Positions 1 to 64,000 of a stretch of DNA of 64,000 bases are shown here, in pieces. A model generated the notes under the pieces. That model was not told the DNA's origin. It ran no database searches and worked only from the letters and a program-made list of their open reading frames with translations. Source of the stretch: Gammaproteobacteria bacterium. Its GTDB lineage: Bacteria > Pseudomonadota > Gammaproteobacteria > Burkholderiales > Rhodocyclaceae. A program made the position numbers and the translations under genes. The stretch lies in assembly GCA_029289235.1 (NCBI GenBank), contig JARFTZ010000038.1, forward strand, positions 1-64,000, read 5' to 3'. The first letter of the stretch is position 1, and the number at the start of each line of letters is the position of its first letter.

Positions 1-139
1 GATCCCTTCGCCTACCTGAAGGATGTCCTGTCGCGCCTGCCAACCCAGCCCTTCAGCAAAATCGCCGAACTTCTTCCTCATCGCTGGCAGAGCAACCCGT
101 CCTGAATCTCGCGTCAAGGTGAGTTCGCCGGGCGCTTAC
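1..139 (+). mobile_element. IS66-type insertion sequence, right end (transposase C-terminus and terminal repeat)
   Basis: Frame 1 is open from the window edge to a TGA at 103-105 and encodes about 34 residues that match the C-terminus of IS66-family TnpC transposases, including the DPFAYLKDVLSRLPTQP and ELLPHRW signatures. About 34 bases after the stop the sequence reads CGCTTAC at 133-139, the complement of the GTAAGCG terminus typical of IS66 elements, so I place the element's right end at 139. The rest of the element lies outside the window. The exact end is inferred from the family pattern. Confidence 0.75.
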
Positions 140-373
140 AACGATCTCGACGCAATCGCAGATGCAGCCGTCGCCGGTATGGGCTTGGCGTGGTTGCCAT
201 TCTGGCTGATCCGTGATCGCGTCCTATCCGGCACTCTTGTCCAAGTCCTCAAAGATCAGACGGGATACGTCGTAGACACTTACGCACTGTGGCCCAAAAT
301 GCCAAGAATTCCTTTGCGTGTCCGTGTCGCGGTCGATGCGTTGGTTGAAAGACTGCCGAAGATCATGACCTGA
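140..373 (+). pseudogene. LysR-type regulator, C-terminal fragment truncated by the IS66 end
   Basis: The frame beginning right after the IS terminus encodes about 77 residues resembling the end of a LysR substrate-binding domain (NDLDAIADAAVAGMGLAWLP, then WLIRDRVLSGTLVQVL). The helix-turn-helix and first effector subdomain are missing. The open frame continues leftwards into IS sequence as far as position 23, but those residues are not LysR-like. The likely history is IS66 insertion into, or deletion against, a LysR gene, leaving a non-functional 3' remnant. The family call rests on the pattern, not on a search. Confidence 0.65.
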
Positions 374-492
374 AAATTCAGAGCCAATAGCCATGGATCG
401 GCTGAGTTATAAGGAGCCGATTTGCGCGGAGTTCAAGGAGTTTCTGAGGGAGAAGCAGCCAATCAGCACATTTTCTGGCCGCTATCTCGTTC

Positions 493-627
493 TTATATCT
501 CGGTTTGCTCTGATATTTCCAGGGCGTCATCAACTTCGATACCCAAATAGCGAACGGTACTTACCAATTTCGCATGGCCGAGCAGGCGTTGAACGGCCCG
601 CAAATCCTTCGTTCGCTTTCTGCCACT
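493..627 (-). pseudogene. Tyrosine recombinase/integrase, C-terminal remnant
   Basis: Read on the minus strand, this stretch encodes RTKDLRAVQRLLGHAKLV followed by STVRYLGIEVDDALEISEQ and a TAA stop at 493-495. It matches the end of phage-integrase-type tyrosine recombinases, with the LLGH histidine and the RYLG catalytic tyrosine region. Upstream it runs straight into the TAG stop of the neighbouring oxidoreductase gene with no start codon and no room for the rest of the protein, so it is a decayed 3' end. With the IS66 end it marks the left edge as a rearranged, mobile-element-scarred region. Confidence 0.65.
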
Positions 628-645
628 CAGATACCGCGAGATAAG

Positions 646-1422
646 CTATTCAATGTGGGCTGCGAATCCGGACTGGCCCGGCGAAATATCAGCGCGTAAT
701 GTAAGTTCCGGGATGTCGTACGCGCCGGCATTTTGCGGGCGAAATGGTATCGGTGCTGTCTTCCAAAGATCATCGAGGCGTTGGCCGAGTGCGCCACAAA
801 TCTCTGAAAACCTTGCTTCGTCCATTCGGCTTGTCCGGTGGACAACGAACGGTGGCAGAACGTCAAACCCCGGGTAGTACAGTATCCCATGCTGGATCGG
901 AAACAAGATATCGTCCATCGGGCCATTGATACCTCGCGGTCCGTAATGAGACTCCCATCCGCCGGTCGTAACAACCAGCATCGCCCGCTTGCCGGCCAGC
1001 GTCCCTTCACCATAGCGGTCCCCCCAGTGCGCATCGGAGTGCTCGCCGACACCGTACGCAAAACCGTACGCATAGACGCGTTCTACCCAGCCTTTCAGGA
1101 TCGCAGGTAGCGAGAACCACCACAGGGGAAACTGCAGAATCAAGGCATCCGCCCACAACAGCTTTTTCTGCTCAAGTGCGATGTCTTCGCTCTGCCGACC
1201 ATTTTCGAACGCACGTTTGGAGTCAAGGGCCGGGTCAAAGCGCGCGCCGGCTTCGCGATCCATGCTGTCGTCGGCGTCGAGTGAGGCTTTCCACTGCATT
1301 GCATATAAATCGGAAACCTGGACGATGTGCCCGGCCGCCTCAAGACGCTTAACCGAAAAATTTTTGAGTGAGCCATTCAATGACTTGGGCTCGGGATGGG
1401 CATAGACGAGAAGAACATTCAT
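646..1422 (-). CDS. NAD(P)H-dependent quinone reductase-like flavoprotein (Flavodoxin_2 family)
   Basis: This 258-residue protein has the NQO1/MdaB/YwrO layout: an N-terminal MNVLLVYAHPEPKSLNGSL strand-loop that binds the flavin phosphate, a FPLWWFSLPAILKGWVERV segment near residue 100 and a TTGGWESHYG loop near residue 150. Family members carry out two-electron reduction of quinones or related electrophiles with NAD(P)H and FMN/FAD in the cytoplasm. It is divergently transcribed from a LysR gene across an 85-base gap, the usual arrangement for a LysR regulator and its oxidoreductase target. The substrate cannot be read from sequence. Its TAG stop abuts the integrase remnant. Confidence 0.85.
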   Translation of the reverse strand: MNVLLVYAHPEPKSLNGSLKNFSVKRLEAAGHIVQVSDLYAMQWKASLDADDSMDREAGARFDPALDSKRAFENGRQSEDIALEQKKLLWADALILQFPLWWFSLPAILKGWVERVYAYGFAYGVGEHSDAHWGDRYGEGTLAGKRAMLVVTTGGWESHYGPRGINGPMDDILFPIQHGILYYPGFDVLPPFVVHRTSRMDEARFSEICGALGQRLDDLWKTAPIPFRPQNAGAYDIPELTLRADISPGQSGFAAHIE

Positions 1423-1465
1423 GACTGAACCTCCATTACAAGAAAGGTGCAGAATAGGTCTTCGT

Positions 1466-1500
1466 TCGGTATATTGGAAATGAATTGTTCGTATATTAGG
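1466..1500. promoter_or_regulatory. Divergent promoter/operator region with a GTATATT direct repeat
   Basis: Between the quinone-reductase gene and its divergent LysR gene the heptamer GTATATT occurs at 1469-1475 and again at 1491-1497, 22 bases apart (two helical turns), in an AT-rich patch unlike the surrounding GC-rich DNA. Such spaced repeats in a LysR-target intergenic region suggest regulator binding sites overlapping promoter elements. The assignment is inferential. Confidence 0.4.
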
Positions 1501-1507
1501 TATAGCT

Positions 1508-2401
1508 GTGAATAATATTCAACGACTGGATCTCAACCTGCTGGTCACACTTGATGTTCTTCTCTCCGAACACAATGTCACCCGTGCAGCACAACGCCTC
1601 AACCTCTCTCAACCCTCAGTCAGCGTTCATCTCGCGAGGTTGCGGGAGGTTTTTGAAGATCCGCTGTTGCTTCCGGGCCCCCGCGGCATGCGTCCGACCG
1701 CCAAGGCAGATGAATTGCGCGAGCCGTTGCGACTGGCGCTTGGGGCCCTTGAGCGCGCGGTATCGCCCGCCAGCCCTTTTAATCCGGCAGAGGCGAGCCT
1801 TACCTGGCGTATCGCCGCAACCGACTACACCGAAACAACGATCCTGTTGCCCGTGCTGGCGGGCTTACGCTCTAAGTCGCCGGGCGCCCGGGTGGCTATC
1901 CTTGAGCTCGTTCCATCCCTCATCGCCAAACAAGCGGAACAGGGTGAAATCGATCTTGCTTTCCATACCACCGAGGGGGCTCCGGACGGCTTGCGTCACC
2001 GACCGCTTTTTTCGGAACGATACGTTCTGGTTGGACGCGAGGGGCATCCGCGCTTGAAGAGACGGCCGACGCTTTCGCAATTCTGCAAGCTCGATCACGC
2101 GATCGTGTCGCCCGATGGTGGCGGGTTTCGTGGCGTCACTGACGAGGAGCTTTCGCGGGCTGGTTTGACGCGTCGTGTTGCACTCTCCGTTCCTCATTTC
2201 CTTTTTTTAAGGTCGGTCCTGGCGAGCACAGACCTCGTGGCGATGTTACCTTCGCGCCTGGTTCGCGATACCAGCGGCTTGCAAGTGGTCGAGCCTCCTG
2301 TTGAAGTACCCGGTTTCGAGATTGCCATGTTCTGGCCCGAACGCTCCCATCGTGACCCGGCGCATCAATGGTTGCGAGAGCGTATCGTTGACGCGGCGTG
2401 A
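1508..2401 (+). CDS. LysR-family transcriptional regulator
   Basis: This 297-residue protein has full LysR length. The N-terminal winged helix-turn-helix is clear (residues about 5-65: LDLNLLVTLDVLLSEHNVTR, then AAQRLNLSQPSVSVHLARLR), followed by a two-lobed effector domain. The RLDLNLL start and the FEDPLLLPGPRGMRPT wing place it near the NodD/NahR-like subgroup. GTG at 1508 fits the usual N-terminus. It most likely controls the divergent quinone-reductase gene in response to a small molecule. The inducer is unknown. Confidence 0.88.
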   Translation: MNNIQRLDLNLLVTLDVLLSEHNVTRAAQRLNLSQPSVSVHLARLREVFEDPLLLPGPRGMRPTAKADELREPLRLALGALERAVSPASPFNPAEASLTWRIAATDYTETTILLPVLAGLRSKSPGARVAILELVPSLIAKQAEQGEIDLAFHTTEGAPDGLRHRPLFSERYVLVGREGHPRLKRRPTLSQFCKLDHAIVSPDGGGFRGVTDEELSRAGLTRRVALSVPHFLFLRSVLASTDLVAMLPSRLVRDTSGLQVVEPPVEVPGFEIAMFWPERSHRDPAHQWLRERIVDAA

Positions 2402-2689
2402 TCCATGCAACAGATCGAGTTTTGCCTGGTTGGGCCGTGAACTACACCGGCAGCTTAGACCGAACAGTGACGATGCGACTAGCGAATGAGAAGGACAGAT
2501 TGCCATATCGGCGGCCGCTGATTCAGAGCGGTTGAATGGCAGTTGACCAACCCATTTCCGCACGACGGCACAACTCAAGTCAGTGGCAGCAATGGCCGAT
2601 CTGCCGTCGGATGGCCTCGACTGACTGGTCGAGTCCCTCAGGAAGCTGTGGCCAGGACGGCGCGATTCCGCTTGCTACGCCCGGAACGC

Positions 2690-3214
2690 CTACTTCCGCA
2701 GCGGCTCTTCGTAGCGTTCGATCCGCTCCACCTTGAGGCGGTAGCCGGCGTTGCCCCAGTCCGTTTCCGAACGCCGGATTTCCAGCGTGCCGCTGACCCA
2801 GAACGCTTCCATGCTGCGCATCCTGCCCCGTGGCCGGGCCGAGACGGCGTGGATGATCTGGTTGGCTGGAGGCGGCGGCGTGTGGATGCAGGCGCCGAAG
2901 TAGGGGACGAGCAGGAACTCGGTGACGCTTTCGCCCTTGCGTTCGAGCGGGATGACGAAGCCGGGCAGGCGCACTTTCTTTCCGGCCATGGACGGTTCTG
3001 TCGGCGCTTCTGCCCACAGGGTCTTCATGCGCTCCAGCGCTTCCATGGCGCGCGGGTCGGAATCCTTCAGGTTGGCAAGATCGAGATCGCGGAATTCCTT
3101 CGCCGGGTCCCAGCCCTTGGGGATCAGCTCTTCCCAGGCGATCTGCCGGTAGCTGTCGGCGGCCAGCAGCGGCGAGATGAACAGGCAGGAGAGCAGAAAA
3201 ATCAGTGTGCGCAT
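2690..3214 (-). CDS. DUF3299 exported protein of the Zrg-like metal-uptake operon
   Basis: This 174-residue protein begins with a signal peptide (MRTLIFLLSCLFISPLLAA) and carries the DUF3299 hallmark FGACIHTPPPPANQII near residues 108-123, whose Cys and His could bind metal. It is the last gene of a five-gene minus-strand run and starts 21 bases after the permease stop. The same set (DUF2796, ABC ATPase, permease, DUF3299) resembles the zinc-regulated zrg cluster known from Vibrio, so a periplasmic accessory role in zinc acquisition is inferred. The biochemical function of DUF3299 is not established. Confidence 0.75.
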   Translation of the reverse strand: MRTLIFLLSCLFISPLLAADSYRQIAWEELIPKGWDPAKEFRDLDLANLKDSDPRAMEALERMKTLWAEAPTEPSMAGKKVRLPGFVIPLERKGESVTEFLLVPYFGACIHTPPPPANQIIHAVSARPRGRMRSMEAFWVSGTLEIRRSETDWGNAGYRLKVERIERYEEPLRK

Positions 3215-3235
3215 CGGAGTGGCTCGTTCATTCGT

Positions 3236-4510
3236 TCATTGTCTGGGGGTGAGGCCGTCGGCGAGGGCCATGCGCCAGGCGCGGAAGGCGGGGATCGCGC
3301 TCGCCAGCAGGCCGGTGGAGAGGATGGCGGCGAGCAGCCACGCTTCGTCCGGCGAAGGGAGGAGGGTGCTCAACTCGACGCCGAAGGCGCTCCGCAGCGC
3401 GTCGTGCAGCCACCATGCGGCGTCCGTGACGAGCAGCAGGCCGGCGGCGGCGCCTGCGGCGGTGATCAGCAGTCCCTCACAGGCGAGCAGCAGGAAGAGA
3501 TCGAGCGGACTGGCGCCGAGCGAACGCAGGATGGCCAGCTCGCGACGACGTTCGTTCAGTCCGGCGAGCAGGGTGGCGACGAGCCCGGCGAGGCTGACCA
3601 GGACAACCAGCACGGAAATGCCGCGCAGCGCCCGTTCGAAGATGTCCAGCGTGTCCCACAGTTCGTCGAGCGCGACGCCGGGCAGCACGGCCATCAGCGC
3701 CTCGTCGCGGAAGGCATTGACGAAGCGCTGCATGCGGAAGGCGTCGGAGCGCTGCTTCAGACCGACCAGGACGGCGGTGATTTCCTGAGGCGTGAGGTCG
3801 AACTTTGTCGCCAGTTCGGGCGGGATGTTGACGCCGGGCAGCGGGGCGCCGCCAGCCCAGTCGAGATGCAGGGCGGTGATCGATTCGAGCGAGACATGCA
3901 CCGTGCGGTCGACCGGCGTGCCCGTGGGCGCGAGGACGCCCACCACGGTGAACGGTTTGTCGCCGTGTTCCGGCAGCAGATCGTTGCCCGCGCCGTGGCT
4001 GAGGACCAGGCGGCTGTCGATGGTTTGGCCGAGGCGCTTGGCGATTTCGCTGCCGACGACGGCCTCGAACGGGCGTTCGAAGACGCGGCCGGCGCGCAGC
4101 GCGAGCGGTCTTTTGTCGCCGTAGCGGAAATGCGCGAAGTAGTCCGGTGTCGTGCCGAGTACCGGAAATCCGCGGTAGGAGTCGCCCAGCGACAGCGGTA
4201 CGGCCCAGGCGACCGCGGGGTGGTCGGCGAGTGCCCGGTAGCTGCTCCAGCGCAGGGTGTGCGTCGCGCTGCCGGTGCGGAAGACGGCGTAGAGCATCAG
4301 CTGGACGGCGCCAGTGCGCGGGCCGACGACGAGGTCGACCCCGGAGACCGACTGGACGAAGCTCTGCCGCGTGTCGTGGCGGATGCGCTCGACGCCGATG
4401 AGCAGCGCCGTGGCGAGGGCGATCGCGGCAAGGGTCAAAACAAGCGTGGAGCGCCGGCTGAAGGCGCTCAGGCGGGCGATGCGGAGGATGGCGCGGGTTC
4501 GCACGATCAC
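3236..4510 (-). CDS. ABC transporter permease, FtsX/MacB type
   Basis: This 424-residue membrane protein has the FtsX/MacB architecture: one N-terminal membrane segment (STLVLTLAAIALATALLIGV), a long periplasmic domain, then three helices near the C-terminus, the first with the cytoplasmic ERRRELAILRSLGAS coupling motif. I start it at GTG 4510, which overlaps the TGA of the upstream ATPase gene (GTGA). Longer frames upstream lie inside the ATPase gene. It should pair with that ATPase. Within this cluster it corresponds to the permease of Zrg-type systems. Family members often move proteins or peptides or do mechanical work, so direct zinc transport is not certain. Confidence 0.82.
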   Translation of the reverse strand: MIVRTRAILRIARLSAFSRRSTLVLTLAAIALATALLIGVERIRHDTRQSFVQSVSGVDLVVGPRTGAVQLMLYAVFRTGSATHTLRWSSYRALADHPAVAWAVPLSLGDSYRGFPVLGTTPDYFAHFRYGDKRPLALRAGRVFERPFEAVVGSEIAKRLGQTIDSRLVLSHGAGNDLLPEHGDKPFTVVGVLAPTGTPVDRTVHVSLESITALHLDWAGGAPLPGVNIPPELATKFDLTPQEITAVLVGLKQRSDAFRMQRFVNAFRDEALMAVLPGVALDELWDTLDIFERALRGISVLVVLVSLAGLVATLLAGLNERRRELAILRSLGASPLDLFLLLACEGLLITAAGAAAGLLLVTDAAWWLHDALRSAFGVELSTLLPSPDEAWLLAAILSTGLLASAIPAFRAWRMALADGLTPRQ

Positions 4511-5211
4511 CCTCCGTGCGCTGCCGCGCGGTTGATTTCCGTCATGCCGGTGCAGCGATCGAAGTGTGCCGCGAGGCGCCGGTCGTGGCTGACGAAGACG
4601 AGCGCGCTGCCGGAGGCGGCGGTTTCCTGCAGCAGCAGGTCGATGAACGCTTGCTGCAGTTCGGCGTCGAGGGCGGAGGTCGGTTCGTCGGCGACGATCA
4701 GCTCCGGCCGCCCGAGCAACGCCCTTGCCGCCGCGACCCGTTGCTGCTGTCCGACGCTGAGCCGGCGCGCCGGTTGCCGCCAGTGCGATTCCGGCAGGCC
4801 GAGCCGCGTCAGAAGTCGACCGGCTTCGTCGTCGAGGGAGGCGTTGCGGGTGGCCTCGGCGGCCCGTCGCGGCGAAAAGGTGCACGGCAGGGTGACGTTG
4901 TCCAGTGCGCTCATCCAGGGCAGCAGGTTGAACTGCTGGAAGATGAAGCCGAGGTGATCGGCCCGCCAGCGGTCGCGGGCGTGCGGGGCGAGCGCGGACA
5001 GGTCGTGCCCGAGTACGCGGAGACGTCCGCAGTCCGGGCGCAGGACGCCGCCGATCAGGTTGAGCAGCGTGCTCTTCCCGCTGCCGCTGGGGCCGTGCAG
5101 AAAGAGCCTTTCACCGGCCGCCACGACGAGACGCGGGATGTCCAGGCAGGGCACGGCATGCCCCGGCCAGTGGAATGCCAGGTCGGTGATCTCGATGGCG
5201 TGTCCGGGCAT
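4507..5211 (-). CDS. ABC transporter ATP-binding protein, LolD/MacB type
   Basis: This 234-residue ATPase shows Walker A (HGPSGSGKSTLL, residues about 38-49), the Q-loop region FIFQQFNLLPWM, an LSVGQQQRVAAARALL signature, Walker B LIVADEPTSALD and the H-loop SHDRR. The compact size and LSVGQQQR signature place it with LolD/MacB/FtsE-like ATPases that energise FtsX-type permeases. Translation is coupled to the permease by a GTGA overlap, and it starts 11 bases after the DUF2796 gene. It presumably powers the Zrg-like system. Confidence 0.88.
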   Translation of the reverse strand: MPGHAIEITDLAFHWPGHAVPCLDIPRLVVAAGERLFLHGPSGSGKSTLLNLIGGVLRPDCGRLRVLGHDLSALAPHARDRWRADHLGFIFQQFNLLPWMSALDNVTLPCTFSPRRAAEATRNASLDDEAGRLLTRLGLPESHWRQPARRLSVGQQQRVAAARALLGRPELIVADEPTSALDAELQQAFIDLLLQETAASGSALVFVSHDRRLAAHFDRCTGMTEINRAAAHGG

Positions 5212-5222
5212 GCGCCAGCGGC

Positions 5223-5723
5223 TTACCAGGTCATGACGGCCTGTTTGGCGGAGAGGCGGGCAGACCCCTGGCCTGCGGGCGTGGCGCGGCGTGCTTCGAT
5301 CCGGTAGAGCCGCTTGAAGTGTTTGAACAACGCGGTTTCAACGCTCTTGAGCATCGCCGGATTGGCGCAGCGGAAAACGTAGCGGACGTCGATGTCGGCG
5401 TGTTCGTGGCTTTCCGACGGCTTGCCGGCATGTGGCATCTCGACCGCGACCGAGTCAATGGTGCAAGCGGCTGCCGGGGTCGGAACGAAGAGTGCCGCCG
5501 CGTCTTTCAGCAGACGTTCCGCGTCGGCCAGCGCGGCGCGCTCCTTGTCGTTTTTCGGGGTGCGTTCGAAGCCGACGGCGGAGTCGAGCGGCAGTTCGAG
5601 TTCGAGCGTGAGTTGCTCGCCGTCGACGCTGACGTCGAGCTTGCCGACGCCGTGGTTGTGTCCGCCGGCGGCATGCACGTTGAAGGAGAGGGCGAGCAAC
5701 AAGGCAAGGGTCGGGATTTTCAT
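5223..5723 (-). CDS. DUF2796 (ZrgA-like) periplasmic His-rich metal-binding protein
   Basis: This 166-residue protein has a cleavable signal (MKIPTLALLLALSFNVHAA) followed immediately by an N-terminal GGHNHG metal-binding patch and a second histidine cluster near residues 105-115 (SESHEHADI). That pattern is typical of DUF2796/ZrgA proteins, which bind zinc in the periplasm. ATG 5723 is chosen because it begins the signal peptide and has a GGAG ribosome site about ten bases upstream. A 21-codon upstream extension is not signal-like. It sits between the ZIP gene and the ABC genes of one operon. Confidence 0.82.
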   Translation of the reverse strand: MKIPTLALLLALSFNVHAAGGHNHGVGKLDVSVDGEQLTLELELPLDSAVGFERTPKNDKERAALADAERLLKDAAALFVPTPAAACTIDSVAVEMPHAGKPSESHEHADIDVRYVFRCANPAMLKSVETALFKHFKRLYRIEARRATPAGQGSARLSAKQAVMTW

Positions 5724-5748
5724 GAGAAGCTCCGTGAAAGCATGAGTA

Positions 5749-6552
5749 TCAGTGAGAGTGGGCGCCGCCGAAGACCACGACGGCAATGCCGGCGATGAGC
5801 AAGACGGTGTGCCAGGCGATCGAGGTGTGTTCCTTCTTCAGGCGCGGCATCAGGTCTGCGATGGCGACGTAGAGGAAGCTCGATGCGGCAAGGGTGATGA
5901 TGACCGGGACCCAGTCCTGGGCGGCGTCGAGGGCGTAATAGCCGCCAATGCCGCCGGCCACGGCCGTCAGGCTCGAGACGATGTTCCAGAACAGCGCACG
6001 TGATCGCTTCCAGCCGGCCGCGAGGAGAATGGCAAAATCGCCGGCTTCCTGCGGTACTTCGTGGGCAATGATCGCCAGCGTGGCGCTCCAGCCGAGCGTC
6101 GGGTCGGCAAGAAACGCTGCCGCGATGAGCAGGCCGTCGGTCAGGTTGTGGAAGCCGTCGCCGATCAGGATGCTCAGCGTTCCCTCGTGTCCCGCCGGGG
6201 CGTGATGATGGCTGTGCGTATGGTTTTCGCAGACATTGTCGCCGGCATGGGCATCTTCCTCGGCAGGGCCGTGATGCGCGTGACGCCAGAGGGCGATCTT
6301 TTCCAGCGTAAAAAAACTCAGGATGCCGCCGAGCAGGATGGGGAAGGCTTCGTGCGGCGTCAGGCCCTGTTCCAGCGCTTCGGGAAGGAGGTGCAGCAGC
6401 GCCATCGCCAGCAGCAGGCCGGTGGAGAAGCTGATGGTCAGGGTGATCCAGCGGCGCGGCAGGCCGAACAGGATCAGGGCAGCGGCGCAGATGCTGAGTA
6501 CGCCGCCGAGCAGGCAGGCGAGGATGATCTGGGTGAGAAGCGGGAAGGTCAT
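5749..6552 (-). CDS. ZIP-family zinc transporter
   Basis: This 267-residue inner-membrane protein has about eight hydrophobic segments, a His/Asp-rich cytoplasmic loop near residues 95-130 (WRHAHHGPAEED, then NHTHSHHHAPAGH), and the two metal-site helices GDGFHNLTDGLL and AHEVPQEAGDFA that define ZIP transporters. The HEVPQEAGD form suggests zinc uptake. ATG 6552 is preferred; an in-frame TTG at 6585 would add 11 non-hydrophobic residues, and neither has a convincing Shine-Dalgarno. It is the first gene of the zinc operon, downstream of a perfect palindrome likely to be a Zur operator. Confidence 0.87.
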   Translation of the reverse strand: MTFPLLTQIILACLLGGVLSICAAALILFGLPRRWITLTISFSTGLLLAMALLHLLPEALEQGLTPHEAFPILLGGILSFFTLEKIALWRHAHHGPAEEDAHAGDNVCENHTHSHHHAPAGHEGTLSILIGDGFHNLTDGLLIAAAFLADPTLGWSATLAIIAHEVPQEAGDFAILLAAGWKRSRALFWNIVSSLTAVAGGIGGYYALDAAQDWVPVIITLAASSFLYVAIADLMPRLKKEHTSIAWHTVLLIAGIAVVVFGGAHSH

Positions 6553-6593
6553 GGGGGTTGAGCCGGATGTCGGAACGTTATTCAAGCACAGCA

Positions 6594-6628
6594 GGTTCGC
6601 AAATGCAACGACGTTGCATTTGCGAACC
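6594..6628. promoter_or_regulatory. Perfect 35-bp palindrome, candidate Zur operator
   Basis: Bases 6594-6610 (GGTTCGCAAATGCAACG) are the exact reverse complement of 6612-6628 around a single central A. The core AAATGCAAC-N3-GTTGCATTT has the dyad shape of Fur/Zur-family boxes. It lies just upstream of the ZIP gene and between that gene and crcB, so zinc-responsive repression of the minus-strand operon is the natural reading. The link to Zur is inferred. The palindrome itself is certain. Confidence 0.7.
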
Positions 6629-6783
6629 GTTGTATTTATGGAGGTGCCGTGTCGCTGACACTACAATACGGCGATGTTATAGTCAGCCCGCCGTCGGGAA
6701 CGTTCCCTGGCGATGTCTGCCGTGAGTTCCCTTCGTAACGCATCGTGCCCGTGCTTGGGCGTCATTACCGGGTCATTCGAATC

Positions 6784-7173
6784 ATGTGGAAGTCGATTGT
6801 GGCGGTGTCTTGCGGCGCTGCGCTGGGCGCCCTGTTGCGCTGGCAACTTGGCGCGCGCTTGAACGCCCTGTTTCCGACCATCCCTCCGGGAACGCTGGTC
6901 GCCAATCTGCTCGGGGCGTATGTCATCGGAATTGGTATGGCTTTCTTTTCCGCCTTTCCGGCCATCTCACCAGAGTGGCGTCTGCTCATCGTGACCGGCT
7001 TTTGCGGCGGGTTGACGACCTTCTCGACGTTTTCTGCCGAAATCGCCCTGCTTTTCCAGCAGGGGCAATTGCAGTGGGCGGCGGCCGCCGTCGCCGGCCA
7101 CGTCGCCGGATCGGTGCTGATGACGCTGGCAGGGATCGGAACAGTGGCGATGCTGAAGATTTTTTTTTCGTGA
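6784..7173 (+). CDS. crcB: Fluoride channel CrcB/Fluc
   Basis: This 129-residue protein has four hydrophobic segments and both Fluc signatures: [14 protein letters not shown] (residues about 38-51) and [15 protein letters not shown] (about 75-89), the latter carrying the Phe/Thr/Ser ion-track residues. Fluc dimers export fluoride passively across the inner membrane. ATG 6784 gives the family's normal length; an upstream in-frame start adds 13 residues unlike Fluc. It is followed 21 bases later by a DUF190 gene. I see no fluoride riboswitch upstream. Confidence 0.9.
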
Positions 7174-7194
7174 AGCGGAGTCCGGGAGGTTGAT

Positions 7195-7542
7195 GTGGAA
7201 GGCATATTCCTGCGGTTTTACGTCGAGGAGAACCAGCGTCACCAGGGAGTTCTTCTCTGGGAATGGCTGCTGGAGAAGGCCAGCGATCTGGGTGTGCGCG
7301 GCGGGTCGGCGTTTCGCGCGATCGGAGGTTTCGGCCGGCGTCACATGGTGCACGAGAGCAAGTTCTTCGAGTTGGCCGGCAGTGTCGTCGTCGAAGTTGA
7401 ATTCGTGGTAAATGAACGCGAAGCGCAGGCGTTGACGGCGATCGTGCGGGACGCAGGAATTCGCGTGTTCTATGCGCGTATCCCGGCTTTTTTTGGCGTC
7501 ATCAATCCCGATGGTGACGATGCGCCGGGCATCGCGGAGTGA
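7195..7542 (+). CDS. DUF190 family protein
   Basis: This 115-residue protein has the DUF190 pattern: an initial strand (EGIFLRFYVEENQRHQGVLL), then a segment with GGSAFRAIGGFG, and a final FYARIPAFFG. It resembles small ferredoxin-fold, PII-like proteins and is probably cytoplasmic. GTG 7195 follows a GGGAGG ribosome site. DUF190 genes are frequently found beside crcB, so a supporting or regulatory role in fluoride export is inferred. No catalytic residues are evident. Confidence 0.8.
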   Translation: MEGIFLRFYVEENQRHQGVLLWEWLLEKASDLGVRGGSAFRAIGGFGRRHMVHESKFFELAGSVVVEVEFVVNEREAQALTAIVRDAGIRVFYARIPAFFGVINPDGDDAPGIAE

Positions 7543-7625
7543 TCCTGTGCCGCGCCGGAAAATGACGTTGGCCATGATGCGTTCCGGTAGGTCTTCTGGC
7601 TGGCATGGCCTGAATATTTTCGGCG

Positions 7626-7631
7626 TATAAT
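7626..7631 (+). promoter_or_regulatory. TATAAT -10 element upstream of the enolase gene
   Basis: A perfect TATAAT sits 55 bases before the enolase ATG in the gap after the DUF190 gene, implying that enolase has its own sigma70-type promoter. No strong -35 is visible at the ideal spacing. The region further upstream is GC-rich. Confidence 0.45.
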
Positions 7632-7686
7632 CACGGCCTTGTGTTTTCTGAAGTACCTTTTTCAACCTCTGTCATGGAATCCCAAA

Positions 7687-9153
7687 ATGGCCACTGTCGC
7701 TAAAGCTGCCAAAGCCGCAACACCCAAGAAAGCCGTTCCCGCAAAGAAAACTGCTCCTGCCGCCAAGGCCGCTCCGGCCAAAAAAGCTGTCCCCGTCGCC
7801 AAGGCCGCTCCGGCCAAGAAGGTCGCTGCCAAGCCTGAAGCGACGTTCGTCAAGATCAGCAAGGTTGTCGGCCGCCAGATCCTCGACTCGCGCGGCAACC
7901 CGACCGTCGAAGTCGACATCCTGCTCGACAACGGTTTCCTGGCGCGTGCCGCCGTTCCGTCGGGGGCGTCCACCGGCGAGTTCGAAGCGTGCGAACTGCG
8001 CGACGGCAACAAGAAGGTTTATCTCGGCAAAGGCGTGCTGAAGGCGGTTGAAGCCGTCAATGGCCCGATCGCCAAGCTGCTCAAGGGCAAGAACCCGCTC
8101 AAGCAGCGCGAGCTCGACGACGCGATGATCGCACTCGACGGCACCAGCAACAAGTCGAAGCTCGGCGCCAACGCGCTGCTCGGCGCTTCGATGGCCATCA
8201 CCGTTGCTGCTGCTCAAGTCAGCAAGATGCCGCTGTGGAAGTACATCGCCAAGCTGCACAAGAACAAGGAATTCGTCCTGCCGACGCCGATGGCCAACAT
8301 CATCAACGGCGGCAAGCATGCCGACAACCTGATCGACTTCCAGGAATTCATGATCATGCCGGTCGGCGCCAAGACCTTCTCGCAAGGCTTGCAGTGGATC
8401 ACCGAAGTGTTCCACGCGCTGAAGGGCATCCTGAAGAAGGGTGGCCACGTCACCGCCGTCGGCGACGAAGGCGGCTTCGCCCCGAACCTGACCAACGACC
8501 AGGCGCTGGAAGTCGTCATGGAAGCGATCAAGGCCGCCGGCTACAAGCCGGGCAAGCAGATCGCCATCGCGCTCGACTGCGCCTCCTCCGAGCTGTTCGA
8601 CGAAGGCGGCCGCAAGGGCTACAAGTTCTGGAAGTCGAATCCGGACAAGCTGTTCACGGCCGACGAAATGATCGCCATCTACGAAGACTGGTGCAAGAAG
8701 TACCCGATCGTCTCGATCGAGGACGGTCTGGACCAGAGCGACTGGGAAGGCTACGTCAAGTTCACGCAAGTGCTCGGCAAGAAGGTCCAGATCGTCGGCG
8801 ACGACTTCTTCGTCACCAACCCGGTTCGTCTGAAGCAGGGCATCGAGATGGGTGCCGCCAACGCGATCCTGATCAAGGTCAACCAGATCGGCACCGTGAC
8901 CGAAACCCTGGATGCCATCAAGATGGCCCAGCAAGCAGGCTACGGCGTCATCTCGTCGCACCGCTCGGGTGAAACCGAAGACTCCTTCATCGCCGACCTC
9001 GCCGTCGGTACCGGCGCTGGCCAGATCAAGACCGGTTCGCTGTCGCGTACCGATCGCGTCTGCAAGTACAACCAGCTGATTCGCATCGAAGAGCAGCTCG
9101 CTGCCAAGGCCATCTACAAGGGCCTGAAGTCGATCAAGGGCGCCGGCTTCTAA
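7687..9153 (+). CDS. eno: Enolase with a Lys/Ala/Pro-rich histone-H1-like N-terminal tail
   Basis: Enolase converts 2-phosphoglycerate to phosphoenolpyruvate in glycolysis. The core from about residue 53 is complete: [16 protein letters not shown], the PSGAST loop, [21 protein letters not shown], the catalytic lysine in LIKVNQIG (residue 397) and [10 protein letters not shown]. Bacterial enolases are usually about 425-435 residues; this one is 488. The extra first ~50 residues contain 13 Lys, no acidic residue, and repeats of APAKKA/AAPAKK type seen in H1-like and AlgP-like proteins. ATG 7687 is the likely start; a GTG further upstream (7639) would only add more. The gene is not beside pyrG, the common betaproteobacterial site, so it may be a second enolase. 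A strong terminator follows. Confidence 0.9.
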
Positions 9154-9167
9154 GAGCCAGCGTTACC

Positions 9168-9197
9168 AAAAAAAGCGGCCTTCGGGCCGCTTTTTTT
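9168..9197 (+). terminator. Rho-independent terminator after enolase
   Basis: A seven-base-pair stem (AGCGGCC / GGCCGCT) with a TTCG tetraloop is preceded by A's and followed by seven T's. The A-run on the other side lets it also end the convergent minus-strand dehydrogenase gene, whose stop is at 9206. Confidence 0.92.
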
Positions 9198-9205
9198 GTC
9201 CGCGC

Positions 9206-10090
9206 TTATCCTTGCTGGTCGTCGAGGTCCGGGTCGAGCAGTATGCTGACATAACGGTCGCCGTGCCCGGCATCGACCGCCTGCTGGAAGACGTCGCGAA
9301 TGTCGTTGGCGAGACGGCAGGGGCCGCGCGGCGAATGGTCGGCCAGGTCGCAGAAATAGCTGTAGTCCTTGAGCGCGTTGCGCAGCGAGAAGCGGCTGCC
9401 GTCGAAGTTGCCGTCGAGCGCGGGTTTGACCATTTTTTCCAGCGTGCCGGAGCGGGCGGCGCCGGCCTCCATGACCGAGTACAGCGCTTTCCAGTCGACG
9501 CCAAAATCGCGGGCGCGCCGATAGGCTTCCGCCAGCAGCGCGCCGGTACCCTGGGTGACAAAATTGTTCAGCAGCTTCGCCTGGTGGCCAGCGCCGATTC
9601 CGCCAATCCGCTGGACAACGCGCGAATAGCAGGAAACGATCTGCTTCACCGCGTCGAAGTCTTCGTTCCTGCAGCCGACGAGTGTTCCCAGCTTGCCGGC
9701 AGCCGATTCATTGGGACCGCCGGTGACCGGCGCATCGGCGTAGCGGATGCCTTTCGCTGCGAGCATCGTGGCGACTTCCTGGGTTACCTTGGGGTGTGAG
9801 GTGGTGGCGTCGATCACCAGGGTGCCGGGACGCAACTCCGGGGCGAGTCGATCGAGCACGTCGCGTACGATGTCGGCATTGCTCACGCACAGCAGGATGA
9901 CATCGCTCGCCTTGGCAAGGGCTGCGAGACTGTCCGTTTCCTGAGCGCCACGTTCGAGAAGTTGATCGGTTCCGTGGCGATGGCGGTGGACGAACACCGT
10001 CAGCGAATGGCCGGCGGAGAGCAGGTGTGTGGCCATGCCGTGTCCCATGAGGCCGGCCCCGATGAATCCGATGCGTGCGTGTGCGGACAT
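9206..10090 (-). CDS. NAD(P)-dependent beta-hydroxyacid dehydrogenase (3-hydroxyisobutyrate dehydrogenase family)
   Basis: This 294-residue protein has the N-terminal Rossmann motif IGFIGAGLMGHGMA (residues about 7-20), the substrate-binding DAPVTGGPNESAAGKLG stretch near residues 118-134, and the catalytic lysine in GAGHQAKLLNNF near residue 170. It belongs with 3-hydroxyisobutyrate / tartronate-semialdehyde / succinic-semialdehyde reductases. The exact substrate is not predictable. ATG 10090 begins the Rossmann strand correctly; the frame stays open far upstream but that part is not dehydrogenase-like. It is monocistronic and convergent with enolase. Confidence 0.85.
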   Translation of the reverse strand: MSAHARIGFIGAGLMGHGMATHLLSAGHSLTVFVHRHRHGTDQLLERGAQETDSLAALAKASDVILLCVSNADIVRDVLDRLAPELRPGTLVIDATTSHPKVTQEVATMLAAKGIRYADAPVTGGPNESAAGKLGTLVGCRNEDFDAVKQIVSCYSRVVQRIGGIGAGHQAKLLNNFVTQGTGALLAEAYRRARDFGVDWKALYSVMEAGAARSGTLEKMVKPALDGNFDGSRFSLRNALKDYSYFCDLADHSPRGPCRLANDIRDVFQQAVDAGHGDRYVSILLDPDLDDQQG

Positions 10091-10228
10091 GTCGACTTTC
10101 CCTTGGCGAAAGATGCGCTTGATCGTAGCACGTGGCCCGGGGGCGCGGTTGCCTTGCCTCAGGCGGAGCGCTGGCTGATACTGCGCGCAGATTTCCCGCA
10201 CGCGGGGTTTCCTGGCCAGGAGGCTTTC

Positions 10229-10939
10229 ATGCAGTCGTTCATCGTGCGTTGCTGCACGCTTTTTCTTGTCTTCTTCCTGAGCGGGACGGTGGTCGCTCAG
10301 GGGGTTTATGTGACACGTGGGGCGAACGGCCCCGTCTTCTCCGACAAGCCGCAGTCCGGGGCGAAGGAAGTGATGCTCAAGCCGCTGAATGTCGTTCCGG
10401 CGACGCCCGCGGCGCCAGCCCGTCCCGACACGCTCTCCAGCGGAAAACCGTCCGGAAGCAGCAGTGCGCCGGTCATGGATGTCTATCGGCAGTTCTCGAT
10501 CATTTCGCCCGCCGACAACGGCACTGTCCTCGGCGATACCTCGCTCCTCGAGGTCAGGCTGGCGGTCGAACCGCCATTGCTGATTGGCGAGGGGCATGCT
10601 TTCGTCGTGCGCATCAATGGACGCTTCGTCGAGCAGCGTTTCACGTCGACCGAATTCGTGATCCCTCCGGCATTCTGGGATGATGGTTATCTGCCGGCCG
10701 GCAGCCGGATGCAGGTCGATGCGAGCATCGTCGACGGCGCGGGGCAGATCGTCATGCGTGCCGCTCCGGTCGCGTTCCATACGCGGCAACGGGTGGTGTA
10801 TCCACACCCGTATCCGGTCGTTCCCGTTTATCCGCTGCCTCCTCGTCCGCATAGACCGGTCAAGCCGCCCCACAAACCGCACGCCCCGGACAAGGTGCCC
10901 GACGAGGCGCCGGTCTCTTCCGGGCGGAAGATGAAGTAA
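10229..10939 (+). CDS. Exported Pro-rich protein with a DUF4124-like N-terminus
   Basis: This 236-residue protein has a signal peptide ending near VVAQG, then a short VYVTRGANGPVFSDKPQSGA segment typical of DUF4124-like envelope proteins, a central beta-rich region (residues about 80-180) and a Pro/His/Lys-rich tail with repeated HPYP/PHKPH units. An AGGAGG-like ribosome site precedes ATG 10229. Function is unknown. It is probably periplasmic, and the basic Pro-rich tail may contact the cell wall or act as a flexible linker. Confidence 0.7.
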   Translation: MQSFIVRCCTLFLVFFLSGTVVAQGVYVTRGANGPVFSDKPQSGAKEVMLKPLNVVPATPAAPARPDTLSSGKPSGSSSAPVMDVYRQFSIISPADNGTVLGDTSLLEVRLAVEPPLLIGEGHAFVVRINGRFVEQRFTSTEFVIPPAFWDDGYLPAGSRMQVDASIVDGAGQIVMRAAPVAFHTRQRVVYPHPYPVVPVYPLPPRPHRPVKPPHKPHAPDKVPDEAPVSSGRKMK

Positions 10940-10946
10940 CTGTGGT

Positions 10947-11516
10947 TCAGGAAAATCCGGGTAGCCAGCCGGAGGCGGCATGGAAATCCCGGGTCGTGGG
11001 TTCCAGTATTCCCTGAAAAAGCGCCTCGATGACCGGCGGCTCGCGCCACGGTTCGTCCATGAAGCGCAACCCGGCTTCTTCTACCAGCGCGCCTTTCCAG
11101 TAGTGGCCGGAGACCTCGTCGAGCGTTGTCAGGTTGAGGCTGTGCGGCAGGCGGAGGTAATCGAGCCAGGCGGAGTCGTGAAACGACACGACGTAGTCGC
11201 CCTTGCTGCGGGCGGCCACCAGGTGTTTTCCGTGAACCCGCGTGGGGTGTTTCGCCCGGAAGTTCTCCGCGTCCACGCGTGTGGCGAACAGCAACAGGGC
11301 ATGCAGCCGGCTGGGAAAATCCTGGAAGAGGCGCTGCCGATAGTATTCCAGGTGATACTCGGCGAAGTAATTCTGCACGGTAGTGAAATGGTCCTCGGGC
11401 AGGGCGACGCCGAAGGGATTCGCCGACAGAATGTCCCAGCCGGGAATTTCGGCCTCCGGGGCCAGCCAGGCGTAGAGTTCCAGCGGGGTGGAGTCCTTGA
11501 ACAAATGACCGTTCAT
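10947..11516 (-). CDS. Uncharacterised protein translationally coupled to feoB
   Basis: This 189-residue protein is soluble, with no signal peptide or membrane segment. I do not recognise a family. It begins MNGHLFKDSTPLELYAWLAP and is rich in aromatic residues (LEYYRQRLFQDFP; WLDYLRLPHSLNL), with several conserved-looking His/Arg positions. Its ATG overlaps the feoB stop (ATGA), so it is co-translated with the iron transporter. It could be an accessory or regulatory factor for FeoB, but nothing in the sequence proves this. Confidence 0.65.
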   Translation of the reverse strand: MNGHLFKDSTPLELYAWLAPEAEIPGWDILSANPFGVALPEDHFTTVQNYFAEYHLEYYRQRLFQDFPSRLHALLLFATRVDAENFRAKHPTRVHGKHLVAARSKGDYVVSFHDSAWLDYLRLPHSLNLTTLDEVSGHYWKGALVEEAGLRFMDEPWREPPVIEALFQGILEPTTRDFHAASGWLPGFS

Positions 11517-13594
11517 GCAGGGGCGAGAAAACGGATGGTTTCCAGCAGAAGACGAATGGCACCGGCCATCAGCAACGCCGTGACAAGCGAACTCATCACA
11601 GAGAACCAGGCTTCCTTTCGGCCCAGGGTCTTGATCATGACGGCAAAGGTCGACAGGCAGGGCACGTAGAACGTCAGGAAGATCAGGAAGGTGAAGATCT
11701 GGACGTGGTCGAGCAGCAGCGTGATTTCCTGGGTTCCCAGGGCCTGAAAGATCATCAGCAGGGAGAGTTCCTTGCGCAGGACGCCGAAGAGGATGGGAAC
11801 GCCGAGCGCGACGGGCAGACCGAGCCACCAGCCGGTGATCGGAGTGAGCACGGTGTTGATCAGGGCGTCGGCGCCAAAATGGCCGAGCAGGGCGAGGACG
11901 ATACTGCCGGCGACAAGCAGGGGGGTGACGATGGTTACGATGTCGCTCGTTTGTTCCCAGGTATTGCGCCAGAGCGTATTCCAGCGAGGAAGGGAGTAAG
12001 GGGGGATCGCCTGGACGAAGCCCGGCGCGCTGTCGGCGAAACGGCGGGAGAGCAGTTTGCCGAGCACGGCGATGACGACAAGCGTGAGCATGAATATGGC
12101 AAATACGCCGAGGCCGCCAAGGTATTTCCCGCCGATGGCCAGAATGATTGCCGAGCGGGCCGAGCAGGGAACGAAAGTGATCAGGATGGCCGCGACCACC
12201 TTTTCCCGCCGCGAACCGCTGGCGGCCGCTGCGGAAATCGCCGGCACGTTGCAACCGAGACCGATCAGGAAGGGAACTGCGACGCCGCCGTGCAGGCCGA
12301 TATGATGGAAGCCTCGGTCGACGACGAAGGCGACACGGTGCATGACGCCGGAGGCTTCGAGCGCCACCAGCAAAAGCACGAGCGGGAGCATGTAGGGCGC
12401 GACGATGCCGACCAGTCCGACCAGTCCGTCGGCAACCGCGCGTCCGACAACGCCGAGCGTGGATTGCGGCTGCCATTCCTGCACCCACGCCGCGAGCCGT
12501 GCCGACGTCCACGAGTCGATCAGCGCGCTCATCTCGAAAACGATCAGCAGAACCGTGGCGAATACCAGCAGGCTGCCGAAGAGGCCCCAGCGGGGGTGGA
12601 GAAACAGCTCGTCGAGCCAGCGTCGCCAGCCTTCGCCGGATTCCGGACTGCGGGGGCTGCTGACCGCCTCATGGAGCATGGCGGCACGATGGTGGCGGTC
12701 GGCGTGCAGTTCTTCCGCGAGCGGTCGTGGCAGCGCTTTCCCGGCAGAGGTGCGAGCTTCGGTGATTTCGCCTTGCAGTCCGGGAAAACGGGTCGTCAGC
12801 GATTGGAGAAAGTAGTCGTCGTTTTCAGCGAGCTGCGAAAGCAACAAGGCGCGGGGGATGCCGAAGACGTCTTCGATCTCCGGCCGCGCGATCACCGCAT
12901 TCAGCGGCCGCAGCGCATCCTGGATGTGCCGGGCCGGTGGTTGCGGCAGGGGGCACGATTTCTCGCGGGCTACGGCAAGCACCGTCTCGAACAGCGCCGC
13001 GATGCCCTTGCCCATGTGCGCAATTGTCGGAATCACGGGGGCGCCTACCTTCTCCCCCAACGATTGGACGTCGATGTAAATGCCGCGCTTGCGCGCCTCG
13101 TCGACGCGGTTCAGCGCGATGACCAGAGGTCGCCCGAACTGGTTGAGCTCAAGCGTGAGCTCGAGATCGCGTTCGAGCGCGGTGGCGTCAACGACCTGGA
13201 CGAGAACGTCCGGTGCCGGAAAGTCCGGGCGCCCGGAGTTGTTGTCCGGCGACGGCGGTTCAAGCGGCCAACGGTCGCCCCAGAGCAGATACATCAGCAC
13301 CACCTGGTCGTGTTCGCTAAGGTGATGCAGGGTGTGGATGGACGGCAGGTCGACCAGCGATATCTGTTCGAGACCGACATCGACAACGCACTCCTGGTAC
13401 GCTCCGCCGAGGCCGGCGAGATGTTCATGGCTTACGACCGGACTCGACGCTCCCTCGAAGATGGTGCTCTTGCCTGCGCCGTGCCGGCCGATCAACGCGA
13501 CCCGCGGTCGGCGGGCGCCACGCAGCAGGGGACCGCGCAACGGCTTCGCCACTGCAGCTGCGGCCTTTTTCGCGTTCCGGTGATTGGCTGGCAT
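11513..13594 (-). CDS. feoB: Ferrous iron transporter FeoB-like, divergent G motifs
   Basis: This 693-residue protein has an N-terminal G domain, a helical spacer and a C-terminal membrane domain with Gate segments (GLGCNVPAISAAAASGSRR; TFVPCSARSAIILAIGG; FYVPCLSTFAVM). FeoB imports Fe2+ across the inner membrane. The G domain departs from the norm: P-loop GRHGAGKST (residues 36-44) instead of GNPNSGKT, G3 DLPSIHTL where DLPG is expected, and G4 NRVD rather than N[KM]xD. About 25 extra basic residues precede the P-loop, so a later start is possible. No feoA is adjacent. The membrane Cys residues are kept, so transport is plausible but nucleotide handling may be altered. Confidence 0.85.
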   Translation of the reverse strand: MPANHRNAKKAAAAVAKPLRGPLLRGARRPRVALIGRHGAGKSTIFEGASSPVVSHEHLAGLGGAYQECVVDVGLEQISLVDLPSIHTLHHLSEHDQVVLMYLLWGDRWPLEPPSPDNNSGRPDFPAPDVLVQVVDATALERDLELTLELNQFGRPLVIALNRVDEARKRGIYIDVQSLGEKVGAPVIPTIAHMGKGIAALFETVLAVAREKSCPLPQPPARHIQDALRPLNAVIARPEIEDVFGIPRALLLSQLAENDDYFLQSLTTRFPGLQGEITEARTSAGKALPRPLAEELHADRHHRAAMLHEAVSSPRSPESGEGWRRWLDELFLHPRWGLFGSLLVFATVLLIVFEMSALIDSWTSARLAAWVQEWQPQSTLGVVGRAVADGLVGLVGIVAPYMLPLVLLLVALEASGVMHRVAFVVDRGFHHIGLHGGVAVPFLIGLGCNVPAISAAAASGSRREKVVAAILITFVPCSARSAIILAIGGKYLGGLGVFAIFMLTLVVIAVLGKLLSRRFADSAPGFVQAIPPYSLPRWNTLWRNTWEQTSDIVTIVTPLLVAGSIVLALLGHFGADALINTVLTPITGWWLGLPVALGVPILFGVLRKELSLLMIFQALGTQEITLLLDHVQIFTFLIFLTFYVPCLSTFAVMIKTLGRKEAWFSVMSSLVTALLMAGAIRLLLETIRFLAPA

Positions 13595-13619
13595 TCTGAT
13601 CTGGGACTGTGAATACGGG

Positions 13620-14153
13620 TTACGGGGGAAGCAGCGAGTTCTCGTGGAACCCGAACTGACCGTTGCGGCGGTCGTCGAAGTAGGCTCGCAGGCTCAGCGC
13701 GACACTGCGAAAAGCGAGAGCGTCCCAGGGAATGGACTCCTCGCTGAAGAGTGACGCTTCCAGGCTTTCCTCGCCGGCACCGAAGGCGCCATCGAGCAGT
13801 CTTCCCCGGTAAAAAAGATGCACCTGGCTGATGTGCGGGATATTGACCAGGGCGAAAAGGGCCTCGATCGCGACGCCGGCGCAAGCCTCTTCCCGGGTTT
13901 CCCGCATGGCCGCCTCCGCCGTCGATTCGCCGTTCTCCATGAAGCCGGCTGGGAGCGTCCAGAAACCATGGCGCGGCTCGATCGCTCGCCGGCAGAGGAG
14001 GATGCGGCCCTGCCACTCGGCGATGCAGCCGATGACGAGTTTCGGGTTGAGGTAATGGATCTCCCCGCACTGCGCGCAGACATGCCGCAGATGCGTGTCG
14101 CCATCGGGAATACGCAGTTCGACCTTCGCTCCGCAGCGGGTACAGTAATTCAT
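13620..14153 (-). CDS. Nudix hydrolase with an N-terminal zinc ribbon
   Basis: This 177-residue protein has a four-cysteine zinc ribbon (CTRCG near residue 4 and CAQCG near 26), then a Nudix box GFMENGESTAEAAMRETREE (about residues 70-89) with the metal-binding RExxEE core. The glycine normally following EE is replaced, as is common in this subgroup. Nudix enzymes cleave nucleoside diphosphate derivatives, and zinc-ribbon members include NADH pyrophosphatase-like and ADP-ribose-type hydrolases. The substrate is unassigned. It lies 25 bases upstream of feoB on the same strand and could share its transcript. Confidence 0.85.
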   Translation of the reverse strand: MNYCTRCGAKVELRIPDGDTHLRHVCAQCGEIHYLNPKLVIGCIAEWQGRILLCRRAIEPRHGFWTLPAGFMENGESTAEAAMRETREEACAGVAIEALFALVNIPHISQVHLFYRGRLLDGAFGAGEESLEASLFSEESIPWDALAFRSVALSLRAYFDDRRNGQFGFHENSLLPP

Positions 14154-14339
14154 GCTTCAACGCCTCGACATGGTTGGGCGATTCTAGCGGATTCGCCGCG
14201 AATCGGCCGCGCGGCGCTTCCGCAACGAATGAAACGGTGTTTCTTTTATTTCCCCGCGTGGGGCATCCCGCTACAATACCGGCGGCAATCGGGATTCGCT
14301 GCTTTGGAGGGGGCTCGGCGCCCGACTTGGAGGGATTGA

Positions 14340-15197
14340 ATGTTTCTTATCGTAGGCTACGTCATCATTCTGGCCGCTTCGGTCGGCACTTATGCGGTTC
14401 ATGGGAGCCTGGCCGCATTGTGGGTGCCGATGGAATATCTGGCGATCGTCGGCTTGACGATCGGCGGATTCGTGGCCGGGAACGACATCAAGGTCATCAA
14501 GGCGACGATCGCCGCCCTCCCGAGTCTCTTCAAGGGGTCGAAATTCAACAAGGCTGCGTACGTCGATCTGCTGGCCATGCTTTTCGAGGTGCTGGCCAAA
14601 GTGCGCAAGGAAGGCCTGATGTCGATCGAGAACGACGTCGAGAATCCGCATGACAGCCCGATTTTCAGCAAATATCCTTCGATTTCGCATGACCATCATG
14701 TCATGGAGTTCATTACCGACTATCTGCGCATGATGGTCGGCGGCAATCTGAATGCCCTGGAGATCGAGAACCTGATGGACATGGAAATCGAGACGCATCA
14801 CCACGAGGTGGAGGTGCCCGGGCATGTGATGGCCAAGACCGGCGATGCGACGCCCGCCTTCGGTATCGTCGTGGCGGTCATGGGCGTGGTGAACGTCATG
14901 GGCTCGGTGGGCGAGCCGCCGGCCGTTCTGGGAAAAATGATCGGCGGCGCGCTGGTGGGAACGTTCCTGGGTATCCTGATCTCGTATGGTTTCGTTCAGC
15001 CGGTGGCCTCCTTGCTGGAGCAAAAGGCGCACGAGGGGTCGAAGATCTATCAGGTGATCAAGGTCGTGCTGCTGGCGTCGATGTCCGGCTATGCGCCGCA
15101 GGTCGCGGTCGAATTCGGTCGCAAGGTGCTCTTCTCTTCCGATCGCCCGACCTTCATCGAGCTTGAAGAAGAACTCAAGGCGCGCAAGGGCAAGTAG
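14340..15197 (+). CDS. motA: Flagellar stator protein MotA (long, proton type)
   Basis: This 285-residue inner-membrane protein matches E. coli-length MotA, with four membrane segments, a large cytoplasmic loop between segments 2 and 3 (residues about 55-170), and the conserved proline/glycine-rich third and fourth helices (TGDATPAFGIVVAVMGVVNV; GGALVGTFLGILISYGF). It forms the ion channel of the rotating stator with MotB and contacts FliG through charged residues of the loop. It heads the motor/chemotaxis operon, after a GGAGGG ribosome site. Confidence 0.95.
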   Translation: MFLIVGYVIILAASVGTYAVHGSLAALWVPMEYLAIVGLTIGGFVAGNDIKVIKATIAALPSLFKGSKFNKAAYVDLLAMLFEVLAKVRKEGLMSIENDVENPHDSPIFSKYPSISHDHHVMEFITDYLRMMVGGNLNALEIENLMDMEIETHHHEVEVPGHVMAKTGDATPAFGIVVAVMGVVNVMGSVGEPPAVLGKMIGGALVGTFLGILISYGFVQPVASLLEQKAHEGSKIYQVIKVVLLASMSGYAPQVAVEFGRKVLFSSDRPTFIELEEELKARKGK

Positions 15198-15224
15198 CCC
15201 GGGGACGCTGATCGGGGATTTTGA

Positions 15225-16190
15225 ATGAGCGAGGATCTACGCCCAATCGTCATCAAGCGCATCAAGAAAGGTGGCGGGGGGCATCATGGAGGGGCATGGA
15301 AGATCGCCTATGCCGACTTCGTGACGGCGATGATGGCCTTCTTCCTTCTGATGTGGCTGCTGGGGTCGACGGCCAATGGTGATTTGAAGGGGATCGCCGA
15401 TTATTTCCAGAATCCACTCAAGGTCAGTCTGTCCGGGGGCACCGGAGCGGGTGACGCGACGAGCATCCTCAAGGGCGGCGGCGAGGACATAACGCGTACG
15501 TCCGGGCAGGTGAGGAAAGGGGCGGCGGATGCGCAGAAAAAACCGACGCCAGGGCCCCGCGATGCGCGTACGGAGGATTTGCGCAGGGAGTTCGAACGGC
15601 GTGAGCGCATGTCCCTTACTGAACTGAAGGGCAACCTGGAGAGTCTCATCGAGCGCAACGTGACCTTGAGGCAGTTCAGGAACCAGTTGTTGATGGACGT
15701 GACGACGGAAGGTTTGCGGATCCAGATCATCGATGAGAAGAATCGGCCGATGTTCGATTCCAGCAGTGCCGAACTGAATCCGTATTCAAAGGTGATTCTG
15801 AAAGAGATCGGCAAGGCGCTGAATGCCGTCCCCAACAAGGTGAGCATTTCCGGACATACCGATGCCGCGCAGTTCAGCGGGGGCGAGAAGGGGTTTTCCA
15901 ATTGGGAACTGTCGGCGAACCGTGCCAACGCCTCGCGCCGCGAGATGATTGCCGGGGGAATGGACGAGAACAAGGTGCTGCGCGTCGTCGGCTTGTCGTC
16001 AACGGTGCTGTTCGACAAGAACGATCCGCTGAGCGCTTCGAATCGACGTATCAACATTGTCGTGTTGAACAAGCGTACCGAGGAGGCGATGTTGCTGGAA
16101 GACGGCAACGCCACGGTGACCGTCGATGGCAGCGAAGAGGCTGCAGCGCTCTCTCCTGCCGAGCCTGAAGCCTCGGGGGCGAAGAATTGA
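15225..16190 (+). CDS. motB: Flagellar stator protein MotB
   Basis: This 321-residue protein has a basic N-terminus, a single membrane helix carrying the proton-binding aspartate (YADFVTAMMAFFLLMWLLGS, Asp31), a plug/linker region, and a C-terminal OmpA-like peptidoglycan-binding domain (SGHTDAAQF, NWELSANRANASRREM). It anchors the MotA channel to the wall. It starts 27 bases after motA, making an obvious pair. Confidence 0.95.
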   Translation: MSEDLRPIVIKRIKKGGGGHHGGAWKIAYADFVTAMMAFFLLMWLLGSTANGDLKGIADYFQNPLKVSLSGGTGAGDATSILKGGGEDITRTSGQVRKGAADAQKKPTPGPRDARTEDLRREFERRERMSLTELKGNLESLIERNVTLRQFRNQLLMDVTTEGLRIQIIDEKNRPMFDSSSAELNPYSKVILKEIGKALNAVPNKVSISGHTDAAQFSGGEKGFSNWELSANRANASRREMIAGGMDENKVLRVVGLSSTVLFDKNDPLSASNRRINIVVLNKRTEEAMLLEDGNATVTVDGSEEAAALSPAEPEASGAKN

Positions 16191-16254
16191 CGCGTTGTCC
16201 TCTTGATGGGTTCACCGGGCGTTGCGTGCTTGTCAGGGCGCGGAGGGAAAGAAC

Positions 16255-17130
16255 GTGATCAACAACAGTTCCTGGCCGGGAAAAGAGTTGCCGGGTCGCG
16301 AGGGCGGCGAACGTGAATTCGTCTTTACCCTGGCGGACTTCGAGAGGGTGCGCAAGCTGATCTACGAGCACGCCGGAATCGCCCTGTCCTCGGCCAAGCA
16401 GGACATGGTCTACAGCCGCCTGGCCCGGCGGCTGCGCGAGACGCGTTTGCGAACCTTCGGCGAGTATCTTGCGCTGCTGGAACGTGGTGACAAGGCAGAG
16501 TGGGAGAAATTCGTCAATTCGCTGACAACCAATCTGACGTCGTTCTTTCGAGAACCGCACCATTTTCCGATCCTGGCCGAGCATTTGAAAAAGCTGCAGG
16601 GGCGCCCGTCAATCAAGATCTGGTGTTGCGCCTCTTCGACCGGCGAAGAACCGTACAGCATTGCCATGACCGTCGTGGAGGCGTTCAACAGCTTCAATGT
16701 GCCGGTATCCATCGTCGCGTCGGATCTGGATACCAGCGTTCTGGCGACGGCTGCGAAAGGTGTCTATACGCGTGACCGCGTCGAGCGACTCTCGCCTGAC
16801 CGGCTGAACAGGTTCTTCCTCAAGGGCGGCCCGGGGCAGGAAGGGACCTATGCCGTACGTCCCGAATTGCGGCGGTTGGTGACATTCCAGCGCATCAATC
16901 TTCTCGAGCCGAACTGGAGCGTGCGCGGCCCGCTGGACGCGCTTTTCTGCCGGAATGTCATGATTTACTTCGACAAACCGACGCAATACAAGATTCTCAA
17001 GCGTTTTGCTCCGCTGATGGATGCGGGCGGTCTTCTTTTTGCCGGCCACTCGGAGAGTTTTCTGCACGCGGCGGATGTGTTCCGTTCCCAGGGCAAGACC
17101 GTCTACGAATTGGCCGGCCGGGCGCGGTGA
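16255..17130 (+). CDS. cheR: Chemotaxis methyltransferase CheR
   Basis: This 291-residue enzyme has the N-terminal helical CheR domain and the SAM-binding domain with [16 protein letters not shown] (residues about 122-137) and the CRNVMIYFD motif near the C-terminus. It methylates glutamates of chemoreceptors using S-adenosylmethionine. GTG 16255 is chosen because a GGAGGG site sits eight bases upstream. It lacks the beta-subdomain pentapeptide-binding extension only if judged by length, which I cannot settle. It is followed directly by a CheB-like gene. Confidence 0.93.
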
Positions 17131-17131
17131 T

Positions 17132-17758
17132 ATGGACAGGCAGTCTGTTGTGCCGGGATCCGCGATCAAGCCGCTGGTCGGGGTTGGTCGGGTGATTTTC
17201 GTCGGGGCGTCGACCGGCGGTACGGAAGCGGTCAAGACCTTCCTGCTCGGGATTCCGGAAGACTGCCCGCCGATCCTGATCGTCCAGCACATGCCCGAGA
17301 CCTTTACGGGGTCGTTCGCGGCACGGTTGAACGGCCTCTGCAAGCCGAAGGTCATCGAGGCGCAAGGTGGCGAAGTGCTTGCGCCGGGGAACGTGTATGT
17401 CTCCCCCGGTCATTCGCACATGCGCGTCCGGAAGATGGGCGGGGCGTATGTGACCGAGTTGCTCAAGACTCCGCCGGTCAATCGTCACCGACCTTCCGTG
17501 GATGTCCTGTTCGACTCTGCCGCCGAAGTTGTGGGGCGGAACGCGATCGGGGTCATTCTGACGGGCATGGGAAAGGATGGTGCGAACGGCTTGCTGCGCA
17601 TGCGTCAGGCGGGCGCCAGAACCTTTGGCCAGGACGAGGCGAGTTGTGTGGTCTATGGAATGCCTCGCGAGGCCGCCCTGATCGGCGCCGTCGAGGAAAC
17701 CGCAAGTCTGGGTTCCCTTGCGCAAAAAGTGCTGGCCGCTCTCGGAAGGAGCGTCTGA
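17132..17758 (+). CDS. cheB: CheB-type methylesterase catalytic domain without receiver domain
   Basis: At 208 residues this is only the C-terminal half of CheB. The serine/histidine/aspartate triad is intact: Ser27 in VGASTGG, His53 in VQHMP, Asp149 in TGMGKDGA. It would remove methyl groups from, or deamidate, chemoreceptor glutamines. The N-terminal phospho-receiver that normally inhibits and activates the enzyme is absent: the gene starts one base after the cheR stop with no room for it. It may be constitutively active or controlled in trans, for example by the two CheV proteins encoded next. A full-length CheB may exist elsewhere. Confidence 0.88.
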
Positions 17759-17956
17759 CTTCAGGAGGGTCCGGATTCAGTTCCGGCATCCTCAACCAGT
17801 GGTTCCGTTCAAGCCGCGTGGTGTTCCCTGGATCCCCGCGTTGGCGTGCGCTGGCGTCGTTTCGTTTCCCGGAGCGTTGTGGTGAAATGCCCTGTGTTCG
17901 ATTAAGATGCGCCAGGCCGTTAGCAAGGCTATTTGCCCAGAAAAAGGTGATCAAGC

Positions 17957-18928
17957 ATGTCAGAGCTGCTCAAAAGTATTGATGCGCGCACCAAGCTTGC
18001 AGGAACCAACAAGCTGGAAATCTTGTTGTTTACGCTTGGAACGCATTCCGTTACGGGGCGCCGTGAGACATTCGGCATCAACGTCTTCAAGGTGCGTGAA
18101 GTCATGCGGACCCCGCCCATTACCGCTGCGCCGGAAATGCCGCCGTCCGTCGAGGGAATGGTGAGTTTGCGTGGCGCGCTGGTTCCTGTCGTGGATTTGG
18201 CGCGGTATGCGGGAATCTCTTCCGACTCGCCCCGGTCGATCATGATCGTGACCGAGTATGCAGGCCATACGCAGGGCTTTCTGGTCGAAGCGGTGGATAC
18301 CATTTTGCGACTCGACTGGAGCCAGATGAAGGTGCCGCCGGATATGCTGACGGCCGAGCTGGGCGGGCTGGTTACGGCGGTGACCGAGTTGCCCGACGGG
18401 CGTCTGGTCATGATGATGGACGTGGAGAAGGTGCTTTCGGAAACGTCGAAGTACGACGACGAGGTGGTCTACCGCAACATCAAGCCGATCAGCAATCCTG
18501 ACTTGACCGTCTTTTTTGCGGACGACTCCGTCGTGGCGCGTCGGCAGATCGTGCGCACGCTTGACGCGATGCACGTCAAGTATGTCGAAACGATCAACGG
18601 CCGGGCGGCGTGGGAGGAACTCGAAAGAATAGCGGCATACGCCGACGCGTCCGGCCAGCGCGTTTCGGATCTGGTCAGCCTGGTATTGACCGACGTCGAG
18701 ATGCCGGAAATGGACGGGTACATTCTGACCAAGAAAATCAAGACGGATCCGCGCTTTGCCGGCGTGCCGGTCATCATGCATTCCTCTTTGTCCGGAATGT
18801 CCAACCAGCAATTGGGGAAATCCGTCGGCGTCGACGAATACGTGCCCAAGTTCGAGCCGCAAAAGCTTTCGGAAGTGTTGACCCGCCGGCTGCTGGGTGG
18901 GGTTCCGGTTGCCCGGGTGAATGGCTGA
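17957..18928 (+). CDS. cheV: Chemotaxis coupling protein CheV (first copy)
   Basis: This 323-residue protein has an N-terminal CheW-like domain (residues about 15-165; FGINVFKVREVMRTPP, GMVSLRGALVPVVDLARY) and a C-terminal receiver with the phospho-acceptor aspartate in VLTDVEMPEMDG. CheV couples receptors to CheA and, when phosphorylated, tunes adaptation. Compared with the second copy it has a six-residue insertion before RETFG. A 198-base gap after cheB suggests a possible internal promoter, though I see no clear one. Confidence 0.92.
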   Translation: MSELLKSIDARTKLAGTNKLEILLFTLGTHSVTGRRETFGINVFKVREVMRTPPITAAPEMPPSVEGMVSLRGALVPVVDLARYAGISSDSPRSIMIVTEYAGHTQGFLVEAVDTILRLDWSQMKVPPDMLTAELGGLVTAVTELPDGRLVMMMDVEKVLSETSKYDDEVVYRNIKPISNPDLTVFFADDSVVARRQIVRTLDAMHVKYVETINGRAAWEELERIAAYADASGQRVSDLVSLVLTDVEMPEMDGYILTKKIKTDPRFAGVPVIMHSSLSGMSNQQLGKSVGVDEYVPKFEPQKLSEVLTRRLLGGVPVARVNG

Positions 18929-18950
18929 CGCATACAAGTGGAGTACGGCG

Positions 18951-19895
18951 ATGGCAATGGACTTGATTGAAAAAAAGAATCTGCTCGATAGCGTTGATGC
19001 CAGAACCCGGCTGGCAGGGTCCAATAAAATGGAAATCCTGCTGTTTTCGCTGGGAACGCGCGAGACTTTCGGGATCAACGTATTCAAGGTGCGCGAGGTC
19101 GGGCGGACGCCGCACATCACGAAGACGCCGAACATGCCGAAGGGCGTCGAGGGCTTGGTCTCGTTGCGCGGCAACGTAATTCCGGTGATCTCCCTGGTGA
19201 GTTTTCTTGACACCGCCGGGCAGCCTGTCGAGCGTGGCAAGACGATGATGGTTGCAGAGTATTCGAAACGGACGCTGGGCTTCCTGGTGCACGAGGTCGA
19301 CCGGATCATTCGTGTCGACTGGGAGAAGGTCAGAGCGCCGGAGAGCGTGCTCTCGGCGAACCAGGGACTGATTACGGCGATTACCGAGCTGGAAAACGGT
19401 ACTCTGGTTTCGATTCTGGACGTCGAGCAGATTCTGGCCAACGCATTTGGCGAGGCCATTATTGTCGACGTGCCGCCTGCGCAGGTTTCGGAGGAAGTCG
19501 GCGTCTTTTTCGTCGATGACTCGGTCGTGGCGAGAAAGAAGATCACCGAGGTGCTCGACCGCCTGAAGGTAAAACACAAGCACGCAACGAATGGTGTCGA
19601 AGCCTGGACGCGCCTGCAGGGACTGGCTGCGCATTCGCAACAGACCGGAGGCAACTTGCGTGACGACGTGCGCCTGATACTCGTTGACGCGGAGATGCCC
19701 GAAATGGACGGTTATGTATTGACGAAGTACATCAAGTCCGATGCGCGTTTCGACGGTATTCCGGTTGTCATGCATTCGTCGCTCTCGTCGGAGGCTAACC
19801 GGGCAATGGGGCAAGCCGTCGGGGTCGACGCCTATGTCGCAAAATTCGATGCCGAGGTATTGGCTGACACTCTGCGTCCCATACTTGAGCGATAG
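18951..19895 (+). CDS. cheV: Chemotaxis coupling protein CheV (second copy)
   Basis: This 314-residue paralogue of the preceding gene has the same CheW domain (FGINVFKVREVGRTPHIT, GLVSLRGNVIPVISLVSF) and receiver (LVDAEMPEMDGYVLTKYIKS). ATG 18951 is preferred because GGAG lies a few bases upstream; an earlier ATG at 18921 overlaps the first cheV stop and would add ten residues. The tandem copies suggest duplication with specialisation for different receptors. With no cheW in the window, they may be the main couplers encoded here. Confidence 0.92.
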   Translation: MAMDLIEKKNLLDSVDARTRLAGSNKMEILLFSLGTRETFGINVFKVREVGRTPHITKTPNMPKGVEGLVSLRGNVIPVISLVSFLDTAGQPVERGKTMMVAEYSKRTLGFLVHEVDRIIRVDWEKVRAPESVLSANQGLITAITELENGTLVSILDVEQILANAFGEAIIVDVPPAQVSEEVGVFFVDDSVVARKKITEVLDRLKVKHKHATNGVEAWTRLQGLAAHSQQTGGNLRDDVRLILVDAEMPEMDGYVLTKYIKSDARFDGIPVVMHSSLSSEANRAMGQAVGVDAYVAKFDAEVLADTLRPILER

Positions 19896-19919
19896 AAGAA
19901 AACTAGGAGTAAATGAGGA

Positions 19920-20309
19920 ATGGCTGATCCAAAAATGAGAATTCTGGTGGTTGATGATTTTTCGACGATGCGGCGAATCGTCAGGAATCTCCTCAAGGAA
20001 TTGGGCTTTGCCAACGTGGATGAGGCTGAAGACGGCGCTATCGCGTTGCAGAAGCTTCAGGCTGGCGGTTTTGAGTTCGTGGTGACCGACTGGAACATGC
20101 CCAACATGGATGGATTGCAGTTGCTCCAGGCCATTCGTTCCACGCCGTCGCTGTCTCATTTGCCGGTGCTGATGATTACCGCCGAAGCAAAGAAGGAGAA
20201 CATCATCGCCGCCGCGCAGGCGGGAGCGAGCGGTTATATCGTCAAGCCATTTACGGCCGCGACGTTGGCGGAGAAGCTGCAAAAGATCTTCGACAAGATG
20301 GGAGGCTGA
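19920..20309 (+). CDS. cheY: Chemotaxis response regulator CheY
   Basis: This 129-residue single-domain receiver aligns residue for residue with E. coli CheY: Asp12, Asp13, phospho-acceptor Asp57, Thr87, Tyr106 and Lys109 are all at the same numbers. Phospho-CheY binds FliM to switch rotation. It lies 24 bases after cheV2 and one base before cheZ, an arrangement that ensures matched kinase output and phosphatase. Confidence 0.96.
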
Positions 20310-20310
20310 T

Positions 20311-21162
20311 ATGAGCGACGCGAACGCTTCCGGTGATTCGAGCGAACTCGAAGCTCTGTTTGACAGTATCGCTAGCGGGATCGCTCCTTCCGTCACTCCG
20401 CCAAAGGTGGAAAAGAAACCTTCCCTGATGCAGCAAGCCCGCGAAGGCAACGATCTGACGGAGGACTCAGACGAGTTGCAGGACCTTTTCGATTCTATCG
20501 TTTCGAAAAAAGCCGCTGCCGGCAGTGGTGAAAATTCCTGCGAGGATTGGCCAGCGCAGAAAAAGGTGTTTACCCAGGTCGGACAGATGGCACGGCAGCT
20601 ACACGATACTCTCGGGGCGTTGGGATATGACAAACTGATCGAGAAAACGGTCAGCGCGATTCCCGATGCAAAAGACCGACTCTCCTATATTGCCAACCTT
20701 ACCGAACAGGCGGCTTGCAAAGTGCTGAATGCGACTGATGTCGCGACCCCGATTCAGGAGGAGCTCGAGGACGGGGCGGCGTTGCTGGCAACCAAGTGGG
20801 ACGCGCTTTACGCCAATCAGATGAGTGTCGAGGAGTTCAAGCTGCTGGCTGCGGAAACGCGGGGATTCCTGAAGAACGCCGTTCCACAGCGGACCGCCGC
20901 AACCAAAGAACAGTTGATGGAAATCATGATGGCGCAGGATTTCCAGGACTTAACCGGGCAGGTCATCAAGAAGGTCGTCGCGCTTGCCCAGGATCTGGAG
21001 TCGCAATTGATGGGGATTCTCATCGAAACAATCCCGGGAGAGAAGCGCACCGAATCCGTGACATCGCTTCTCAATGGGCCTGTGGTGACTGCTGAAGGGC
21101 GCTCGGACGTCGTTGTCAGTCAGCAGCAGGTCGACGATTTGCTGGATAGCCTGGGGTTCTAG
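20311..21162 (+). CDS. cheZ: CheY phosphatase CheZ with extra N-terminal CheY-tail-like motifs
   Basis: This 283-residue protein has the long helical-bundle core with the catalytic segment AQDFQDLTGQVIKKV (Asp/Gln of the DFQDLTGQ motif) and the CheY-binding C-terminal helix QVDDLLDSLGF (273-283). Unusually, the N-terminus contains two similar peptides, ELEALFDSIAS (12-22) and ELQDLFDSIVS (55-65), separated by a charged disordered linker. The C-terminal peptide normally recruits phospho-CheY, so the copies could raise avidity or bind another partner. It is translated directly after cheY. Confidence 0.93.
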   Translation: MSDANASGDSSELEALFDSIASGIAPSVTPPKVEKKPSLMQQAREGNDLTEDSDELQDLFDSIVSKKAAAGSGENSCEDWPAQKKVFTQVGQMARQLHDTLGALGYDKLIEKTVSAIPDAKDRLSYIANLTEQAACKVLNATDVATPIQEELEDGAALLATKWDALYANQMSVEEFKLLAAETRGFLKNAVPQRTAATKEQLMEIMMAQDFQDLTGQVIKKVVALAQDLESQLMGILIETIPGEKRTESVTSLLNGPVVTAEGRSDVVVSQQQVDDLLDSLGF

Positions 21163-21172
21163 GAGGTTCGAT

Positions 21173-23119
21173 ATGAGTGACTTTTCCGGAATGGAAGACC
21201 TGCTGCAGGATTTCTTGCAGGAAGCGAGTGACCTGCTTTCCGACGTGGATAACAGACTTGTCGAGTTGGAGCGGGATCCTGGAGATCGCCGTCTGTTGAA
21301 TGACATCTTCAGGGGGTTCCACACGATCAAGGGGGGAGCCGGCTTTCTCAATGCCACCGAGTTGGTGACGCTCTGCCATCTGACCGAAAACCTCTTTGAC
21401 AAGCTTAGAAACGGGGAGATGACGCTGACACCGGAGTTGCTCGACATCATCATGGCGGCGACGCAAGGGGTCAGGGGAATGTTTGGTGAACTGGCGCAGG
21501 CCGTCCAGCCCAAGCCGGCCCCCGCCAATGTAATCCAGGCTTTGCGAGTGGCGTTGCACGAATTGGAAGCGGGTACGCAGGCAGAGGAGATTCCGGTAGC
21601 CACACCTGATCCTTTGCCAGAGGTCGATGCGGTTTCCTCGGGAGAGGGAGGGGGCTCCCCGGAGGAACCCGATTGGGAAGCGCTCCACGCAGCGGTGACG
21701 GGGCGGGAACGGGAAAAACCGGAAGTTATTCCCGCCGGCGCATCGTCGGAGCTGAAGCGGGCCGGCATGGATGTCGTTGCCGAGGCGGAGTTGATGCCGC
21801 ATTTTCCCCCGGAGGGGCGGCGCTCGACCGACAAGCCGGGGCTTGTCGGTTCCGGAACAACCGGCGGCAGGCGCTCTGACGAAAAAATCGCGACTCGGGA
21901 ATCGACAATCCGTGTTGATACCGCGCGTCTCGATCAGGTGCTCAACCTGTCCGGTGAAATTGGTTTGACGAAAAACCGTTTGACCAGTTTGCGGGCGGAT
22001 ATCCTCGCGGGGCGTAATGATTCGGAGACTCTGCACGCCCTTGATCAGGCGGTGAGCCAGCTCGATCTGCTGGTTTCGGACTTGCAGAACTCCGTGATGA
22101 AAACGCGGATGCAGCCAATCGGGCGGCTGTTCCAGAAGTATCCCCGTATCGCCCGGGATCTCGCCCGCCAATTGGGGAAGGATGTCGAACTTGCGCTGGT
22201 CGGTGAAGAGACCGAAGTCGACAAGACCATGATCGAGGATCTTGCCGATCCTCTGGTGCACCTGGTGCGCAATGCGGTTGATCATGGTGTCGAATCTCCC
22301 GAGGAGCGGCTTGCGGCGGGCAAGCCGACCAAGAGCGTGGTGCGTCTGGAAGCGCGTCAGGAAGGTGACCACATCGTTCTGATCATCGCGGATGATGGTC
22401 GTGGAATGAGCCCGGAGAGAATTCGTGCCAAGGCCATCGAGAAAGGCTTGATCAAAGAGGAAGAGGCAAATACGCTGGACGACAGGCAAAGCCTGAACCT
22501 GATCTTCCTGCCGGGCTTCTCGACGATGACGCAGGCCTCCGCGGTCTCCGGGCGTGGCGTCGGCATGGACGTGGTCAAGACGAACATCCAGAAGCTGAAC
22601 GGCTCGGTCGAAATTCGTTCGGAGCCGGGGAAAGGAACCGTGTTCCTCATTTCCCTGCCGTTGACCCTGGCGATCCTTCCGGTGCTCCTGGTCTTGCTGG
22701 GCGATCAGCCATTTGCCTTGCCCCTTTCGATGGTGCGCGAAATCCTGCCGATCGAAAAGGAAAAGATGCAGGAGGTCGGCGGCAAGGAGACGCTGGTTGT
22801 CCGGGGCGAGGTCCTGCCGGTCGTCGCGCTGTCGCGGTTGCTCGGATGGCCGCAACTGCAAACGCCCGAATATGGCGTGCTGATGCAGACCGCCGAGCGG
22901 AGTTTCATCCTCTCGGTCGACAGTTTCGCCGGGCGCGACGATGCGGTGATCAAGTCGCTCGATGATTTCCGGCCACGCGGTGTTGCCGGCGTCACCACCT
23001 TGTCGAACGGACAGATCGTCCTGATCCTTGACATGAAAGAGTTGCTGGCGGACCTCAATGCCCACATCGATCGTGAACTTGGTGTCAGGCATGCCCGTGC
23101 ACTAGAGCTATCCATCTGA
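21173..23119 (+). CDS. cheA: Chemotaxis histidine kinase CheA
   Basis: This 648-residue kinase has a P1 phosphotransfer domain with His50 in FHTIKGGAGF, a long low-complexity linker (about 130-260) where a P2 domain is not obvious, P3 dimerisation, P4 ATPase (N box VRNAVDHGVE, G1 DDGRGM, G2 GRGVGMDV) and a C-terminal P5 CheW-like domain. It phosphorylates CheY and the CheV receivers. ATG 21173 follows a strong TAGGAGG site; the frame upstream lies inside cheZ. A clear terminator follows, closing the chemotaxis operon. Confidence 0.95.
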   Translation: MSDFSGMEDLLQDFLQEASDLLSDVDNRLVELERDPGDRRLLNDIFRGFHTIKGGAGFLNATELVTLCHLTENLFDKLRNGEMTLTPELLDIIMAATQGVRGMFGELAQAVQPKPAPANVIQALRVALHELEAGTQAEEIPVATPDPLPEVDAVSSGEGGGSPEEPDWEALHAAVTGREREKPEVIPAGASSELKRAGMDVVAEAELMPHFPPEGRRSTDKPGLVGSGTTGGRRSDEKIATRESTIRVDTARLDQVLNLSGEIGLTKNRLTSLRADILAGRNDSETLHALDQAVSQLDLLVSDLQNSVMKTRMQPIGRLFQKYPRIARDLARQLGKDVELALVGEETEVDKTMIEDLADPLVHLVRNAVDHGVESPEERLAAGKPTKSVVRLEARQEGDHIVLIIADDGRGMSPERIRAKAIEKGLIKEEEANTLDDRQSLNLIFLPGFSTMTQASAVSGRGVGMDVVKTNIQKLNGSVEIRSEPGKGTVFLISLPLTLAILPVLLVLLGDQPFALPLSMVREILPIEKEKMQEVGGKETLVVRGEVLPVVALSRLLGWPQLQTPEYGVLMQTAERSFILSVDSFAGRDDAVIKSLDDFRPRGVAGVTTLSNGQIVLILDMKELLADLNAHIDRELGVRHARALELSI

Positions 23120-23144
23120 TTCGATTTCATATTTTTTTATTTTC

Positions 23145-23172
23145 CAGGGGGCTTCGGCCCCCTGTTTTTTTT
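23145..23172 (+). terminator. Rho-independent terminator after cheA
   Basis: An eight-base-pair stem (CAGGGGGC / GCCCCCTG) with a TTCG loop is followed by eight T's, 25 bases after the cheA stop. It separates the mot/che operon from the flhB operon. Confidence 0.92.
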
Positions 23173-23258
23173 CGTTTGGCAAAAGGGGAAGGTGCCCGTC
23201 TTTTCGAGAATCGGGGTAAATAAAGCGATATATATCTTTATTTTTTAATGTTTTTTTA

Positions 23259-23264
23259 TATAAT
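23259..23264 (+). promoter_or_regulatory. TATAAT -10 element ahead of flhB
   Basis: In a conspicuously AT-rich patch (about 23219-23270) a perfect TATAAT lies 26 bases before the flhB ATG. The -35 region is AT-rich but not consensus. It probably drives the early flhB-flhA-flhF-flhG-fliA transcript by a sigma70-type promoter. No -24/-12 signature is present in this gap. Confidence 0.45.
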
Positions 23265-23290
23265 TAGCTCTGGTTTTTTGGAATCGGAAG

Positions 23291-24433
23291 ATGGCCGAAG
23301 AAAGCGATCTCGAGCGAACAGAGCCCGCCTCATCGAGGCGCCTCGAGCAAGCCCGTGAGGAGGGGCAGGTTCCGCGTTCGCGCGAGGTTGGCGCTTTTCT
23401 GGTCCTGATGGTGGCTGCAGGCGCGTTCTGGATGGTCGGAGGATGGATGATGCAGCGCACATCGACCATTGTGTCGCGGGGGCTGATGTTTGATGGCGAA
23501 CTGTTGCGCGACCCGCAGGTCATGGTGGCGCGGCTCGGCGACATTGCACTGGATGCTCTCCTTGCCTTTACCCCGTTGGTCATGGCGCTGATCGTGGCGG
23601 CTCTTCTTTCGCCCTTCTTTCTGGGGAGCTGGAATGTCTCGTTCAAGGCGATGACGCCCGATCTGGGGCGGCTCGATCCATTGAAAGGCATGGGCCGGAT
23701 CGTCTCGTGGTCCGGAGTGCTCGAGCTGGTCAAGGGCGTTGCAAAGGCGACGTTGATTGGCAGTGTCGCTGCTGGAGTCCTCTGGGCTGAACGCGGCGAG
23801 ATCATTTCGCTCCTCTCGCAGACCATTGATGCCGGCCTCGCCAGCGCCGGTCATTTGATCAATTTCAGTTTTCTGCTGATTGTCGCCTCGATGCTGCTGA
23901 TCGTGGCGCTCGATGTTCCGTTCCAGCTTTGGCAGTACCACAACAAGTTGAAGATGACCAAAGAGGAAGTACGCCGGGAAAGCAAGGAGATGGAAGGGAA
24001 TCCCGAGGTCAAGGGGCGGATCAGGAGCATGCAGCGCGAAGCGGCACGCAGGCGAATGATGAGCGCGGTGCCCACGGCTGATGTGATCGTAACCAACCCG
24101 ACGCATTTTGCAGTGGCGCTTGCGTACAAGAACGGGATGGGGGCACCCAAGGTGCTTGCGAAGGGAATGGGCGAGATCGCGCTGAAAATTCGCACGATCG
24201 GCGCCGAGAGCGGCGTGCCCTTGCTTGAGGCACCCCCTTTGGCCCGTTCGCTTTACCGGCATGCCGAACTGGATCAGGAAATACCGTCGGCGCTCTATGC
24301 TGCCGTGGCAGAGGTGCTGGCCTATATTTATCAACTGGCCCGTTGGCGGGAGCAGGGCGGCAATTATCCGGTTCCGCCGCGTCAGATTCCGGTACCGCAG
24401 GACATGATGGTCGCGGAGGCGGCAAATGGCTAG
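23291..24433 (+). CDS. flhB: Flagellar export switch protein FlhB
   Basis: This 380-residue inner-membrane protein has an N-terminal ESDLERTEPASSRRLEQARE motif, four membrane segments, and a cytoplasmic C-domain with the autocleavage site NPTH at residues 269-272, the same numbering as enteric FlhB. Cleavage switches export from rod/hook to filament substrates together with FliK. A Pro-rich tail follows residue 355. Its stop overlaps the start of flhA. Confidence 0.96.
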   Translation: MAEESDLERTEPASSRRLEQAREEGQVPRSREVGAFLVLMVAAGAFWMVGGWMMQRTSTIVSRGLMFDGELLRDPQVMVARLGDIALDALLAFTPLVMALIVAALLSPFFLGSWNVSFKAMTPDLGRLDPLKGMGRIVSWSGVLELVKGVAKATLIGSVAAGVLWAERGEIISLLSQTIDAGLASAGHLINFSFLLIVASMLLIVALDVPFQLWQYHNKLKMTKEEVRRESKEMEGNPEVKGRIRSMQREAARRRMMSAVPTADVIVTNPTHFAVALAYKNGMGAPKVLAKGMGEIALKIRTIGAESGVPLLEAPPLARSLYRHAELDQEIPSALYAAVAEVLAYIYQLARWREQGGNYPVPPRQIPVPQDMMVAEAANG

Positions 24434-26513
24434 TTCAAGCATGACGCTGCAGAGCTTCATTGGGCGGATCGGCCTGCAGCAGCTCGCCGGTCCGTTGCTG
24501 ATCATGTTGGTGCTGGCGATGATGGTGTTGCCGTTGCCGCCTTTCATGCTCGACCTGTTCTTCACCTTCAATATCGCGATCTCGATCATCGTGATGCTTG
24601 TCGCGATCAATGTATTGAAGCCGCTTGATTTTTCCGTCTTTCCCACAGTTCTGCTGATTACCACCTTGCTTCGCCTGTCGCTGAACGTCGCATCAACACG
24701 CATCGTGCTGCTCGAAGGGCATACCGGACAAGGTGCGGCAGGCCAGGTGATCGATGCTTTCGGTCATTTTCTGGTGGGCGGAAATTATGCGGTCGGGATC
24801 GTCGTGTTCGCCATTCTGGTGATCATCAATTTTGTGGTGATTACCAAGGGCGCCGGGCGGGTGGCGGAAGTCGCGGCACGCTTTACACTTGACGCCATGC
24901 CGGGCAAGCAGATGGCGATCGATGCCGATCTCAATGCCGGTCTGATCGGCGAGGACGAGGCGCGTCGGCGGCGTGCGACGATCGCGGAAGAGGCGGATTT
25001 CTTCGGGTCGATGGATGGTGCGTCGAAATTCGTCCGCGGCGACGCTGTCGCCGGGATATTGATCATGGTGATCAACGTGGTCGGCGGGCTCTTCGTCGGC
25101 ATGTTGCAGCACAACCTCGATATCGGAACGGCGGCCAGAACCTATACGCTCCTGACTATTGGCGATGGCCTGGTGGCACAAATTCCGGCGCTGATCATCT
25201 CGATCGCCGCGGGCATGGTGGTGACGCGTGTCGGCGACACCCAGGATCTGTCTCAGCAATTCCTTGGTCAGCTGTTCAACAATCCGCGGGTGATCGCCCT
25301 CTCTGCCGCGATCATCGGATTGCTGGGAATGATCCCGGGAATGCCCAACTTCGTTTTCCTCTTGTTGGCTGCGCTGCTCGGTGTTCTGGCGTGGGAGATG
25401 CTGCGGCGGCAGGAGCGGGAAAAGCCGGTTCCGGTAAAGGCGGCGCCACCCGTCGTCGCAACCGAATCACAAGAGGCTAGCTGGGCCGATGTGGCGCCGC
25501 TCGATGTGCTCGGACTGGAAGTGGGCTATCGCCTGATTCCGCTGGTGGACAAGGCGCAGGATGGCGAATTGTTGCGGCGAATCCGCGGGATCAGGAAGAA
25601 ATTCGCGCAGGAAGTGGGTTTTCTCGTCTCGCCCGTGCATATCCGGGACAACCTCGAATTGAAACCGAATGCCTACCGGATCTTGCTCAAGGGGGTCGAG
25701 ATCGGCCAGGGCGAGGCGTTCCCGGGGAGTCTGTTGGCCATCAATCCCGGGCGTGTGGTTGGTCAGCTTCCCGGAACGGCAACGAAGGATCCGGCGTTCG
25801 GACTTCCGGCGATCTGGATCGACAACGCCTTGCGTGATCAGGCGCAGGCGTTCGGCTATACCGTGGTCGATGCGAGTACCGTGGTCGCCACGCATCTGAA
25901 TCACCTCATCCTGTCGCATGCTTCCGAATTGTTGGGGCGCCAGGAGGCGCAGGCGTTGCTCGACCATCTGGCCAAGGAAATGCCGAAACTGGTCGAGGAT
26001 CTGGTTCCAAAGGTTCTTCAACTCGGCGTGCTTCAGAAAGTGTTGCAAAACCTGCTGGACGAGGGGGTTCACATCCGGGACATGCGTACCATCATCGAAA
26101 CGTTGGCCGAGTTCGCACCGCGTATCCAGGATGCAGAGACGCTTACCGCGCACGTGCGAGTTGCGCTTGGGCGTTCCATCGTCCAGCAACTGTACCCGAG
26201 CGGCCAGGAAATCCAGGTCATGTCGCTCGATCCGCAACTCGAACGGATACTGCACCAGGCCATGGCGGGGGGTGGCGATGGAGGAAGCATCGAACCCGGC
26301 CTTGCCGACACGCTGATCCGGGAGACGGCCGCGGCCGCGCAGCGGCAGGAAGCCTTGGGTCTTCCCCCCGTTCTTCTCGTCTCAGCCAATCTTCGCTCGC
26401 TTCTGTCGCGTTTCCTGCGGCGGGGGATTTCACAACTCAAGGTGCTGGCCCATGCGGAAGTGCCGGAAAACAAGATCATCAAGGTCACCTCGATCATTGG
26501 GGGTAAAGCATGA
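24426..26513 (+). CDS. flhA: Flagellar export apparatus protein FlhA
   Basis: This 695-residue protein has about eight N-terminal membrane segments, the FHIPEP-family signature (RFTLDAMPGKQMAIDADLNA, residues about 155-174) and a large cytoplasmic C-domain (from about 350) that docks chaperone-substrate complexes and forms the export ring. It overlaps flhB upstream and flhF downstream (ATGA), indicating coupled translation. Confidence 0.96.
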   Translation: MASSSMTLQSFIGRIGLQQLAGPLLIMLVLAMMVLPLPPFMLDLFFTFNIAISIIVMLVAINVLKPLDFSVFPTVLLITTLLRLSLNVASTRIVLLEGHTGQGAAGQVIDAFGHFLVGGNYAVGIVVFAILVIINFVVITKGAGRVAEVAARFTLDAMPGKQMAIDADLNAGLIGEDEARRRRATIAEEADFFGSMDGASKFVRGDAVAGILIMVINVVGGLFVGMLQHNLDIGTAARTYTLLTIGDGLVAQIPALIISIAAGMVVTRVGDTQDLSQQFLGQLFNNPRVIALSAAIIGLLGMIPGMPNFVFLLLAALLGVLAWEMLRRQEREKPVPVKAAPPVVATESQEASWADVAPLDVLGLEVGYRLIPLVDKAQDGELLRRIRGIRKKFAQEVGFLVSPVHIRDNLELKPNAYRILLKGVEIGQGEAFPGSLLAINPGRVVGQLPGTATKDPAFGLPAIWIDNALRDQAQAFGYTVVDASTVVATHLNHLILSHASELLGRQEAQALLDHLAKEMPKLVEDLVPKVLQLGVLQKVLQNLLDEGVHIRDMRTIIETLAEFAPRIQDAETLTAHVRVALGRSIVQQLYPSGQEIQVMSLDPQLERILHQAMAGGGDGGSIEPGLADTLIRETAAAAQRQEALGLPPVLLVSANLRSLLSRFLRRGISQLKVLAHAEVPENKIIKVTSIIGGKA

Positions 26514-27823
26514 ACGTCAGGAAATTTGTCGCTTCAACGGCACGGGATGCGTTGCGTAAGGTCAAGGAGCTTCTTGGGCCCGACGCCATCATTCTTTCCA
26601 ATCGCGCAATTCCTGGCGGTGTCGAGATCATGGCTGTGGCTGCCAGTGAAATGGACATGATCGTCCAGCAACCGATTGTCGAGCCTAAGCCACAGCAGGA
26701 AAAGGACTACACCGTACGTCTGTCCGCCGCCTCCCGGGTTGTGCCGCCGTCTACATCGAGGCCTGTGGCGACGCAAAAGGAGATTCCGCCCCTGGCATCC
26801 CGCCCAATGCCGCGCTTCGACCAGTCAGCCATGCCTGAGGCGCGCGCCGGAGAGCAGAAGCAGGCCGAAATAATCCCCTCGGAAGTGATGGACGAAATTC
26901 GTTCTTTGCGGCGTATCGTCGAGCAGCATCTGGCGGGTTTCGCCTGGGGCGAGACCGCGCGCTCGGAGCCGGTGAAGACGGAAATCCTGCGGCAGATGCT
27001 CGACGCCGGTTTTTCGCCCCGTCTGGCTCGCGACCTGCTGGCCGAGTTGCCGCGTGACCTCGGTGCCGCGCAGGCGCTCGCTTGGGTGAAGACGGCCGCG
27101 GATCGATCGCTCTGCACGATAGGAACGGAAAACGACATCATCGATCGTGGCGGGGTGTACGCCCTGGTTGGTCCGACCGGCGTCGGAAAAACCACGACTA
27201 CCGCGAAACTCGCGGCCCGCTGTGTTTTGCGTCATGGCGCGAGCAAGGTGGCGCTGATCACGACCGACGGCTACCGGATCGGGGCGCATGAGCAACTGCG
27301 GATTTATGGCCGGATCCTGGGTGTCTCCGTGTATTTGGTAAAAGACGGCGAAGAACTGCGACAGACCTTGTTCGATCTGCAGCATAAGCACATGGTCCTC
27401 ATTGATACCATGGGCATGAGCCAGCGCGACCGGATGGTCGAAGAGCAGATTGCGATGTTCGGCCATAGCGGCGTGAAGCGCCTGTTGCTTCTGTCGGCGA
27501 CGGGACGCGGAGATACGCTCGATGACGTCGTCCGCGCCTACAGCGGCCCGGATCTGGCCGGTTGCATCCTGAGCAAGGTCGATGAGGCTGCCGGCCTGGC
27601 TACGGCGCTGGATGTGATCATTCGCCATCGCTTGCCTTTGCACTACGTTTCCAACGGGCAGCGCGTGCCCGAAGATCTGCACATGCCGAATCGCGTTTAT
27701 CTTCTGCACCGGGCGTTCAAGGACCTGCCGCAATCGTCGCCGCACCGTCTGGACGGTCTCGAACCGGGATTGGTGATGGCCAGTGCGCCGGAAATGGCGT
27801 TGGCGGGCGGGCGTCGTGGTTGA
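26510..27823 (+). CDS. flhF: Polar flagellum placement GTPase FlhF
   Basis: This 437-residue SRP-type GTPase has an N-terminal basic B domain (MNVRKFVASTARDALRKVKE), an N domain, and a G domain with P-loop GPTGVGKTTTTAKLA (from about residue 220), the DTMGMSQRD motif and a KVDEA specificity element. FlhF marks the pole for flagellum assembly and is controlled by FlhG. Its presence points to polar rather than peritrichous flagellation. Confidence 0.94.
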   Translation: MNVRKFVASTARDALRKVKELLGPDAIILSNRAIPGGVEIMAVAASEMDMIVQQPIVEPKPQQEKDYTVRLSAASRVVPPSTSRPVATQKEIPPLASRPMPRFDQSAMPEARAGEQKQAEIIPSEVMDEIRSLRRIVEQHLAGFAWGETARSEPVKTEILRQMLDAGFSPRLARDLLAELPRDLGAAQALAWVKTAADRSLCTIGTENDIIDRGGVYALVGPTGVGKTTTTAKLAARCVLRHGASKVALITTDGYRIGAHEQLRIYGRILGVSVYLVKDGEELRQTLFDLQHKHMVLIDTMGMSQRDRMVEEQIAMFGHSGVKRLLLLSATGRGDTLDDVVRAYSGPDLAGCILSKVDEAAGLATALDVIIRHRLPLHYVSNGQRVPEDLHMPNRVYLLHRAFKDLPQSSPHRLDGLEPGLVMASAPEMALAGGRRG

Positions 27824-28700
27824 CCTGCATGTTGACCAGGCCGAGGGCCTGCGTCGCCTTTTTGCACGCGAACAACTGCGCGTAATCGCATTTGCGGCCG
27901 GCAGTGCGGGGGTGGGAAAGAGTTCGTTGGTCGCGAATCTCGCGGTGTGCCTCGCGCAGCAGGGAAAAAACGTACTCGTGTTCGACGAAGGGACAAAAGG
28001 TGGTGTCGCTGCATGTTTCGGCACCGAGGCTCGTCACGATCTGCAGCAGGTCGCTGAGGGGGCTACGCCACTCCGGGATGTGCTGGTTCAAGTGTTTCCG
28101 GGCGTCAGGGTGGTGCCGGTAGCTGGTGCGGTGAAGCGGCTCGGCAAACTCGACTCCGCGCAACGCAGCGCTTTGATACAGAGCTTTTCGACACTCGATG
28201 ATCCTGCAGACGTGGTGCTGGTTGACGCGTCGCTGGAGCATCCGCTCGGGTTTTCTCCCTTTGGACTGGCGGCACATCATACAGTCGTCGTCATGTCGCC
28301 AACACCGGCTTCGATCACCGAGGCGTATGCCCTGATCAAAAAGGCGAGCCTGGGATATGCCCGGCGCGACTACCGTATCCTGGTCAATGGCGCGAGAAAT
28401 GCCGTGGAGGCGCGCGCTGTCTTCAGCAACATTGCGCGCGTCACGCACAGCCGCCGGTTTGCCCGGCTCGAATACGCCGGCGGCGTGCCGCTGGATGAGC
28501 GCTTGCATCGCGCTTCGGCATTATGCCAGCCGGTGGCCAGCCTCTATCCGGAGGCTCCCGCGGCGAAAGCCTGTCGCACCTTGGCCGGCGAGTTGATCGG
28601 TTGGCAGTTGCCCGAGCAGCATGCAGGGGGGGTCGAACATTTTTTCGAGCAACTGTTACACTTGAGCCAGCAGATTGATCCTGTTGCCATTTACGCCTGA
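27816..28700 (+). CDS. flhG: Flagellar number regulator FlhG/FleN (MinD-like), variant P-loop
   Basis: This 294-residue MinD-like ATPase starts at GTG 27816, overlapping the flhF stop, which puts the FlhF-activating DQAEGLRRL motif at residues 7-15 as in other FlhG proteins. The P-loop reads GSAGVGKSS (29-37): the signature lysine of the deviant Walker A (KGGVGKT) is Ser30 and the next Gly is Ala31. The switch I region VLVFDEG and Walker B VVLVDAS are present. FlhG limits flagellar number by stimulating FlhF GTPase and, in some species, restraining the master regulator. Confidence 0.9.
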   Translation: MVDLHVDQAEGLRRLFAREQLRVIAFAAGSAGVGKSSLVANLAVCLAQQGKNVLVFDEGTKGGVAACFGTEARHDLQQVAEGATPLRDVLVQVFPGVRVVPVAGAVKRLGKLDSAQRSALIQSFSTLDDPADVVLVDASLEHPLGFSPFGLAAHHTVVVMSPTPASITEAYALIKKASLGYARRDYRILVNGARNAVEARAVFSNIARVTHSRRFARLEYAGGVPLDERLHRASALCQPVASLYPEAPAAKACRTLAGELIGWQLPEQHAGGVEHFFEQLLHLSQQIDPVAIYA

Positions 28701-28712
28701 CCCCCTTGTTCT

Positions 28713-29456
28713 ATGTATAACGCTGCAGGTCAGATCAACAAAGACCAGCTGGTCCAGCAATTCGCTCCGCTCGTCAAGCGCATTGCCCATCACCTGATGT
28801 CTCGTCTTCCGTCGAGCGTTCAGGTGGAGGATCTTGTGCAGAACGGAATGATCGGCCTGCTTGACGCCATCGACCGGTTCGAGGCGGGGATGGGGGCGCA
28901 ATTCGAAACATACGCCGCGCAGCGGGTACGTGGGGCGATGCTCGATGGCCTGCGCGAGAACGATTGGCTGCCGCGCAGCTTGCGCCGGGATTTCCGGCAG
29001 ATCGAAAAGGCGATCGCGCAACTCGAGCAGGAACATGGTCGTCCGCCGTCGGAAAACGAATTGGCGCGCTCTCTGGGGGTTTCGCTGGCGGAGTACCAGA
29101 AGATGCTCCAGGACGCTCGCGGGCATCAGCTGATTTCGCTCGAGGATCTGGTGGAGGAAGGGGACGAGGATTTTCTGGAAAGGCACTTGTGCGACAGTTC
29201 GGGGGATCCCTTGGCGATCCTCGAAGACGAAAGTTTCAAGCGCATGCTCGTGCAGGGTATCGAGTTGCTTCCCGAACGGGAAAAGATGATGATGGCCCTT
29301 TACTACGAACAGGATCTCAATCTGCGCGAGATCGGCGAAGTCATGGGCGTAACCGAGTCGCGCGTCTGCCAGCTGCACACGCAGGCTGTTGCGCGTCTGC
29401 GCGCGAGGGTTTTTGGCGACGCCGGAATCAAGAAGAAAGCCAGGAAAAATGGATAA
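28713..29456 (+). CDS. fliA: Flagellar sigma factor FliA (sigma28)
   Basis: This 247-residue sigma factor has region 2 (VEDLVQNGMIGLLDAIDRFE, then FETYAAQRVRGAMLDGLREN), region 3 and a region 4 helix-turn-helix near the C-terminus (NLREIGEVMGVTESRVCQLH). It directs late flagellar promoters of the TAAA-N15-GCCGATAA type, several of which are visible in this window, and is held by FlgM until the hook is finished. It starts 12 bases after flhG. Confidence 0.96.
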   Translation: MYNAAGQINKDQLVQQFAPLVKRIAHHLMSRLPSSVQVEDLVQNGMIGLLDAIDRFEAGMGAQFETYAAQRVRGAMLDGLRENDWLPRSLRRDFRQIEKAIAQLEQEHGRPPSENELARSLGVSLAEYQKMLQDARGHQLISLEDLVEEGDEDFLERHLCDSSGDPLAILEDESFKRMLVQGIELLPEREKMMMALYYEQDLNLREIGEVMGVTESRVCQLHTQAVARLRARVFGDAGIKKKARKNG

Positions 29457-30189
29457 GATCAGCGTACTGGGCCTGGTGATCGGAATCGTCGCGATCATCG
29501 GCGGGCAGATTCTGGAAGGCGGGCATATTGGCTCGCTTGCTCAGCCTACTGCATTGCTGATCGTTGTCGGCGGAACCATGGGCGCAGTCATGCTGCAAAG
29601 TCCTTATGCGACCTTCATTCGCGGTATGCGCATGGTGCGTTGGGTCTGGATGCCGCCGGCGGTCGACTATCAACAACAGATCAAGCAAATCACCACGTGG
29701 AGCCAGTTGTCACGGAGGGAAGGATTGTTGGCGCTTGAAAACTCCATGTCACAACTGAAGGACGGATTCGCCCGCAAGGGATTGCAATTGCTGGTAGATG
29801 GCGCCGAGCCCGAGCGCTTGCGGGAGGTGCTCGAAGTGGAAATCGGGACGTATGAGCAACAGCTCCGCATGGGAGCGAAAATCTGGGAGGCCGCAGGCGG
29901 ATATTCGCCAACGATAGGAATCCTCGGCGCAGTGCTCGGACTGATCCATGTGATGGAGAATTTGTCCGATCCGTCGAAACTCGGTGCGGGAATCGCGGTG
30001 GCCTTCGTTGCGACGATTTACGGCGTTGGCCTGGCCAACCTGGTCTTCCTGCCGATGTCGAACAAGCTCAAGGCGCATATCGGGCGTCTCGTCGTGCATC
30101 GCGAGATGATTGTCGACGGTCTGGTGGGGATTGCCAACGGCGATAATCCGCGGATCATCGAGAGCCGTCTGCAGGGCTACGTTTCCTGA
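29449..30189 (+). CDS. motC: Second flagellar stator protein, MotC (MotA/PomA family)
   Basis: This 246-residue four-helix stator protein is shorter than MotA of this window and closer to PomA/MotC (GIVAIIGGQILEGGHIGSL start; GYSPTIGILGAVLGLIHVM and FVATIYGVGLANLVFLP helices). Its ATG overlaps the end of fliA. With the next gene it forms a second stator set, like MotCD of Pseudomonas, which supports motility under higher load or on surfaces. Ion specificity cannot be read with certainty. Confidence 0.92.
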   Translation: MDKISVLGLVIGIVAIIGGQILEGGHIGSLAQPTALLIVVGGTMGAVMLQSPYATFIRGMRMVRWVWMPPAVDYQQQIKQITTWSQLSRREGLLALENSMSQLKDGFARKGLQLLVDGAEPERLREVLEVEIGTYEQQLRMGAKIWEAAGGYSPTIGILGAVLGLIHVMENLSDPSKLGAGIAVAFVATIYGVGLANLVFLPMSNKLKAHIGRLVVHREMIVDGLVGIANGDNPRIIESRLQGYVS

Positions 30190-30192
30190 TCT

Positions 30193-30990
30193 ATGGCACG
30201 GCGGCGGAAACATGACGACGAGCACGACAACCACGAACGCTGGCTGGTCTCGTACGCCGATTTCATAACGCTGCTGTTTGCCTTCTTCGTGGTGATGTAT
30301 GCCCTTTCGTCGGTGAACGAGGGCAAGTACCGCATTCTCAGCGACTCGATGATGAGCGCGTTTCGCAACATCCAGGCGAACAGTGCGACACAGGTGCCGA
30401 TTCTCGTGCAACCGCCCATCGCCCTGGCGCAGAAACAGCCCCAAGCGGCCAGCCGTCAGGCCGAAGAAAAACAGCAGCGGCGCGACAAGATGCGTAACGT
30501 GGCCAAGGAGATTCTGGATGTCATGGCGCCGCTCATCGAGCAGGGGAAGGTGCGGGTGATCGAGACAAGTCGCGGGGTAACCATCGAAATCAACGACAGC
30601 ATTCTGTTCTCGCCGGGGCAGGCCCTCCTGCACCCGTTGTCCGCCAAGGCGATGCGGGCCATCGCGCAGGTGCTGGCGCCGACCGACTTCCCGATCACGA
30701 TCGAGGGGCACACCGACAACGTGCCGATCAATACGGCCCAGTTCCCCTCCAACTGGGAACTCTCGGCCGTGCGGGCGACAACGGTGCTCAGACTTTTCGC
30801 TGACGCTGGCGTCGCAGCGGACCGGTTGACCGCGATTGGCTACGCCGATACGCGGCCGGTCGAGCCGAATCTTCTTGCCGACGGTCGGGCGCGCAATCGT
30901 CGGGTGACGATCCTGATCGATTCGACCGCGCCGGAAAAAGGACGCGAGGTTGCACTGGAAGAGGATTCGGCGCCAGAGCCTCGCCAGTAG
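30193..30990 (+). CDS. motD: Second flagellar stator protein, MotD (MotB family)
   Basis: This 265-residue protein has a His/Asp-rich N-terminus (RRRKHDDEHDNHERW), one membrane helix with the channel aspartate (Asp23 in SYADFITLLFAFFVVMYALS), and a C-terminal OmpA-like domain (IEGHTDNVPINTAQFPSNWE). It anchors the MotC channel to peptidoglycan. It starts three bases after motC and ends the flhB-motD operon. Confidence 0.92.
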   Translation: MARRRKHDDEHDNHERWLVSYADFITLLFAFFVVMYALSSVNEGKYRILSDSMMSAFRNIQANSATQVPILVQPPIALAQKQPQAASRQAEEKQQRRDKMRNVAKEILDVMAPLIEQGKVRVIETSRGVTIEINDSILFSPGQALLHPLSAKAMRAIAQVLAPTDFPITIEGHTDNVPINTAQFPSNWELSAVRATTVLRLFADAGVAADRLTAIGYADTRPVEPNLLADGRARNRRVTILIDSTAPEKGREVALEEDSAPEPRQ

Positions 30991-31015
30991 CTGGTGGCTG
31001 TTGAGCTAGAGCGAG

Positions 31016-31483
31016 CTAAACGGCGTCGTCGATGCGTCGTTCGCCGGGGCCGGACGTCTTGCCATCCGGTCCATACAGATCGAGGGCTCCCCTGTTGCGT
31101 TGCAGAATCTCGAGAAGCTGACTATTGAAATTCAGGCGCATCTGGATCAATTCGCCGTTCAGCCGGTTGATATCGCGGGCGCGAGCGGCCAGTTCCAGCG
31201 TTTTCTCCCATGTCGACGACGCGTCGGGGTTGCCGGCCGTCCACGCGGACATGCCCTGGCGATCGGCGGACAGCTTCAATGCGACAAGATGATCATTGCG
31301 CTGCTGGCCCAGGCGCTGCAGGTCGGCTGCCAGCGGCTCCTTCTCGGACGCCAGTCGGGCCAGGTCCTCGATGTTTCCCTTGGTGAGCGCTTCTTGCTCG
31401 GCTTCCAGCAATTCGACGAATCGAGCGATCAGCGCTGCTTCCGCAGTGACGACATCGTGTAATTCGTCGTTGGACAGAGTCAT
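31016..31483 (-). CDS. flgN: Flagellar export chaperone FlgN
   Basis: This 155-residue mostly helical protein (FVELLEAEQEALTKGNIEDL, a typical FlgN heptad region near residues 20-45) is the chaperone for hook-filament junction proteins FlgK and FlgL. It lies nine bases after flgM on the minus strand, convergent with motD. Confidence 0.85.
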   Translation of the reverse strand: MTLSNDELHDVVTAEAALIARFVELLEAEQEALTKGNIEDLARLASEKEPLAADLQRLGQQRNDHLVALKLSADRQGMSAWTAGNPDASSTWEKTLELAARARDINRLNGELIQMRLNFNSQLLEILQRNRGALDLYGPDGKTSGPGERRIDDAV

Positions 31484-31492
31484 GCGAATGCG

Positions 31493-31774
31493 TCAGGCGT
31501 TGCCTTGAGGTCCGACCAATTCCTTGGCGGAGGCGATCAGCCTGTCGGCGATGGCGCCAGGATTGATCGAAAACCTGCCTTCCGCGATCGCTTGCTTGAT
31601 CTCGGCAACGCGTCCGGAGTCAAACGGTGCTTCGCTCTCGGATGCCGCCAGTTGCGATGCGACGCTGCTCAGCTGAACGTCGTCCGACTCCTTGGCGGCA
31701 GGTTTGGCTGCCGTACCACGGCTTTCCTTGATCGGAGACGTGTTGGTGAGTTTGGCGGAATGTTCAATCTTCAT
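31493..31774 (-). CDS. flgM: Anti-sigma28 factor FlgM
   Basis: This 93-residue protein has a disordered N-half and a C-terminal sigma28-binding part (DSGRVAEIKQAIAEGRFSIN and IADRLIASAKELV). FlgM inhibits FliA and is exported through the finished hook to release late gene expression. It is preceded by a near-perfect sigma28 promoter, giving the expected feedback loop. Confidence 0.92.
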   Translation of the reverse strand: MKIEHSAKLTNTSPIKESRGTAAKPAAKESDDVQLSSVASQLAASESEAPFDSGRVAEIKQAIAEGRFSINPGAIADRLIASAKELVGPQGNA

Positions 31775-31807
31775 GGCGATGCCCCATAAGTTCCTTGCTT
31801 ACGCCTT

Positions 31808-31834
31808 TTATCGACAGCCGGGGCTGAAACTTTA
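31808..31834 (-). promoter_or_regulatory. Sigma28 (FliA) promoter of flgMN
   Basis: On the minus strand the sequence reads TAAA (31834-31831), a 15-base spacer, then GTCGATAA (31815-31808), seven of eight matches to the FliA -10 consensus GCCGATAA with the exact spacing. The start site would fall about 25 bases before the flgM ATG. Confidence 0.88.
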
Positions 31835-31880
31835 GCATTTTTCCGACAGAAACTGCCGATAAACCCGTACGACGTCGGGG

Positions 31881-32576
31881 TCAATAGGTTATTTCCACCA
31901 CTCCGCCGGCGCGCGCGATACCGCTGACGATCTGGCCCGAAGGCGTCCTGACCTGGACGACCTGCCCTTCAGTCGCATTGTTCAAGGCCTTTCCTTCGCT
32001 GCTGACGGAAAACCCGGCGCCGCGGGTCACCGTCTTGACGTTCTGGCCGAGTTGTATCGCCCACGGTTCGATCAGTTGATCGCTGCGTAGCGGTTGACCG
32101 GCGGCGATGCCGATCTTGACCGTCTTGCCGATGGCTTGCCCGGCGTCGAGGAGGACGCTGGAGGGAAGTGTCCCTAGGTCACCGGTCCGCCGAAGGAAGT
32201 CGCTCTCGCCAAGCGTCTGGCCAGCGCTCAGCGGGCGGGCGGCGACAAGATAGTTTGCCTGTACGCTGACGTGTGCCTGAACGTAGATGGTCCAGGATGA
32301 CGGGCCGAGGCAGCGGACGCCGATCGTCGTTTTTCCCCACGGGCCGCTCCCTGTAGGGAAAAACGTATCGAATGCCTCGCATTCCGCCAGTTGGGTCCGC
32401 GGATCGAGCGGGGTGACCCGAAAGCTGACTTTTCCGGGCAGGCCGCGGGTCTGGGTGCGCAGAAAATCGTCGACGGCGCGGTATAGCGCCGAATGCCCCT
32501 GTTGTGCGCCGGCAAGCAGGGGCGGCAACAGGCACAGGGTGCAAAGGATGAGGCGAAGGAAACGTCGGTAGTTCAT
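31881..32576 (-). CDS. flgA: Flagellar P-ring assembly chaperone FlgA
   Basis: This 231-residue exported protein has a signal peptide (LRLILCTLCLLPPLLAGA) and the C-terminal SAF-type fold (LVAARPLSAGQTLGESDFLR; IAAGQPLRSDQLI; GQVVQVRTPSGQIVSGIA). It helps FlgI form the P ring in the periplasm. It is divergent from flgB and upstream of flgM. Confidence 0.92.
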   Translation of the reverse strand: MNYRRFLRLILCTLCLLPPLLAGAQQGHSALYRAVDDFLRTQTRGLPGKVSFRVTPLDPRTQLAECEAFDTFFPTGSGPWGKTTIGVRCLGPSSWTIYVQAHVSVQANYLVAARPLSAGQTLGESDFLRRTGDLGTLPSSVLLDAGQAIGKTVKIGIAAGQPLRSDQLIEPWAIQLGQNVKTVTRGAGFSVSSEGKALNNATEGQVVQVRTPSGQIVSGIARAGGVVEITY

Positions 32577-32728
32577 GCCGCTATTTTGCCTGATCGACGC
32601 TTGATGGCGAAAGCGATGGCCAGGGTTTTGGCAACGGTTTTGTCGATGCGGCCGTTTCCGGCGGCAAGAATTGCCGATAGTCCGTGCTTCGCCAGGGTTG
32701 AAGTACGTGTTTGTGCGTCAATTCCTGA

Positions 32729-32745
32729 TTGGCACGGCGGTTGCT
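32729..32745 (+). promoter_or_regulatory. Sigma54 promoter of the flgB operon
   Basis: TTGGCACG at 32729-32736 followed by four bases and TTGCT at 32741-32745 is an essentially perfect -24/-12 RpoN promoter (TGGCACG-N4-TTGCW). The predicted start near 32756 leaves about 24 bases of leader before the flgB GTG. It is presumably activated by FleR, encoded at 55.1 kb. Confidence 0.92.
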
Positions 32746-32779
32746 TAGCAGGATCAGGTGTTTTTTTCCGGGAGAGGCC

Positions 32780-33184
32780 GTGATCAGCAAACTCGACAAT
32801 GCGCTTTCGTTTCAGCAAACGGCGCTGGGCATGCGCGCCTACCGGCAGCAGGTTCTCGCGGGAAACATCGCCAATGCCGATACGCCGAATTACAAGGCGC
32901 GAGATTTTGACTTTGCGGCGGCCTTGAACGAGGCCGTGGCCGGACGTGGCGAGGGAGGTCTCGCGGTAGACCGGACCGACTCGGCACATCTCGCTGGAAC
33001 GGTCAGCAACGGGCCGGTGTCGCTCAAGTACCGTACGCCGGTCCAGTCGAGTGCGGACGGGAATACCGTCGAGATGGACGTGGAGCGAGCCGAGTTCTCC
33101 GAGAACGCCATTCGTTATGAGGCGGGCATCACGTTCATAACCCATCAACTGAAGATGCTGGGCCTTGCGGTCCAGTCACAATAA
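32780..33184 (+). CDS. flgB: Flagellar proximal rod protein FlgB
   Basis: This 134-residue rod protein has the N-terminal rod signature [18 protein letters not shown] (residues about 29-46). GTG 32780 is chosen because a GGGAGAGG site is just upstream and the length is then typical. It is the first gene of the rod/hook operon and overlaps flgC by one base. Confidence 0.94.
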
Positions 33185-33588
33185 TGAGCGTATTCAACGT
33201 CTTTCAGGTCGCCGGCAGCGCATTGACCGCGCAGTCGATGCGGCTCAATGCCGTGGCAAGCAATCTTGCGAATGCGGACAGTATTGCCGGCCCGGACGGC
33301 AAACCTTACCGCGCGAAACAGGTCGTTTTCGAGGCGGCGCCGGTCGAGGGAAGTGCGGCGCTTGGGGTCAGGGTCAAGCAGGTCGTCGAAGACGCCAGTC
33401 CGGGGCGGATGGTTTACGACCCGCGCAATCCGGCGGCCAACGAGAACGGCTATGTAACCCTGCCGAACGTGAGCGTGGTCGATGAAATGGTGAACATGAT
33501 TTCGGCATCGCGCTCTTACCAGACGAACGCCGAAGTGATGAATACGGCCAAGCAGTTGCTGCTGAAAACGCTGACGCTTGGCCAGTAA
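33184..33588 (+). CDS. flgC: Flagellar proximal rod protein FlgC
   Basis: This 134-residue rod protein has the N-terminal motif [20 protein letters not shown] and a C-terminal [20 protein letters not shown] helix that packs with other axial proteins. It builds the proximal rod with FlgB and FlgF. Its ATG overlaps the flgB stop codon. Confidence 0.95.
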
Positions 33589-33606
33589 GGCATTCAGGAG
33601 AGCGAA

Positions 33607-34287
33607 ATGACGACAGTTGATACGAGCACCACATCGAGCAGCATCCTTGCCACGCTGAATTCGGGAAGTTCAGGTTCGTCGAGCAGCACGACGACCGAAG
33701 ACATCCAGAACCGGTTCCTGACCTTGCTTGTGGCGCAACTCGAGAACCAGGATCCGCTCAATCCGCTCGACAATACCGAAATCACCAGCCAGCTGGCGCA
33801 GATGAGCACGGTACAGGGCATCGAGCAACTCAATACACAACTCACGTCGCTGGTCGATAGTCTGGCGCAGACGCAGGCGGTTCAGGCTTCTTCGCTGATC
33901 GGCAACACCGTGCTCGTTCCAGGGGCGAATCTGACCCTGTCGGACGGCGAGGCCTTTGGGGGAGTGAATCTCTCCAGTGCCGCCGATCAGGTGACGGTCA
34001 GTATTCTCGACAGTAGCGGCAAGGTCGTTCAAACCCAGACGCTCGGTGCGAACGAGGCCGGCAACGTGCTGTTCTCCTGGGATGGATCAACGAGTTCCGG
34101 CGAAACAGCCCCGGACGGTGCCTACACATTTGAGGTGAGCGCGAGCAACGGGTCCAGCAGCGTGACCGCCGAAGCTTTGCAGCTTGGCACGGTTTCTGCT
34201 CTTACACGGACAACGAGCGGTTCATTCCGGCTCGATCTCGGGTCGCTGGGGATGTATGACTTCTCCGACGTGCAGCAGATCTTCTAG
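33607..34287 (+). CDS. flgD: Hook capping/assembly protein FlgD
   Basis: This 226-residue protein has the N-terminal FlgD signature (FLTLLVAQLENQDPLNPLDN, residues about 36-55) and C-terminal Ig/tudor-like beta domains (FSWDGSTSSGETAPDGAYTF). It caps the growing hook to allow FlgE polymerisation. A Ser-rich N-terminus is typical of exported substrates. Confidence 0.95.
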   Translation: MTTVDTSTTSSSILATLNSGSSGSSSSTTTEDIQNRFLTLLVAQLENQDPLNPLDNTEITSQLAQMSTVQGIEQLNTQLTSLVDSLAQTQAVQASSLIGNTVLVPGANLTLSDGEAFGGVNLSSAADQVTVSILDSSGKVVQTQTLGANEAGNVLFSWDGSTSSGETAPDGAYTFEVSASNGSSSVTAEALQLGTVSALTRTTSGSFRLDLGSLGMYDFSDVQQIF

Positions 34288-34314
34288 CCGTTTATTTTGA
34301 GACAGAGGTAGAAC

Positions 34315-35562
34315 ATGTCATTTCAACAAGGACTGAGCGGGCTGAACGCTTCTTCCAAGGCGCTGGATGTGGTCGGCAACAACGTGGCGAACAGCAGCAC
34401 GGTCGGCTTCAAGTCGTCCAGCGGGCATTTTGCCGATGTGTATGCCGCCTCGCTGAGCGGCAGCGGCGCATCGCAGGTGGGGATCGGAACGTCGCTGTCC
34501 TCTGTCTTCCAGCAATTCACCCAGGGGAACATCACGACCACGAACAACTCGCTGGACGTGGCGATCAACGGCGGTGGTTTCTTCAAGGTGACGCGGGACA
34601 ATATCATCGCCTATACGCGCAACGGGCAGTTTCATGCGGATAACCAGGGTTACATCATCAACGACCAGAACTATCGGCTGATGGGCTACGTGGCGACCGC
34701 AACGGGGCAGATAGTTCCCTCCGAGCCCGCCGAAATCAGGATCGATACCAGCAATATTGCGCCACAGGCAACTGGTGCGGCGTTGGGTGGCAATGCGGAG
34801 ATGGTCGTCAATCTCGATTCGAGCAAGGAGGTGCCGTCGGTTTCCCCGTTCAACTACAACAATCCGCTGACCTATACCTTCTCCACAGCGCAGACCGTCT
34901 ATGACACGCTGGGGGTCGATCACAACATTACCTATTACTTCGTGAAAACCGCAACAGCTGGAGAGTGGGATGTCTATGCCACGCTGGATGGCGCGAATCC
35001 CGAACAGATGGACAGTCTGACATTCGATACGAATGGTCAGCTGACTTCAACGCAGCCGGTCGCGTTGCCGACGACGTGGGCCGTCAGCACGGGGGCGGCG
35101 ACTCCCCTTGGTTCCGGCCAGCCCAACTGGAATCTCGATTTCACCGGGTCAACGAGTTACAGCGGTGACAGCACAGTGAATTCGCAATATCAGGGCGGAT
35201 ATGCGCAGGGAGCGCTATCGAGCATCAGCATTGGCCCGGACGGGATCGTGCTCGGCAACTACAGTAATGGCCAGACCAAGAATCTGGCGCAGATTGTCCT
35301 GACGACGTTCCCGAACTCCAACGGGCTGATCAATCTCGGCAATAACCTGTATCAGGCGACTTCGACTTCCGGTGAAGGACTCGACGGGGCTCCGGGCGCG
35401 GGATCGCGCGGCGTTCTGCAGTCCGCCGCCGTTGAAGAATCGAACGTCGACCTGACGGCGGAACTGGTCAACATGATCACCCTGCAGCGCAACTATCAGG
35501 CGAACGCGCAATCGATCAAGACGCAGGATCAGATCATGCAGACGCTGGTCAATCTGCGCTGA
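34315..35562 (+). CDS. flgE: Flagellar hook protein FlgE
   Basis: This 415-residue axial protein has the conserved N-terminus (SFQQGLSGLNASSKALDVVG, then NNVANSSTVGFKSS), a variable middle and the C-terminal helix LTAELVNMITLQRNYQANAQ. It forms the hook joining rod to filament. The length is typical for a standard hook without large insertions. Confidence 0.96.
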   Translation: MSFQQGLSGLNASSKALDVVGNNVANSSTVGFKSSSGHFADVYAASLSGSGASQVGIGTSLSSVFQQFTQGNITTTNNSLDVAINGGGFFKVTRDNIIAYTRNGQFHADNQGYIINDQNYRLMGYVATATGQIVPSEPAEIRIDTSNIAPQATGAALGGNAEMVVNLDSSKEVPSVSPFNYNNPLTYTFSTAQTVYDTLGVDHNITYYFVKTATAGEWDVYATLDGANPEQMDSLTFDTNGQLTSTQPVALPTTWAVSTGAATPLGSGQPNWNLDFTGSTSYSGDSTVNSQYQGGYAQGALSSISIGPDGIVLGNYSNGQTKNLAQIVLTTFPNSNGLINLGNNLYQATSTSGEGLDGAPGAGSRGVLQSAAVEESNVDLTAELVNMITLQRNYQANAQSIKTQDQIMQTLVNLR

Positions 35563-35596
35563 TCGACTTTAGCCGGGATTTGAGAGGACAGAAGGC

Positions 35597-36337
35597 ATGG
35601 ATCGGCTGATTTATACCGCGATGACCGGCGCCCGACAGGCCTTCCTTCAACAGGCGGGTGTCGCGAACAACCTGTCCAACGCGTCGACCATAGGCTATCG
35701 GGCGATGGAACATCGTTTCCGTTCCGTTCCCCTGCAAGGCGAGGGCGCGCCGACGCGCGCGTTCGTCGTCGATGCCTCCGTTGCCGACGTTCTCTCTCCC
35801 GGACCGATGATGGCGACGGGACGACCGCTCGACGTGGCCGTGCAGGGCGAAGGCTGGATTGCCGTCGATGCCGGAAACGGCCAGGAGGCGTATACCCGCG
35901 CCGGGAACTTGCGGATCGATGCCAACGGGCAGTTGCAAACGGCCGCCGGGCAGAATGTCCTCGGCGACGGTGGGTCGATCGCCATTCCGCCGGATAACAG
36001 CATCACGATCTCGCCGGATGGAACCATCTCGGTCGTTCCGTTGTTTGGCTCGCCGAACAACGTCAATGAAGTCGGGCGAATCAAGTTGGTCAATCCGGCC
36101 GCTGCCGAACTGGTTCGGGGCGACGACGGTCTCTTCCGCATGCGCAACGGTCAGCCGGCGCAGGTCGATGAGAATGTCCGTCTCGCGCCGGAGACGCTCG
36201 AAGGAAGCAACGTCAATCCGGTTGATTCGATGGTCAGCATGATCAGCTTGGCGCGACAGTTCGAGATGCAGATCAAGATGCTCCAGACCGCCGACGGCAA
36301 TGCCAGCAAGGCCAACCAGATTCTCTCGATGAGTTAA
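35597..36337 (+). CDS. flgF: Flagellar rod protein FlgF
   Basis: This 246-residue protein has the FlgF-type start [20 protein letters not shown], the [20 protein letters not shown] core and the C-terminal [20 protein letters not shown] helix. It is part of the proximal rod and sits between the hook gene and the distal rod gene. Confidence 0.95.
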
Positions 36338-36363
36338 GCAATGCAACAACGGGACAACACACG

Positions 36364-37146
36364 ATGATCCGCTCTCTCTGGATTGCCCGCACGGGGCTCG
36401 ACGCGCAACAGACCAGCCTGGATGTCATTTCCAACAACCTGGCGAACGTCAGTACCAACGGCTTCAAGCGTTCACGGGCGGTGTTCGAGGATCTGCTCTA
36501 CCAGACCTTGCGTCAGCCCGGGGCGCAGTCGTCGCAGTCGACGCAGATTCCCAGCGGTTTGCAGCTCGGGACGGGGGTACGTCCGGTGTCGACGGCGCGG
36601 ATTCAAACGCAGGGCTCGCTGCAACAAACCGGCAACGACCTGGACGTCGCGATCGACGGCGCTGGATTCCTGCAGGTGTTGCTGCCGGACGGAACGACCG
36701 CTTATACCCGCGATGGTTCGCTGCAGCGCGACAGCCAGGGGCAGATGGTGACGTCGAGCGGCTATCCGATCCAGCCGGCAATTACCATTCCGGCGGACGC
36801 TACGTCGATAACGATCGCAAAGGACGGCGTCGTCAGCGTCGTGCAGGCGGGATCGACGGCGACGACGCAGATCGGCACGATGCAGGTTGCGACATTCATC
36901 AACGTCGGCGGGCTGCAGAGCATCGGCGAAAACCTGTATCTTGAAACGGCGGCAAGCGGCGCGCCGACGCCGAATACACCCGGAACCAACGGGTCCGGCG
37001 CGCTCTACCAGAGCTACGTTGAAACCTCGAACGTCAATGTGGCGGAAGAGCTTGTCAGCATGATCCAGACGCAAAGAGCGTATGAACTCAATTCCAAAGT
37101 GATTTCTACCTCGGATCAGATGCTGAGCAGGCTGACTCAGCTTTGA
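36364..37146 (+). CDS. flgG: Flagellar distal rod protein FlgG
   Basis: This 260-residue protein has the near-invariant start [20 protein letters not shown] with [20 protein letters not shown], followed by the C-terminal [20 protein letters not shown] helix. It forms the distal rod that spans the P and L rings. Confidence 0.97.
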
Positions 37147-37152
37147 GGTGCC

Positions 37153-37818
37153 ATGATGCGTAATACTGCCGTATTGCTCGGGCTGGCCTTCGTGATGTGG
37201 GGTTGTAACACCGTGCCGCCGACGAACGTGCATCAGCCGATGTCTGTCCGGCCCAATCCCCGCAATGAGGCTGCACCGGCGAACGGGAGCATTTACCAGG
37301 CGGGCAGTTCGCGCACGCTGTTCGAGGATCGTCGTGCGCGTTATGTCGGCGATACCCTGACCATCGTGATAGCTGAGACGACCTCGGCATCGACCAAGTC
37401 GAGCACCAACGTGAACCGGGCGGGCAATGTTTCGGCCACAGTCCCGACGATCAGTGGCCTGCCGGGAAAGTCATTGCAGGGGCTGACCTTGTCGGCGCAG
37501 AGCTCGAACACCCTCGCGGGTAAAGGCGATGCTGCGGCAAACAACGTCTTTACCGGCAATATCGCCGTGACCGTGATCGAAGTCCTGGAGAACGGGAATT
37601 TGCTGGTTTCAGGCGAGAAGCAGGTGTCCATTGGTCACGGCACCGAGTACATAAGGCTTTCCGGCGTAGTGAACCCTTACTTCATCAGTACCGCGAACAC
37701 CATCAGTTCGGCCAATGTTGCCGATGCGCGCATTGAGTACAAGGAAACTGGCGCGATCAGCGAGGCGCAGGTCATGGGCTGGCTCGCGCGCTTCTTCATG
37801 ACAGTCTTGCCGTTCTGA
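37153..37818 (+). CDS. flgH: Flagellar L-ring lipoprotein FlgH
   Basis: This 221-residue outer-membrane lipoprotein has a signal with the lipid-attachment cysteine near residue 18 ([11 protein letters not shown]) and the FlgH core ([58 protein letters not shown]). It forms the L ring bushing. The lipobox (VMWGC) is less standard than LxGC but acceptable. Confidence 0.95.
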
Positions 37819-37835
37819 CAGCGAAGAGGCCGATC

Positions 37836-38960
37836 ATGAGACAAGTGAAAAATTGCACTTCGCGTTTCTGGGGGCTTCTGACCGCGATCCTCGTCCTGCT
37901 TTCCAGTGGCGATGTCCTCGCGGAGCGTATCAAGGATCTGGCGAGCGTCCAGGGGGTGCGTCAGAATCAGTTGGTCGGCTATGGCCTGGTGGTCGGACTC
38001 GACGGAACTGGTGACCAAACCACGCAAACGCCGTTTACCACCCAAAGCATCATCAACATGCTCGCGCAACTGGGCACGACCTTGCCCACGACCCAGTCGT
38101 TGCAACTGAAAAACGTCGCTGCAGTAATGGTGACGGCCAGCCTGCCGCCCTTTGCCCGCGCGGGGCAGCAAATCGACGTCACTGTTTCATCGATGGGGAA
38201 TGCCAAAAGCCTGCGTGGCGGAACGCTGATCATGACGCCGCTCAAGGGGGCGGACGGCCAGGTCTACGCTCAGGCGCAAGGGAGTCTGATGGTCGGCGGA
38301 GCCGGGGCGTCTGCCGGCGGAAGTCGGGCGGTGGTCAATCACCTGTCGGCGGGGCGCATTCCCGCCGGGGCGACCGTCGAGCGTGAGGTGCCGACCTCGC
38401 TCGGTCAGGGGGCTTACGTTCATTTCGAGTTGGCCAACACCGATTTCGGAACCGTCCAGCGCATGGTCGAAGCGATCAACCGGAATATCGGCGTGGAGGT
38501 TGCAGAGGCGCTGGACGGGCGGGTCGTTCGCGTTGTGGCACCGGAGTCCGCCAATGAGCGGGTTGCGTTCGTCGGCCGGCTTGAGAACGTGGAGGTGCGC
38601 CCGACCAAGGCGATGGCGAAGGTGATCGTCAATCCGCGCACCGGTTCTGTCGTGATGAATCAGATGGTGACGATCGAACAGTGCGCTGTGGCACACGGTT
38701 CCTTGTCCGTCGTGGTGAAGTCCGAGCAGCAAGTCAGTCAGCCGAATCCGCTTTCAGGCGGGCAAACGGTCACTACAACGCAAGCGGATATCGCGATTGA
38801 GCAACAGCGCGGTAGCCTGATGGCGGTCAAGGCCGGCGCCAACCTGGCCGACGTGATCAAGGCAATCAATGCGCTCGGGGCTAACCCTCAGGATTTGTTG
38901 TCGATACTGCAGGCGATGAAAGCCGCCGGGGCGCTCCGCGCGGAGCTGGAGATCATCTAG
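37836..38960 (+). CDS. flgI: Flagellar P-ring protein FlgI
   Basis: This 374-residue periplasmic protein has a signal peptide ([17 protein letters not shown]) followed by the FlgI hallmark [20 protein letters not shown] and [16 protein letters not shown]. It polymerises into the P ring with the help of FlgA. The gene lies between flgH and flgJ, the usual order. Confidence 0.97.
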
Positions 38961-38988
38961 TTGGCCTGGAAGTTGCTTTTTCAGGCCC

Positions 38989-39924
38989 ATGAAAGCAGAT
39001 AACGTTCAGACCAATCGCTTCGTCCTCGACATGTCGGCGGCGTCCGACACGCGCCTGCAAATCAAGCAGGATCCGCAGGTCGGCCTGAAACAGGCCGCAC
39101 AGCAGTTCGAAGGCATGCTGCTGCAGATGATGCTCAAGAGCATGCGCGACGCGACGCCGCAGGATGGCCTGATGGACAGCGACCAGACGCGCTTTTTTAC
39201 GTCGATCCTCGATCAGCAACTCGCCCAGAATATGGCGTCCACCGGCAGTCTCGGTTTCGCGAAGCTGATCGAAGAGCAACTCGGGCGCGGTTTGCAGGGC
39301 GCGGACGAAAGTGCCGTGGGCTCTGCGCTGGCGCAACTGCAACAAGCCTTCGTGCAGCGGCAGGCGGCAACTTCTGCCGGCTTCCTTGCCGGTGTCGGCA
39401 GCATCGGACCGATGACTCGGGGGGCTGCCGCCGATGTCGGCGACGGCTCTTCCGCGTCGGCGCAGGATTACGTCAACAAGGTCTGGCCGCACGCCAGTGA
39501 AGCGGCCAAAAGCCTTGGCGTGCCGGCGCATTTTCTCGTTGCCCATTCGGCGCTCGAAAGCGGATGGGGGAAAAGCGAAATTCGCCATGCCGACGGATCG
39601 CCGACGTACAACGTCTTCGGCATCAAGGCCGGGAGGAACTGGACGGGACCTTCGGTCGAGATCACCACGACCGAATACGTCGATGGCGTCGCGCAGACGG
39701 TGCGTGAGAAGTTTCGTGCCTATGCTTCCTACGGCGAGGCGTTCCAGGACTACGCCAACCTGCTTGGCCAGAGTCCGCGCTTTTCGACCGTGCTCGGGCA
39801 GCAGGATGGAACGCAGTTTGCCCGTTCGCTGCAACAGTCGGGATATGCCACCGATCCGCAATACGCTGACAAACTGGGCCGCATCATTGGCGGCGCCACG
39901 CTTCGTCAGGCGCTGGCCGGTTAA
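38989..39924 (+). CDS. flgJ: Rod cap/peptidoglycan hydrolase FlgJ
   Basis: This 311-residue dual-domain protein has an N-terminal rod-binding part (residues about 20-95; QFEGMLLQMMLKSMRDATPQ) and a C-terminal glucosaminidase domain (from about 160) with the catalytic glutamate in AHSALESGWGKSEI and the YNVFGIKAG motif. It caps the growing rod and opens peptidoglycan for it. Confidence 0.96.
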   Translation: MKADNVQTNRFVLDMSAASDTRLQIKQDPQVGLKQAAQQFEGMLLQMMLKSMRDATPQDGLMDSDQTRFFTSILDQQLAQNMASTGSLGFAKLIEEQLGRGLQGADESAVGSALAQLQQAFVQRQAATSAGFLAGVGSIGPMTRGAAADVGDGSSASAQDYVNKVWPHASEAAKSLGVPAHFLVAHSALESGWGKSEIRHADGSPTYNVFGIKAGRNWTGPSVEITTTEYVDGVAQTVREKFRAYASYGEAFQDYANLLGQSPRFSTVLGQQDGTQFARSLQQSGYATDPQYADKLGRIIGGATLRQALAG

Positions 39925-39935
39925 GGAATTCACGC

Positions 39936-39962
39936 TCAATAAATCGGCAGATGTGCCGTTAA
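39936..39962 (+). promoter_or_regulatory. Sigma28 (FliA) promoter of flgKL
   Basis: TCAA (39936-39939), exactly 15 bases, then GCCGTTAA (39955-39962) matches the FliA consensus TAAA-N15-GCCGATAA at ten of twelve positions, in the 62-base gap between flgJ and flgK. It would let the hook-filament junction genes be boosted as late genes while also being read through from flgB. Confidence 0.75.
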
Positions 39963-39986
39963 ACACATGGCAAAGGAGAGTGTTCG

Positions 39987-41678
39987 ATGGGCTCAGGAAT
40001 TTACAGTATCGGTGTTTCCGCATTGCAGAACGCGCAGCTTGGGCTGGCCACGACCTCGCACAATATTGCCAACGCCAGCACCGAAGGTTACAACCGCCAG
40101 CGGATCATCCAGGCTACGAATGTCCCTGTATTGACAGGCGCCGGCTACGTGGGGCAGGGGGCCCACGTTTCTACCATTGAGCGAGTCTACAGCAGCTTCA
40201 TTTCCAAGCAGATCAACAGTGCGCAAGCGGAAGTCAGCTCGCTGGAAGCCTATTCGACCGAATTGACATATCTGAACAATGTGCTTTCCGATACGGATTC
40301 CGGACTATCGACAGCATTGGAGTCGTTCTTTACCGCCGTTCAGCAGGTGAGTTCCGATCCGTCGTCACTGACGACCCGCCAGACGCTCGTTTCATCGGCC
40401 TCAGCGCTGACCTCCCGGTTTCAGGGACTCAGCACGCTGATCGAAGACCAATACGAGAGTGTCAATAACCAAATACAGGGAGTCGTTGCATCGATAAATT
40501 CCTACTCGCAGCAGATTGCTACGCTCAATAAACAAATCATCAATGCGGAATCGGCTACCGGGCAGCCGCCCAATGACCTGTACGATCAGCGCGATCAGTT
40601 GTTGTTGGAACTGAACAAGCTGATCGGCGCAACTGCTTCGACCAACACCGATGGCTCTTACAACGTCTATTTCGGGAATGGTCAGCCATTGGTCGTTGGA
40701 ACGACAGTTACAACACTAACGACGAAACCGTCCGCAGCGAATCCGCAGAAACTGGGTGTAGCGGTCGCGAACAGCAGCGGAACGATCGAGCTTCCAGAAT
40801 CGGTCATTACCGGCGGGAGCTTGAGCGGCTTGATGGAATATCGCTCCAGCGTTCTGGATGAAGTTGCCACTCGTTTGGATGAGATAGCTGATGCTCTGGC
40901 GACGACGTTCAATGCGCAGCATGCGCTGGGGCAGGATCTGCAGGGAAACGCAGGGGGCGATTTCTTTACCAGTACTCTGCCGTCCGGTAGCTTCACGGCG
41001 GCAAGCATTACCGTCAACCCCGATGTGCTCGCCGATGTGCGGTTGGTTGCCGCCGCGGCACCGGTCCTGGTGTCTGTGTCATCCGACAATACCGGCAGCG
41101 CGACGGTTTCGGCCGGTACGGTGTCTTCAGGCTATTCCGCCACTCCGGTTGCGTTGACGTATGCAGGCGCAGGAGATGAGTTGAGTGGTTTTTCGGAGTT
41201 TCCGGTGACGGTTACCGTGGACGGTGTCGCCACTGACTACACGGCCGATCCAGTGCCTTATACCAGCGGAGCTACTTACACGACCGGAGGTGTTTCGTTT
41301 ACCGTTTCCGGGGCGCCTGACGATGGCGATCAAATCGTTATTGAACTCAATACCGGCGGGGTTTCCGACAATCGGAACATGCTTTTGCTCGGATCGTTGC
41401 AGACAGCGAAAACAATGGCCGGTGGAACTGCAACTTACGCAACGGTGTATTCGCAGCTGGTGAGTTATGCCGGTGCCAAGGGGGCTGAAACCGAAACCAA
41501 GCTTGCCGCACAAACCAGCTTGTTGACGGCAGCGGAGGAGCGGCGCGAAGAACTCTCCGGAGTCAATCTTGACGAGGAAGCGGTCAACCTTCTCAAGTAT
41601 CAGCAGGAGTATCAGGCTGCGGCAAAAATGTTGCAGATTGCTTCGGAGCTTTTCGATGCGGTCTTGAATATTCGCTAA
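39987..41678 (+). CDS. flgK: Hook-filament junction protein FlgK (HAP1)
   Basis: This 563-residue axial protein has the FlgK start (GIYSIGVSALQNAQLGLATT, SHNIANASTEGYNRQRII) and C-terminus (GVNLDEEAVNLLKYQQEYQA, AAKMLQIASELFDAVL). It connects hook and filament. The gene starts after a GGAGAG ribosome site and has a candidate sigma28 promoter in front. Confidence 0.96.
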   Translation: MGSGIYSIGVSALQNAQLGLATTSHNIANASTEGYNRQRIIQATNVPVLTGAGYVGQGAHVSTIERVYSSFISKQINSAQAEVSSLEAYSTELTYLNNVLSDTDSGLSTALESFFTAVQQVSSDPSSLTTRQTLVSSASALTSRFQGLSTLIEDQYESVNNQIQGVVASINSYSQQIATLNKQIINAESATGQPPNDLYDQRDQLLLELNKLIGATASTNTDGSYNVYFGNGQPLVVGTTVTTLTTKPSAANPQKLGVAVANSSGTIELPESVITGGSLSGLMEYRSSVLDEVATRLDEIADALATTFNAQHALGQDLQGNAGGDFFTSTLPSGSFTAASITVNPDVLADVRLVAAAAPVLVSVSSDNTGSATVSAGTVSSGYSATPVALTYAGAGDELSGFSEFPVTVTVDGVATDYTADPVPYTSGATYTTGGVSFTVSGAPDDGDQIVIELNTGGVSDNRNMLLLGSLQTAKTMAGGTATYATVYSQLVSYAGAKGAETETKLAAQTSLLTAAEERREELSGVNLDEEAVNLLKYQQEYQAAAKMLQIASELFDAVLNIR

Positions 41679-41689
41679 AGGGGATTCCA

Positions 41690-42607
41690 ATGAGGATCAG
41701 TACCAGTCAGATATATGACACCGGGTCGCGTAACCTGATGAGCAGTCAGGCCAGTCTGTACAAGATTCAGAATCAGCTCTCCACGGGGAAAAAATTCTTG
41801 TCTGCGCAGGACGACCCTGTCGCTGCGGCGCAGGTTTTGATTACATCGCAGTCTCTGGCTGTCAATACCCAATATGCGGACAATCAGGCTAACGCGATGT
41901 CGCAGTTGAGCTATGAAGAGAGCCAGTTACAGGCGGTTGTCGAAACGCTTCAACAGGCTCGAGAACTGGCAGTTTCAGCAGGCAACGGCTCTTACACCGA
42001 CGAGGAGCGGGCAAAAATCGCCGACGCGGTGGATAGCAAGTTCGAGTTGCTGCTTGGTTTGGCGAATAGCACCGATGCGAACGGGTATTACCTGTTTTCC
42101 GGTTATAAGGGCAGCACCCGTCCTTTTGAAACAGCCGCCGACGGCTCGATCTATTACAACGGAGATAGCGGACAACGTTTGTTGCAGGTGGGCTCAACGC
42201 GCCAGATTGCCGTGAGCGATTCAGGAAACGAGATTTTTTTGAAGGGGCAAGATATCTTCGCGTCACTCCAGAATCTGGCCGATACCTTGCGCACGGATAC
42301 TTCGGGGGATCCTGTCGCCGCTGCGGCGGTTCAGGCTACGGTCACTGCCGAACTGGGGAATATCGACGAGGCGCTTCAGAATGTTGTCATGATCAGGTCC
42401 AAAGTCGGTTCGCGGATGAACGAAGTGGAATCGTTGCAAGGCATTTCTTCCTCGCTCGATCTGCAGTTCCAGGCGAGAATCTCGGATTTGCAGGACATTG
42501 ATTACGCGGAGGCGATTTCGCGCTACGTCCAGCAGAATACTCAACTTGAAGCGGCGCAAAGTTCGTTTGCCACGATCAGCGGGCTGAGCCTGTTCAAGTA
42601 TTTGTGA
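41690..42607 (+). CDS. flgL: Hook-filament junction protein FlgL (HAP3)
   Basis: This 305-residue flagellin-like protein has the N-terminal MRISTSQIYDTGSRNLMSSQ and LSTGKKFLSAQDDPVAAAQV motifs and the C-terminal YAEAISRYVQQNTQLEAAQS helix. It joins FlgK to flagellin. It starts 11 bases after flgK, and its stop overlaps the next small gene. Confidence 0.95.
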   Translation: MRISTSQIYDTGSRNLMSSQASLYKIQNQLSTGKKFLSAQDDPVAAAQVLITSQSLAVNTQYADNQANAMSQLSYEESQLQAVVETLQQARELAVSAGNGSYTDEERAKIADAVDSKFELLLGLANSTDANGYYLFSGYKGSTRPFETAADGSIYYNGDSGQRLLQVGSTRQIAVSDSGNEIFLKGQDIFASLQNLADTLRTDTSGDPVAAAAVQATVTAELGNIDEALQNVVMIRSKVGSRMNEVESLQGISSSLDLQFQARISDLQDIDYAEAISRYVQQNTQLEAAQSSFATISGLSLFKYL

Positions 42608-42984
42608 TGAGCATGCGCATTGGTTTTTTCTTGGCCCTCGTGGCCTGCGTATGTGGTGCCTGTTCCAGCGTCGGGGCGGTGGGGGAGGACGGACCGCAAA
42701 ACCCCATTGATCTCCAGCTTTTCAATCCTTTCGCCTCCAGCTGGCTGATCAGTGAGAGAAGACTGGATGCATCGACCTTCGAACTTTCGTTGCGTGCCAA
42801 GCATTTCCGGAAAGGGGGCGACGGCGAGGTGATACAAGTGATCAGGCAGCGTGCCGATCAACTGCAGCGTGAAGCTGGTGCTTCCAGCTACCGTTTGCTC
42901 GATTTTTCCGAGGGAATCGACTCTTCGAGCGGGTGGGCTTACCGGGTCTCGCGGGTTACGGTCGTTTTGGTGGCGTCCCCCTGA
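42607..42984 (+). CDS. Small predicted lipoprotein coupled to flgL
   Basis: This 125-residue protein starts at ATG 42607 overlapping the flgL stop (TGATG); a GTG three bases earlier is also possible. It has a hydrophobic signal with a lipobox-like VCGAC and a small mature domain (GGDGEVIQVIRQRADQLQRE, YRLLDFSEGIDSSS). It is reminiscent of uncharacterised proteobacterial lipoproteins. Tight coupling to the hook operon suggests a periplasmic or outer-membrane role near the flagellum, but no function is known. It is convergent with fliR. Confidence 0.7.
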   Translation: MSMRIGFFLALVACVCGACSSVGAVGEDGPQNPIDLQLFNPFASSWLISERRLDASTFELSLRAKHFRKGGDGEVIQVIRQRADQLQREAGASSYRLLDFSEGIDSSSGWAYRVSRVTVVLVASP

Positions 42985-43002
42985 GGAAAGGCACATTTCA
43001 GC

Positions 43003-43779
43003 CTATTTGATGGCGAAATTGCCGAGCATCGAGAGTAACCCGTCTTCGAAAAAACCGAGCAGGGGGGGGACGAAGTACGGCAAGCAAACGTACAGGGCGA
43101 CGAACCCGATAGTGATCGTGACCGGAAAACCGATGACGATGATGTTCAGTTGCGGCGCGACGCGCCCCAGAACGGCAATCGCCGTGTTGGTGATGAGCAA
43201 GGTCACGACGATCGGCAGCGCGAGCAGGAGTCCCGCTGAGAATACGGTAGCGCCGGCGTTGGCCATGTTGGCCCACGAGGCCTTGTGGGGCAGCACCCCG
43301 ATCGGAAGAACGCGAAAGCTCTCTACCAGCGTCGAGAGCACCATTAGGTGACCGTCGATGGCGAGGAAGACAAGCAGGCTGAGGACGCCGATGAACTCCG
43401 AGATCACCGGTGTCTGGGATGAACTCGTAGGGTCATAGGTCGTGGCGAAACCTAGGCCCATCTGCATGCTGAGGGCGTTTCCTGCAAGATCGATGGCGCT
43501 GAATACGAGCCGCAAGGAGAAGCCCATCGCATAACCGATCAGCATCTGTTCCGCCAAGATCAGAAGGCCCGTTCCCGATGCGGGTTCGACCGTTGTCAGC
43601 GGTTCCAGTCCGGGTGCAATTGCGGCTGTTACCGCCAGCCCGCAGATCAGTCGAATACGGGTGGGCAGACTGGCGTTGTTGAAAGGAGGGGACGCAGCGA
43701 GGAGTGCCAGGACACGAGCCATGGGAAAGGCCAGGGTCGCGATGATGGCGTTCAATTCGGCAGAAGTGATCGTGATCAT
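43003..43779 (-). CDS. fliR: Flagellar export gate protein FliR
   Basis: This 258-residue inner-membrane protein has about six hydrophobic segments and conserved FliR features (FPMARVLALLAASPPFNNAS; AEQMLIGYAMGFSLRLVFSA). With FliP and FliQ it forms the export gate. It is the last gene of the fliL-R operon, 6 bases after fliQ. Confidence 0.94.
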   Translation of the reverse strand: MITITSAELNAIIATLAFPMARVLALLAASPPFNNASLPTRIRLICGLAVTAAIAPGLEPLTTVEPASGTGLLILAEQMLIGYAMGFSLRLVFSAIDLAGNALSMQMGLGFATTYDPTSSSQTPVISEFIGVLSLLVFLAIDGHLMVLSTLVESFRVLPIGVLPHKASWANMANAGATVFSAGLLLALPIVVTLLITNTAIAVLGRVAPQLNIIVIGFPVTITIGFVALYVCLPYFVPPLLGFFEDGLLSMLGNFAIK

Positions 43780-43785
43780 TGCCGA

Positions 43786-44055
43786 TCAGCCAATCAGTTG
43801 CGGGATTCTTTCCAGGAGCTGGCGAATATAGTCGACGAACATCGACAACATCCATGGGCCGGCCAGTGCAAGGACGAGAAACGTGCCGACCAGTTTGGGT
43901 ATGAACGACAGGGTCGCCTCGTTGATTTGTGTTGCAGCCTGGAAAATGCTCACGATCAGCCCGATGGCCAGCGCAGAGAGCAGCAGCGGGGCTGCCAGCA
44001 TGAGGGCAACTTCAATGGCCTGCCGGCCGAGCGACATTACGACTTCGGGCGTCAT
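43786..44055 (-). CDS. fliQ: Flagellar export gate protein FliQ
   Basis: This 89-residue protein forms two membrane hairpin helices ([40 protein letters not shown]) with the characteristic [18 protein letters not shown] link. It overlaps fliP by an ATGA start-stop junction. It is a standard-size export gate subunit. Confidence 0.95.
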
Positions 44056-44804
44056 GTCGCAAAACTCATCACGAGGGAGCCGAGCATCAGGTGCCAGCCA
44101 TCGACCAGCACGAAGAGCATCAGCTTGAAGGGGAGGGAGACCATGACCGGCGACATCATCATCATGCCCATCGACATCAGCACGCTGGCGACTACCATGT
44201 CGATGATCAAGAACGGAATGAAAATGATGAAACCGATCTGGAAGGCTGTTTTCAGTTCGCTGGTGACGAAGGCTGGAATCAATACCCGCATCGGGACGTC
44301 ATTCGGCGACTCCATTCGGGCCACGTTGCCCAGGCGCGCAAACAGCCCGATATCGGCTTCCCGGGTCTGCTTGAGCATGAAAGCACGCAGCGGGATGGCA
44401 CCGCGATCGACGGCCTGGGTGAAACTGATCCGGTTTTCGGAGAGCGGTTGATAGGCTTCTGTGTAGATCCTTTCAACAACCGGCGACATGATGAAGAACG
44501 TGAGGAACAGGGCGAGTCCGGTAAGGACCTGGTTTGGGGGTGACGTCTGTGTGCCGAGGGCGTGACGCAGGATCGACAGCACGATGATGATGCGGGTGAA
44601 GCTGGTCATCATCAATAGCACCGCCGGAATGAAGGTCAGCGCGGTCAGCGTGATCAGCGTCTGGATCGAGAGTGTATAGGTCTGGCTGCCTCCGGCGCCC
44701 GGTGTGCTGGTCAGCGCCGGCAAGCCTCCCGTCTGCGCCAGTGCGGCCAGCGGGATCATGAGGGCGACGAGGGCCAGCCAGTGGGCGCGTTTAGACGGAT
44801 TCAT
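44052..44804 (-). CDS. fliP: Flagellar export gate protein FliP
   Basis: This 250-residue protein has a cleavable signal peptide ([16 protein letters not shown]), membrane segments and the FliP signature ([40 protein letters not shown]). It nucleates the FliPQR export gate. Its start overlaps fliO by 14 bases. Confidence 0.96.
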
Positions 44805-45249
44805 TGCGACGCTCGGTCATCTGCTTCAACCATTGGCCAAAACCGCCATCGCTCCCGCTTGCGACAGGGATCTCGCCTTTGGGCATCGTATGGAGGGTCT
44901 TGATCTGTCCGGGGACAATCCCGACGACCACCCATGTCTCGCCGACTTCGAGAAGGACGATCCGCTCCCGGGGGCTGATCATCAGTCCGCCAACAATCCT
45001 CAAGGGGCCGGTGTTGCCGAAAGTCCGACCTCCATTGAGGCGGCGGAGCAGGTAGGCGCCCAACACCAGTATGCCGACGATCAGCGCCAGTGCGAGCAGC
45101 ATTTGCATGAATGCACCCGCTGATACGCCCGGCATTTCAGGCAGAGGCGCGGCGGTCTGGCTCAAAGCCAGGGGAGCGAACAACGCGAGCGGCGGTGCGG
45201 CCAAAGCGGCGATCCGTGCGCGTGGCTTTTCGTCGTGTGCGGGAGTCAA
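44791..45249 (-). CDS. fliO: Flagellar export gate assembly protein FliO
   Basis: This protein of up to 152 residues has one membrane helix ([20 protein letters not shown]) and a cytoplasmic C-domain with [20 protein letters not shown]. FliO helps FliP assemble. The start is uncertain: the longest frame begins at a TTG (45249) with no good ribosome site, and an N-terminal hydrophobic stretch may be a signal. About 96 bases separate it from fliN. Confidence 0.85.
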
Positions 45250-45345
45250 TTGGCTGGCGGGGAAGATGAACTGCCCGCTATCTTAATCGATAGCCGTCGG
45301 TGCGGGAAACCGCCGGACGTAATTCCGGCGGGCATGGTCGCCGGA

Positions 45346-45774
45346 TCAGCGGCCGATCTTCCGCATGCGCTCCGATGGTGTGATGATGTCGGTGAGGCGG
45401 ATGCCGAACTTGTCGTTGACCACGACAACTTCGCCTTGGGCGATCAACGTTCCATTGACGTATACACTCATCGGTTCGCCGGCCATCGCGTCAAGTTCGA
45501 CGACCGAGCCGTGAGCCAGTTGCAGCAGATTCTTGATGGTGATCTTGGTGCGCCCCAGTTCGACGGAAATCTGGACCGGAATGTCCAGGATCATGTCGAG
45601 TTCGTTCAGCATCGACGCTTTGGTGCTGGCTTCCCCGAAAGAAGGGAAGATCTGGGCAGGCTGTGCGCTGGCGGCCGTCGACTCGGCCTGGGCTTGTTCC
45701 GCCATCGCAGCCGCCCAGTCGTCATCCATGCTGGAGTCGGCGTTCAGGTTGTTGTCTTCGGTTGCGTCGGCCAT
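45346..45774 (-). CDS. fliN: Flagellar motor switch protein FliN
   Basis: This 142-residue protein has an acidic Ala-rich N-terminal extension (about 60 residues) and a C-terminal SpoA domain (LDIPVQISVELGRTKITIKN; GEPMSVYVNGTLIAQGEVVV). It forms the C-ring base and interacts with FliH. It starts 3 bases after fliM. Confidence 0.95.
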   Translation of the reverse strand: MADATEDNNLNADSSMDDDWAAAMAEQAQAESTAASAQPAQIFPSFGEASTKASMLNELDMILDIPVQISVELGRTKITIKNLLQLAHGSVVELDAMAGEPMSVYVNGTLIAQGEVVVVNDKFGIRLTDIITPSERMRKIGR

Positions 45775-45777
45775 TGC

Positions 45778-46776
45778 TTAACTCCTTGGTAATGCCGAAT
45801 CATCGGCATCCGGCGTGATGAATTTCTCGATTTTCAGCGCATATTGTCCGCCCTGCTGGCCGTAGGTGGCTTCAAGAAGGGGAATGTCGTCGACGCTGGC
45901 GATGATTCTTTCCGGTATGTTGATCGGGATGATGTCGCCTGCTTTCAATTCGAGAATCTCGCCCAGCGTGATGCTCGTCGTCGCAAGGTTCGCCCGGATC
46001 TCCACCTCCGCATCCTTGAGTTGTTTGCGTAGCATCAGAATCCAGCGCTGGTCGGTCGAGAGCTGGTCGCTCTGCATTGCGCTGTAGAGAAGATCGCGAA
46101 TCGGCTCGACCATCGAATAGGGGAAGCAGATATGCATGTCCGCTGCCGATCCGCCGAATTCGAGGGTGAATGTCGTCGAAATGACGATCTCGGATGGCGT
46201 GGCGATATTGGCGAACTGCGAGTTCATCTCGGAACGGATGTAGTCGAACGAGATGGAGTAAACCGGCTTCCAGGAGCGGGCGTACTCGGTGAACACCACG
46301 TTCAGCAATCCCTGGATGATGCGCTGTTCTGTTCCGGTGAAATCACGTCCCTCGACGCGGGTGTGGAAGCGTCCGTCGCCGCCGAACATGTTGTCGACGA
46401 CCAGGAAGACGAGGTTGGGGTCGAAGACGAACAGCGACGTGCCGCGCAGCGGTTTTGCTGCGACCAGATTCAGGTTGGTGGGGACGACCAGGTTGCGGAT
46501 GAACTCGCTGTATTTTTGCACGCGGATCGGCCCGACCGAGATTTCCGTGGTCCGGTGCATGTAGTTGAACAGGCCGATGCGCAGATAGCGGGCGAAGCGC
46601 TCGTTGATGAGTTCGAGCGTCGGCATGCGGCCACGGACGATCCGCTCCTGCGTCCCCAGATTGTAGGTACGAATGCCGCCTTCGCCCTCGTCAGTGGCCT
46701 CGGGTTCATCGCTCTCCCCGGTGACGCCCTTGAGCAGGGCGTCGACCTCGTCCTGGGAGAGAAAGTCGGTGGCCAT
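45778..46776 (-). CDS. fliM: Flagellar motor switch protein FliM
   Basis: This 332-residue C-ring protein has the N-terminal CheY-binding peptide FLSQDEVDALLKGV (residues about 5-18), the central CheC-like domain with the GGDGRFHTRVEGRDFT region, and a C-terminal SpoA domain. Phospho-CheY binding here reverses rotation. It sits in the fliL-M-N-O-P-Q-R order. Confidence 0.96.
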   Translation of the reverse strand: MATDFLSQDEVDALLKGVTGESDEPEATDEGEGGIRTYNLGTQERIVRGRMPTLELINERFARYLRIGLFNYMHRTTEISVGPIRVQKYSEFIRNLVVPTNLNLVAAKPLRGTSLFVFDPNLVFLVVDNMFGGDGRFHTRVEGRDFTGTEQRIIQGLLNVVFTEYARSWKPVYSISFDYIRSEMNSQFANIATPSEIVISTTFTLEFGGSAADMHICFPYSMVEPIRDLLYSAMQSDQLSTDQRWILMLRKQLKDAEVEIRANLATTSITLGEILELKAGDIIPINIPERIIASVDDIPLLEATYGQQGGQYALKIEKFITPDADDSALPRS

Positions 46777-46782
46777 GGCGGG

Positions 46783-47334
46783 TTACTGGATGATGAACGA
46801 CGTGAAGAGGACTTCCTTGACCGGTGCGTCGTCCTTTTTCGCGCCGGGAGCAAGAATCAGGTTGATCTGGTCGCGAATCTCGGCGGCCAGGGTTTCCTTG
46901 CCTTCCTTGGTCAGCAGTTCGGATGCTTTCTTGCTGGAGAGCAGCAGCATCACGTTGTTGCGGATCTTGGGGGTGAATGTCTTGATTTTGTCGCCGGTTT
47001 GAACTCCGTCGACCTCGACAGAGAGTACCAGCTGTACGTATTGTTCTCCGGCTTCGGGCGCAAGATTGACGGTGAATACGTCCATGGCGACGTAAACAGG
47101 CAGGGCAGTTTCCTTGTTCGCCTTCTTCTTGCCTGACGTCGCGGTTTCGGTTGCAACCTCTTCGTCTTCATGGCCTTCGGCGGCATTCTTCTTCATCATC
47201 AAGAACGCGGCTGCGCCGCCGCCGAGGAGCAAAACGAAGAGCAGCGTCACGATAATGATGACCAGCAGTTTCTTGCTTTTCTTCGGTGGTGCGGCTTCTG
47301 CGCCTGCCGCTTCGGATTTGGCTTCCTTGGCCAT
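46783..47334 (-). CDS. fliL: Flagellar basal body/stator-associated protein FliL
   Basis: This 183-residue protein has a Lys/Ala-rich cytoplasmic N-terminus, one membrane helix (LLVIIIVTLLFVLLLGGGAA) and a periplasmic stomatin-like domain (AMDVFTVNLAPEAGEQYVQL). FliL supports stator function. A 67-base gap separates it from fliK. Confidence 0.94.
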   Translation of the reverse strand: MAKEAKSEAAGAEAAPPKKSKKLLVIIIVTLLFVLLLGGGAAAFLMMKKNAAEGHEDEEVATETATSGKKKANKETALPVYVAMDVFTVNLAPEAGEQYVQLVLSVEVDGVQTGDKIKTFTPKIRNNVMLLLSSKKASELLTKEGKETLAAEIRDQINLILAPGAKKDDAPVKEVLFTSFIIQ

Positions 47335-47401
47335 TGTCGGAACCTCGCTTCTATTCTCGTGACCGGTGGTTCGGTTTTGTGTTCAGTTTGCCGGGGCGGT
47401 G

Positions 47402-48478
47402 TCAGGCAAAAAGGTCAACCAGCCCGCGGCCACCTGCCGTCAACTGCCGCATGCCGTCCGTCATGTCGCGCGAAACGCCGGCAAGTATAGCGTTATCGCT
47501 CGCGCCAGGCGATGCGCCAGGGTTCTCCTGGCCTTGTCCGGGGGCTTGCCGGAAGGACTCTGCGCTGACGTTGGCCTGGCCGAGCGAAATGCCTACACCC
47601 GCGAGCATTTCGCGCAAGCGGGGCAACGCGGTTTCGATGCTTTCCCTGACGTCGGCATTGCTTGAGACGAACGTGGCTGTCGCCTGGTCGTTGTCGATTC
47701 GCAGCGAGACCTCGATACTGCCCATGTTGGGGGGGGTGAGGGTGAGCTCCGCCGCCTGCTTCTGGTTCGACGCCAGCCAGACGATCTTCTGCGCGAAATC
47801 GTTGTTCCACTGCGGGTCGCGCAAGGGGGACGGGATGAAAGTCGTGTCGATCTCGCTCCTGCTTACGGCATGGCCGCTGGCCGCGGTAGCAATTGCAGTG
47901 TGCGTTGAAGGCAAGGAGTGGGATGATGGCGTGGATTCGCCAGGCTGGGCCGTCATCAATGCGCCGCCGTCCTTCGGAGCACTGTCCGGAACGGCAAAAG
48001 TTGCCGGTTTTCTGCTTGCCGGGTCGGCCATCGCGGTGGTCATTGATTCTTCAAACGAGACAGTTGATTCCGCTCCGGGTGTGTTGCTTTGTTGCGCAGC
48101 CAGCGCCGCTTTGGAAGCAGCTATTGGATCAGCGTTGCCGGATACGGTATGCGCGGCTGCCTTGGCAATATCCGCTGGTGCGATCCCGGCAGGGAGAGAG
48201 GCGTCAGCTCGAGACGTGGTCGGGGCCCCGAGGGCTGCGAGCAATGCCAAGGCGTCGTTCGGCTCGTCGTCCTTGTCGGTGGCGGTAGTCTTTTCCGTCC
48301 CGTTTTCCCCGCTCAGCAGAAGTTCCTTCCCCGCGGCGTCGTTTGCTGACTGAGTGAGTTGCCCGAACAGCATGCTGGCGAAGTCACGACCAGCGTCCGG
48401 TGCGTCGGTGTCAGTCGGTGCCTCGTTGGCAGGGGCAGGCGGTGATTTTGGCAGGCTCGTGACAAGAGTGATTGGCAT
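47402..48478 (-). CDS. fliK: Flagellar hook-length control protein FliK
   Basis: This 358-residue protein has a long, Ala/Ser/Pro-rich, poorly ordered N-terminal two-thirds and a C-terminal FliK domain with the diagnostic AELTLTPPNMGSIEVSLRID motif. It measures hook length and triggers the FlhB switch. It is preceded by its own sigma54-type promoter, and a second FliK-family gene lies at 58.1-59.3 kb. Confidence 0.93.
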   Translation of the reverse strand: MPITLVTSLPKSPPAPANEAPTDTDAPDAGRDFASMLFGQLTQSANDAAGKELLLSGENGTEKTTATDKDDEPNDALALLAALGAPTTSRADASLPAGIAPADIAKAAAHTVSGNADPIAASKAALAAQQSNTPGAESTVSFEESMTTAMADPASRKPATFAVPDSAPKDGGALMTAQPGESTPSSHSLPSTHTAIATAASGHAVSRSEIDTTFIPSPLRDPQWNNDFAQKIVWLASNQKQAAELTLTPPNMGSIEVSLRIDNDQATATFVSSNADVRESIETALPRLREMLAGVGISLGQANVSAESFRQAPGQGQENPGASPGASDNAILAGVSRDMTDGMRQLTAGGRGLVDLFA

Positions 48479-48512
48479 GGAGGGTCCTGATAGCCGGGGT
48501 ACGTGCGACTTT

Positions 48513-48529
48513 AAGCAATATCAGTGCCT
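48513..48529 (-). promoter_or_regulatory. Sigma54 promoter of fliK
   Basis: On the minus strand AGGCAC (48529-48524) and TTGCT (48518-48514) give GG-N10-GC spacing with good matches to both RpoN elements. The site lies wholly in the 62-base gap between fliJ and fliK, with a predicted start about 25 bases before the fliK ATG. Confidence 0.8.
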
Positions 48530-48540
48530 GAACTCTCGTG

Positions 48541-48984
48541 TCAGACTTCCTTGTCGGCTCGCGGGCGGATGGCGAACTCGTCCTGCATTTTTTGTTCGCG
48601 TTTCATCTCGCGCGCGTTTTCAGCAGTGTGATGTCGTTCCGAAAGCGTATCGAAGGCCTTGAGCTTTTTGCGTTGTTGTTGCCATTGCAACTGGCCGGCA
48701 ACAGTCTGCTTCGCTTGGGCTGCCACGTTGTTACGCTGCGCATCGATGGCGTCATCGAGACGATTCAGGAAGTGCTGGTAGTTGTGCCACTCGCGCTGGT
48801 TGATGCCGCTTTGTGCCGCTTGCCGGAAACGTGCCGCGTATTCGTCGCGGTATTGCTGGAGCATCTCCAGCTTGGCCTTGGCATCGCGCTCGTTGGCGAT
48901 CAGGCGGGCGAGGTTTCGGGTCGCCTCGTCGGTACGGCTCTGCATCAGCTCGAGTATCGTCTGTAACGGGAACGGCTTCGGCAT
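48541..48984 (-). CDS. fliJ: Flagellar export protein FliJ
   Basis: This 147-residue, highly helical, charged protein forms a coiled coil (RNLARLIANERDAKAKLEML; YQHFLNRLDDAIDAQRNNVA). It is the central stalk of the FliI ATPase and a chaperone escort factor. It begins two bases after fliI and ends the fliF-J run. Confidence 0.93.
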   Translation of the reverse strand: MPKPFPLQTILELMQSRTDEATRNLARLIANERDAKAKLEMLQQYRDEYAARFRQAAQSGINQREWHNYQHFLNRLDDAIDAQRNNVAAQAKQTVAGQLQWQQQRKKLKAFDTLSERHHTAENAREMKREQKMQDEFAIRPRADKEV

Positions 48985-48986
48985 GG

Positions 48987-50402
48987 TCAGCGTCTTGTGG
49001 CAAACAGTGCATCCAGGAGTGCAAGGCTCGTGGTGAAATCGGACTGCTCGTTGAGTGATTGCTGGAGAAACTTCTCGAACGACGGGTAGATGCTGATGGC
49101 CTGGTCGAGCATCGGGTCCGACCCGGCGACATAGGCGCCGACGCTGATCAGGTCGCGCGAGCGCTGGTAGCGCGAGTAAAGTTGCTTGAACTGGCGGATC
49201 TTGTCGAAATGCGTCGGTTCGATCAGGTTGACCATGGCGCGCGAAATCGACTGTTCAATGTCGATCGCCGGGTAGTGGCCGGCATCGGCCAGCGAGCGCG
49301 AGAGAACGATGTGGCCGTCGAGGATCGCGCGCGCGGAATCGGCGATCGGGTCCTGCTGGTCGTCGCCTTCGGTCAGGACCGTATAGAACGCCGTGATCGA
49401 ACCGCCGCCATCGCTGCCGTTTCCTGCCCGTTCGACGAGTTGTGGCAGTCGTGCGAAGACCGACGGCGGATAGCCGCGGGTGACGGGGGGCTCTCCGATG
49501 GCCAGCGCAATCTCTCGTTGCGCCATGGCATAGCGGGTCAACGAGTCCATGATCAACAGGACGTGGCGCCCCTGATCGCGGAAGTGCTCGGCGATCGCCG
49601 TCGCGTAGGCCGCTCCCTGCATGCGCATCAGCGGACTGACATCGGCCGGCGCGGCGACGACGACCGCCCTGCGCAGCCCTTCTTCGCCGAGGATTTGTTC
49701 GATGAACTCCTTGACCTCGCGTCCGCGTTCGCCGATCAGTCCGACGACGATGACTTCCGCCTCGGTGTACCGCGCCATCATGCCGAGCAGGACGCTCTTG
49801 CCGACGCCGGAGCCGGCGAAGAGTCCCATCCGTTGTCCGCGTCCGACCGTGAGAAGGGCATTGATGCAGCGGATGCCGACGTCCAGCGAATGCTCGATTG
49901 GCGCGCGTGACATCGGATTTACCGGCCGGCCCTGCAGCGGGCGAAGCATGTCTGAAAGCACGGGGCCGTGGCGGTCGAGCGGCCTGCCGGCGCCATCGAC
50001 GACCCGGCCGAGCAGCGCGTCACCGACCGGCAGGAGTTTTGCCCGGTCAACGGCGCGGCGGCGCGGCAGCACGGGTTGCCCGACCTTGGGCCTCAGTGCC
50101 GGTGTTTCCAGGGCAAGCACGCGCGCGCCTGGCGATAAGCCATAGACGTCTTCGCACGGCATGAGAAAAAGACGCTCGCCGTTGAAACCGACGACTTCGG
50201 CTTCGATCGGCGCCCCGCCGGTTGGCAGGATGCGGCAGGAACTGCCGAGCGGCAGCTTGAGTCCGGCGGCCTCCATGACCAGCCCGTTGATGCGGGTCAG
50301 GTGGCCGCTCGGGAGGAGTGGTGACGCTTGCGTCGCCGCGTCACGACAGTTGCCCAGGAAGGCCTCCCAGGTTTCCAGATGAGTGCTGGCTGGCTGGCTC
50401 AT
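48987..50402 (-). CDS. fliI: Flagellum-specific ATPase FliI
   Basis: This 471-residue F1-beta-like ATPase has Walker [16 protein letters not shown] (about residues 190-204), Walker [13 protein letters not shown], and the conserved [20 protein letters not shown] stretch. It energises substrate unfolding at the export gate. It overlaps fliH by four bases. Confidence 0.96.
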
Positions 50403-51097
50403 GGCTTGTCGCTGAGCCAGTTCTCGTTCACCCCGATTGCCTCGATTACCCGGCGCCAGCGGGTTTCGAGCGTGGCGTCGACTTCGCTGGCGCCCAGTTC
50501 AATGCGGCAACCTCCGCGGGTGAGTGCCGGATCCTCGATGATCCGCCAGTTGTTGTGGCTCAGGTGGTCGCCCATGTGTTTGCGAATCAGCGTCGCATCC
50601 TCGGGGTGTGCCAGGAGTGCAGGGTGTCCGGCGCCGGGGTGGAGCGTGGCAACGGCTTCGCGGACGATCGGGAGCAGAAGTTCGGGCTGGAGTTTCAGGC
50701 TTTGGCGCAGAACCTGGTTGGCGATCTCGATCGACGTGGCCAGCAATTGATCGGCGATCTTTTGATCAAGGTTGGTGACTGCCTGCTGCAGGTTGTCGAG
50801 AATCCGTGTGGCATCGGCCAGGACGGCTTTGGCGTCGGCGATCCCTTCCTCGTAGCCTGCGGCATAGCCCTGCTCGTGCGCCTCGTTGTGCATGCGCTCG
50901 ATGTCGGCAGCGGTTGGCAGAACGATGGGTGGCTCTTCCGGCGTCGGCGGTGGCTCTTCGATGACCTCCTGCGGCGGCAGCTCGGCCGCTGCCATTTCCC
51001 GGGCACGTTCGGCCTTCTGCTCGGCCTCGTCAAAAGCGGCGAGTTCCCAGCGCTGATAGGCGGTAAGCTTCTCCTTCGGTATGAAGCCGGCGGTCAT
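50399..51097 (-). CDS. fliH: Flagellar export ATPase regulator FliH
   Basis: This 232-residue protein has an N-terminal Pro/Glu-rich segment and a helical part with glycine-repeat-like [20 protein letters not shown], followed by the C-terminal FliI-binding domain. It forms the peripheral stalk of FliI and links it to FliN. Confidence 0.94.
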
Positions 51098-51110
51098 GGC
51101 AACGGCCTCG

Positions 51111-52109
51111 TCACAGCATCTCTTCGCCGCCCGCGCCGCCTAGCACGATCTGGCCTTCGTCGGCCAGGCGGCGGACGATTTTGAGGATTTCCTTCTGTTC
51201 GTTTTCGACTTCGGAAATGCGCACCGGCCCACGCGATTCGAGATCCTCGCGCAACATTTCCGCTGCCCGCTGCGACATGTTCTTGAATATTTTCTCGCGC
51301 AGCGGTTCGGACGCGCCCTTCATCGCCAGAATCAGCGAGTCCGACTGGATTTCTCGCAGCAGCAACTGGATGGCGCGGTCGTCGAGGTCGAGCAGGTTTT
51401 CGAAGACGAACATCTCGTCGAGGATGCGCTGCGCGAGGTCGGGATCGTACTCGCGGATCGAATCGATCACCGTGGTCTCGTTCGCCGTACCCATGAAATT
51501 AAGGATTTCCGCCACGGTGCGCACGCCGCCCATCGCTGATTTCTTGATGTTGGCCGAGCCGGAGAGCAGTCGCAGCATCACGTCGTTGAGTTCCTTCAGT
51601 GCTTCCGGCTGGATGCCTTCGAGCGTGGCGACACGCAGGACTACGTCGTTGCGCAGGCGTTCGGTGAAGTGGTTGAGAATGTCGCTGGCGTGATCCTTCT
51701 CAAGGTGAACGAGGATGGTGGCGATGATCTGCGGGTGTTCGTTGCGGATGAGTTCGGCAACGGTCGGGGCATCAAGCCATTTCAGACCTTCGATGCCGTT
51801 GGTGTCGCCCCCCTGCAGGATGCGCGAAATCAGGTTGGCCGCCTTGTCGTCGCCGAGCGCCTTGGTGAGTACCGAGCGGACGTAGGCTTCGGTGTCGACA
51901 TGTACCGCCGCGGATTCGGTCGCGGTCTTGTGAAAGTCGGCGAGGACGTCCTCAACCTTGGTGCGCGGAACGGTCTTCATCGCGGCCATGGCGTGGCCGA
52001 GCTTTTGCACCTCTTTCGGTCCGAGGTGTTTGAGGACTTCCGAGGCGTAGTCCTCGCCCAGCGCGATCAGCAGGATTGCGCTTTTTTCGATGCCGTCATC
52101 AACCGCCAT
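51111..52109 (-). CDS. fliG: Flagellar motor switch protein FliG
   Basis: This 332-residue rotor protein has an N-domain binding FliF, a middle domain with the conserved IRNEHPQIIATILVHLEKDH motif (EHPQ), and a C-domain whose charged helix (DDRAIQLLLREIQSDSLILA) meets the stator. The length is typical. It overlaps fliF by 11 bases. Confidence 0.97.
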   Translation of the reverse strand: MAVDDGIEKSAILLIALGEDYASEVLKHLGPKEVQKLGHAMAAMKTVPRTKVEDVLADFHKTATESAAVHVDTEAYVRSVLTKALGDDKAANLISRILQGGDTNGIEGLKWLDAPTVAELIRNEHPQIIATILVHLEKDHASDILNHFTERLRNDVVLRVATLEGIQPEALKELNDVMLRLLSGSANIKKSAMGGVRTVAEILNFMGTANETTVIDSIREYDPDLAQRILDEMFVFENLLDLDDRAIQLLLREIQSDSLILAMKGASEPLREKIFKNMSQRAAEMLREDLESRGPVRISEVENEQKEILKIVRRLADEGQIVLGGAGGEEML

Positions 52110-53823
52110 TGGCTCCGGTCCAGTCCTTGATGATGTTGGCGACGACCTTCGGGTCCTGCTGCGCCAGTTCGCGCGCGTGGCTCAGTTTTTTCTCGAATTC
52201 CTGTGCTGCCGAAGGTGTGCGGCTTTCGCCTTCTTCCTCGTCGACGATATTGATGGTGCCACCGATCTGTGCGCGAGTCTGTGGCTCGGGCGGAGGCGGC
52301 GGTTGCATCGCTTTCACCAGCGGAAGGATGACCTTGAACATCAGGTAACCGACGATTGCAGCGATGGCCAGATATTTGAACAACTCCTTGGCAAGCGCCA
52401 GAATCTCCGGGTCTTTCCAGAGCGGCAATTCCAGCGTGGATTTCTCGATGGCGGTGAACGGCGCATTGGCGACCGATACGGAATCGCCACGCTCCTGGCT
52501 GAAACCGAGTGCCTCCTTGACGATGTCGTTGAGTTGTCTCAGTTCCGGGTCGGGCAACGGCTTGATGGCGCCCTTGGTATCCTTGCGGTGATTGACGACC
52601 ACGGCAGCGGTCAGCCGCTTGATGACTCCGACGGCCTGCTTGGTATGGCGGATCGTCCGGTCAACCTCGTAGTTGATCGTGGAATCCTTGCGCGTGTTGA
52701 TCGGCTGGCCGACGTTGGAAATCTGTGCCTGGACGCCGGCGGCATTGATCTGTCCCGAGACAGGTGCGGCTTGGCCCGCGGGGGTGCCCGCGCCAGGCAC
52801 TGCAGGCTGCGTCAGCGGCGCGGTGGCCGGAACCGGTGGTTGATTGGACAGCGCGCCCGGAACGCCCTGAGCCGAAGGCATGGTGCTTGCCGACTCGCTG
52901 GTCTGCTGGCTACGGATGCTGATCTCGGGCGGCGTGGCGTTCGGGCGATGCGTTTCGGCAGTCTGTTCGCTTTGCGAGAAGTCGACGTCGGCGGCAACCT
53001 GCACGCGGTAGTTGCCCGGACCGAGGATCGGAGACAGGATGTCCTCGACGCGCTTGATCGCGTTGGCTTCGATTTCCCGGATGTACTTGAGCTGCGAAGG
53101 GTCGAGCCCCGCGTCCATCAGCTTGCTCTTCAGTTGCGAGAGCATCGTGCCGCTCTGGTCGATGATCGTGACGCTCGCCGGGGCCAGATTCGGCACGCTG
53201 GCCGCAACGAGGTTCTGGACGCCCGCGATCTGTATCGGGTCAAGGGAGCGGCCCGCGTAGAGATTGAGCAAAACCGATGCGGAGGGTTTGAGTTCCTCGC
53301 GGACAAAGACCGTCGGCTTGGGAATGGCGAGATGAACCCGCGCGGCCTGTACGGCGGAGATCGACTGGATCGTGCGCGACAGCTCGCCTTCCAGTCCGCG
53401 TTGGTAATTGACCTGTTCGGCGAACTGGCTGATCCCGAATTTCTGGTTTTCCATCAGTTCGAAGCCGACGCCACCGCCTTTGGGCAGGCCTTGCGAGGCG
53501 AGGCGCAGGCGCACTTCGTGCACCTTGTCGCCCGGAATCAGGATGGAGCCGCCGCTTTCGCTGAACTTGTAAGGGATGTTCATCTGGTCGAGCGCTGCGA
53601 TGATCGAGCCGCCGTCGCGTTCGCCGATGTTCGAGAACAGGATCCGGTAGTCCGATTGCTTGACCCAGGTGCTACCCGCCACGACGACAGCAATGAGTGC
53701 TGCCACCGCGACCATCAGCAGGATTTTTTGCTGCCCGGTGAGACGGTCGAGGGCGGCGCGCAACCGGTCCAGAGGGTTGACGGCCTCTGCTGTTGCGGGA
53801 GTTTCGGTTCCGATTGCCGCCAT
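52099..53823 (-). CDS. fliF: Flagellar MS-ring protein FliF
   Basis: This 574-residue protein has two membrane helices (ILLMVAVAALIAVVVAGSTW near the N-terminus; LAIAAIVGYLMFKVILPLVK near residue 460), ring-building motifs (GQPINTRKDSTINYEVDRTI) and a C-terminal FliG-binding tail. It is the foundation of the basal body. It is divergent from fleS across an 84-base gap. Confidence 0.97.
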   Translation of the reverse strand: MAAIGTETPATAEAVNPLDRLRAALDRLTGQQKILLMVAVAALIAVVVAGSTWVKQSDYRILFSNIGERDGGSIIAALDQMNIPYKFSESGGSILIPGDKVHEVRLRLASQGLPKGGGVGFELMENQKFGISQFAEQVNYQRGLEGELSRTIQSISAVQAARVHLAIPKPTVFVREELKPSASVLLNLYAGRSLDPIQIAGVQNLVAASVPNLAPASVTIIDQSGTMLSQLKSKLMDAGLDPSQLKYIREIEANAIKRVEDILSPILGPGNYRVQVAADVDFSQSEQTAETHRPNATPPEISIRSQQTSESASTMPSAQGVPGALSNQPPVPATAPLTQPAVPGAGTPAGQAAPVSGQINAAGVQAQISNVGQPINTRKDSTINYEVDRTIRHTKQAVGVIKRLTAAVVVNHRKDTKGAIKPLPDPELRQLNDIVKEALGFSQERGDSVSVANAPFTAIEKSTLELPLWKDPEILALAKELFKYLAIAAIVGYLMFKVILPLVKAMQPPPPPEPQTRAQIGGTINIVDEEEGESRTPSAAQEFEKKLSHARELAQQDPKVVANIIKDWTGANGG

Positions 53824-53907
53824 GCGTTTTAAAGGTTAACTCTGAGATTAATCAAGCAGAAAGCGCTATTTGCCGAGAATTATCTTACTATTGTATCTGT
53901 TTATCGC

Positions 53908-55143
53908 ATGGGATTTTTCACTGAAATGGGCGATGCGCCGCAATTACCGGCCCCTGAAATCAAGGCTCAGGAACTGCAACGAGCCTTCGATGTGTTCAAT
54001 CAGGTTTCCCTGGAGCTGACGCAGGCCTACGAAGCGTTGCAGCGGCGAGTCGAGTCGCTGACCGCGGAGCTGGCAGTGGCCAATGGCGAACTGCGCCGCC
54101 AGTATCAGGAGAAAGAAGCGCTGTCCGAGCGCCTGTCGCTGTTGCTGCAAGCGCTTCCGGCGGGCGTGGTGGTGCTCGACAGTCAGTCGACGGTCGGCGA
54201 AGCCAATCCGGCCGCGCTTCGCATGTTCGGCGAGGCGGTCATCGGTTGCGACTGGGGTGTCACGGCAAGGGAGGTGTTGCAGGCGACCGATGCCCCCGAG
54301 GAATGGCTGCTCGGGAAAAAACGCCTGTCGATTGCCGAGAGTCCGCTCGATTCAGCAGGCGGGCGCATTCTGGTCATCCACGACATCACCGCCGCGCACG
54401 AACTCAAGGCCAACCTCGAGCGAAACCAGCGGCTGGCGGCGATGGGCGAGATGGCGGCATCTCTCGCGCACCAGTTGCGCACGCCGCTGGCGACAGCCTT
54501 GCTGTACAGCGCCAATCTGGCCCAGCCGGAACTCTCCGAAACCGCGCGCGCGCGTTTTGCCGGCAAGGCGACCGAGCAACTGAAACGGCTGGAGCGGCTG
54601 ATCCAGGACGTGCTCTTGTTTACCCGCGGCGAGAGCATCGGCCGCGAGACAATTCCGGCCGTGTCGCTGGTCGGGGAAGTCGTTCAGACCGTCGAACCGC
54701 TTTGTCGGGAAAAAGGAGTTGAGTTTGGCGTCAACTCGGACGTTGGAGATACGATCGTGATGGGGAGCCGGAAGGCGCTTTCCGGTGCATTGCTCAACCT
54801 CCTTGAAAACGCGCTTCAGGCCTGTGAAGGCATGGAGGAGGGGCGGCGGGTCATGCGGTTGGCGGTTGAAAAAAACGATCGCTGGCTGCAAATCAGCGTG
54901 CGCGACAGCGGGCCGGGCATTGCTTCGGAAACGCAGGCGCGGATATTTGAACCGTTTTTCACGACGCGGGGGCAGGGCACCGGGCTCGGGCTGGCGATCG
55001 CACTGGGAGTCGTCCGCGCGCACGGTGGCACGATCGAGGTGAATTCACGCCCCGGCGAGGGGGCGGAATTCGTCATGCGACTGCCCGCCGGAGATGGGGC
55101 GCAGGCAGTTGGTGAGAACCCTGTCCGCCGATTGGGAGAATGA
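53908..55143 (+). CDS. fleS: Flagellar two-component sensor kinase FleS/FlrB
   Basis: This 411-residue histidine kinase has no membrane segment, so it is cytoplasmic. It has an N-terminal coiled coil, a PAS-like domain (residues about 80-165), the phosphorylation site SLAHQLRTPLATALLYSANL, and an ATPase domain (LLNLLENALQACEG; RDSGPGIAS; GTGLGLAIALGVV). It phosphorylates FleR to activate sigma54 flagellar genes. Its stop overlaps fleR. Confidence 0.93.
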   Translation: MGFFTEMGDAPQLPAPEIKAQELQRAFDVFNQVSLELTQAYEALQRRVESLTAELAVANGELRRQYQEKEALSERLSLLLQALPAGVVVLDSQSTVGEANPAALRMFGEAVIGCDWGVTAREVLQATDAPEEWLLGKKRLSIAESPLDSAGGRILVIHDITAAHELKANLERNQRLAAMGEMAASLAHQLRTPLATALLYSANLAQPELSETARARFAGKATEQLKRLERLIQDVLLFTRGESIGRETIPAVSLVGEVVQTVEPLCREKGVEFGVNSDVGDTIVMGSRKALSGALLNLLENALQACEGMEEGRRVMRLAVEKNDRWLQISVRDSGPGIASETQARIFEPFFTTRGQGTGLGLAIALGVVRAHGGTIEVNSRPGEGAEFVMRLPAGDGAQAVGENPVRRLGE

Positions 55144-56498
55144 TGGCTACAGAGTTACCAGTACTGGTCGTCGAGGATGACCCGAACTTGCGCGAAGCGG
55201 TATGCGACACGCTGGAGCTGGCGGGGCAGGCTGTCCTGTCCGCACCTGGCGGGGAGGAGGCGTTGCGCCTTCTGGATATGCAGTCCGTGTCGCTGGTCGT
55301 TAGTGATGTACGCATGATGCCGATGGACGGTATCGCCTTGCTCAAGGAAATCCGCAGTCGCCACGTGCACCTGCCGGTCGTGCTGATGACGGCCTATGCC
55401 GACGTCGACCGGGCGGTCGAGGCCATGCGTTCCGGCGCCTGCGATTTCCTGCTCAAGCCGTTCGAGCCGAAAGCACTGCTCGAACACGTGGCGCGTTACC
55501 GGCTGCCGGCCTCGATGGACGACGACCGCGTCGTCGCTTGCGATGCAGCCAGCCGCAACCTGTTCGCGCTGGCGGCCCGGGTGGCCCAGACGGATACGAC
55601 GGTCCTGTTGACCGGTGAGAGCGGGGTCGGCAAGGAAGTGGTCGCCCGCTACATCCATAACCATTCGGCGCGGCGCGCCGGGCCTTTTGTCGCCATCAAC
55701 TGCGCGGCGATTCCCGACAGCCTGCTTGAAGCGACGCTCTTCGGCTACGAAAAAGGGGCTTTCACCGGCGCGCAGCAGGCGCAGGCCGGCAAGTTCGAGC
55801 AGGCACAGGACGGCACGCTCCTGCTTGACGAAGTGACCGAAATGCCACTGGCGCTGCAAGCCAAATTGCTGCGCGTGTTGCAGGAGCGCGAGGTCGAGCG
55901 GGTCGGTGGCAAGAAGCCGATACCGCTGAATATCCGCCTGATCGCCACCTCGAACCGCGACATGGCCGAGGCCGTGGCGAAGGGCGTGTTGCGCGAGGAT
56001 GTCTACTACCGGCTCAACGTTTTCCCCTTGCTGATTCCGGCGCTGCGCCAGCGCCCCGACGACATTGTGCCTCTGGCGGTTCGCTTCCTCGCCGAGCATG
56101 GCGGGCGCTCAGGGCGTAGCGGGTTGCGCCTGGCGCCGTCGGCCGAAGCGGCGTTGCGTACTTATTCCTGGCCGGGCAACGTGCGCGAACTGGAGAACGT
56201 CATGCAGCGCGCGGTGATCCTGGCGACCGGGGATACGGTCGAGGCGGATGCGTTGCATTTGCCGGTTTCATCAATGTCGAGCGAGCCGGCGGTGCCGACG
56301 AAAGCGCCGGCGGCGTCTTCTTCCTCCGCGACGGCGAGAACGGATAACCTGCGTGATCTCGAGCGCGAGCATATCCTGGAGACACTCGCTTCTGTGGGTG
56401 GATCGCGCAGACTGGCGGGAGAAAAACTCGGCATGCCGGAACGAACCTTGCGGTACAAGCTCAAACAGTACCGTGAGGCGGGGCTTTTCGATGGTTGA
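55140..56498 (+). CDS. fleR: Flagellar sigma54 response regulator FleR/FlrC
   Basis: This 452-residue NtrC-type activator has an N-terminal receiver (phospho-Asp in VVSDVRMMPMDG), a AAA+ core with Walker A TGESGVGKEVVARYI and the sigma54-contacting GAFTGA loop (EKGAFTGAQQAQ), and a C-terminal Fis-type helix-turn-helix (SRRLAGEKLGMPERTLRYKL). It should activate the -24/-12 promoters seen before flgB, fliK and fliE. The start overlaps the fleS stop (ATGATG). Confidence 0.95.
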   Translation: MMATELPVLVVEDDPNLREAVCDTLELAGQAVLSAPGGEEALRLLDMQSVSLVVSDVRMMPMDGIALLKEIRSRHVHLPVVLMTAYADVDRAVEAMRSGACDFLLKPFEPKALLEHVARYRLPASMDDDRVVACDAASRNLFALAARVAQTDTTVLLTGESGVGKEVVARYIHNHSARRAGPFVAINCAAIPDSLLEATLFGYEKGAFTGAQQAQAGKFEQAQDGTLLLDEVTEMPLALQAKLLRVLQEREVERVGGKKPIPLNIRLIATSNRDMAEAVAKGVLREDVYYRLNVFPLLIPALRQRPDDIVPLAVRFLAEHGGRSGRSGLRLAPSAEAALRTYSWPGNVRELENVMQRAVILATGDTVEADALHLPVSSMSSEPAVPTKAPAASSSSATARTDNLRDLEREHILETLASVGGSRRLAGEKLGMPERTLRYKLKQYREAGLFDG

Positions 56499-56517
56499 TG
56501 GCGTCGTGCGTGGTTTC

Positions 56518-56533
56518 TGGTGCGGTTCTTGCT
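56518..56533 (+). promoter_or_regulatory. Sigma54 promoter of fliE
   Basis: TGGTGCGGTTCTTGCT has GG and GC separated by ten bases and a TTGCT -12 box, a good RpoN match with a weaker -24 (TGGTGC instead of TGGCAC). It lies between fleR and fliE, with a predicted start about 22 bases before the fliE ATG. Confidence 0.78.
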
Positions 56534-56565
56534 ATTAACCGATAGGAAGCTGTAAGGAGAAGCGA

Positions 56566-56889
56566 ATGGACACCAAAGGCATTGATCAGATGTTGGGGGT
56601 GCTGCGGGCGACCGCTGCGCAGGCGGGTGGGCGTGCAAGCGAGACGCAGGCGAGCGAAGCGGGTACGACGGACTTCGCCAAGGTGCTGCAAAACACCATC
56701 GAGCAAGTCAACCAGACCCAGCAACAGGCGGAAGACATGGCGGCAAAATTTGCCGCCGGCGACGGCAATACCAACCTGCACGACGTGATGATTTCTCTGC
56801 AGAAGGCCAACCTGTCGTTCCAGGAGATGGTGCAGGCAAGAAACAAGCTGGTGACTGCTTACCACGACGTGATGAACATGCAGGTCTGA
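56566..56889 (+). CDS. fliE: Flagellar MS-ring/rod junction protein FliE
   Basis: This 107-residue small axial protein has C-terminal NLHDVMISLQKANLSFQEMV and RNKLVTAYHDVMNMQV helices. It joins the rod to the MS ring and is the first exported rod component. It follows fleR by 67 bases with its own sigma54 promoter and an AAGGAG ribosome site. Confidence 0.95.
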   Translation: MDTKGIDQMLGVLRATAAQAGGRASETQASEAGTTDFAKVLQNTIEQVNQTQQQAEDMAAKFAAGDGNTNLHDVMISLQKANLSFQEMVQARNKLVTAYHDVMNMQV

Positions 56890-56913
56890 TCCGCTCCCCG
56901 TCGTGATTTCCGC

Positions 56914-56935
56914 AACGGCGCCGGCAGGCGCCGTT
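56914..56935. terminator. Perfect stem-loop between convergent fliE and ycgR
   Basis: AACGGCGCC (56914-56922), the loop GGCA and GGCGCCGTT (56927-56935) form a nine-base-pair perfect stem between two converging genes. T-tracts are weak on both sides, so it may end transcription in both directions inefficiently or stabilise the 3' ends. Confidence 0.65.
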
Positions 56936-56940
56936 GTCGT

Positions 56941-57741
56941 TTACGCGAGGCCGCTGAGGCGGGCTTTTCTTTCCCGTTCGACGTGGGTGATGTAACGCTG
57001 GATGGCGCTCAGACGCGCGTTCGGCAGGTCGATGTACTCGCATCCGACGCGCACGTGGCGGGCGCCGCTGCGCGTGGTGACGTCGAATAGGTTGCGGACG
57101 CCCAGCGTGGTCGCCAGCAGTCCTTCGCCGGGCAAGGTGATGCGGCAGTTTTCCAGCACATCCCCGATCTGCAGCAGGCTTGCTTGCTCGGGCGTGAGCA
57201 TCAGGCCGACGCCTCCGCCGCTGATGTCCAGCAGGGGGACATCCAGTTGAAGGGGCGCCGCGGGGCGCGGGATGCTGGTGAATAGCCGGATCGGAGCGGC
57301 AATCGGTGTGGCCAGGCGGAAGAACTCACGCCGTTGCAGGCGCAGCAGCGTGTCCGGGATGCTCCCGACAAATGCCGGCCGTGCCTCGTGTTCGGCGCGA
57401 GCGAGCGCGGTGATGCTGAACTGGATCTTGATCTTGTCGACCACCGCCGTGAAGATCAGCTTGTCGGCCCGCAATGCCCGGGTGTTGGTTTCTTCATCGC
57501 TGCCGACATCCACGATGATGCGGTTTGTTTCCGGCTCGATGGCCAGTAGCGACGTCAGGAAGAAGGCGTTGCCCTGGTCGAAATGAACGGTGACAAGCGC
57601 GTTTTTCTGGATCAGGCTACGCAGTACCGCGAGAATTTCCACCCTCGCGTGCAACAGGTACTGGCTGTAGTCGTCGATTCGTTCGAGTTCAAAGCGCGGG
57701 GGGACTTGTTCCGCGGATTCGGGTTGTACCGTTTTTGACAT
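56941..57741 (-). CDS. ycgR: c-di-GMP-responsive flagellar brake YcgR
   Basis: This 266-residue protein has an N-terminal YcgR domain and a C-terminal PilZ domain with the c-di-GMP-binding motifs RRxxxR (LQRREFFRLATP) and DISGGGVG. When it binds c-di-GMP it slows the motor by contacting the switch or stator. It is the last gene of the fliC-side minus-strand series. Confidence 0.93.
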   Translation of the reverse strand: MSKTVQPESAEQVPPRFELERIDDYSQYLLHARVEILAVLRSLIQKNALVTVHFDQGNAFFLTSLLAIEPETNRIIVDVGSDEETNTRALRADKLIFTAVVDKIKIQFSITALARAEHEARPAFVGSIPDTLLRLQRREFFRLATPIAAPIRLFTSIPRPAAPLQLDVPLLDISGGGVGLMLTPEQASLLQIGDVLENCRITLPGEGLLATTLGVRNLFDVTTRSGARHVRVGCEYIDLPNARLSAIQRYITHVERERKARLSGLA

Positions 57742-57833
57742 CGCTGATCCTGATTCCAGAGGGCGCGAACGAGTCTAGCAGGAGCGCGAAAGGGAATCCA
57801 CGGCATAGATCGCAGCCGGCACGCCCGAAGCGG

Positions 57834-58151
57834 CTAGGTTTTGTCCCCCTGATAGATCGGTGGGGCGCCGGCGGGCCGGCCACTCTCCAGTCGATAGATC
57901 CAGGCAAGAAGCTCGGCGACGGCCACATAAAGCTGTGGCGGGATACGCTGGTCCAGGTCGATTTGCATGAGCAGTGAGACCAGTTCGGGCGATTCGTGAA
58001 CATACACCCCGCTCTCCTGCGCCCGCGCGATGATCTGCTCGGCGATGATTCCCTTGCCCTTGGCGACGACGCGCGGCGCGGCGTCAGTCTGGGCGTAAGC
58101 CAGGGCGACGGCGCTTTTCAGTGAATCCTTTTCTCCGGATGCCTTAGCCAT
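57834..58151 (-). CDS. FhlB/FlhX: stand-alone FlhB C-terminal domain
   Basis: This 105-residue protein corresponds to the part of FlhB after the NPTH cleavage site: SAVALAYAQTDAAPRVVAKG aligns with the HFAVALAYKNGMGAPKVLAK segment of the FlhB at 23.3 kb, and the rest (LDQRIPPQLYVAVAELLAWI) matches its C-end. There is no membrane region and no NPTH. It could replace or compete with the cleaved FlhB-CC fragment in export switching. ATG 58151 overlaps the preceding fliK2 stop (ATGGCTAA); a longer start at 58187 is less likely. Confidence 0.85.
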   Translation of the reverse strand: MAKASGEKDSLKSAVALAYAQTDAAPRVVAKGKGIIAEQIIARAQESGVYVHESPELVSLLMQIDLDQRIPPQLYVAVAELLAWIYRLESGRPAGAPPIYQGDKT

Positions 58152-59280
58152 TGCCTTGTGGGTCGCTGATGCCGATTGAGGTGACACTCAGTCCGGCATC
58201 GGTCATCTGTTTGTACAGGTGTCCGGTTTCCGTTTGCATCAGCGCCCGGGTTTCGGGGCTGTCCGCGATGATGGCCAGAACGAGTTGCTGGTCCTGCAGT
58301 CGGATTTGCGCGTTCACGCTGCCCAGAGTCGGAAGTGTCAGTTTCAGGCGGGTACTCCAACCCGTCGCACTCTCCGGTTCGTCTGCGCCGGTACGTTGGC
58401 CATCCTCCTCGATTTCCCAGCGCATCTCCTGTCCCGGCCAGACCTGACCTTGCCAGGCAAAATGCTGGGTGGCCAGCGCATCGAGCTGTTGCTGAACGAT
58501 CGGCTGCGTCTGAGGGGCGATCAGATGTCCGGATGCTTGAGGTGGGGGAGACTCATTTACGGTCCTTGGCGAGGCTGCCGGATCGGTCGTGGGCAGTCTT
58601 GTCGCGACAGGTGCTTCCTTGCCTTGCGCCGATGTCTCCGGGTTGCCTGGTTGTGACAGGGGGAGGGGGCTGGCTGGAGCGAACGCGTTCGGCGAGGACA
58701 ACTTTCCCTGAGGTTCCTGCAGCAGCGCGTTTTGAGAGAAGCGTCCTTCCACCCATTCGGCCTGGTGCGACTCATAAAACATGCCGCTCTGCGTGATCGC
58801 CTGCTTCAACAGCGGTAACAGTTCCTGCGCCGACGACGGCGGCGTTCTGGCAATCGGCTGGTTGCCGTTGAGTGTCAGTGCCTTTGAGTCATCGGATGAT
58901 TCGTCGGCGCGGGAGAAAAGCTGGCCGATCAATTTCCCCGTCTGGCTGAGCGTGGTCGATACAGCGTCCCGGGCTGTTTTGCCCTCGTTCGCCTGCTGGT
59001 GCGACACCACCGCGAGGGAGGTTTTTCCGTCCGACTCCGTGACCAGCAGTTCCAGCGTGTCGCCGCTTTTGGCCGAGAACGGTAGTGCGAGCGTGATGTT
59101 CCGCTGGTTGATCAGCGCCCGATACGTTCCGTTCGGCAGCATCGACTGGATCTCGGCCATTACCTTCTGGCCGGCGACCAGGTCGGAGAGCTTGTCGGTC
59201 AGTTGCTGGGTCGGCGCGACCGGGCGGAGTGCAACATCGGCAGAGCTTTGCAGACGGCTGGCGATGTCGGGCGGGATCAT
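58144..59280 (-). CDS. Second FliK-family hook-length control-like protein
   Basis: This 378-residue protein has a Gln/Ser/Pro-rich middle (about 160-275) and a C-terminal FliK-like domain (LKLTLPTLGSVNAQIRLQDQ; LVLAIIADSPETRALMQ). It is unlike the fliK at 47.4 kb in its N-half. Coupling to the FhlB-like gene by an eight-base overlap suggests the two act together on export specificity. It overlaps fliT by one base. Confidence 0.82.
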   Translation of the reverse strand: MIPPDIASRLQSSADVALRPVAPTQQLTDKLSDLVAGQKVMAEIQSMLPNGTYRALINQRNITLALPFSAKSGDTLELLVTESDGKTSLAVVSHQQANEGKTARDAVSTTLSQTGKLIGQLFSRADESSDDSKALTLNGNQPIARTPPSSAQELLPLLKQAITQSGMFYESHQAEWVEGRFSQNALLQEPQGKLSSPNAFAPASPLPLSQPGNPETSAQGKEAPVATRLPTTDPAASPRTVNESPPPQASGHLIAPQTQPIVQQQLDALATQHFAWQGQVWPGQEMRWEIEEDGQRTGADEPESATGWSTRLKLTLPTLGSVNAQIRLQDQQLVLAIIADSPETRALMQTETGHLYKQMTDAGLSVTSIGISDPQGNG

Positions 59281-59558
59281 CAGCTATCCTGCTCGGAATG
59301 ACCTGACAGCCCGTTCAGTAGCAAATTAATATCGGTTTTTCGATTCTGGAGGCGTTGTACAAGACTCGCATTGATTTCGATGATACGAGCGAGGAGCGCC
59401 CGGTTCTCCGGAGTACGCAATCCTGTCCAGTCAACAGTCTCAACCAAGGCAATACGTCGGCTCTCAAGGCTGGCAAGCACGGCCCAGTTCTCTTCCCTGG
59501 CCGCTTCCTGCATTTCGAGCGTGATTTCCTCGATTTTTGCAAGTTGCCCGCTACTCAT
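59280..59558 (-). CDS. fliT: Flagellar export chaperone FliT
   Basis: This 92-residue all-helical protein (EITLEMQEAAREENWAVLAS; LLARIIEINASLVQRLQNRK) matches small FliT chaperones that guard the cap protein FliD. It follows fliD-fliS with a three-base gap, the standard order, which supports the call despite low sequence conservation. Confidence 0.82.
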   Translation of the reverse strand: MSSGQLAKIEEITLEMQEAAREENWAVLASLESRRIALVETVDWTGLRTPENRALLARIIEINASLVQRLQNRKTDINLLLNGLSGHSEQDS

Positions 59559-59561
59559 GAT

Positions 59562-59966
59562 TCACGCGCCCGTGTTCGTGGGAGCAATCTCTTTCCACGC
59601 GGAATGGATTTCATCAAGCAGGTGAGCGACTTCGTCGAGGGCGACTGTGTCGTTGTTGATATTGGCCGTGATCAGGCGCCTGCACATGTAGTCGTAAAGC
59701 GCGGACAACTGTTCGGCAAGCTGGCCGCCGGCCTCCATGTCGAGGCTGAGTTTCAGGCCGTTGCTGATGATGTCGATGGCCTGTGAGATGTGCTTGCCCT
59801 TTTGCGCAATATCATTTTGCTCGATATGCAATCGGGCAACAGCAATGGCGGACGCAGCTCCTTCGAACAACAGAAGTATCAACTGATGCGGCGACGCTTC
59901 TTGGACTTTGGCAACGATGCCGGCTTCGGCATATGCAGCGAGGGGGCTGGACCTTTTTCCAAACAT
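59562..59966 (-). CDS. fliS: Flagellin chaperone FliS
   Basis: This 134-residue helical protein has the FliS signature (YAEAGIVAKVQEASPHQLIL, LLFEGAASAIAVARLHIEQN) and a central LYDYMCRRLITANINNDTVA. It binds the flagellin C-terminus to prevent cytoplasmic polymerisation. It starts six bases after fliD. Confidence 0.94.
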   Translation of the reverse strand: MFGKRSSPLAAYAEAGIVAKVQEASPHQLILLLFEGAASAIAVARLHIEQNDIAQKGKHISQAIDIISNGLKLSLDMEAGGQLAEQLSALYDYMCRRLITANINNDTVALDEVAHLLDEIHSAWKEIAPTNTGA

Positions 59967-59972
59967 GTTCGA

Positions 59973-61376
59973 TCACTTATCCGAGTTGAGGCTGGAAATG
60001 AAACTTGTCAGGTAGTCGCCCGTTGTGCTTAGCGACGATATCAATGTATCCAGTGCGGAAAATTGCGCACGATACCGCGCTTCGATCGTTTCGAGTCGAA
60101 GCTGCAACCTTTCCTGCTGGTCTTCGAGGTTGCTGACCGTGGTCTTCAGGCCGTTCGTGGCGATGGTGACCGAACCGTCTGTCCCGATCAGGTTGTTCAC
60201 GATGGAGTCGTACTTGGTGCCGATGTTGGCGACGAGGTTGGAAACAGCCTCGGGATCGGCGGTGACGGCGGCTTTCAGCTTTGTCTCGTCGATGGACAAG
60301 GTGCCCGAGGCGCTGATGCTTACCCCGACGTTCGACAGTGTCTGGTAGGCGGAGCTTTCGTCTCCGGAAGTCGTGGTGAACAGAGACTGCCGGATCTGGT
60401 CCATGGCATAGCGCAAGGTACTGTTGCCTTGCAACTTGCCCGCTACCTGTGTCTCGGGGTTGTAGGCTCCGAGGGAAGACATGCTTGAATATGCCGAGTT
60501 GAAAGCAGAAACAAAGGACTCCAGCGCAGACTGGATGTTCGTTGAATAATCCTCGACGATCTTGAGTGTCGTCGCGCTGGTGGTCGTGCCGGTCAACTCC
60601 AGCGTCACGCCGTCGAGAACACCGGTAACCGTATTGCTGTGGCTGGTCGCCGCAATACCGTTCAGGGTGAACTCGGCGTCGCTTGCCGCGCTGCTTTGTG
60701 TCCAGCCCTGGGTGCCGGTAGCGGCGGGGTCAAAGTCGAAACCGGTGATCCCGGATCCGGTGAGGCGCATGACGTTGTTCGTGCCCTCCTTGCTGGTCAA
60801 CACAAGTTGCGATCCGTTGGTGCCGTTGATGATCGTTGCGGAGACGTCGGCATCCGAGGAGTTGATGGCGTTCCGCAGGTCCTCGAGCGTGGCGCCTGCA
60901 GCAAGGTCGATGGTATAGCTGCGGTTGCTGTCGGCGACGTAGGTCCCGCCGCTCAGCGTGCCCAAGTCCAGAGTCAGGGACCCACCAGATGCGGTGATGC
61001 TGCTGGTGCTGCTGGTGAAGGCAGTGCTTTGCAGCCGCTGCGCTTCCGCCAGCTTCGCCACTTCGAGCGAGTAATTGCCGGCAACAGCGCCGGTCGTCGC
61101 CGTGGCGCTGGCTATGGCGGTGTTGGTGACCGAGGCGGTATAGGAGGCGAATTTGGTGGTGGCCGTGCCGAGCAGGTCGGGCTTCATGGCCTTGGCGCTG
61201 GTCTGCAGCGAGGACAGAACACTCTGCAGCGTTCCCATCGCGGAAATCTTGGTTTCGTAGGACGCCTGCTTGGTCTGCAAACTGGTCAGCGACGCCTTTT
61301 CGACCGTCATCAGCTTGGTGATCAGCGACTCCAGTTCCAGTCCGGATCCTGTTCCTAGCGAGGTAATCGTAGCCAT
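59973..61376 (-). CDS. fliD: Filament cap protein FliD (HAP2)
   Basis: This 467-residue protein has the FliD N-terminus (SLGTGSGLELESLITKLMTV) and C-terminus (LEDQQERLQLRLETIEARYR, FSALDTLISSLSTTGDYLTS), with a Ser/Thr/Ala-rich exposed middle. It caps the filament and promotes flagellin folding. The length is typical. Confidence 0.95.
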   Translation of the reverse strand: MATITSLGTGSGLELESLITKLMTVEKASLTSLQTKQASYETKISAMGTLQSVLSSLQTSAKAMKPDLLGTATTKFASYTASVTNTAIASATATTGAVAGNYSLEVAKLAEAQRLQSTAFTSSTSSITASGGSLTLDLGTLSGGTYVADSNRSYTIDLAAGATLEDLRNAINSSDADVSATIINGTNGSQLVLTSKEGTNNVMRLTGSGITGFDFDPAATGTQGWTQSSAASDAEFTLNGIAATSHSNTVTGVLDGVTLELTGTTTSATTLKIVEDYSTNIQSALESFVSAFNSAYSSMSSLGAYNPETQVAGKLQGNSTLRYAMDQIRQSLFTTTSGDESSAYQTLSNVGVSISASGTLSIDETKLKAAVTADPEAVSNLVANIGTKYDSIVNNLIGTDGSVTIATNGLKTTVSNLEDQQERLQLRLETIEARYRAQFSALDTLISSLSTTGDYLTSFISSLNSDK

Positions 61377-61442
61377 ATAAACTCCTGCCTGGCTGATTGA
61401 TCTGGCAAATGCGCTCTCAAACGCGTTTTTCGATGAGGGATT

Positions 61443-61811
61443 TTACGCCTTCTGTTCGATGAGCAGGCCTTTCAGCTTGTCGATGGCCTTCGAGATGGCG
61501 AGCATTTCTTCCGAGGGGATCTGCTTGATGACTTCGTCTGTCGCCTGGTCTATCACCTTGACGACGGTACGACCCGTGTCCTTGTCAATGCTGAAATTCA
61601 GGGTGTTGCGCAGCGATTTCACAAAGTCGTTCATGCTGTCGACAGCTTCCTGCAGTTCCTGTGGCGAGATGGCGCTGTTGGTCGCTGGCGCGGAAGTCTG
61701 GCCCCGGGCGCCGCCGACGCTTTCGCCCTGCTGGAGCGACTTGGTCTGGCCATAAGTGTCAGCCAGTGCGACGGAGGGTTGAACGGTCGAACCAATCGGT
61801 TGGATAGGCAT
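61443..61811 (-). CDS. flaG: Flagellar protein FlaG
   Basis: This 122-residue protein has a variable N-half and the FlaG C-terminal domain (VKSLRNTLNFSIDKDTGRTV, VKVIDQATDEVIKQIPSEEM). FlaG affects filament length. It is sandwiched between fliC and fliD, the common betaproteobacterial order. Confidence 0.93.
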   Translation of the reverse strand: MPIQPIGSTVQPSVALADTYGQTKSLQQGESVGGARGQTSAPATNSAISPQELQEAVDSMNDFVKSLRNTLNFSIDKDTGRTVVKVIDQATDEVIKQIPSEEMLAISKAIDKLKGLLIEQKA

Positions 61812-61831
61812 GAATTTTCCCTTCCAGAAGA

Positions 61832-61870
61832 GCTGAAAGCGCGTTTGCGTTTCCGCCCACGCGCTTCAGC
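61832..61870 (-). terminator. Hairpin between fliC and flaG
   Basis: GCTGAAAGCGCG (61832-61843) can pair with CGCGCTTCAGC (61860-61870), with one bulged base. No T-tract follows on the minus strand, so this is more likely a 3'-stabilising or attenuating hairpin at the fliC mRNA end than a strong terminator. Confidence 0.45.
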
Positions 61871-61908
61871 CTCGAACTGAGAAAGTGACTTTGTGGAGAA
61901 ACAGTCGC

Positions 61909-62721
61909 TTACTGTAGCAGCGAGAGTACGTTCTGCGGAAGTGCGTTAGCCTGGGCCAGCATGGCCGTTCCCGCCTGCTGCAGAATCTGGGCGCGGCTCA
62001 GGCTCGCGGTTTCCTCGGCGTAGTCGGCGTCCATGATGCGGCTACGCGCTGCATCGGTGTTTTCCTTGGCCGCCGAAAGCTGGGACAGAACGCCTTCGAA
62101 GCGCGACTGCAGGGCGCCGAGGTCGGCGCGGCTGTTGCTGACGGTGTTGATGGCCGTATCCAGGGCGCTCATGGCGGCAGTGGCAGCGCTGGCGGAGGCA
62201 ATGGAGGTCAGGCTGGCGACATCGACCGAACCAATGGTAATGGCGATCTTTGACTCGGTCCCGGTCGTCGCCCCAATCTGGAAATTGACATCAGAGTAGG
62301 TGCCGCTGAGCAATTTCGTGCCGTTGAAGTTCGTGGCATCCATGACACGAGCAACTTCACTGGCCAATGCCGTAAATTCCTTGTTCAGCGCGGCGCGGTT
62401 GGTAGAATCGTACTGGCCGGATGCGGCCTGGGTGGCCAACTCGCGCATGCGCTGCAGGTGGGTCGAGACGGTGCTCAAGCCCGCTTCGGCGGTTTGCGCG
62501 ACAGAGATGCCGTCATTGGCGTTGCGCATGGCGACCGTCATGCCGCGGCTTTGCGAACTCATTTTCTCAGCGATGGCCAAGCCGGCAGCGTCGTCCTTGG
62601 AACTATTGATGCGCAGGCCGGAGGAGAGACGCTGCAGCGAGGTCTTGAGCGCGCTCTGGGATGTGTTCAGGTTGCGCTGGGCGTTCAACGATGCGATGTT
62701 GGTGTTGATGGTGAGTGCCAT
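61909..62721 (-). CDS. fliC: Flagellin FliC
   Basis: This 270-residue short flagellin is essentially the D0/D1 core (NTNIASLNAQRNLNTSQSAL; LQRLSSGLRINSSKDDAAGL; C-terminal QANALPQNVLSLLQ) with almost no exposed D2/D3 domain. The TLR5-type LQRMRELATQAASGQYDSTN region is present. It is preceded by a sigma28 promoter and a strong AAGGAG ribosome site, as for a highly expressed late gene. Confidence 0.96.
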   Translation of the reverse strand: MALTINTNIASLNAQRNLNTSQSALKTSLQRLSSGLRINSSKDDAAGLAIAEKMSSQSRGMTVAMRNANDGISVAQTAEAGLSTVSTHLQRMRELATQAASGQYDSTNRAALNKEFTALASEVARVMDATNFNGTKLLSGTYSDVNFQIGATTGTESKIAITIGSVDVASLTSIASASAATAAMSALDTAINTVSNSRADLGALQSRFEGVLSQLSAAKENTDAARSRIMDADYAEETASLSRAQILQQAGTAMLAQANALPQNVLSLLQ

Positions 62722-62807
62722 TTTTCGATCTCCTTGGAAGAGCGTGGTCGAGGTTGAATTCCGTTCAGCGATGTGGTTTGCGAAAAATATTTCACCGCTT
62801 GTGACCT

Positions 62808-62834
62808 TTAACGGATGGGGGCTGGAGAACTTTA
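62808..62834 (-). promoter_or_regulatory. Sigma28 (FliA) promoter of fliC
   Basis: On the minus strand TAAA (62834-62831), exactly 15 bases, then TCCGTTAA (62815-62808) matches the FliA consensus with full -35 and six of eight -10 bases. It leaves a leader of about 80 bases before the fliC ATG. Confidence 0.8.
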
Positions 62835-62915
62835 GGGATTTTTTTGGAGAGACGGGCTGACGCTATACTTGCGCATCCCGGGCTGGCCGGGAACAGAAAT
62901 GGACGGGTTACGAAG

Positions 62916-64000
62916 ATGCGCCGCATGCATGAACAGGGTCTGGCTGAAATGGCAGCGAAGGCCGGTGATTTCGAGAAGGCCGGCGAGCTTTTCGAGATCG
63001 TCGTCTCCGCCCAGCCGGAGAATCATCGCGCCTGGTGCGGTCTGGGTGAAATTGCAACCCATGTCGGCGATGCAGAGTCGGCGCGCGTGTTTTTCGAGCA
63101 CGCCGTCGGCCTCAGTCCGGATACAGCATCATACCGGCAGCGCCTTGGCGAAGCGTGTTGTCGGATGGGCGAGCTGGGGGAGGGGGTGGCTCAACTCGAA
63201 CGGGCTCTCGCGCTGGCTCCGAAGGACAGCGCGGTCGCCTGCGCCCTGAGCGGCGCCTACGTGGCTTCCGACAACTGGAGCGGCGCGCGGCGGATTCTCG
63301 ACAAGGTCCTGGCAGCAGGCAAGGGGCTGCTGCCTGCACATTACTGCCTGCGCGGCATGGCCCTGCAGCACTTGGGGGAACTGGACGCGGCGCTGGCCGA
63401 TTTCAAGCAGGCTGCGCGCATGGATACCGACTATGCGGATGCCTGGTTGTCCCTGGCTGACCTGTATCGCGTCCGGGAGGAAATCGACAAGGCGGCTCCC
63501 TGCGCGCAACAGGCGCTTGCCCTGGCGCCCGATTCGGCGAACGTGGCGCTGGCCTGTGGCGACATCGAACTGGCCCAAGGCAATTCGCGCCGGGCCGCCG
63601 ATTTTTTCCGGCGCGCCATCGAGCTCGGCATCGATACCCCGCACGTCTGGGCCAAGCTGGGCATCGCCCTGGTGCAGTGCGGCGATACGATTCCGGCAAT
63701 CGATGCCATGGAAAAGGCGCACGAGCTCGGCGTATCCGACGACTGGATTTTCGAGCACATGGGGTTATTGTTCACGACGCGCGGTCAGCTCGACGTGGCG
63801 CGTGAAAACCTAGAAATGGCGGTGGCGCGCCGGCCGGAAAACCTTAACGCCTGGAATATGCTGATTGTCGTTTATTCCAAACTGGGCCTGAGCGAGAAGG
63901 CGCGCCAGTCTGCGGAGACTATCCTGGCTGTCGACCCGCGCCACGTCAATGCGCTGCTCAACCTGGGGAGCTGGTATTCGGACCAGGCGCGGAACGCGGA
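62916..64000 (+). CDS. TPR-repeat protein (incomplete, runs off the window)
   Basis: At least 361 residues of tandem 34-residue tetratricopeptide repeats are visible (for example AAKAGDFEKAGELFEIVVSA; DAWLSLADLYRVREEIDKAA; ENLEMAVARRPENLNAWNML). There is no signal peptide. ATG 62916 is the first start in the repeat frame. The gene is divergent from fliC and continues past the window end. TPR proteins next to flagellin genes are sometimes linked to flagellin glycosylation, but no transferase domain is visible yet, so that is only a possibility. Confidence 0.8.
   Translation, partial: MRRMHEQGLAEMAAKAGDFEKAGELFEIVVSAQPENHRAWCGLGEIATHVGDAESARVFFEHAVGLSPDTASYRQRLGEACCRMGELGEGVAQLERALALAPKDSAVACALSGAYVASDNWSGARRILDKVLAAGKGLLPAHYCLRGMALQHLGELDAALADFKQAARMDTDYADAWLSLADLYRVREEIDKAAPCAQQALALAPDSANVALACGDIELAQGNSRRAADFFRRAIELGIDTPHVWAKLGIALVQCGDTIPAIDAMEKAHELGVSDDWIFEHMGLLFTTRGQLDVARENLEMAVARRPENLNAWNMLIVVYSKLGLSEKARQSAETILAVDPRHVNALLNLGSWYSDQARNA

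Follow-up and report, generated by a model that had tools for sequence, protein, structure and literature searches.

A lysine-rich N-terminal tail on a probably transferred enolase: anatomy, origin and candidate function

Why would a glycolytic enzyme carry a lysine-rich tail of the kind known from histone H1 and AlgP, where did such an enzyme come from, and what might the tail do? These questions are raised by an enolase gene (eno) in the window, the whole 64,000-nucleotide stretch of DNA analysed here, which belongs to a bacterium of the Rhodocyclaceae. The features of the locus are collected in Table 1.

Table 1. Features at the tailed eno locus, in window positions
Feature	Position	Strand	Remarks
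crcB, fluoride exporter family	6745..7173	+	PF02537; upstream of eno
DUF190 protein	7195..7542	+	PF02641; between crcB and eno
TATAAT, -10-like box	7626..7631	+	not in the consensus-scan listing
Leader ATGGAATCCCAAA	7674..7686	+	directly 5' of the start ATG; weak ribosome-binding-site-like GGA
Enolase N-terminal tail	7687..7845	+	53 codons with 13 K, 1 E and no R; period of 18 nt
Enolase core, residues 54-488 and stop codon	7846..9153	+	TIGR01060 638 bits (cut-off 300); active-site motifs intact
Terminator-like hairpin and T run	9168..9197	+	3' of eno; read from sequence

A basic tail on an enolase core

The open reading frame at 7687-9150 begins with ATG at 7687 and translates without interruption into 488 aa. 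Besides TIGR01060, the profiles PF03952 and PF00113 also scored above their cut-offs, and the enolase active-site motifs were located, with the key residues invariant in 19 sequences of the window's genus and 40 diverse enolases; the catalytic residues are taken by us to be H211, E220, E261, D297, E345, D372, K397, H425-R426-S427 and K448. Judged by profiles and active-site motifs, the window protein is a full enolase. AlphaFold2 with a 40-row alignment returned an overall pLDDT of 87.9 and values mostly of at least 88 in the core, and residues 1-40 were modelled as coil with ten-residue mean pLDDT of 45-59, a tail being present in only one other row of the alignment.

The first-pass annotation had described the first 50 or so residues as holding 13 lysines and no acidic residue, as a histone H1/AlgP-like tail on an enolase, and as absent from ordinary enolases, and all three descriptions held, the last among the matches looked at. 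Residues 1-50 consist of 21 A, 13 K, 7 P, 5 V, 3 T and 1 M with zero D, E or R, and the first acidic residue is E51. The tail, which precedes intact active-site motifs, is Lys/Ala/Pro-rich, repeated and predicted to be disordered, a composition that places it with histone H1/AlgP-like tails, and an 18-nt (6-aa) period runs through the DNA beneath it, with units such as PAKKAV, PAKKTA and PAAKAA. Among 49,645 overlapping 50-aa stretches, taken from stop-to-stop frames of 100 codons or more in all six frames of the window, a count of 13 or more K with neither D nor E occurred in six overlapping frames, all of them at the enolase tail. The core motif was found in 77 of the 80 matches listed (L063, L065 and L090, without the motif, were left out); one of the 77 is the enolase of Accumulibacter sp. 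SCELSE-3, and among these listed matches none of the 76 others had a K-rich tail by eye.

PAKKA repeats as a shared targeting code were also considered. The usable 6-aa pattern KKxx[PA][AV]KK had two matches in the genome, the enolase tail and one other place, so the tail does not belong to an obvious genome-wide code; no other PAKKA-type proteins sharing such a code were found with this exact 6-aa DNA pattern, and AlgP- or PhaM-like proteins with single-Lys KPAA units may still occur in the genome. A 429-aa open frame also runs antisense through eno (7672-8961, minus strand); codon bias and GC content most likely account for it, and it is probably not a gene.

It is very probable that the cell produces the tail which the reading frame predicts. 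In all 19 loci of the genus that were read, a TATA-like box precedes the tail ATG by 38-66 nt (TATANT in 17, TACAAT in L019 and TATGAT in L022), the leaders of the genus carry TGGA or TGGG 10-14 nt before the ATG, and the frame continues from leader through tail into core at each of the 19 loci. In the window, the ATG inside the leader does not share the frame of eno, and several relatives possess a possible in-frame ATG four codons earlier, giving MESK- or METK-. Loss or frameshift of the tail in close relatives, which the first-pass annotation had named as grounds for rejection, was not seen: all 19 genus loci that were read have an open tail containing lysine, and since the length changes never break the frame, the tail is most likely read as protein. 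The hairpin behind eno is visible in chance Rfam alignments and missing from the consensus-scan listing.

Hosts, native enolase and origin

The genome was checked for a second, conventional eno, and one was present. This copy is untailed, about 55-56% identical to the tailed one, and stands in the order pyrG-kdsA-eno-ftsB, in which pyrG and ftsB were assigned by Pfam and kdsA is presumed from its position. The earlier remark that the tailed gene lies away from pyrG is correct, the neighbour of pyrG being the conventional copy.

Of the 28 genomes assigned to the window's genus, 20 have the tailed-type enolase (counting G008, whose copy is split over two contig fragments), among them 13 of the 17 high-quality ones; it was not found in the other eight, some of which are incomplete and four of which belong to the 17. 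One other genus of the family possesses the same enolase type in 23 of 28 genomes, 21 copies being near-complete and those of G252 and G264 partial. Across 199 genomes from 68 genera of the family, matches at E <= 1e-155 were confined to these two genera, and at class level (369 genomes, E <= 1e-160) only the window's own copy and one 60%-identical enolase appeared. A tree of conventional eno genes covered 21 of the 28 genus genomes, including five of the eight without a tailed match: G012, G020 and G024 formed one branch, G004 (86% complete) was placed with strong support beside gene-bearing genomes, and the position of G009 was left open. The patchy distribution fits best with loss, or with missing contigs, after an ancestral gain.

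Identification of the two genera relied on 16S probe sites. The 16S gene was not found in the window's own genome and was found in 11 of the 28 genomes searched. The Accumulibacter probe PAO651 showed two to three mismatches in 18 positions in six members of the window's genus (G005, G006, G007, G009, G010 and G026), and in the other genus it matched exactly in G075, G135 and G272 and with one mismatch in G212 and G254; the probe Acc470 was exact in G272. The accessible part of Albertsen et al. (PMC4930944) gives the PAO651 site as present in Accumulibacter and missing in Propionivibrio aalborgensis. With confidence, the other genus is Accumulibacter, a name which the same probe sites reject for the window's genus; the latter is probably Propionivibrio, as judged from the probe sites of its relatives. 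The second name is used here as a probable one because of probe coverage, 16S overlap and misses of the Propionivibrio probes. PAO651 covers 70.9% of Accumulibacter 16S sequences in SILVA plus one Propionivibrio sequence in the portion of PMC10958769 that was accessible, and PAO probes are said to target Propionivibrio in that of PMC12604563. The identity of 16S separates the genera poorly, G010 being 97.7% identical to members of both, and neither Prop207 nor Prop470 had an exact match in the 11 genomes with 16S. The enolase of Accumulibacter sp. SCELSE-3 (L034) has the same core and tail as that of G267, a genome of the other genus and perhaps the same genome.

In an enolase tree of 93 hand-picked rows, the tailed copies of both genera grouped with Fibrobacterota-type enolases with support of 100/100, and this assemblage adjoined spirochaete and planctomycete copies with about 80% support. 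The conventional clade (98/88) excluded the tailed enolase, which did not group with the pyrG-linked eno of its order. A search of 120 Fibrobacterota-group genomes yielded 19 matches at E <= 1e-165; the nine nearest are 72-83% identical to the window enolase and the ten others 63-67%. The nearest of all, from G365 (83%; L169/L189), has the short start MAKVAAPKSVKISKV (MAKVAAPK) and the same C-terminal KSIKGAGF as the window enolase. Its contig has neighbours unlike the window frames and a GC content of 0.52 versus 0.605, and one neighbour resembles a family that we assume to be typical of Fibrobacteres.

These relationships suggest that the tailed eno was probably transferred horizontally from a Fibrobacterota-type source, the direction being read from the nesting, and that its acquisition probably preceded the split of Propionivibrio and Accumulibacter. 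Sequences from the window's genus do not form a single clean clade in the tree, so several transfers, or a transfer between Propionivibrio and Accumulibacter, may have occurred. The G365 enolase may represent kin of the donor or a back-transfer, the latter being conceivable because its placement inside the group is not settled. Taken alone, this account of the origin and anatomy of the tailed enolase is very likely to be right.

Codon usage bears on which of the two enolases does the work. The effective codon number (Nc) was lower for the tailed than for the native eno in all 16 genomes in which both copies were read, reaching 27.9 versus 49.7 in the window genome, a comparison in which Nc is a proxy and is confounded by the different GC3 of the two copies. 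The value for the tailed eno was the lowest among 47 non-overlapping window ORFs of at least 200 aa. In addition, the native eno was not found in G011 (92% complete) and G023 (96% complete), where only the tailed copy was seen. The codon bias points to the tailed copy as the main enolase and speaks against a spare that is seldom used; this enzyme probably serves the organism as its principal enolase.

Charge and possible roles of the tail

Tails of the window's genus are all basic: the 19 read span 24-103 aa and net charges of +3 to +33, from L022 (24 aa, 3 K) to L011 (103 aa, 33 K), and their 1028 pooled residues include 268 K, a single R and 8 D/E. A different pattern was observed in Accumulibacter, in which tailed-type enolases (L034:5953-7335 and L122-L143) bear charge-balanced Lys/Glu tails. 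The 23 tails read there (those of L034 and L132 being identical) are 19-41 aa long with net charges of -2 to +2, and they have a basic beginning, for example MAKAEKVKKAK, followed by an acidic part; no description of them was found in the accessible portions of the open-access literature searched. The cores follow suit: their net charge is +2 to +9 in the window's genus, lies close to 0 in Accumulibacter, with a mean of -0.7, and is -19 to -27 in the 16 native enolases compared. The whole-protein pI is 9.1-9.8 for the tailed enolases of the window's genus and 4.5-4.8 for native ones. Because some Fibrobacterota-type cores reach +15, the basic enolase was probably inherited, and its charge was then probably enhanced in the window's genus and neutralised in Accumulibacter.

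The preferred reading, to which an even chance is given as a whole, is that of a transferred principal enolase whose disordered tail holds part of the enzyme on polyanions. An eno from a Fibrobacterota-type source would have entered, most simply, the common ancestor of Propionivibrio and Accumulibacter and joined the native eno, and its short N-terminal extension would then have been enlarged in the window's genus by growth of tandem 18-nt repeats into a Lys/Ala/Pro tail. If the window enolase is a dimer or octamer, as enolases are, a particle would bear two to eight tails, amounting to +24 to +96 for the window tail, and an abundant oligomer with one tail per subunit could act as a multivalent polycation that binds polyanions by avidity. 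Part of the enzyme would thereby be held reversibly, most likely on nucleoid DNA or RNA and possibly on polyphosphate, and the acidic native enolase would remain soluble. Accumulibacter is a polyphosphate hyper-accumulator, and nucleic acid is ranked first because this sister genus has neutral tails. Such tail-mediated binding is inferred from composition and charge; as a precedent, the KPAA domain of AlgP binds DNA and is required for the even spacing of polyphosphate granules (PMC9239181, in its accessible part). The wide variation of the tail in length and charge counts against an anchor, and a strong, conserved binding is not demanded, as the tails vary and the Accumulibacter enolase keeps a neutral one.

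The same variation favours a serious alternative, a possible though rather unlikely one, in which the tail arose by repeat slippage as a disordered extension under loose constraint, with no specific partner and at most a role in solubility or spacing. It accounts readily for the 18-nt repeats, the large range of lengths, the neutral tail in Accumulibacter with almost none in Fibrobacterota-group genomes, and the frequent nonsynonymous changes in the tail; a codon-level test of lysine constraint was weak, as repeat tails align poorly, and counts here as a hint. What it explains less well is that 19 of 19 tails are basic with so few acidic residues and a single Arg in the pooled 1028, although one step would turn a Lys codon into one for Glu or Arg, and that such repeats are uncommon, the KKxx[PA][AV]KK pattern being confined to its two genome sites. 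A bolder form of the preferred reading, in which a histone-like tail has made a glycolytic enolase chromatin- or RNA-associated and two oppositely charged enolases, with pI of about 9.4 and about 4.5, work at different sites with the foreign one dominant, appears doubtful.

The neighbourhood of eno could instead indicate a fluoride-tolerance unit, in which CrcB exports fluoride, an extra and possibly less sensitive enolase serves as a backup and the tail is incidental. Of the 16 genus loci with 1.39 kb or more of upstream sequence, 12 have the order crcB-DUF190-eno, while other neighbours changed: when 17 further window frames were compared with six genus relatives, only one, for an ABC-type ATPase, was matched, and its two matches were weak (27-28% identity). 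The order is missing in four of the 16 (L005, L009, L017 and L022); three further loci have shorter flanks, with DUF190 visible in L021. No crcB was found before the tailed-type eno in 23 Accumulibacter loci or in G365. Control of eno by a fluoride riboswitch was rejected, since none was found at the locus in a permissive Rfam search or among those 150 of the genome's 664 first-look candidates that were scored. Together with the eno gene's own conserved TATA-like box, this makes the fluoride unit a minority reading, and the strong codon bias, which suggests constant high expression, also speaks against it; it is improbable. The accessible part of PMC5533749 describes a fluoride-resistance operon of Enterobacter cloacae FRM that likewise has an extra eno near crcB, but differs in being under a fluoride riboswitch, of which none was found here, together with ppaC, uspA and gpmA. 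Farther along the window, a 693-aa frame (11513-13594, minus strand) looks by eye like a FeoB-type GTPase transporter.

Less probable still is a specific tether of the glycolytic enzyme to polyphosphate granules, an idea raised by the first-pass annotation and weakened here. In the accessible parts of the respective papers, AlgP offers a similar composition (PMC9239181), lysine-rich stretches bind polyphosphate (PMC12077175; PMC12345225), and E. coli enolase is among the degradosome members tested in polyphosphate-Hfq condensates (PMC11839049). Against this, the neutrality of all 23 tails read in the hyper-accumulating Accumulibacter argues against a conserved role in polyphosphate binding, and Propionivibrio aalborgensis is described in the available portion of PMC4930944 as a glycogen accumulator without Pit, with Ppk kept. 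A translation start at the core, with no tail made at all, is scarcely credible, as no supporting point was found, 18 of 19 genus loci have no Met between the tail start and the core motif (the sole internal tail Met is in L011, in a count of Met codons), the TATA-like box and leader lie directly before the tail ATG, and the tail frame is preserved through many length changes.

Significance and relation to known systems

If the tail binds polyanions, the preferred reading would provide an example from nature of a main enzyme of glycolysis being anchored in space, in relatives of bacteria that cycle glycogen, PHA and polyphosphate. In addition, a foreign copy has likely taken over a core housekeeping function in two wastewater-relevant genera. 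The question of why an enolase should be tethered is directly testable, because controls are built in: the neutral-tail enolase of Accumulibacter and the acidic, untailed native enolase of the same genome.

Enolase and H1-like tails are each known, and their union was not found in the accessible portions of the open-access literature searched, where no report of a tailed enolase was seen (PMC12766714, PMC12604563, PMC7986553 and PMC11839049 included). The core as a whole is that of a Fibrobacterota-type bacterial enolase (TIGR01060), with its active-site motifs and the identity to its nine nearest relatives given above; the window protein differs from these in its 53-residue basic tail and in its betaproteobacterial host, which also possesses a native eno. 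The second enolase of Candidatus Accumulibacter (e.g. SCELSE-3, L034) shares 80-90% local identity and an extension starting with MAK, and differs in a shorter tail with roughly equal numbers of acidic and basic residues and in having no crcB-DUF190 upstream. The tail itself resembles AlgP of Pseudomonas aeruginosa and the C-terminal domain of PhaF, which likewise have a disordered Lys/Ala/Pro repeat of histone H1-like composition. In AlgP the repeat is C-terminal, its KPAA units making up 154 aa of a small protein whose N-terminal domain is helical, according to the accessible part of PMC9239181, whereas the window tail is N-terminal, is built from 6-aa units with KK doublets and is carried by a metabolic enzyme.
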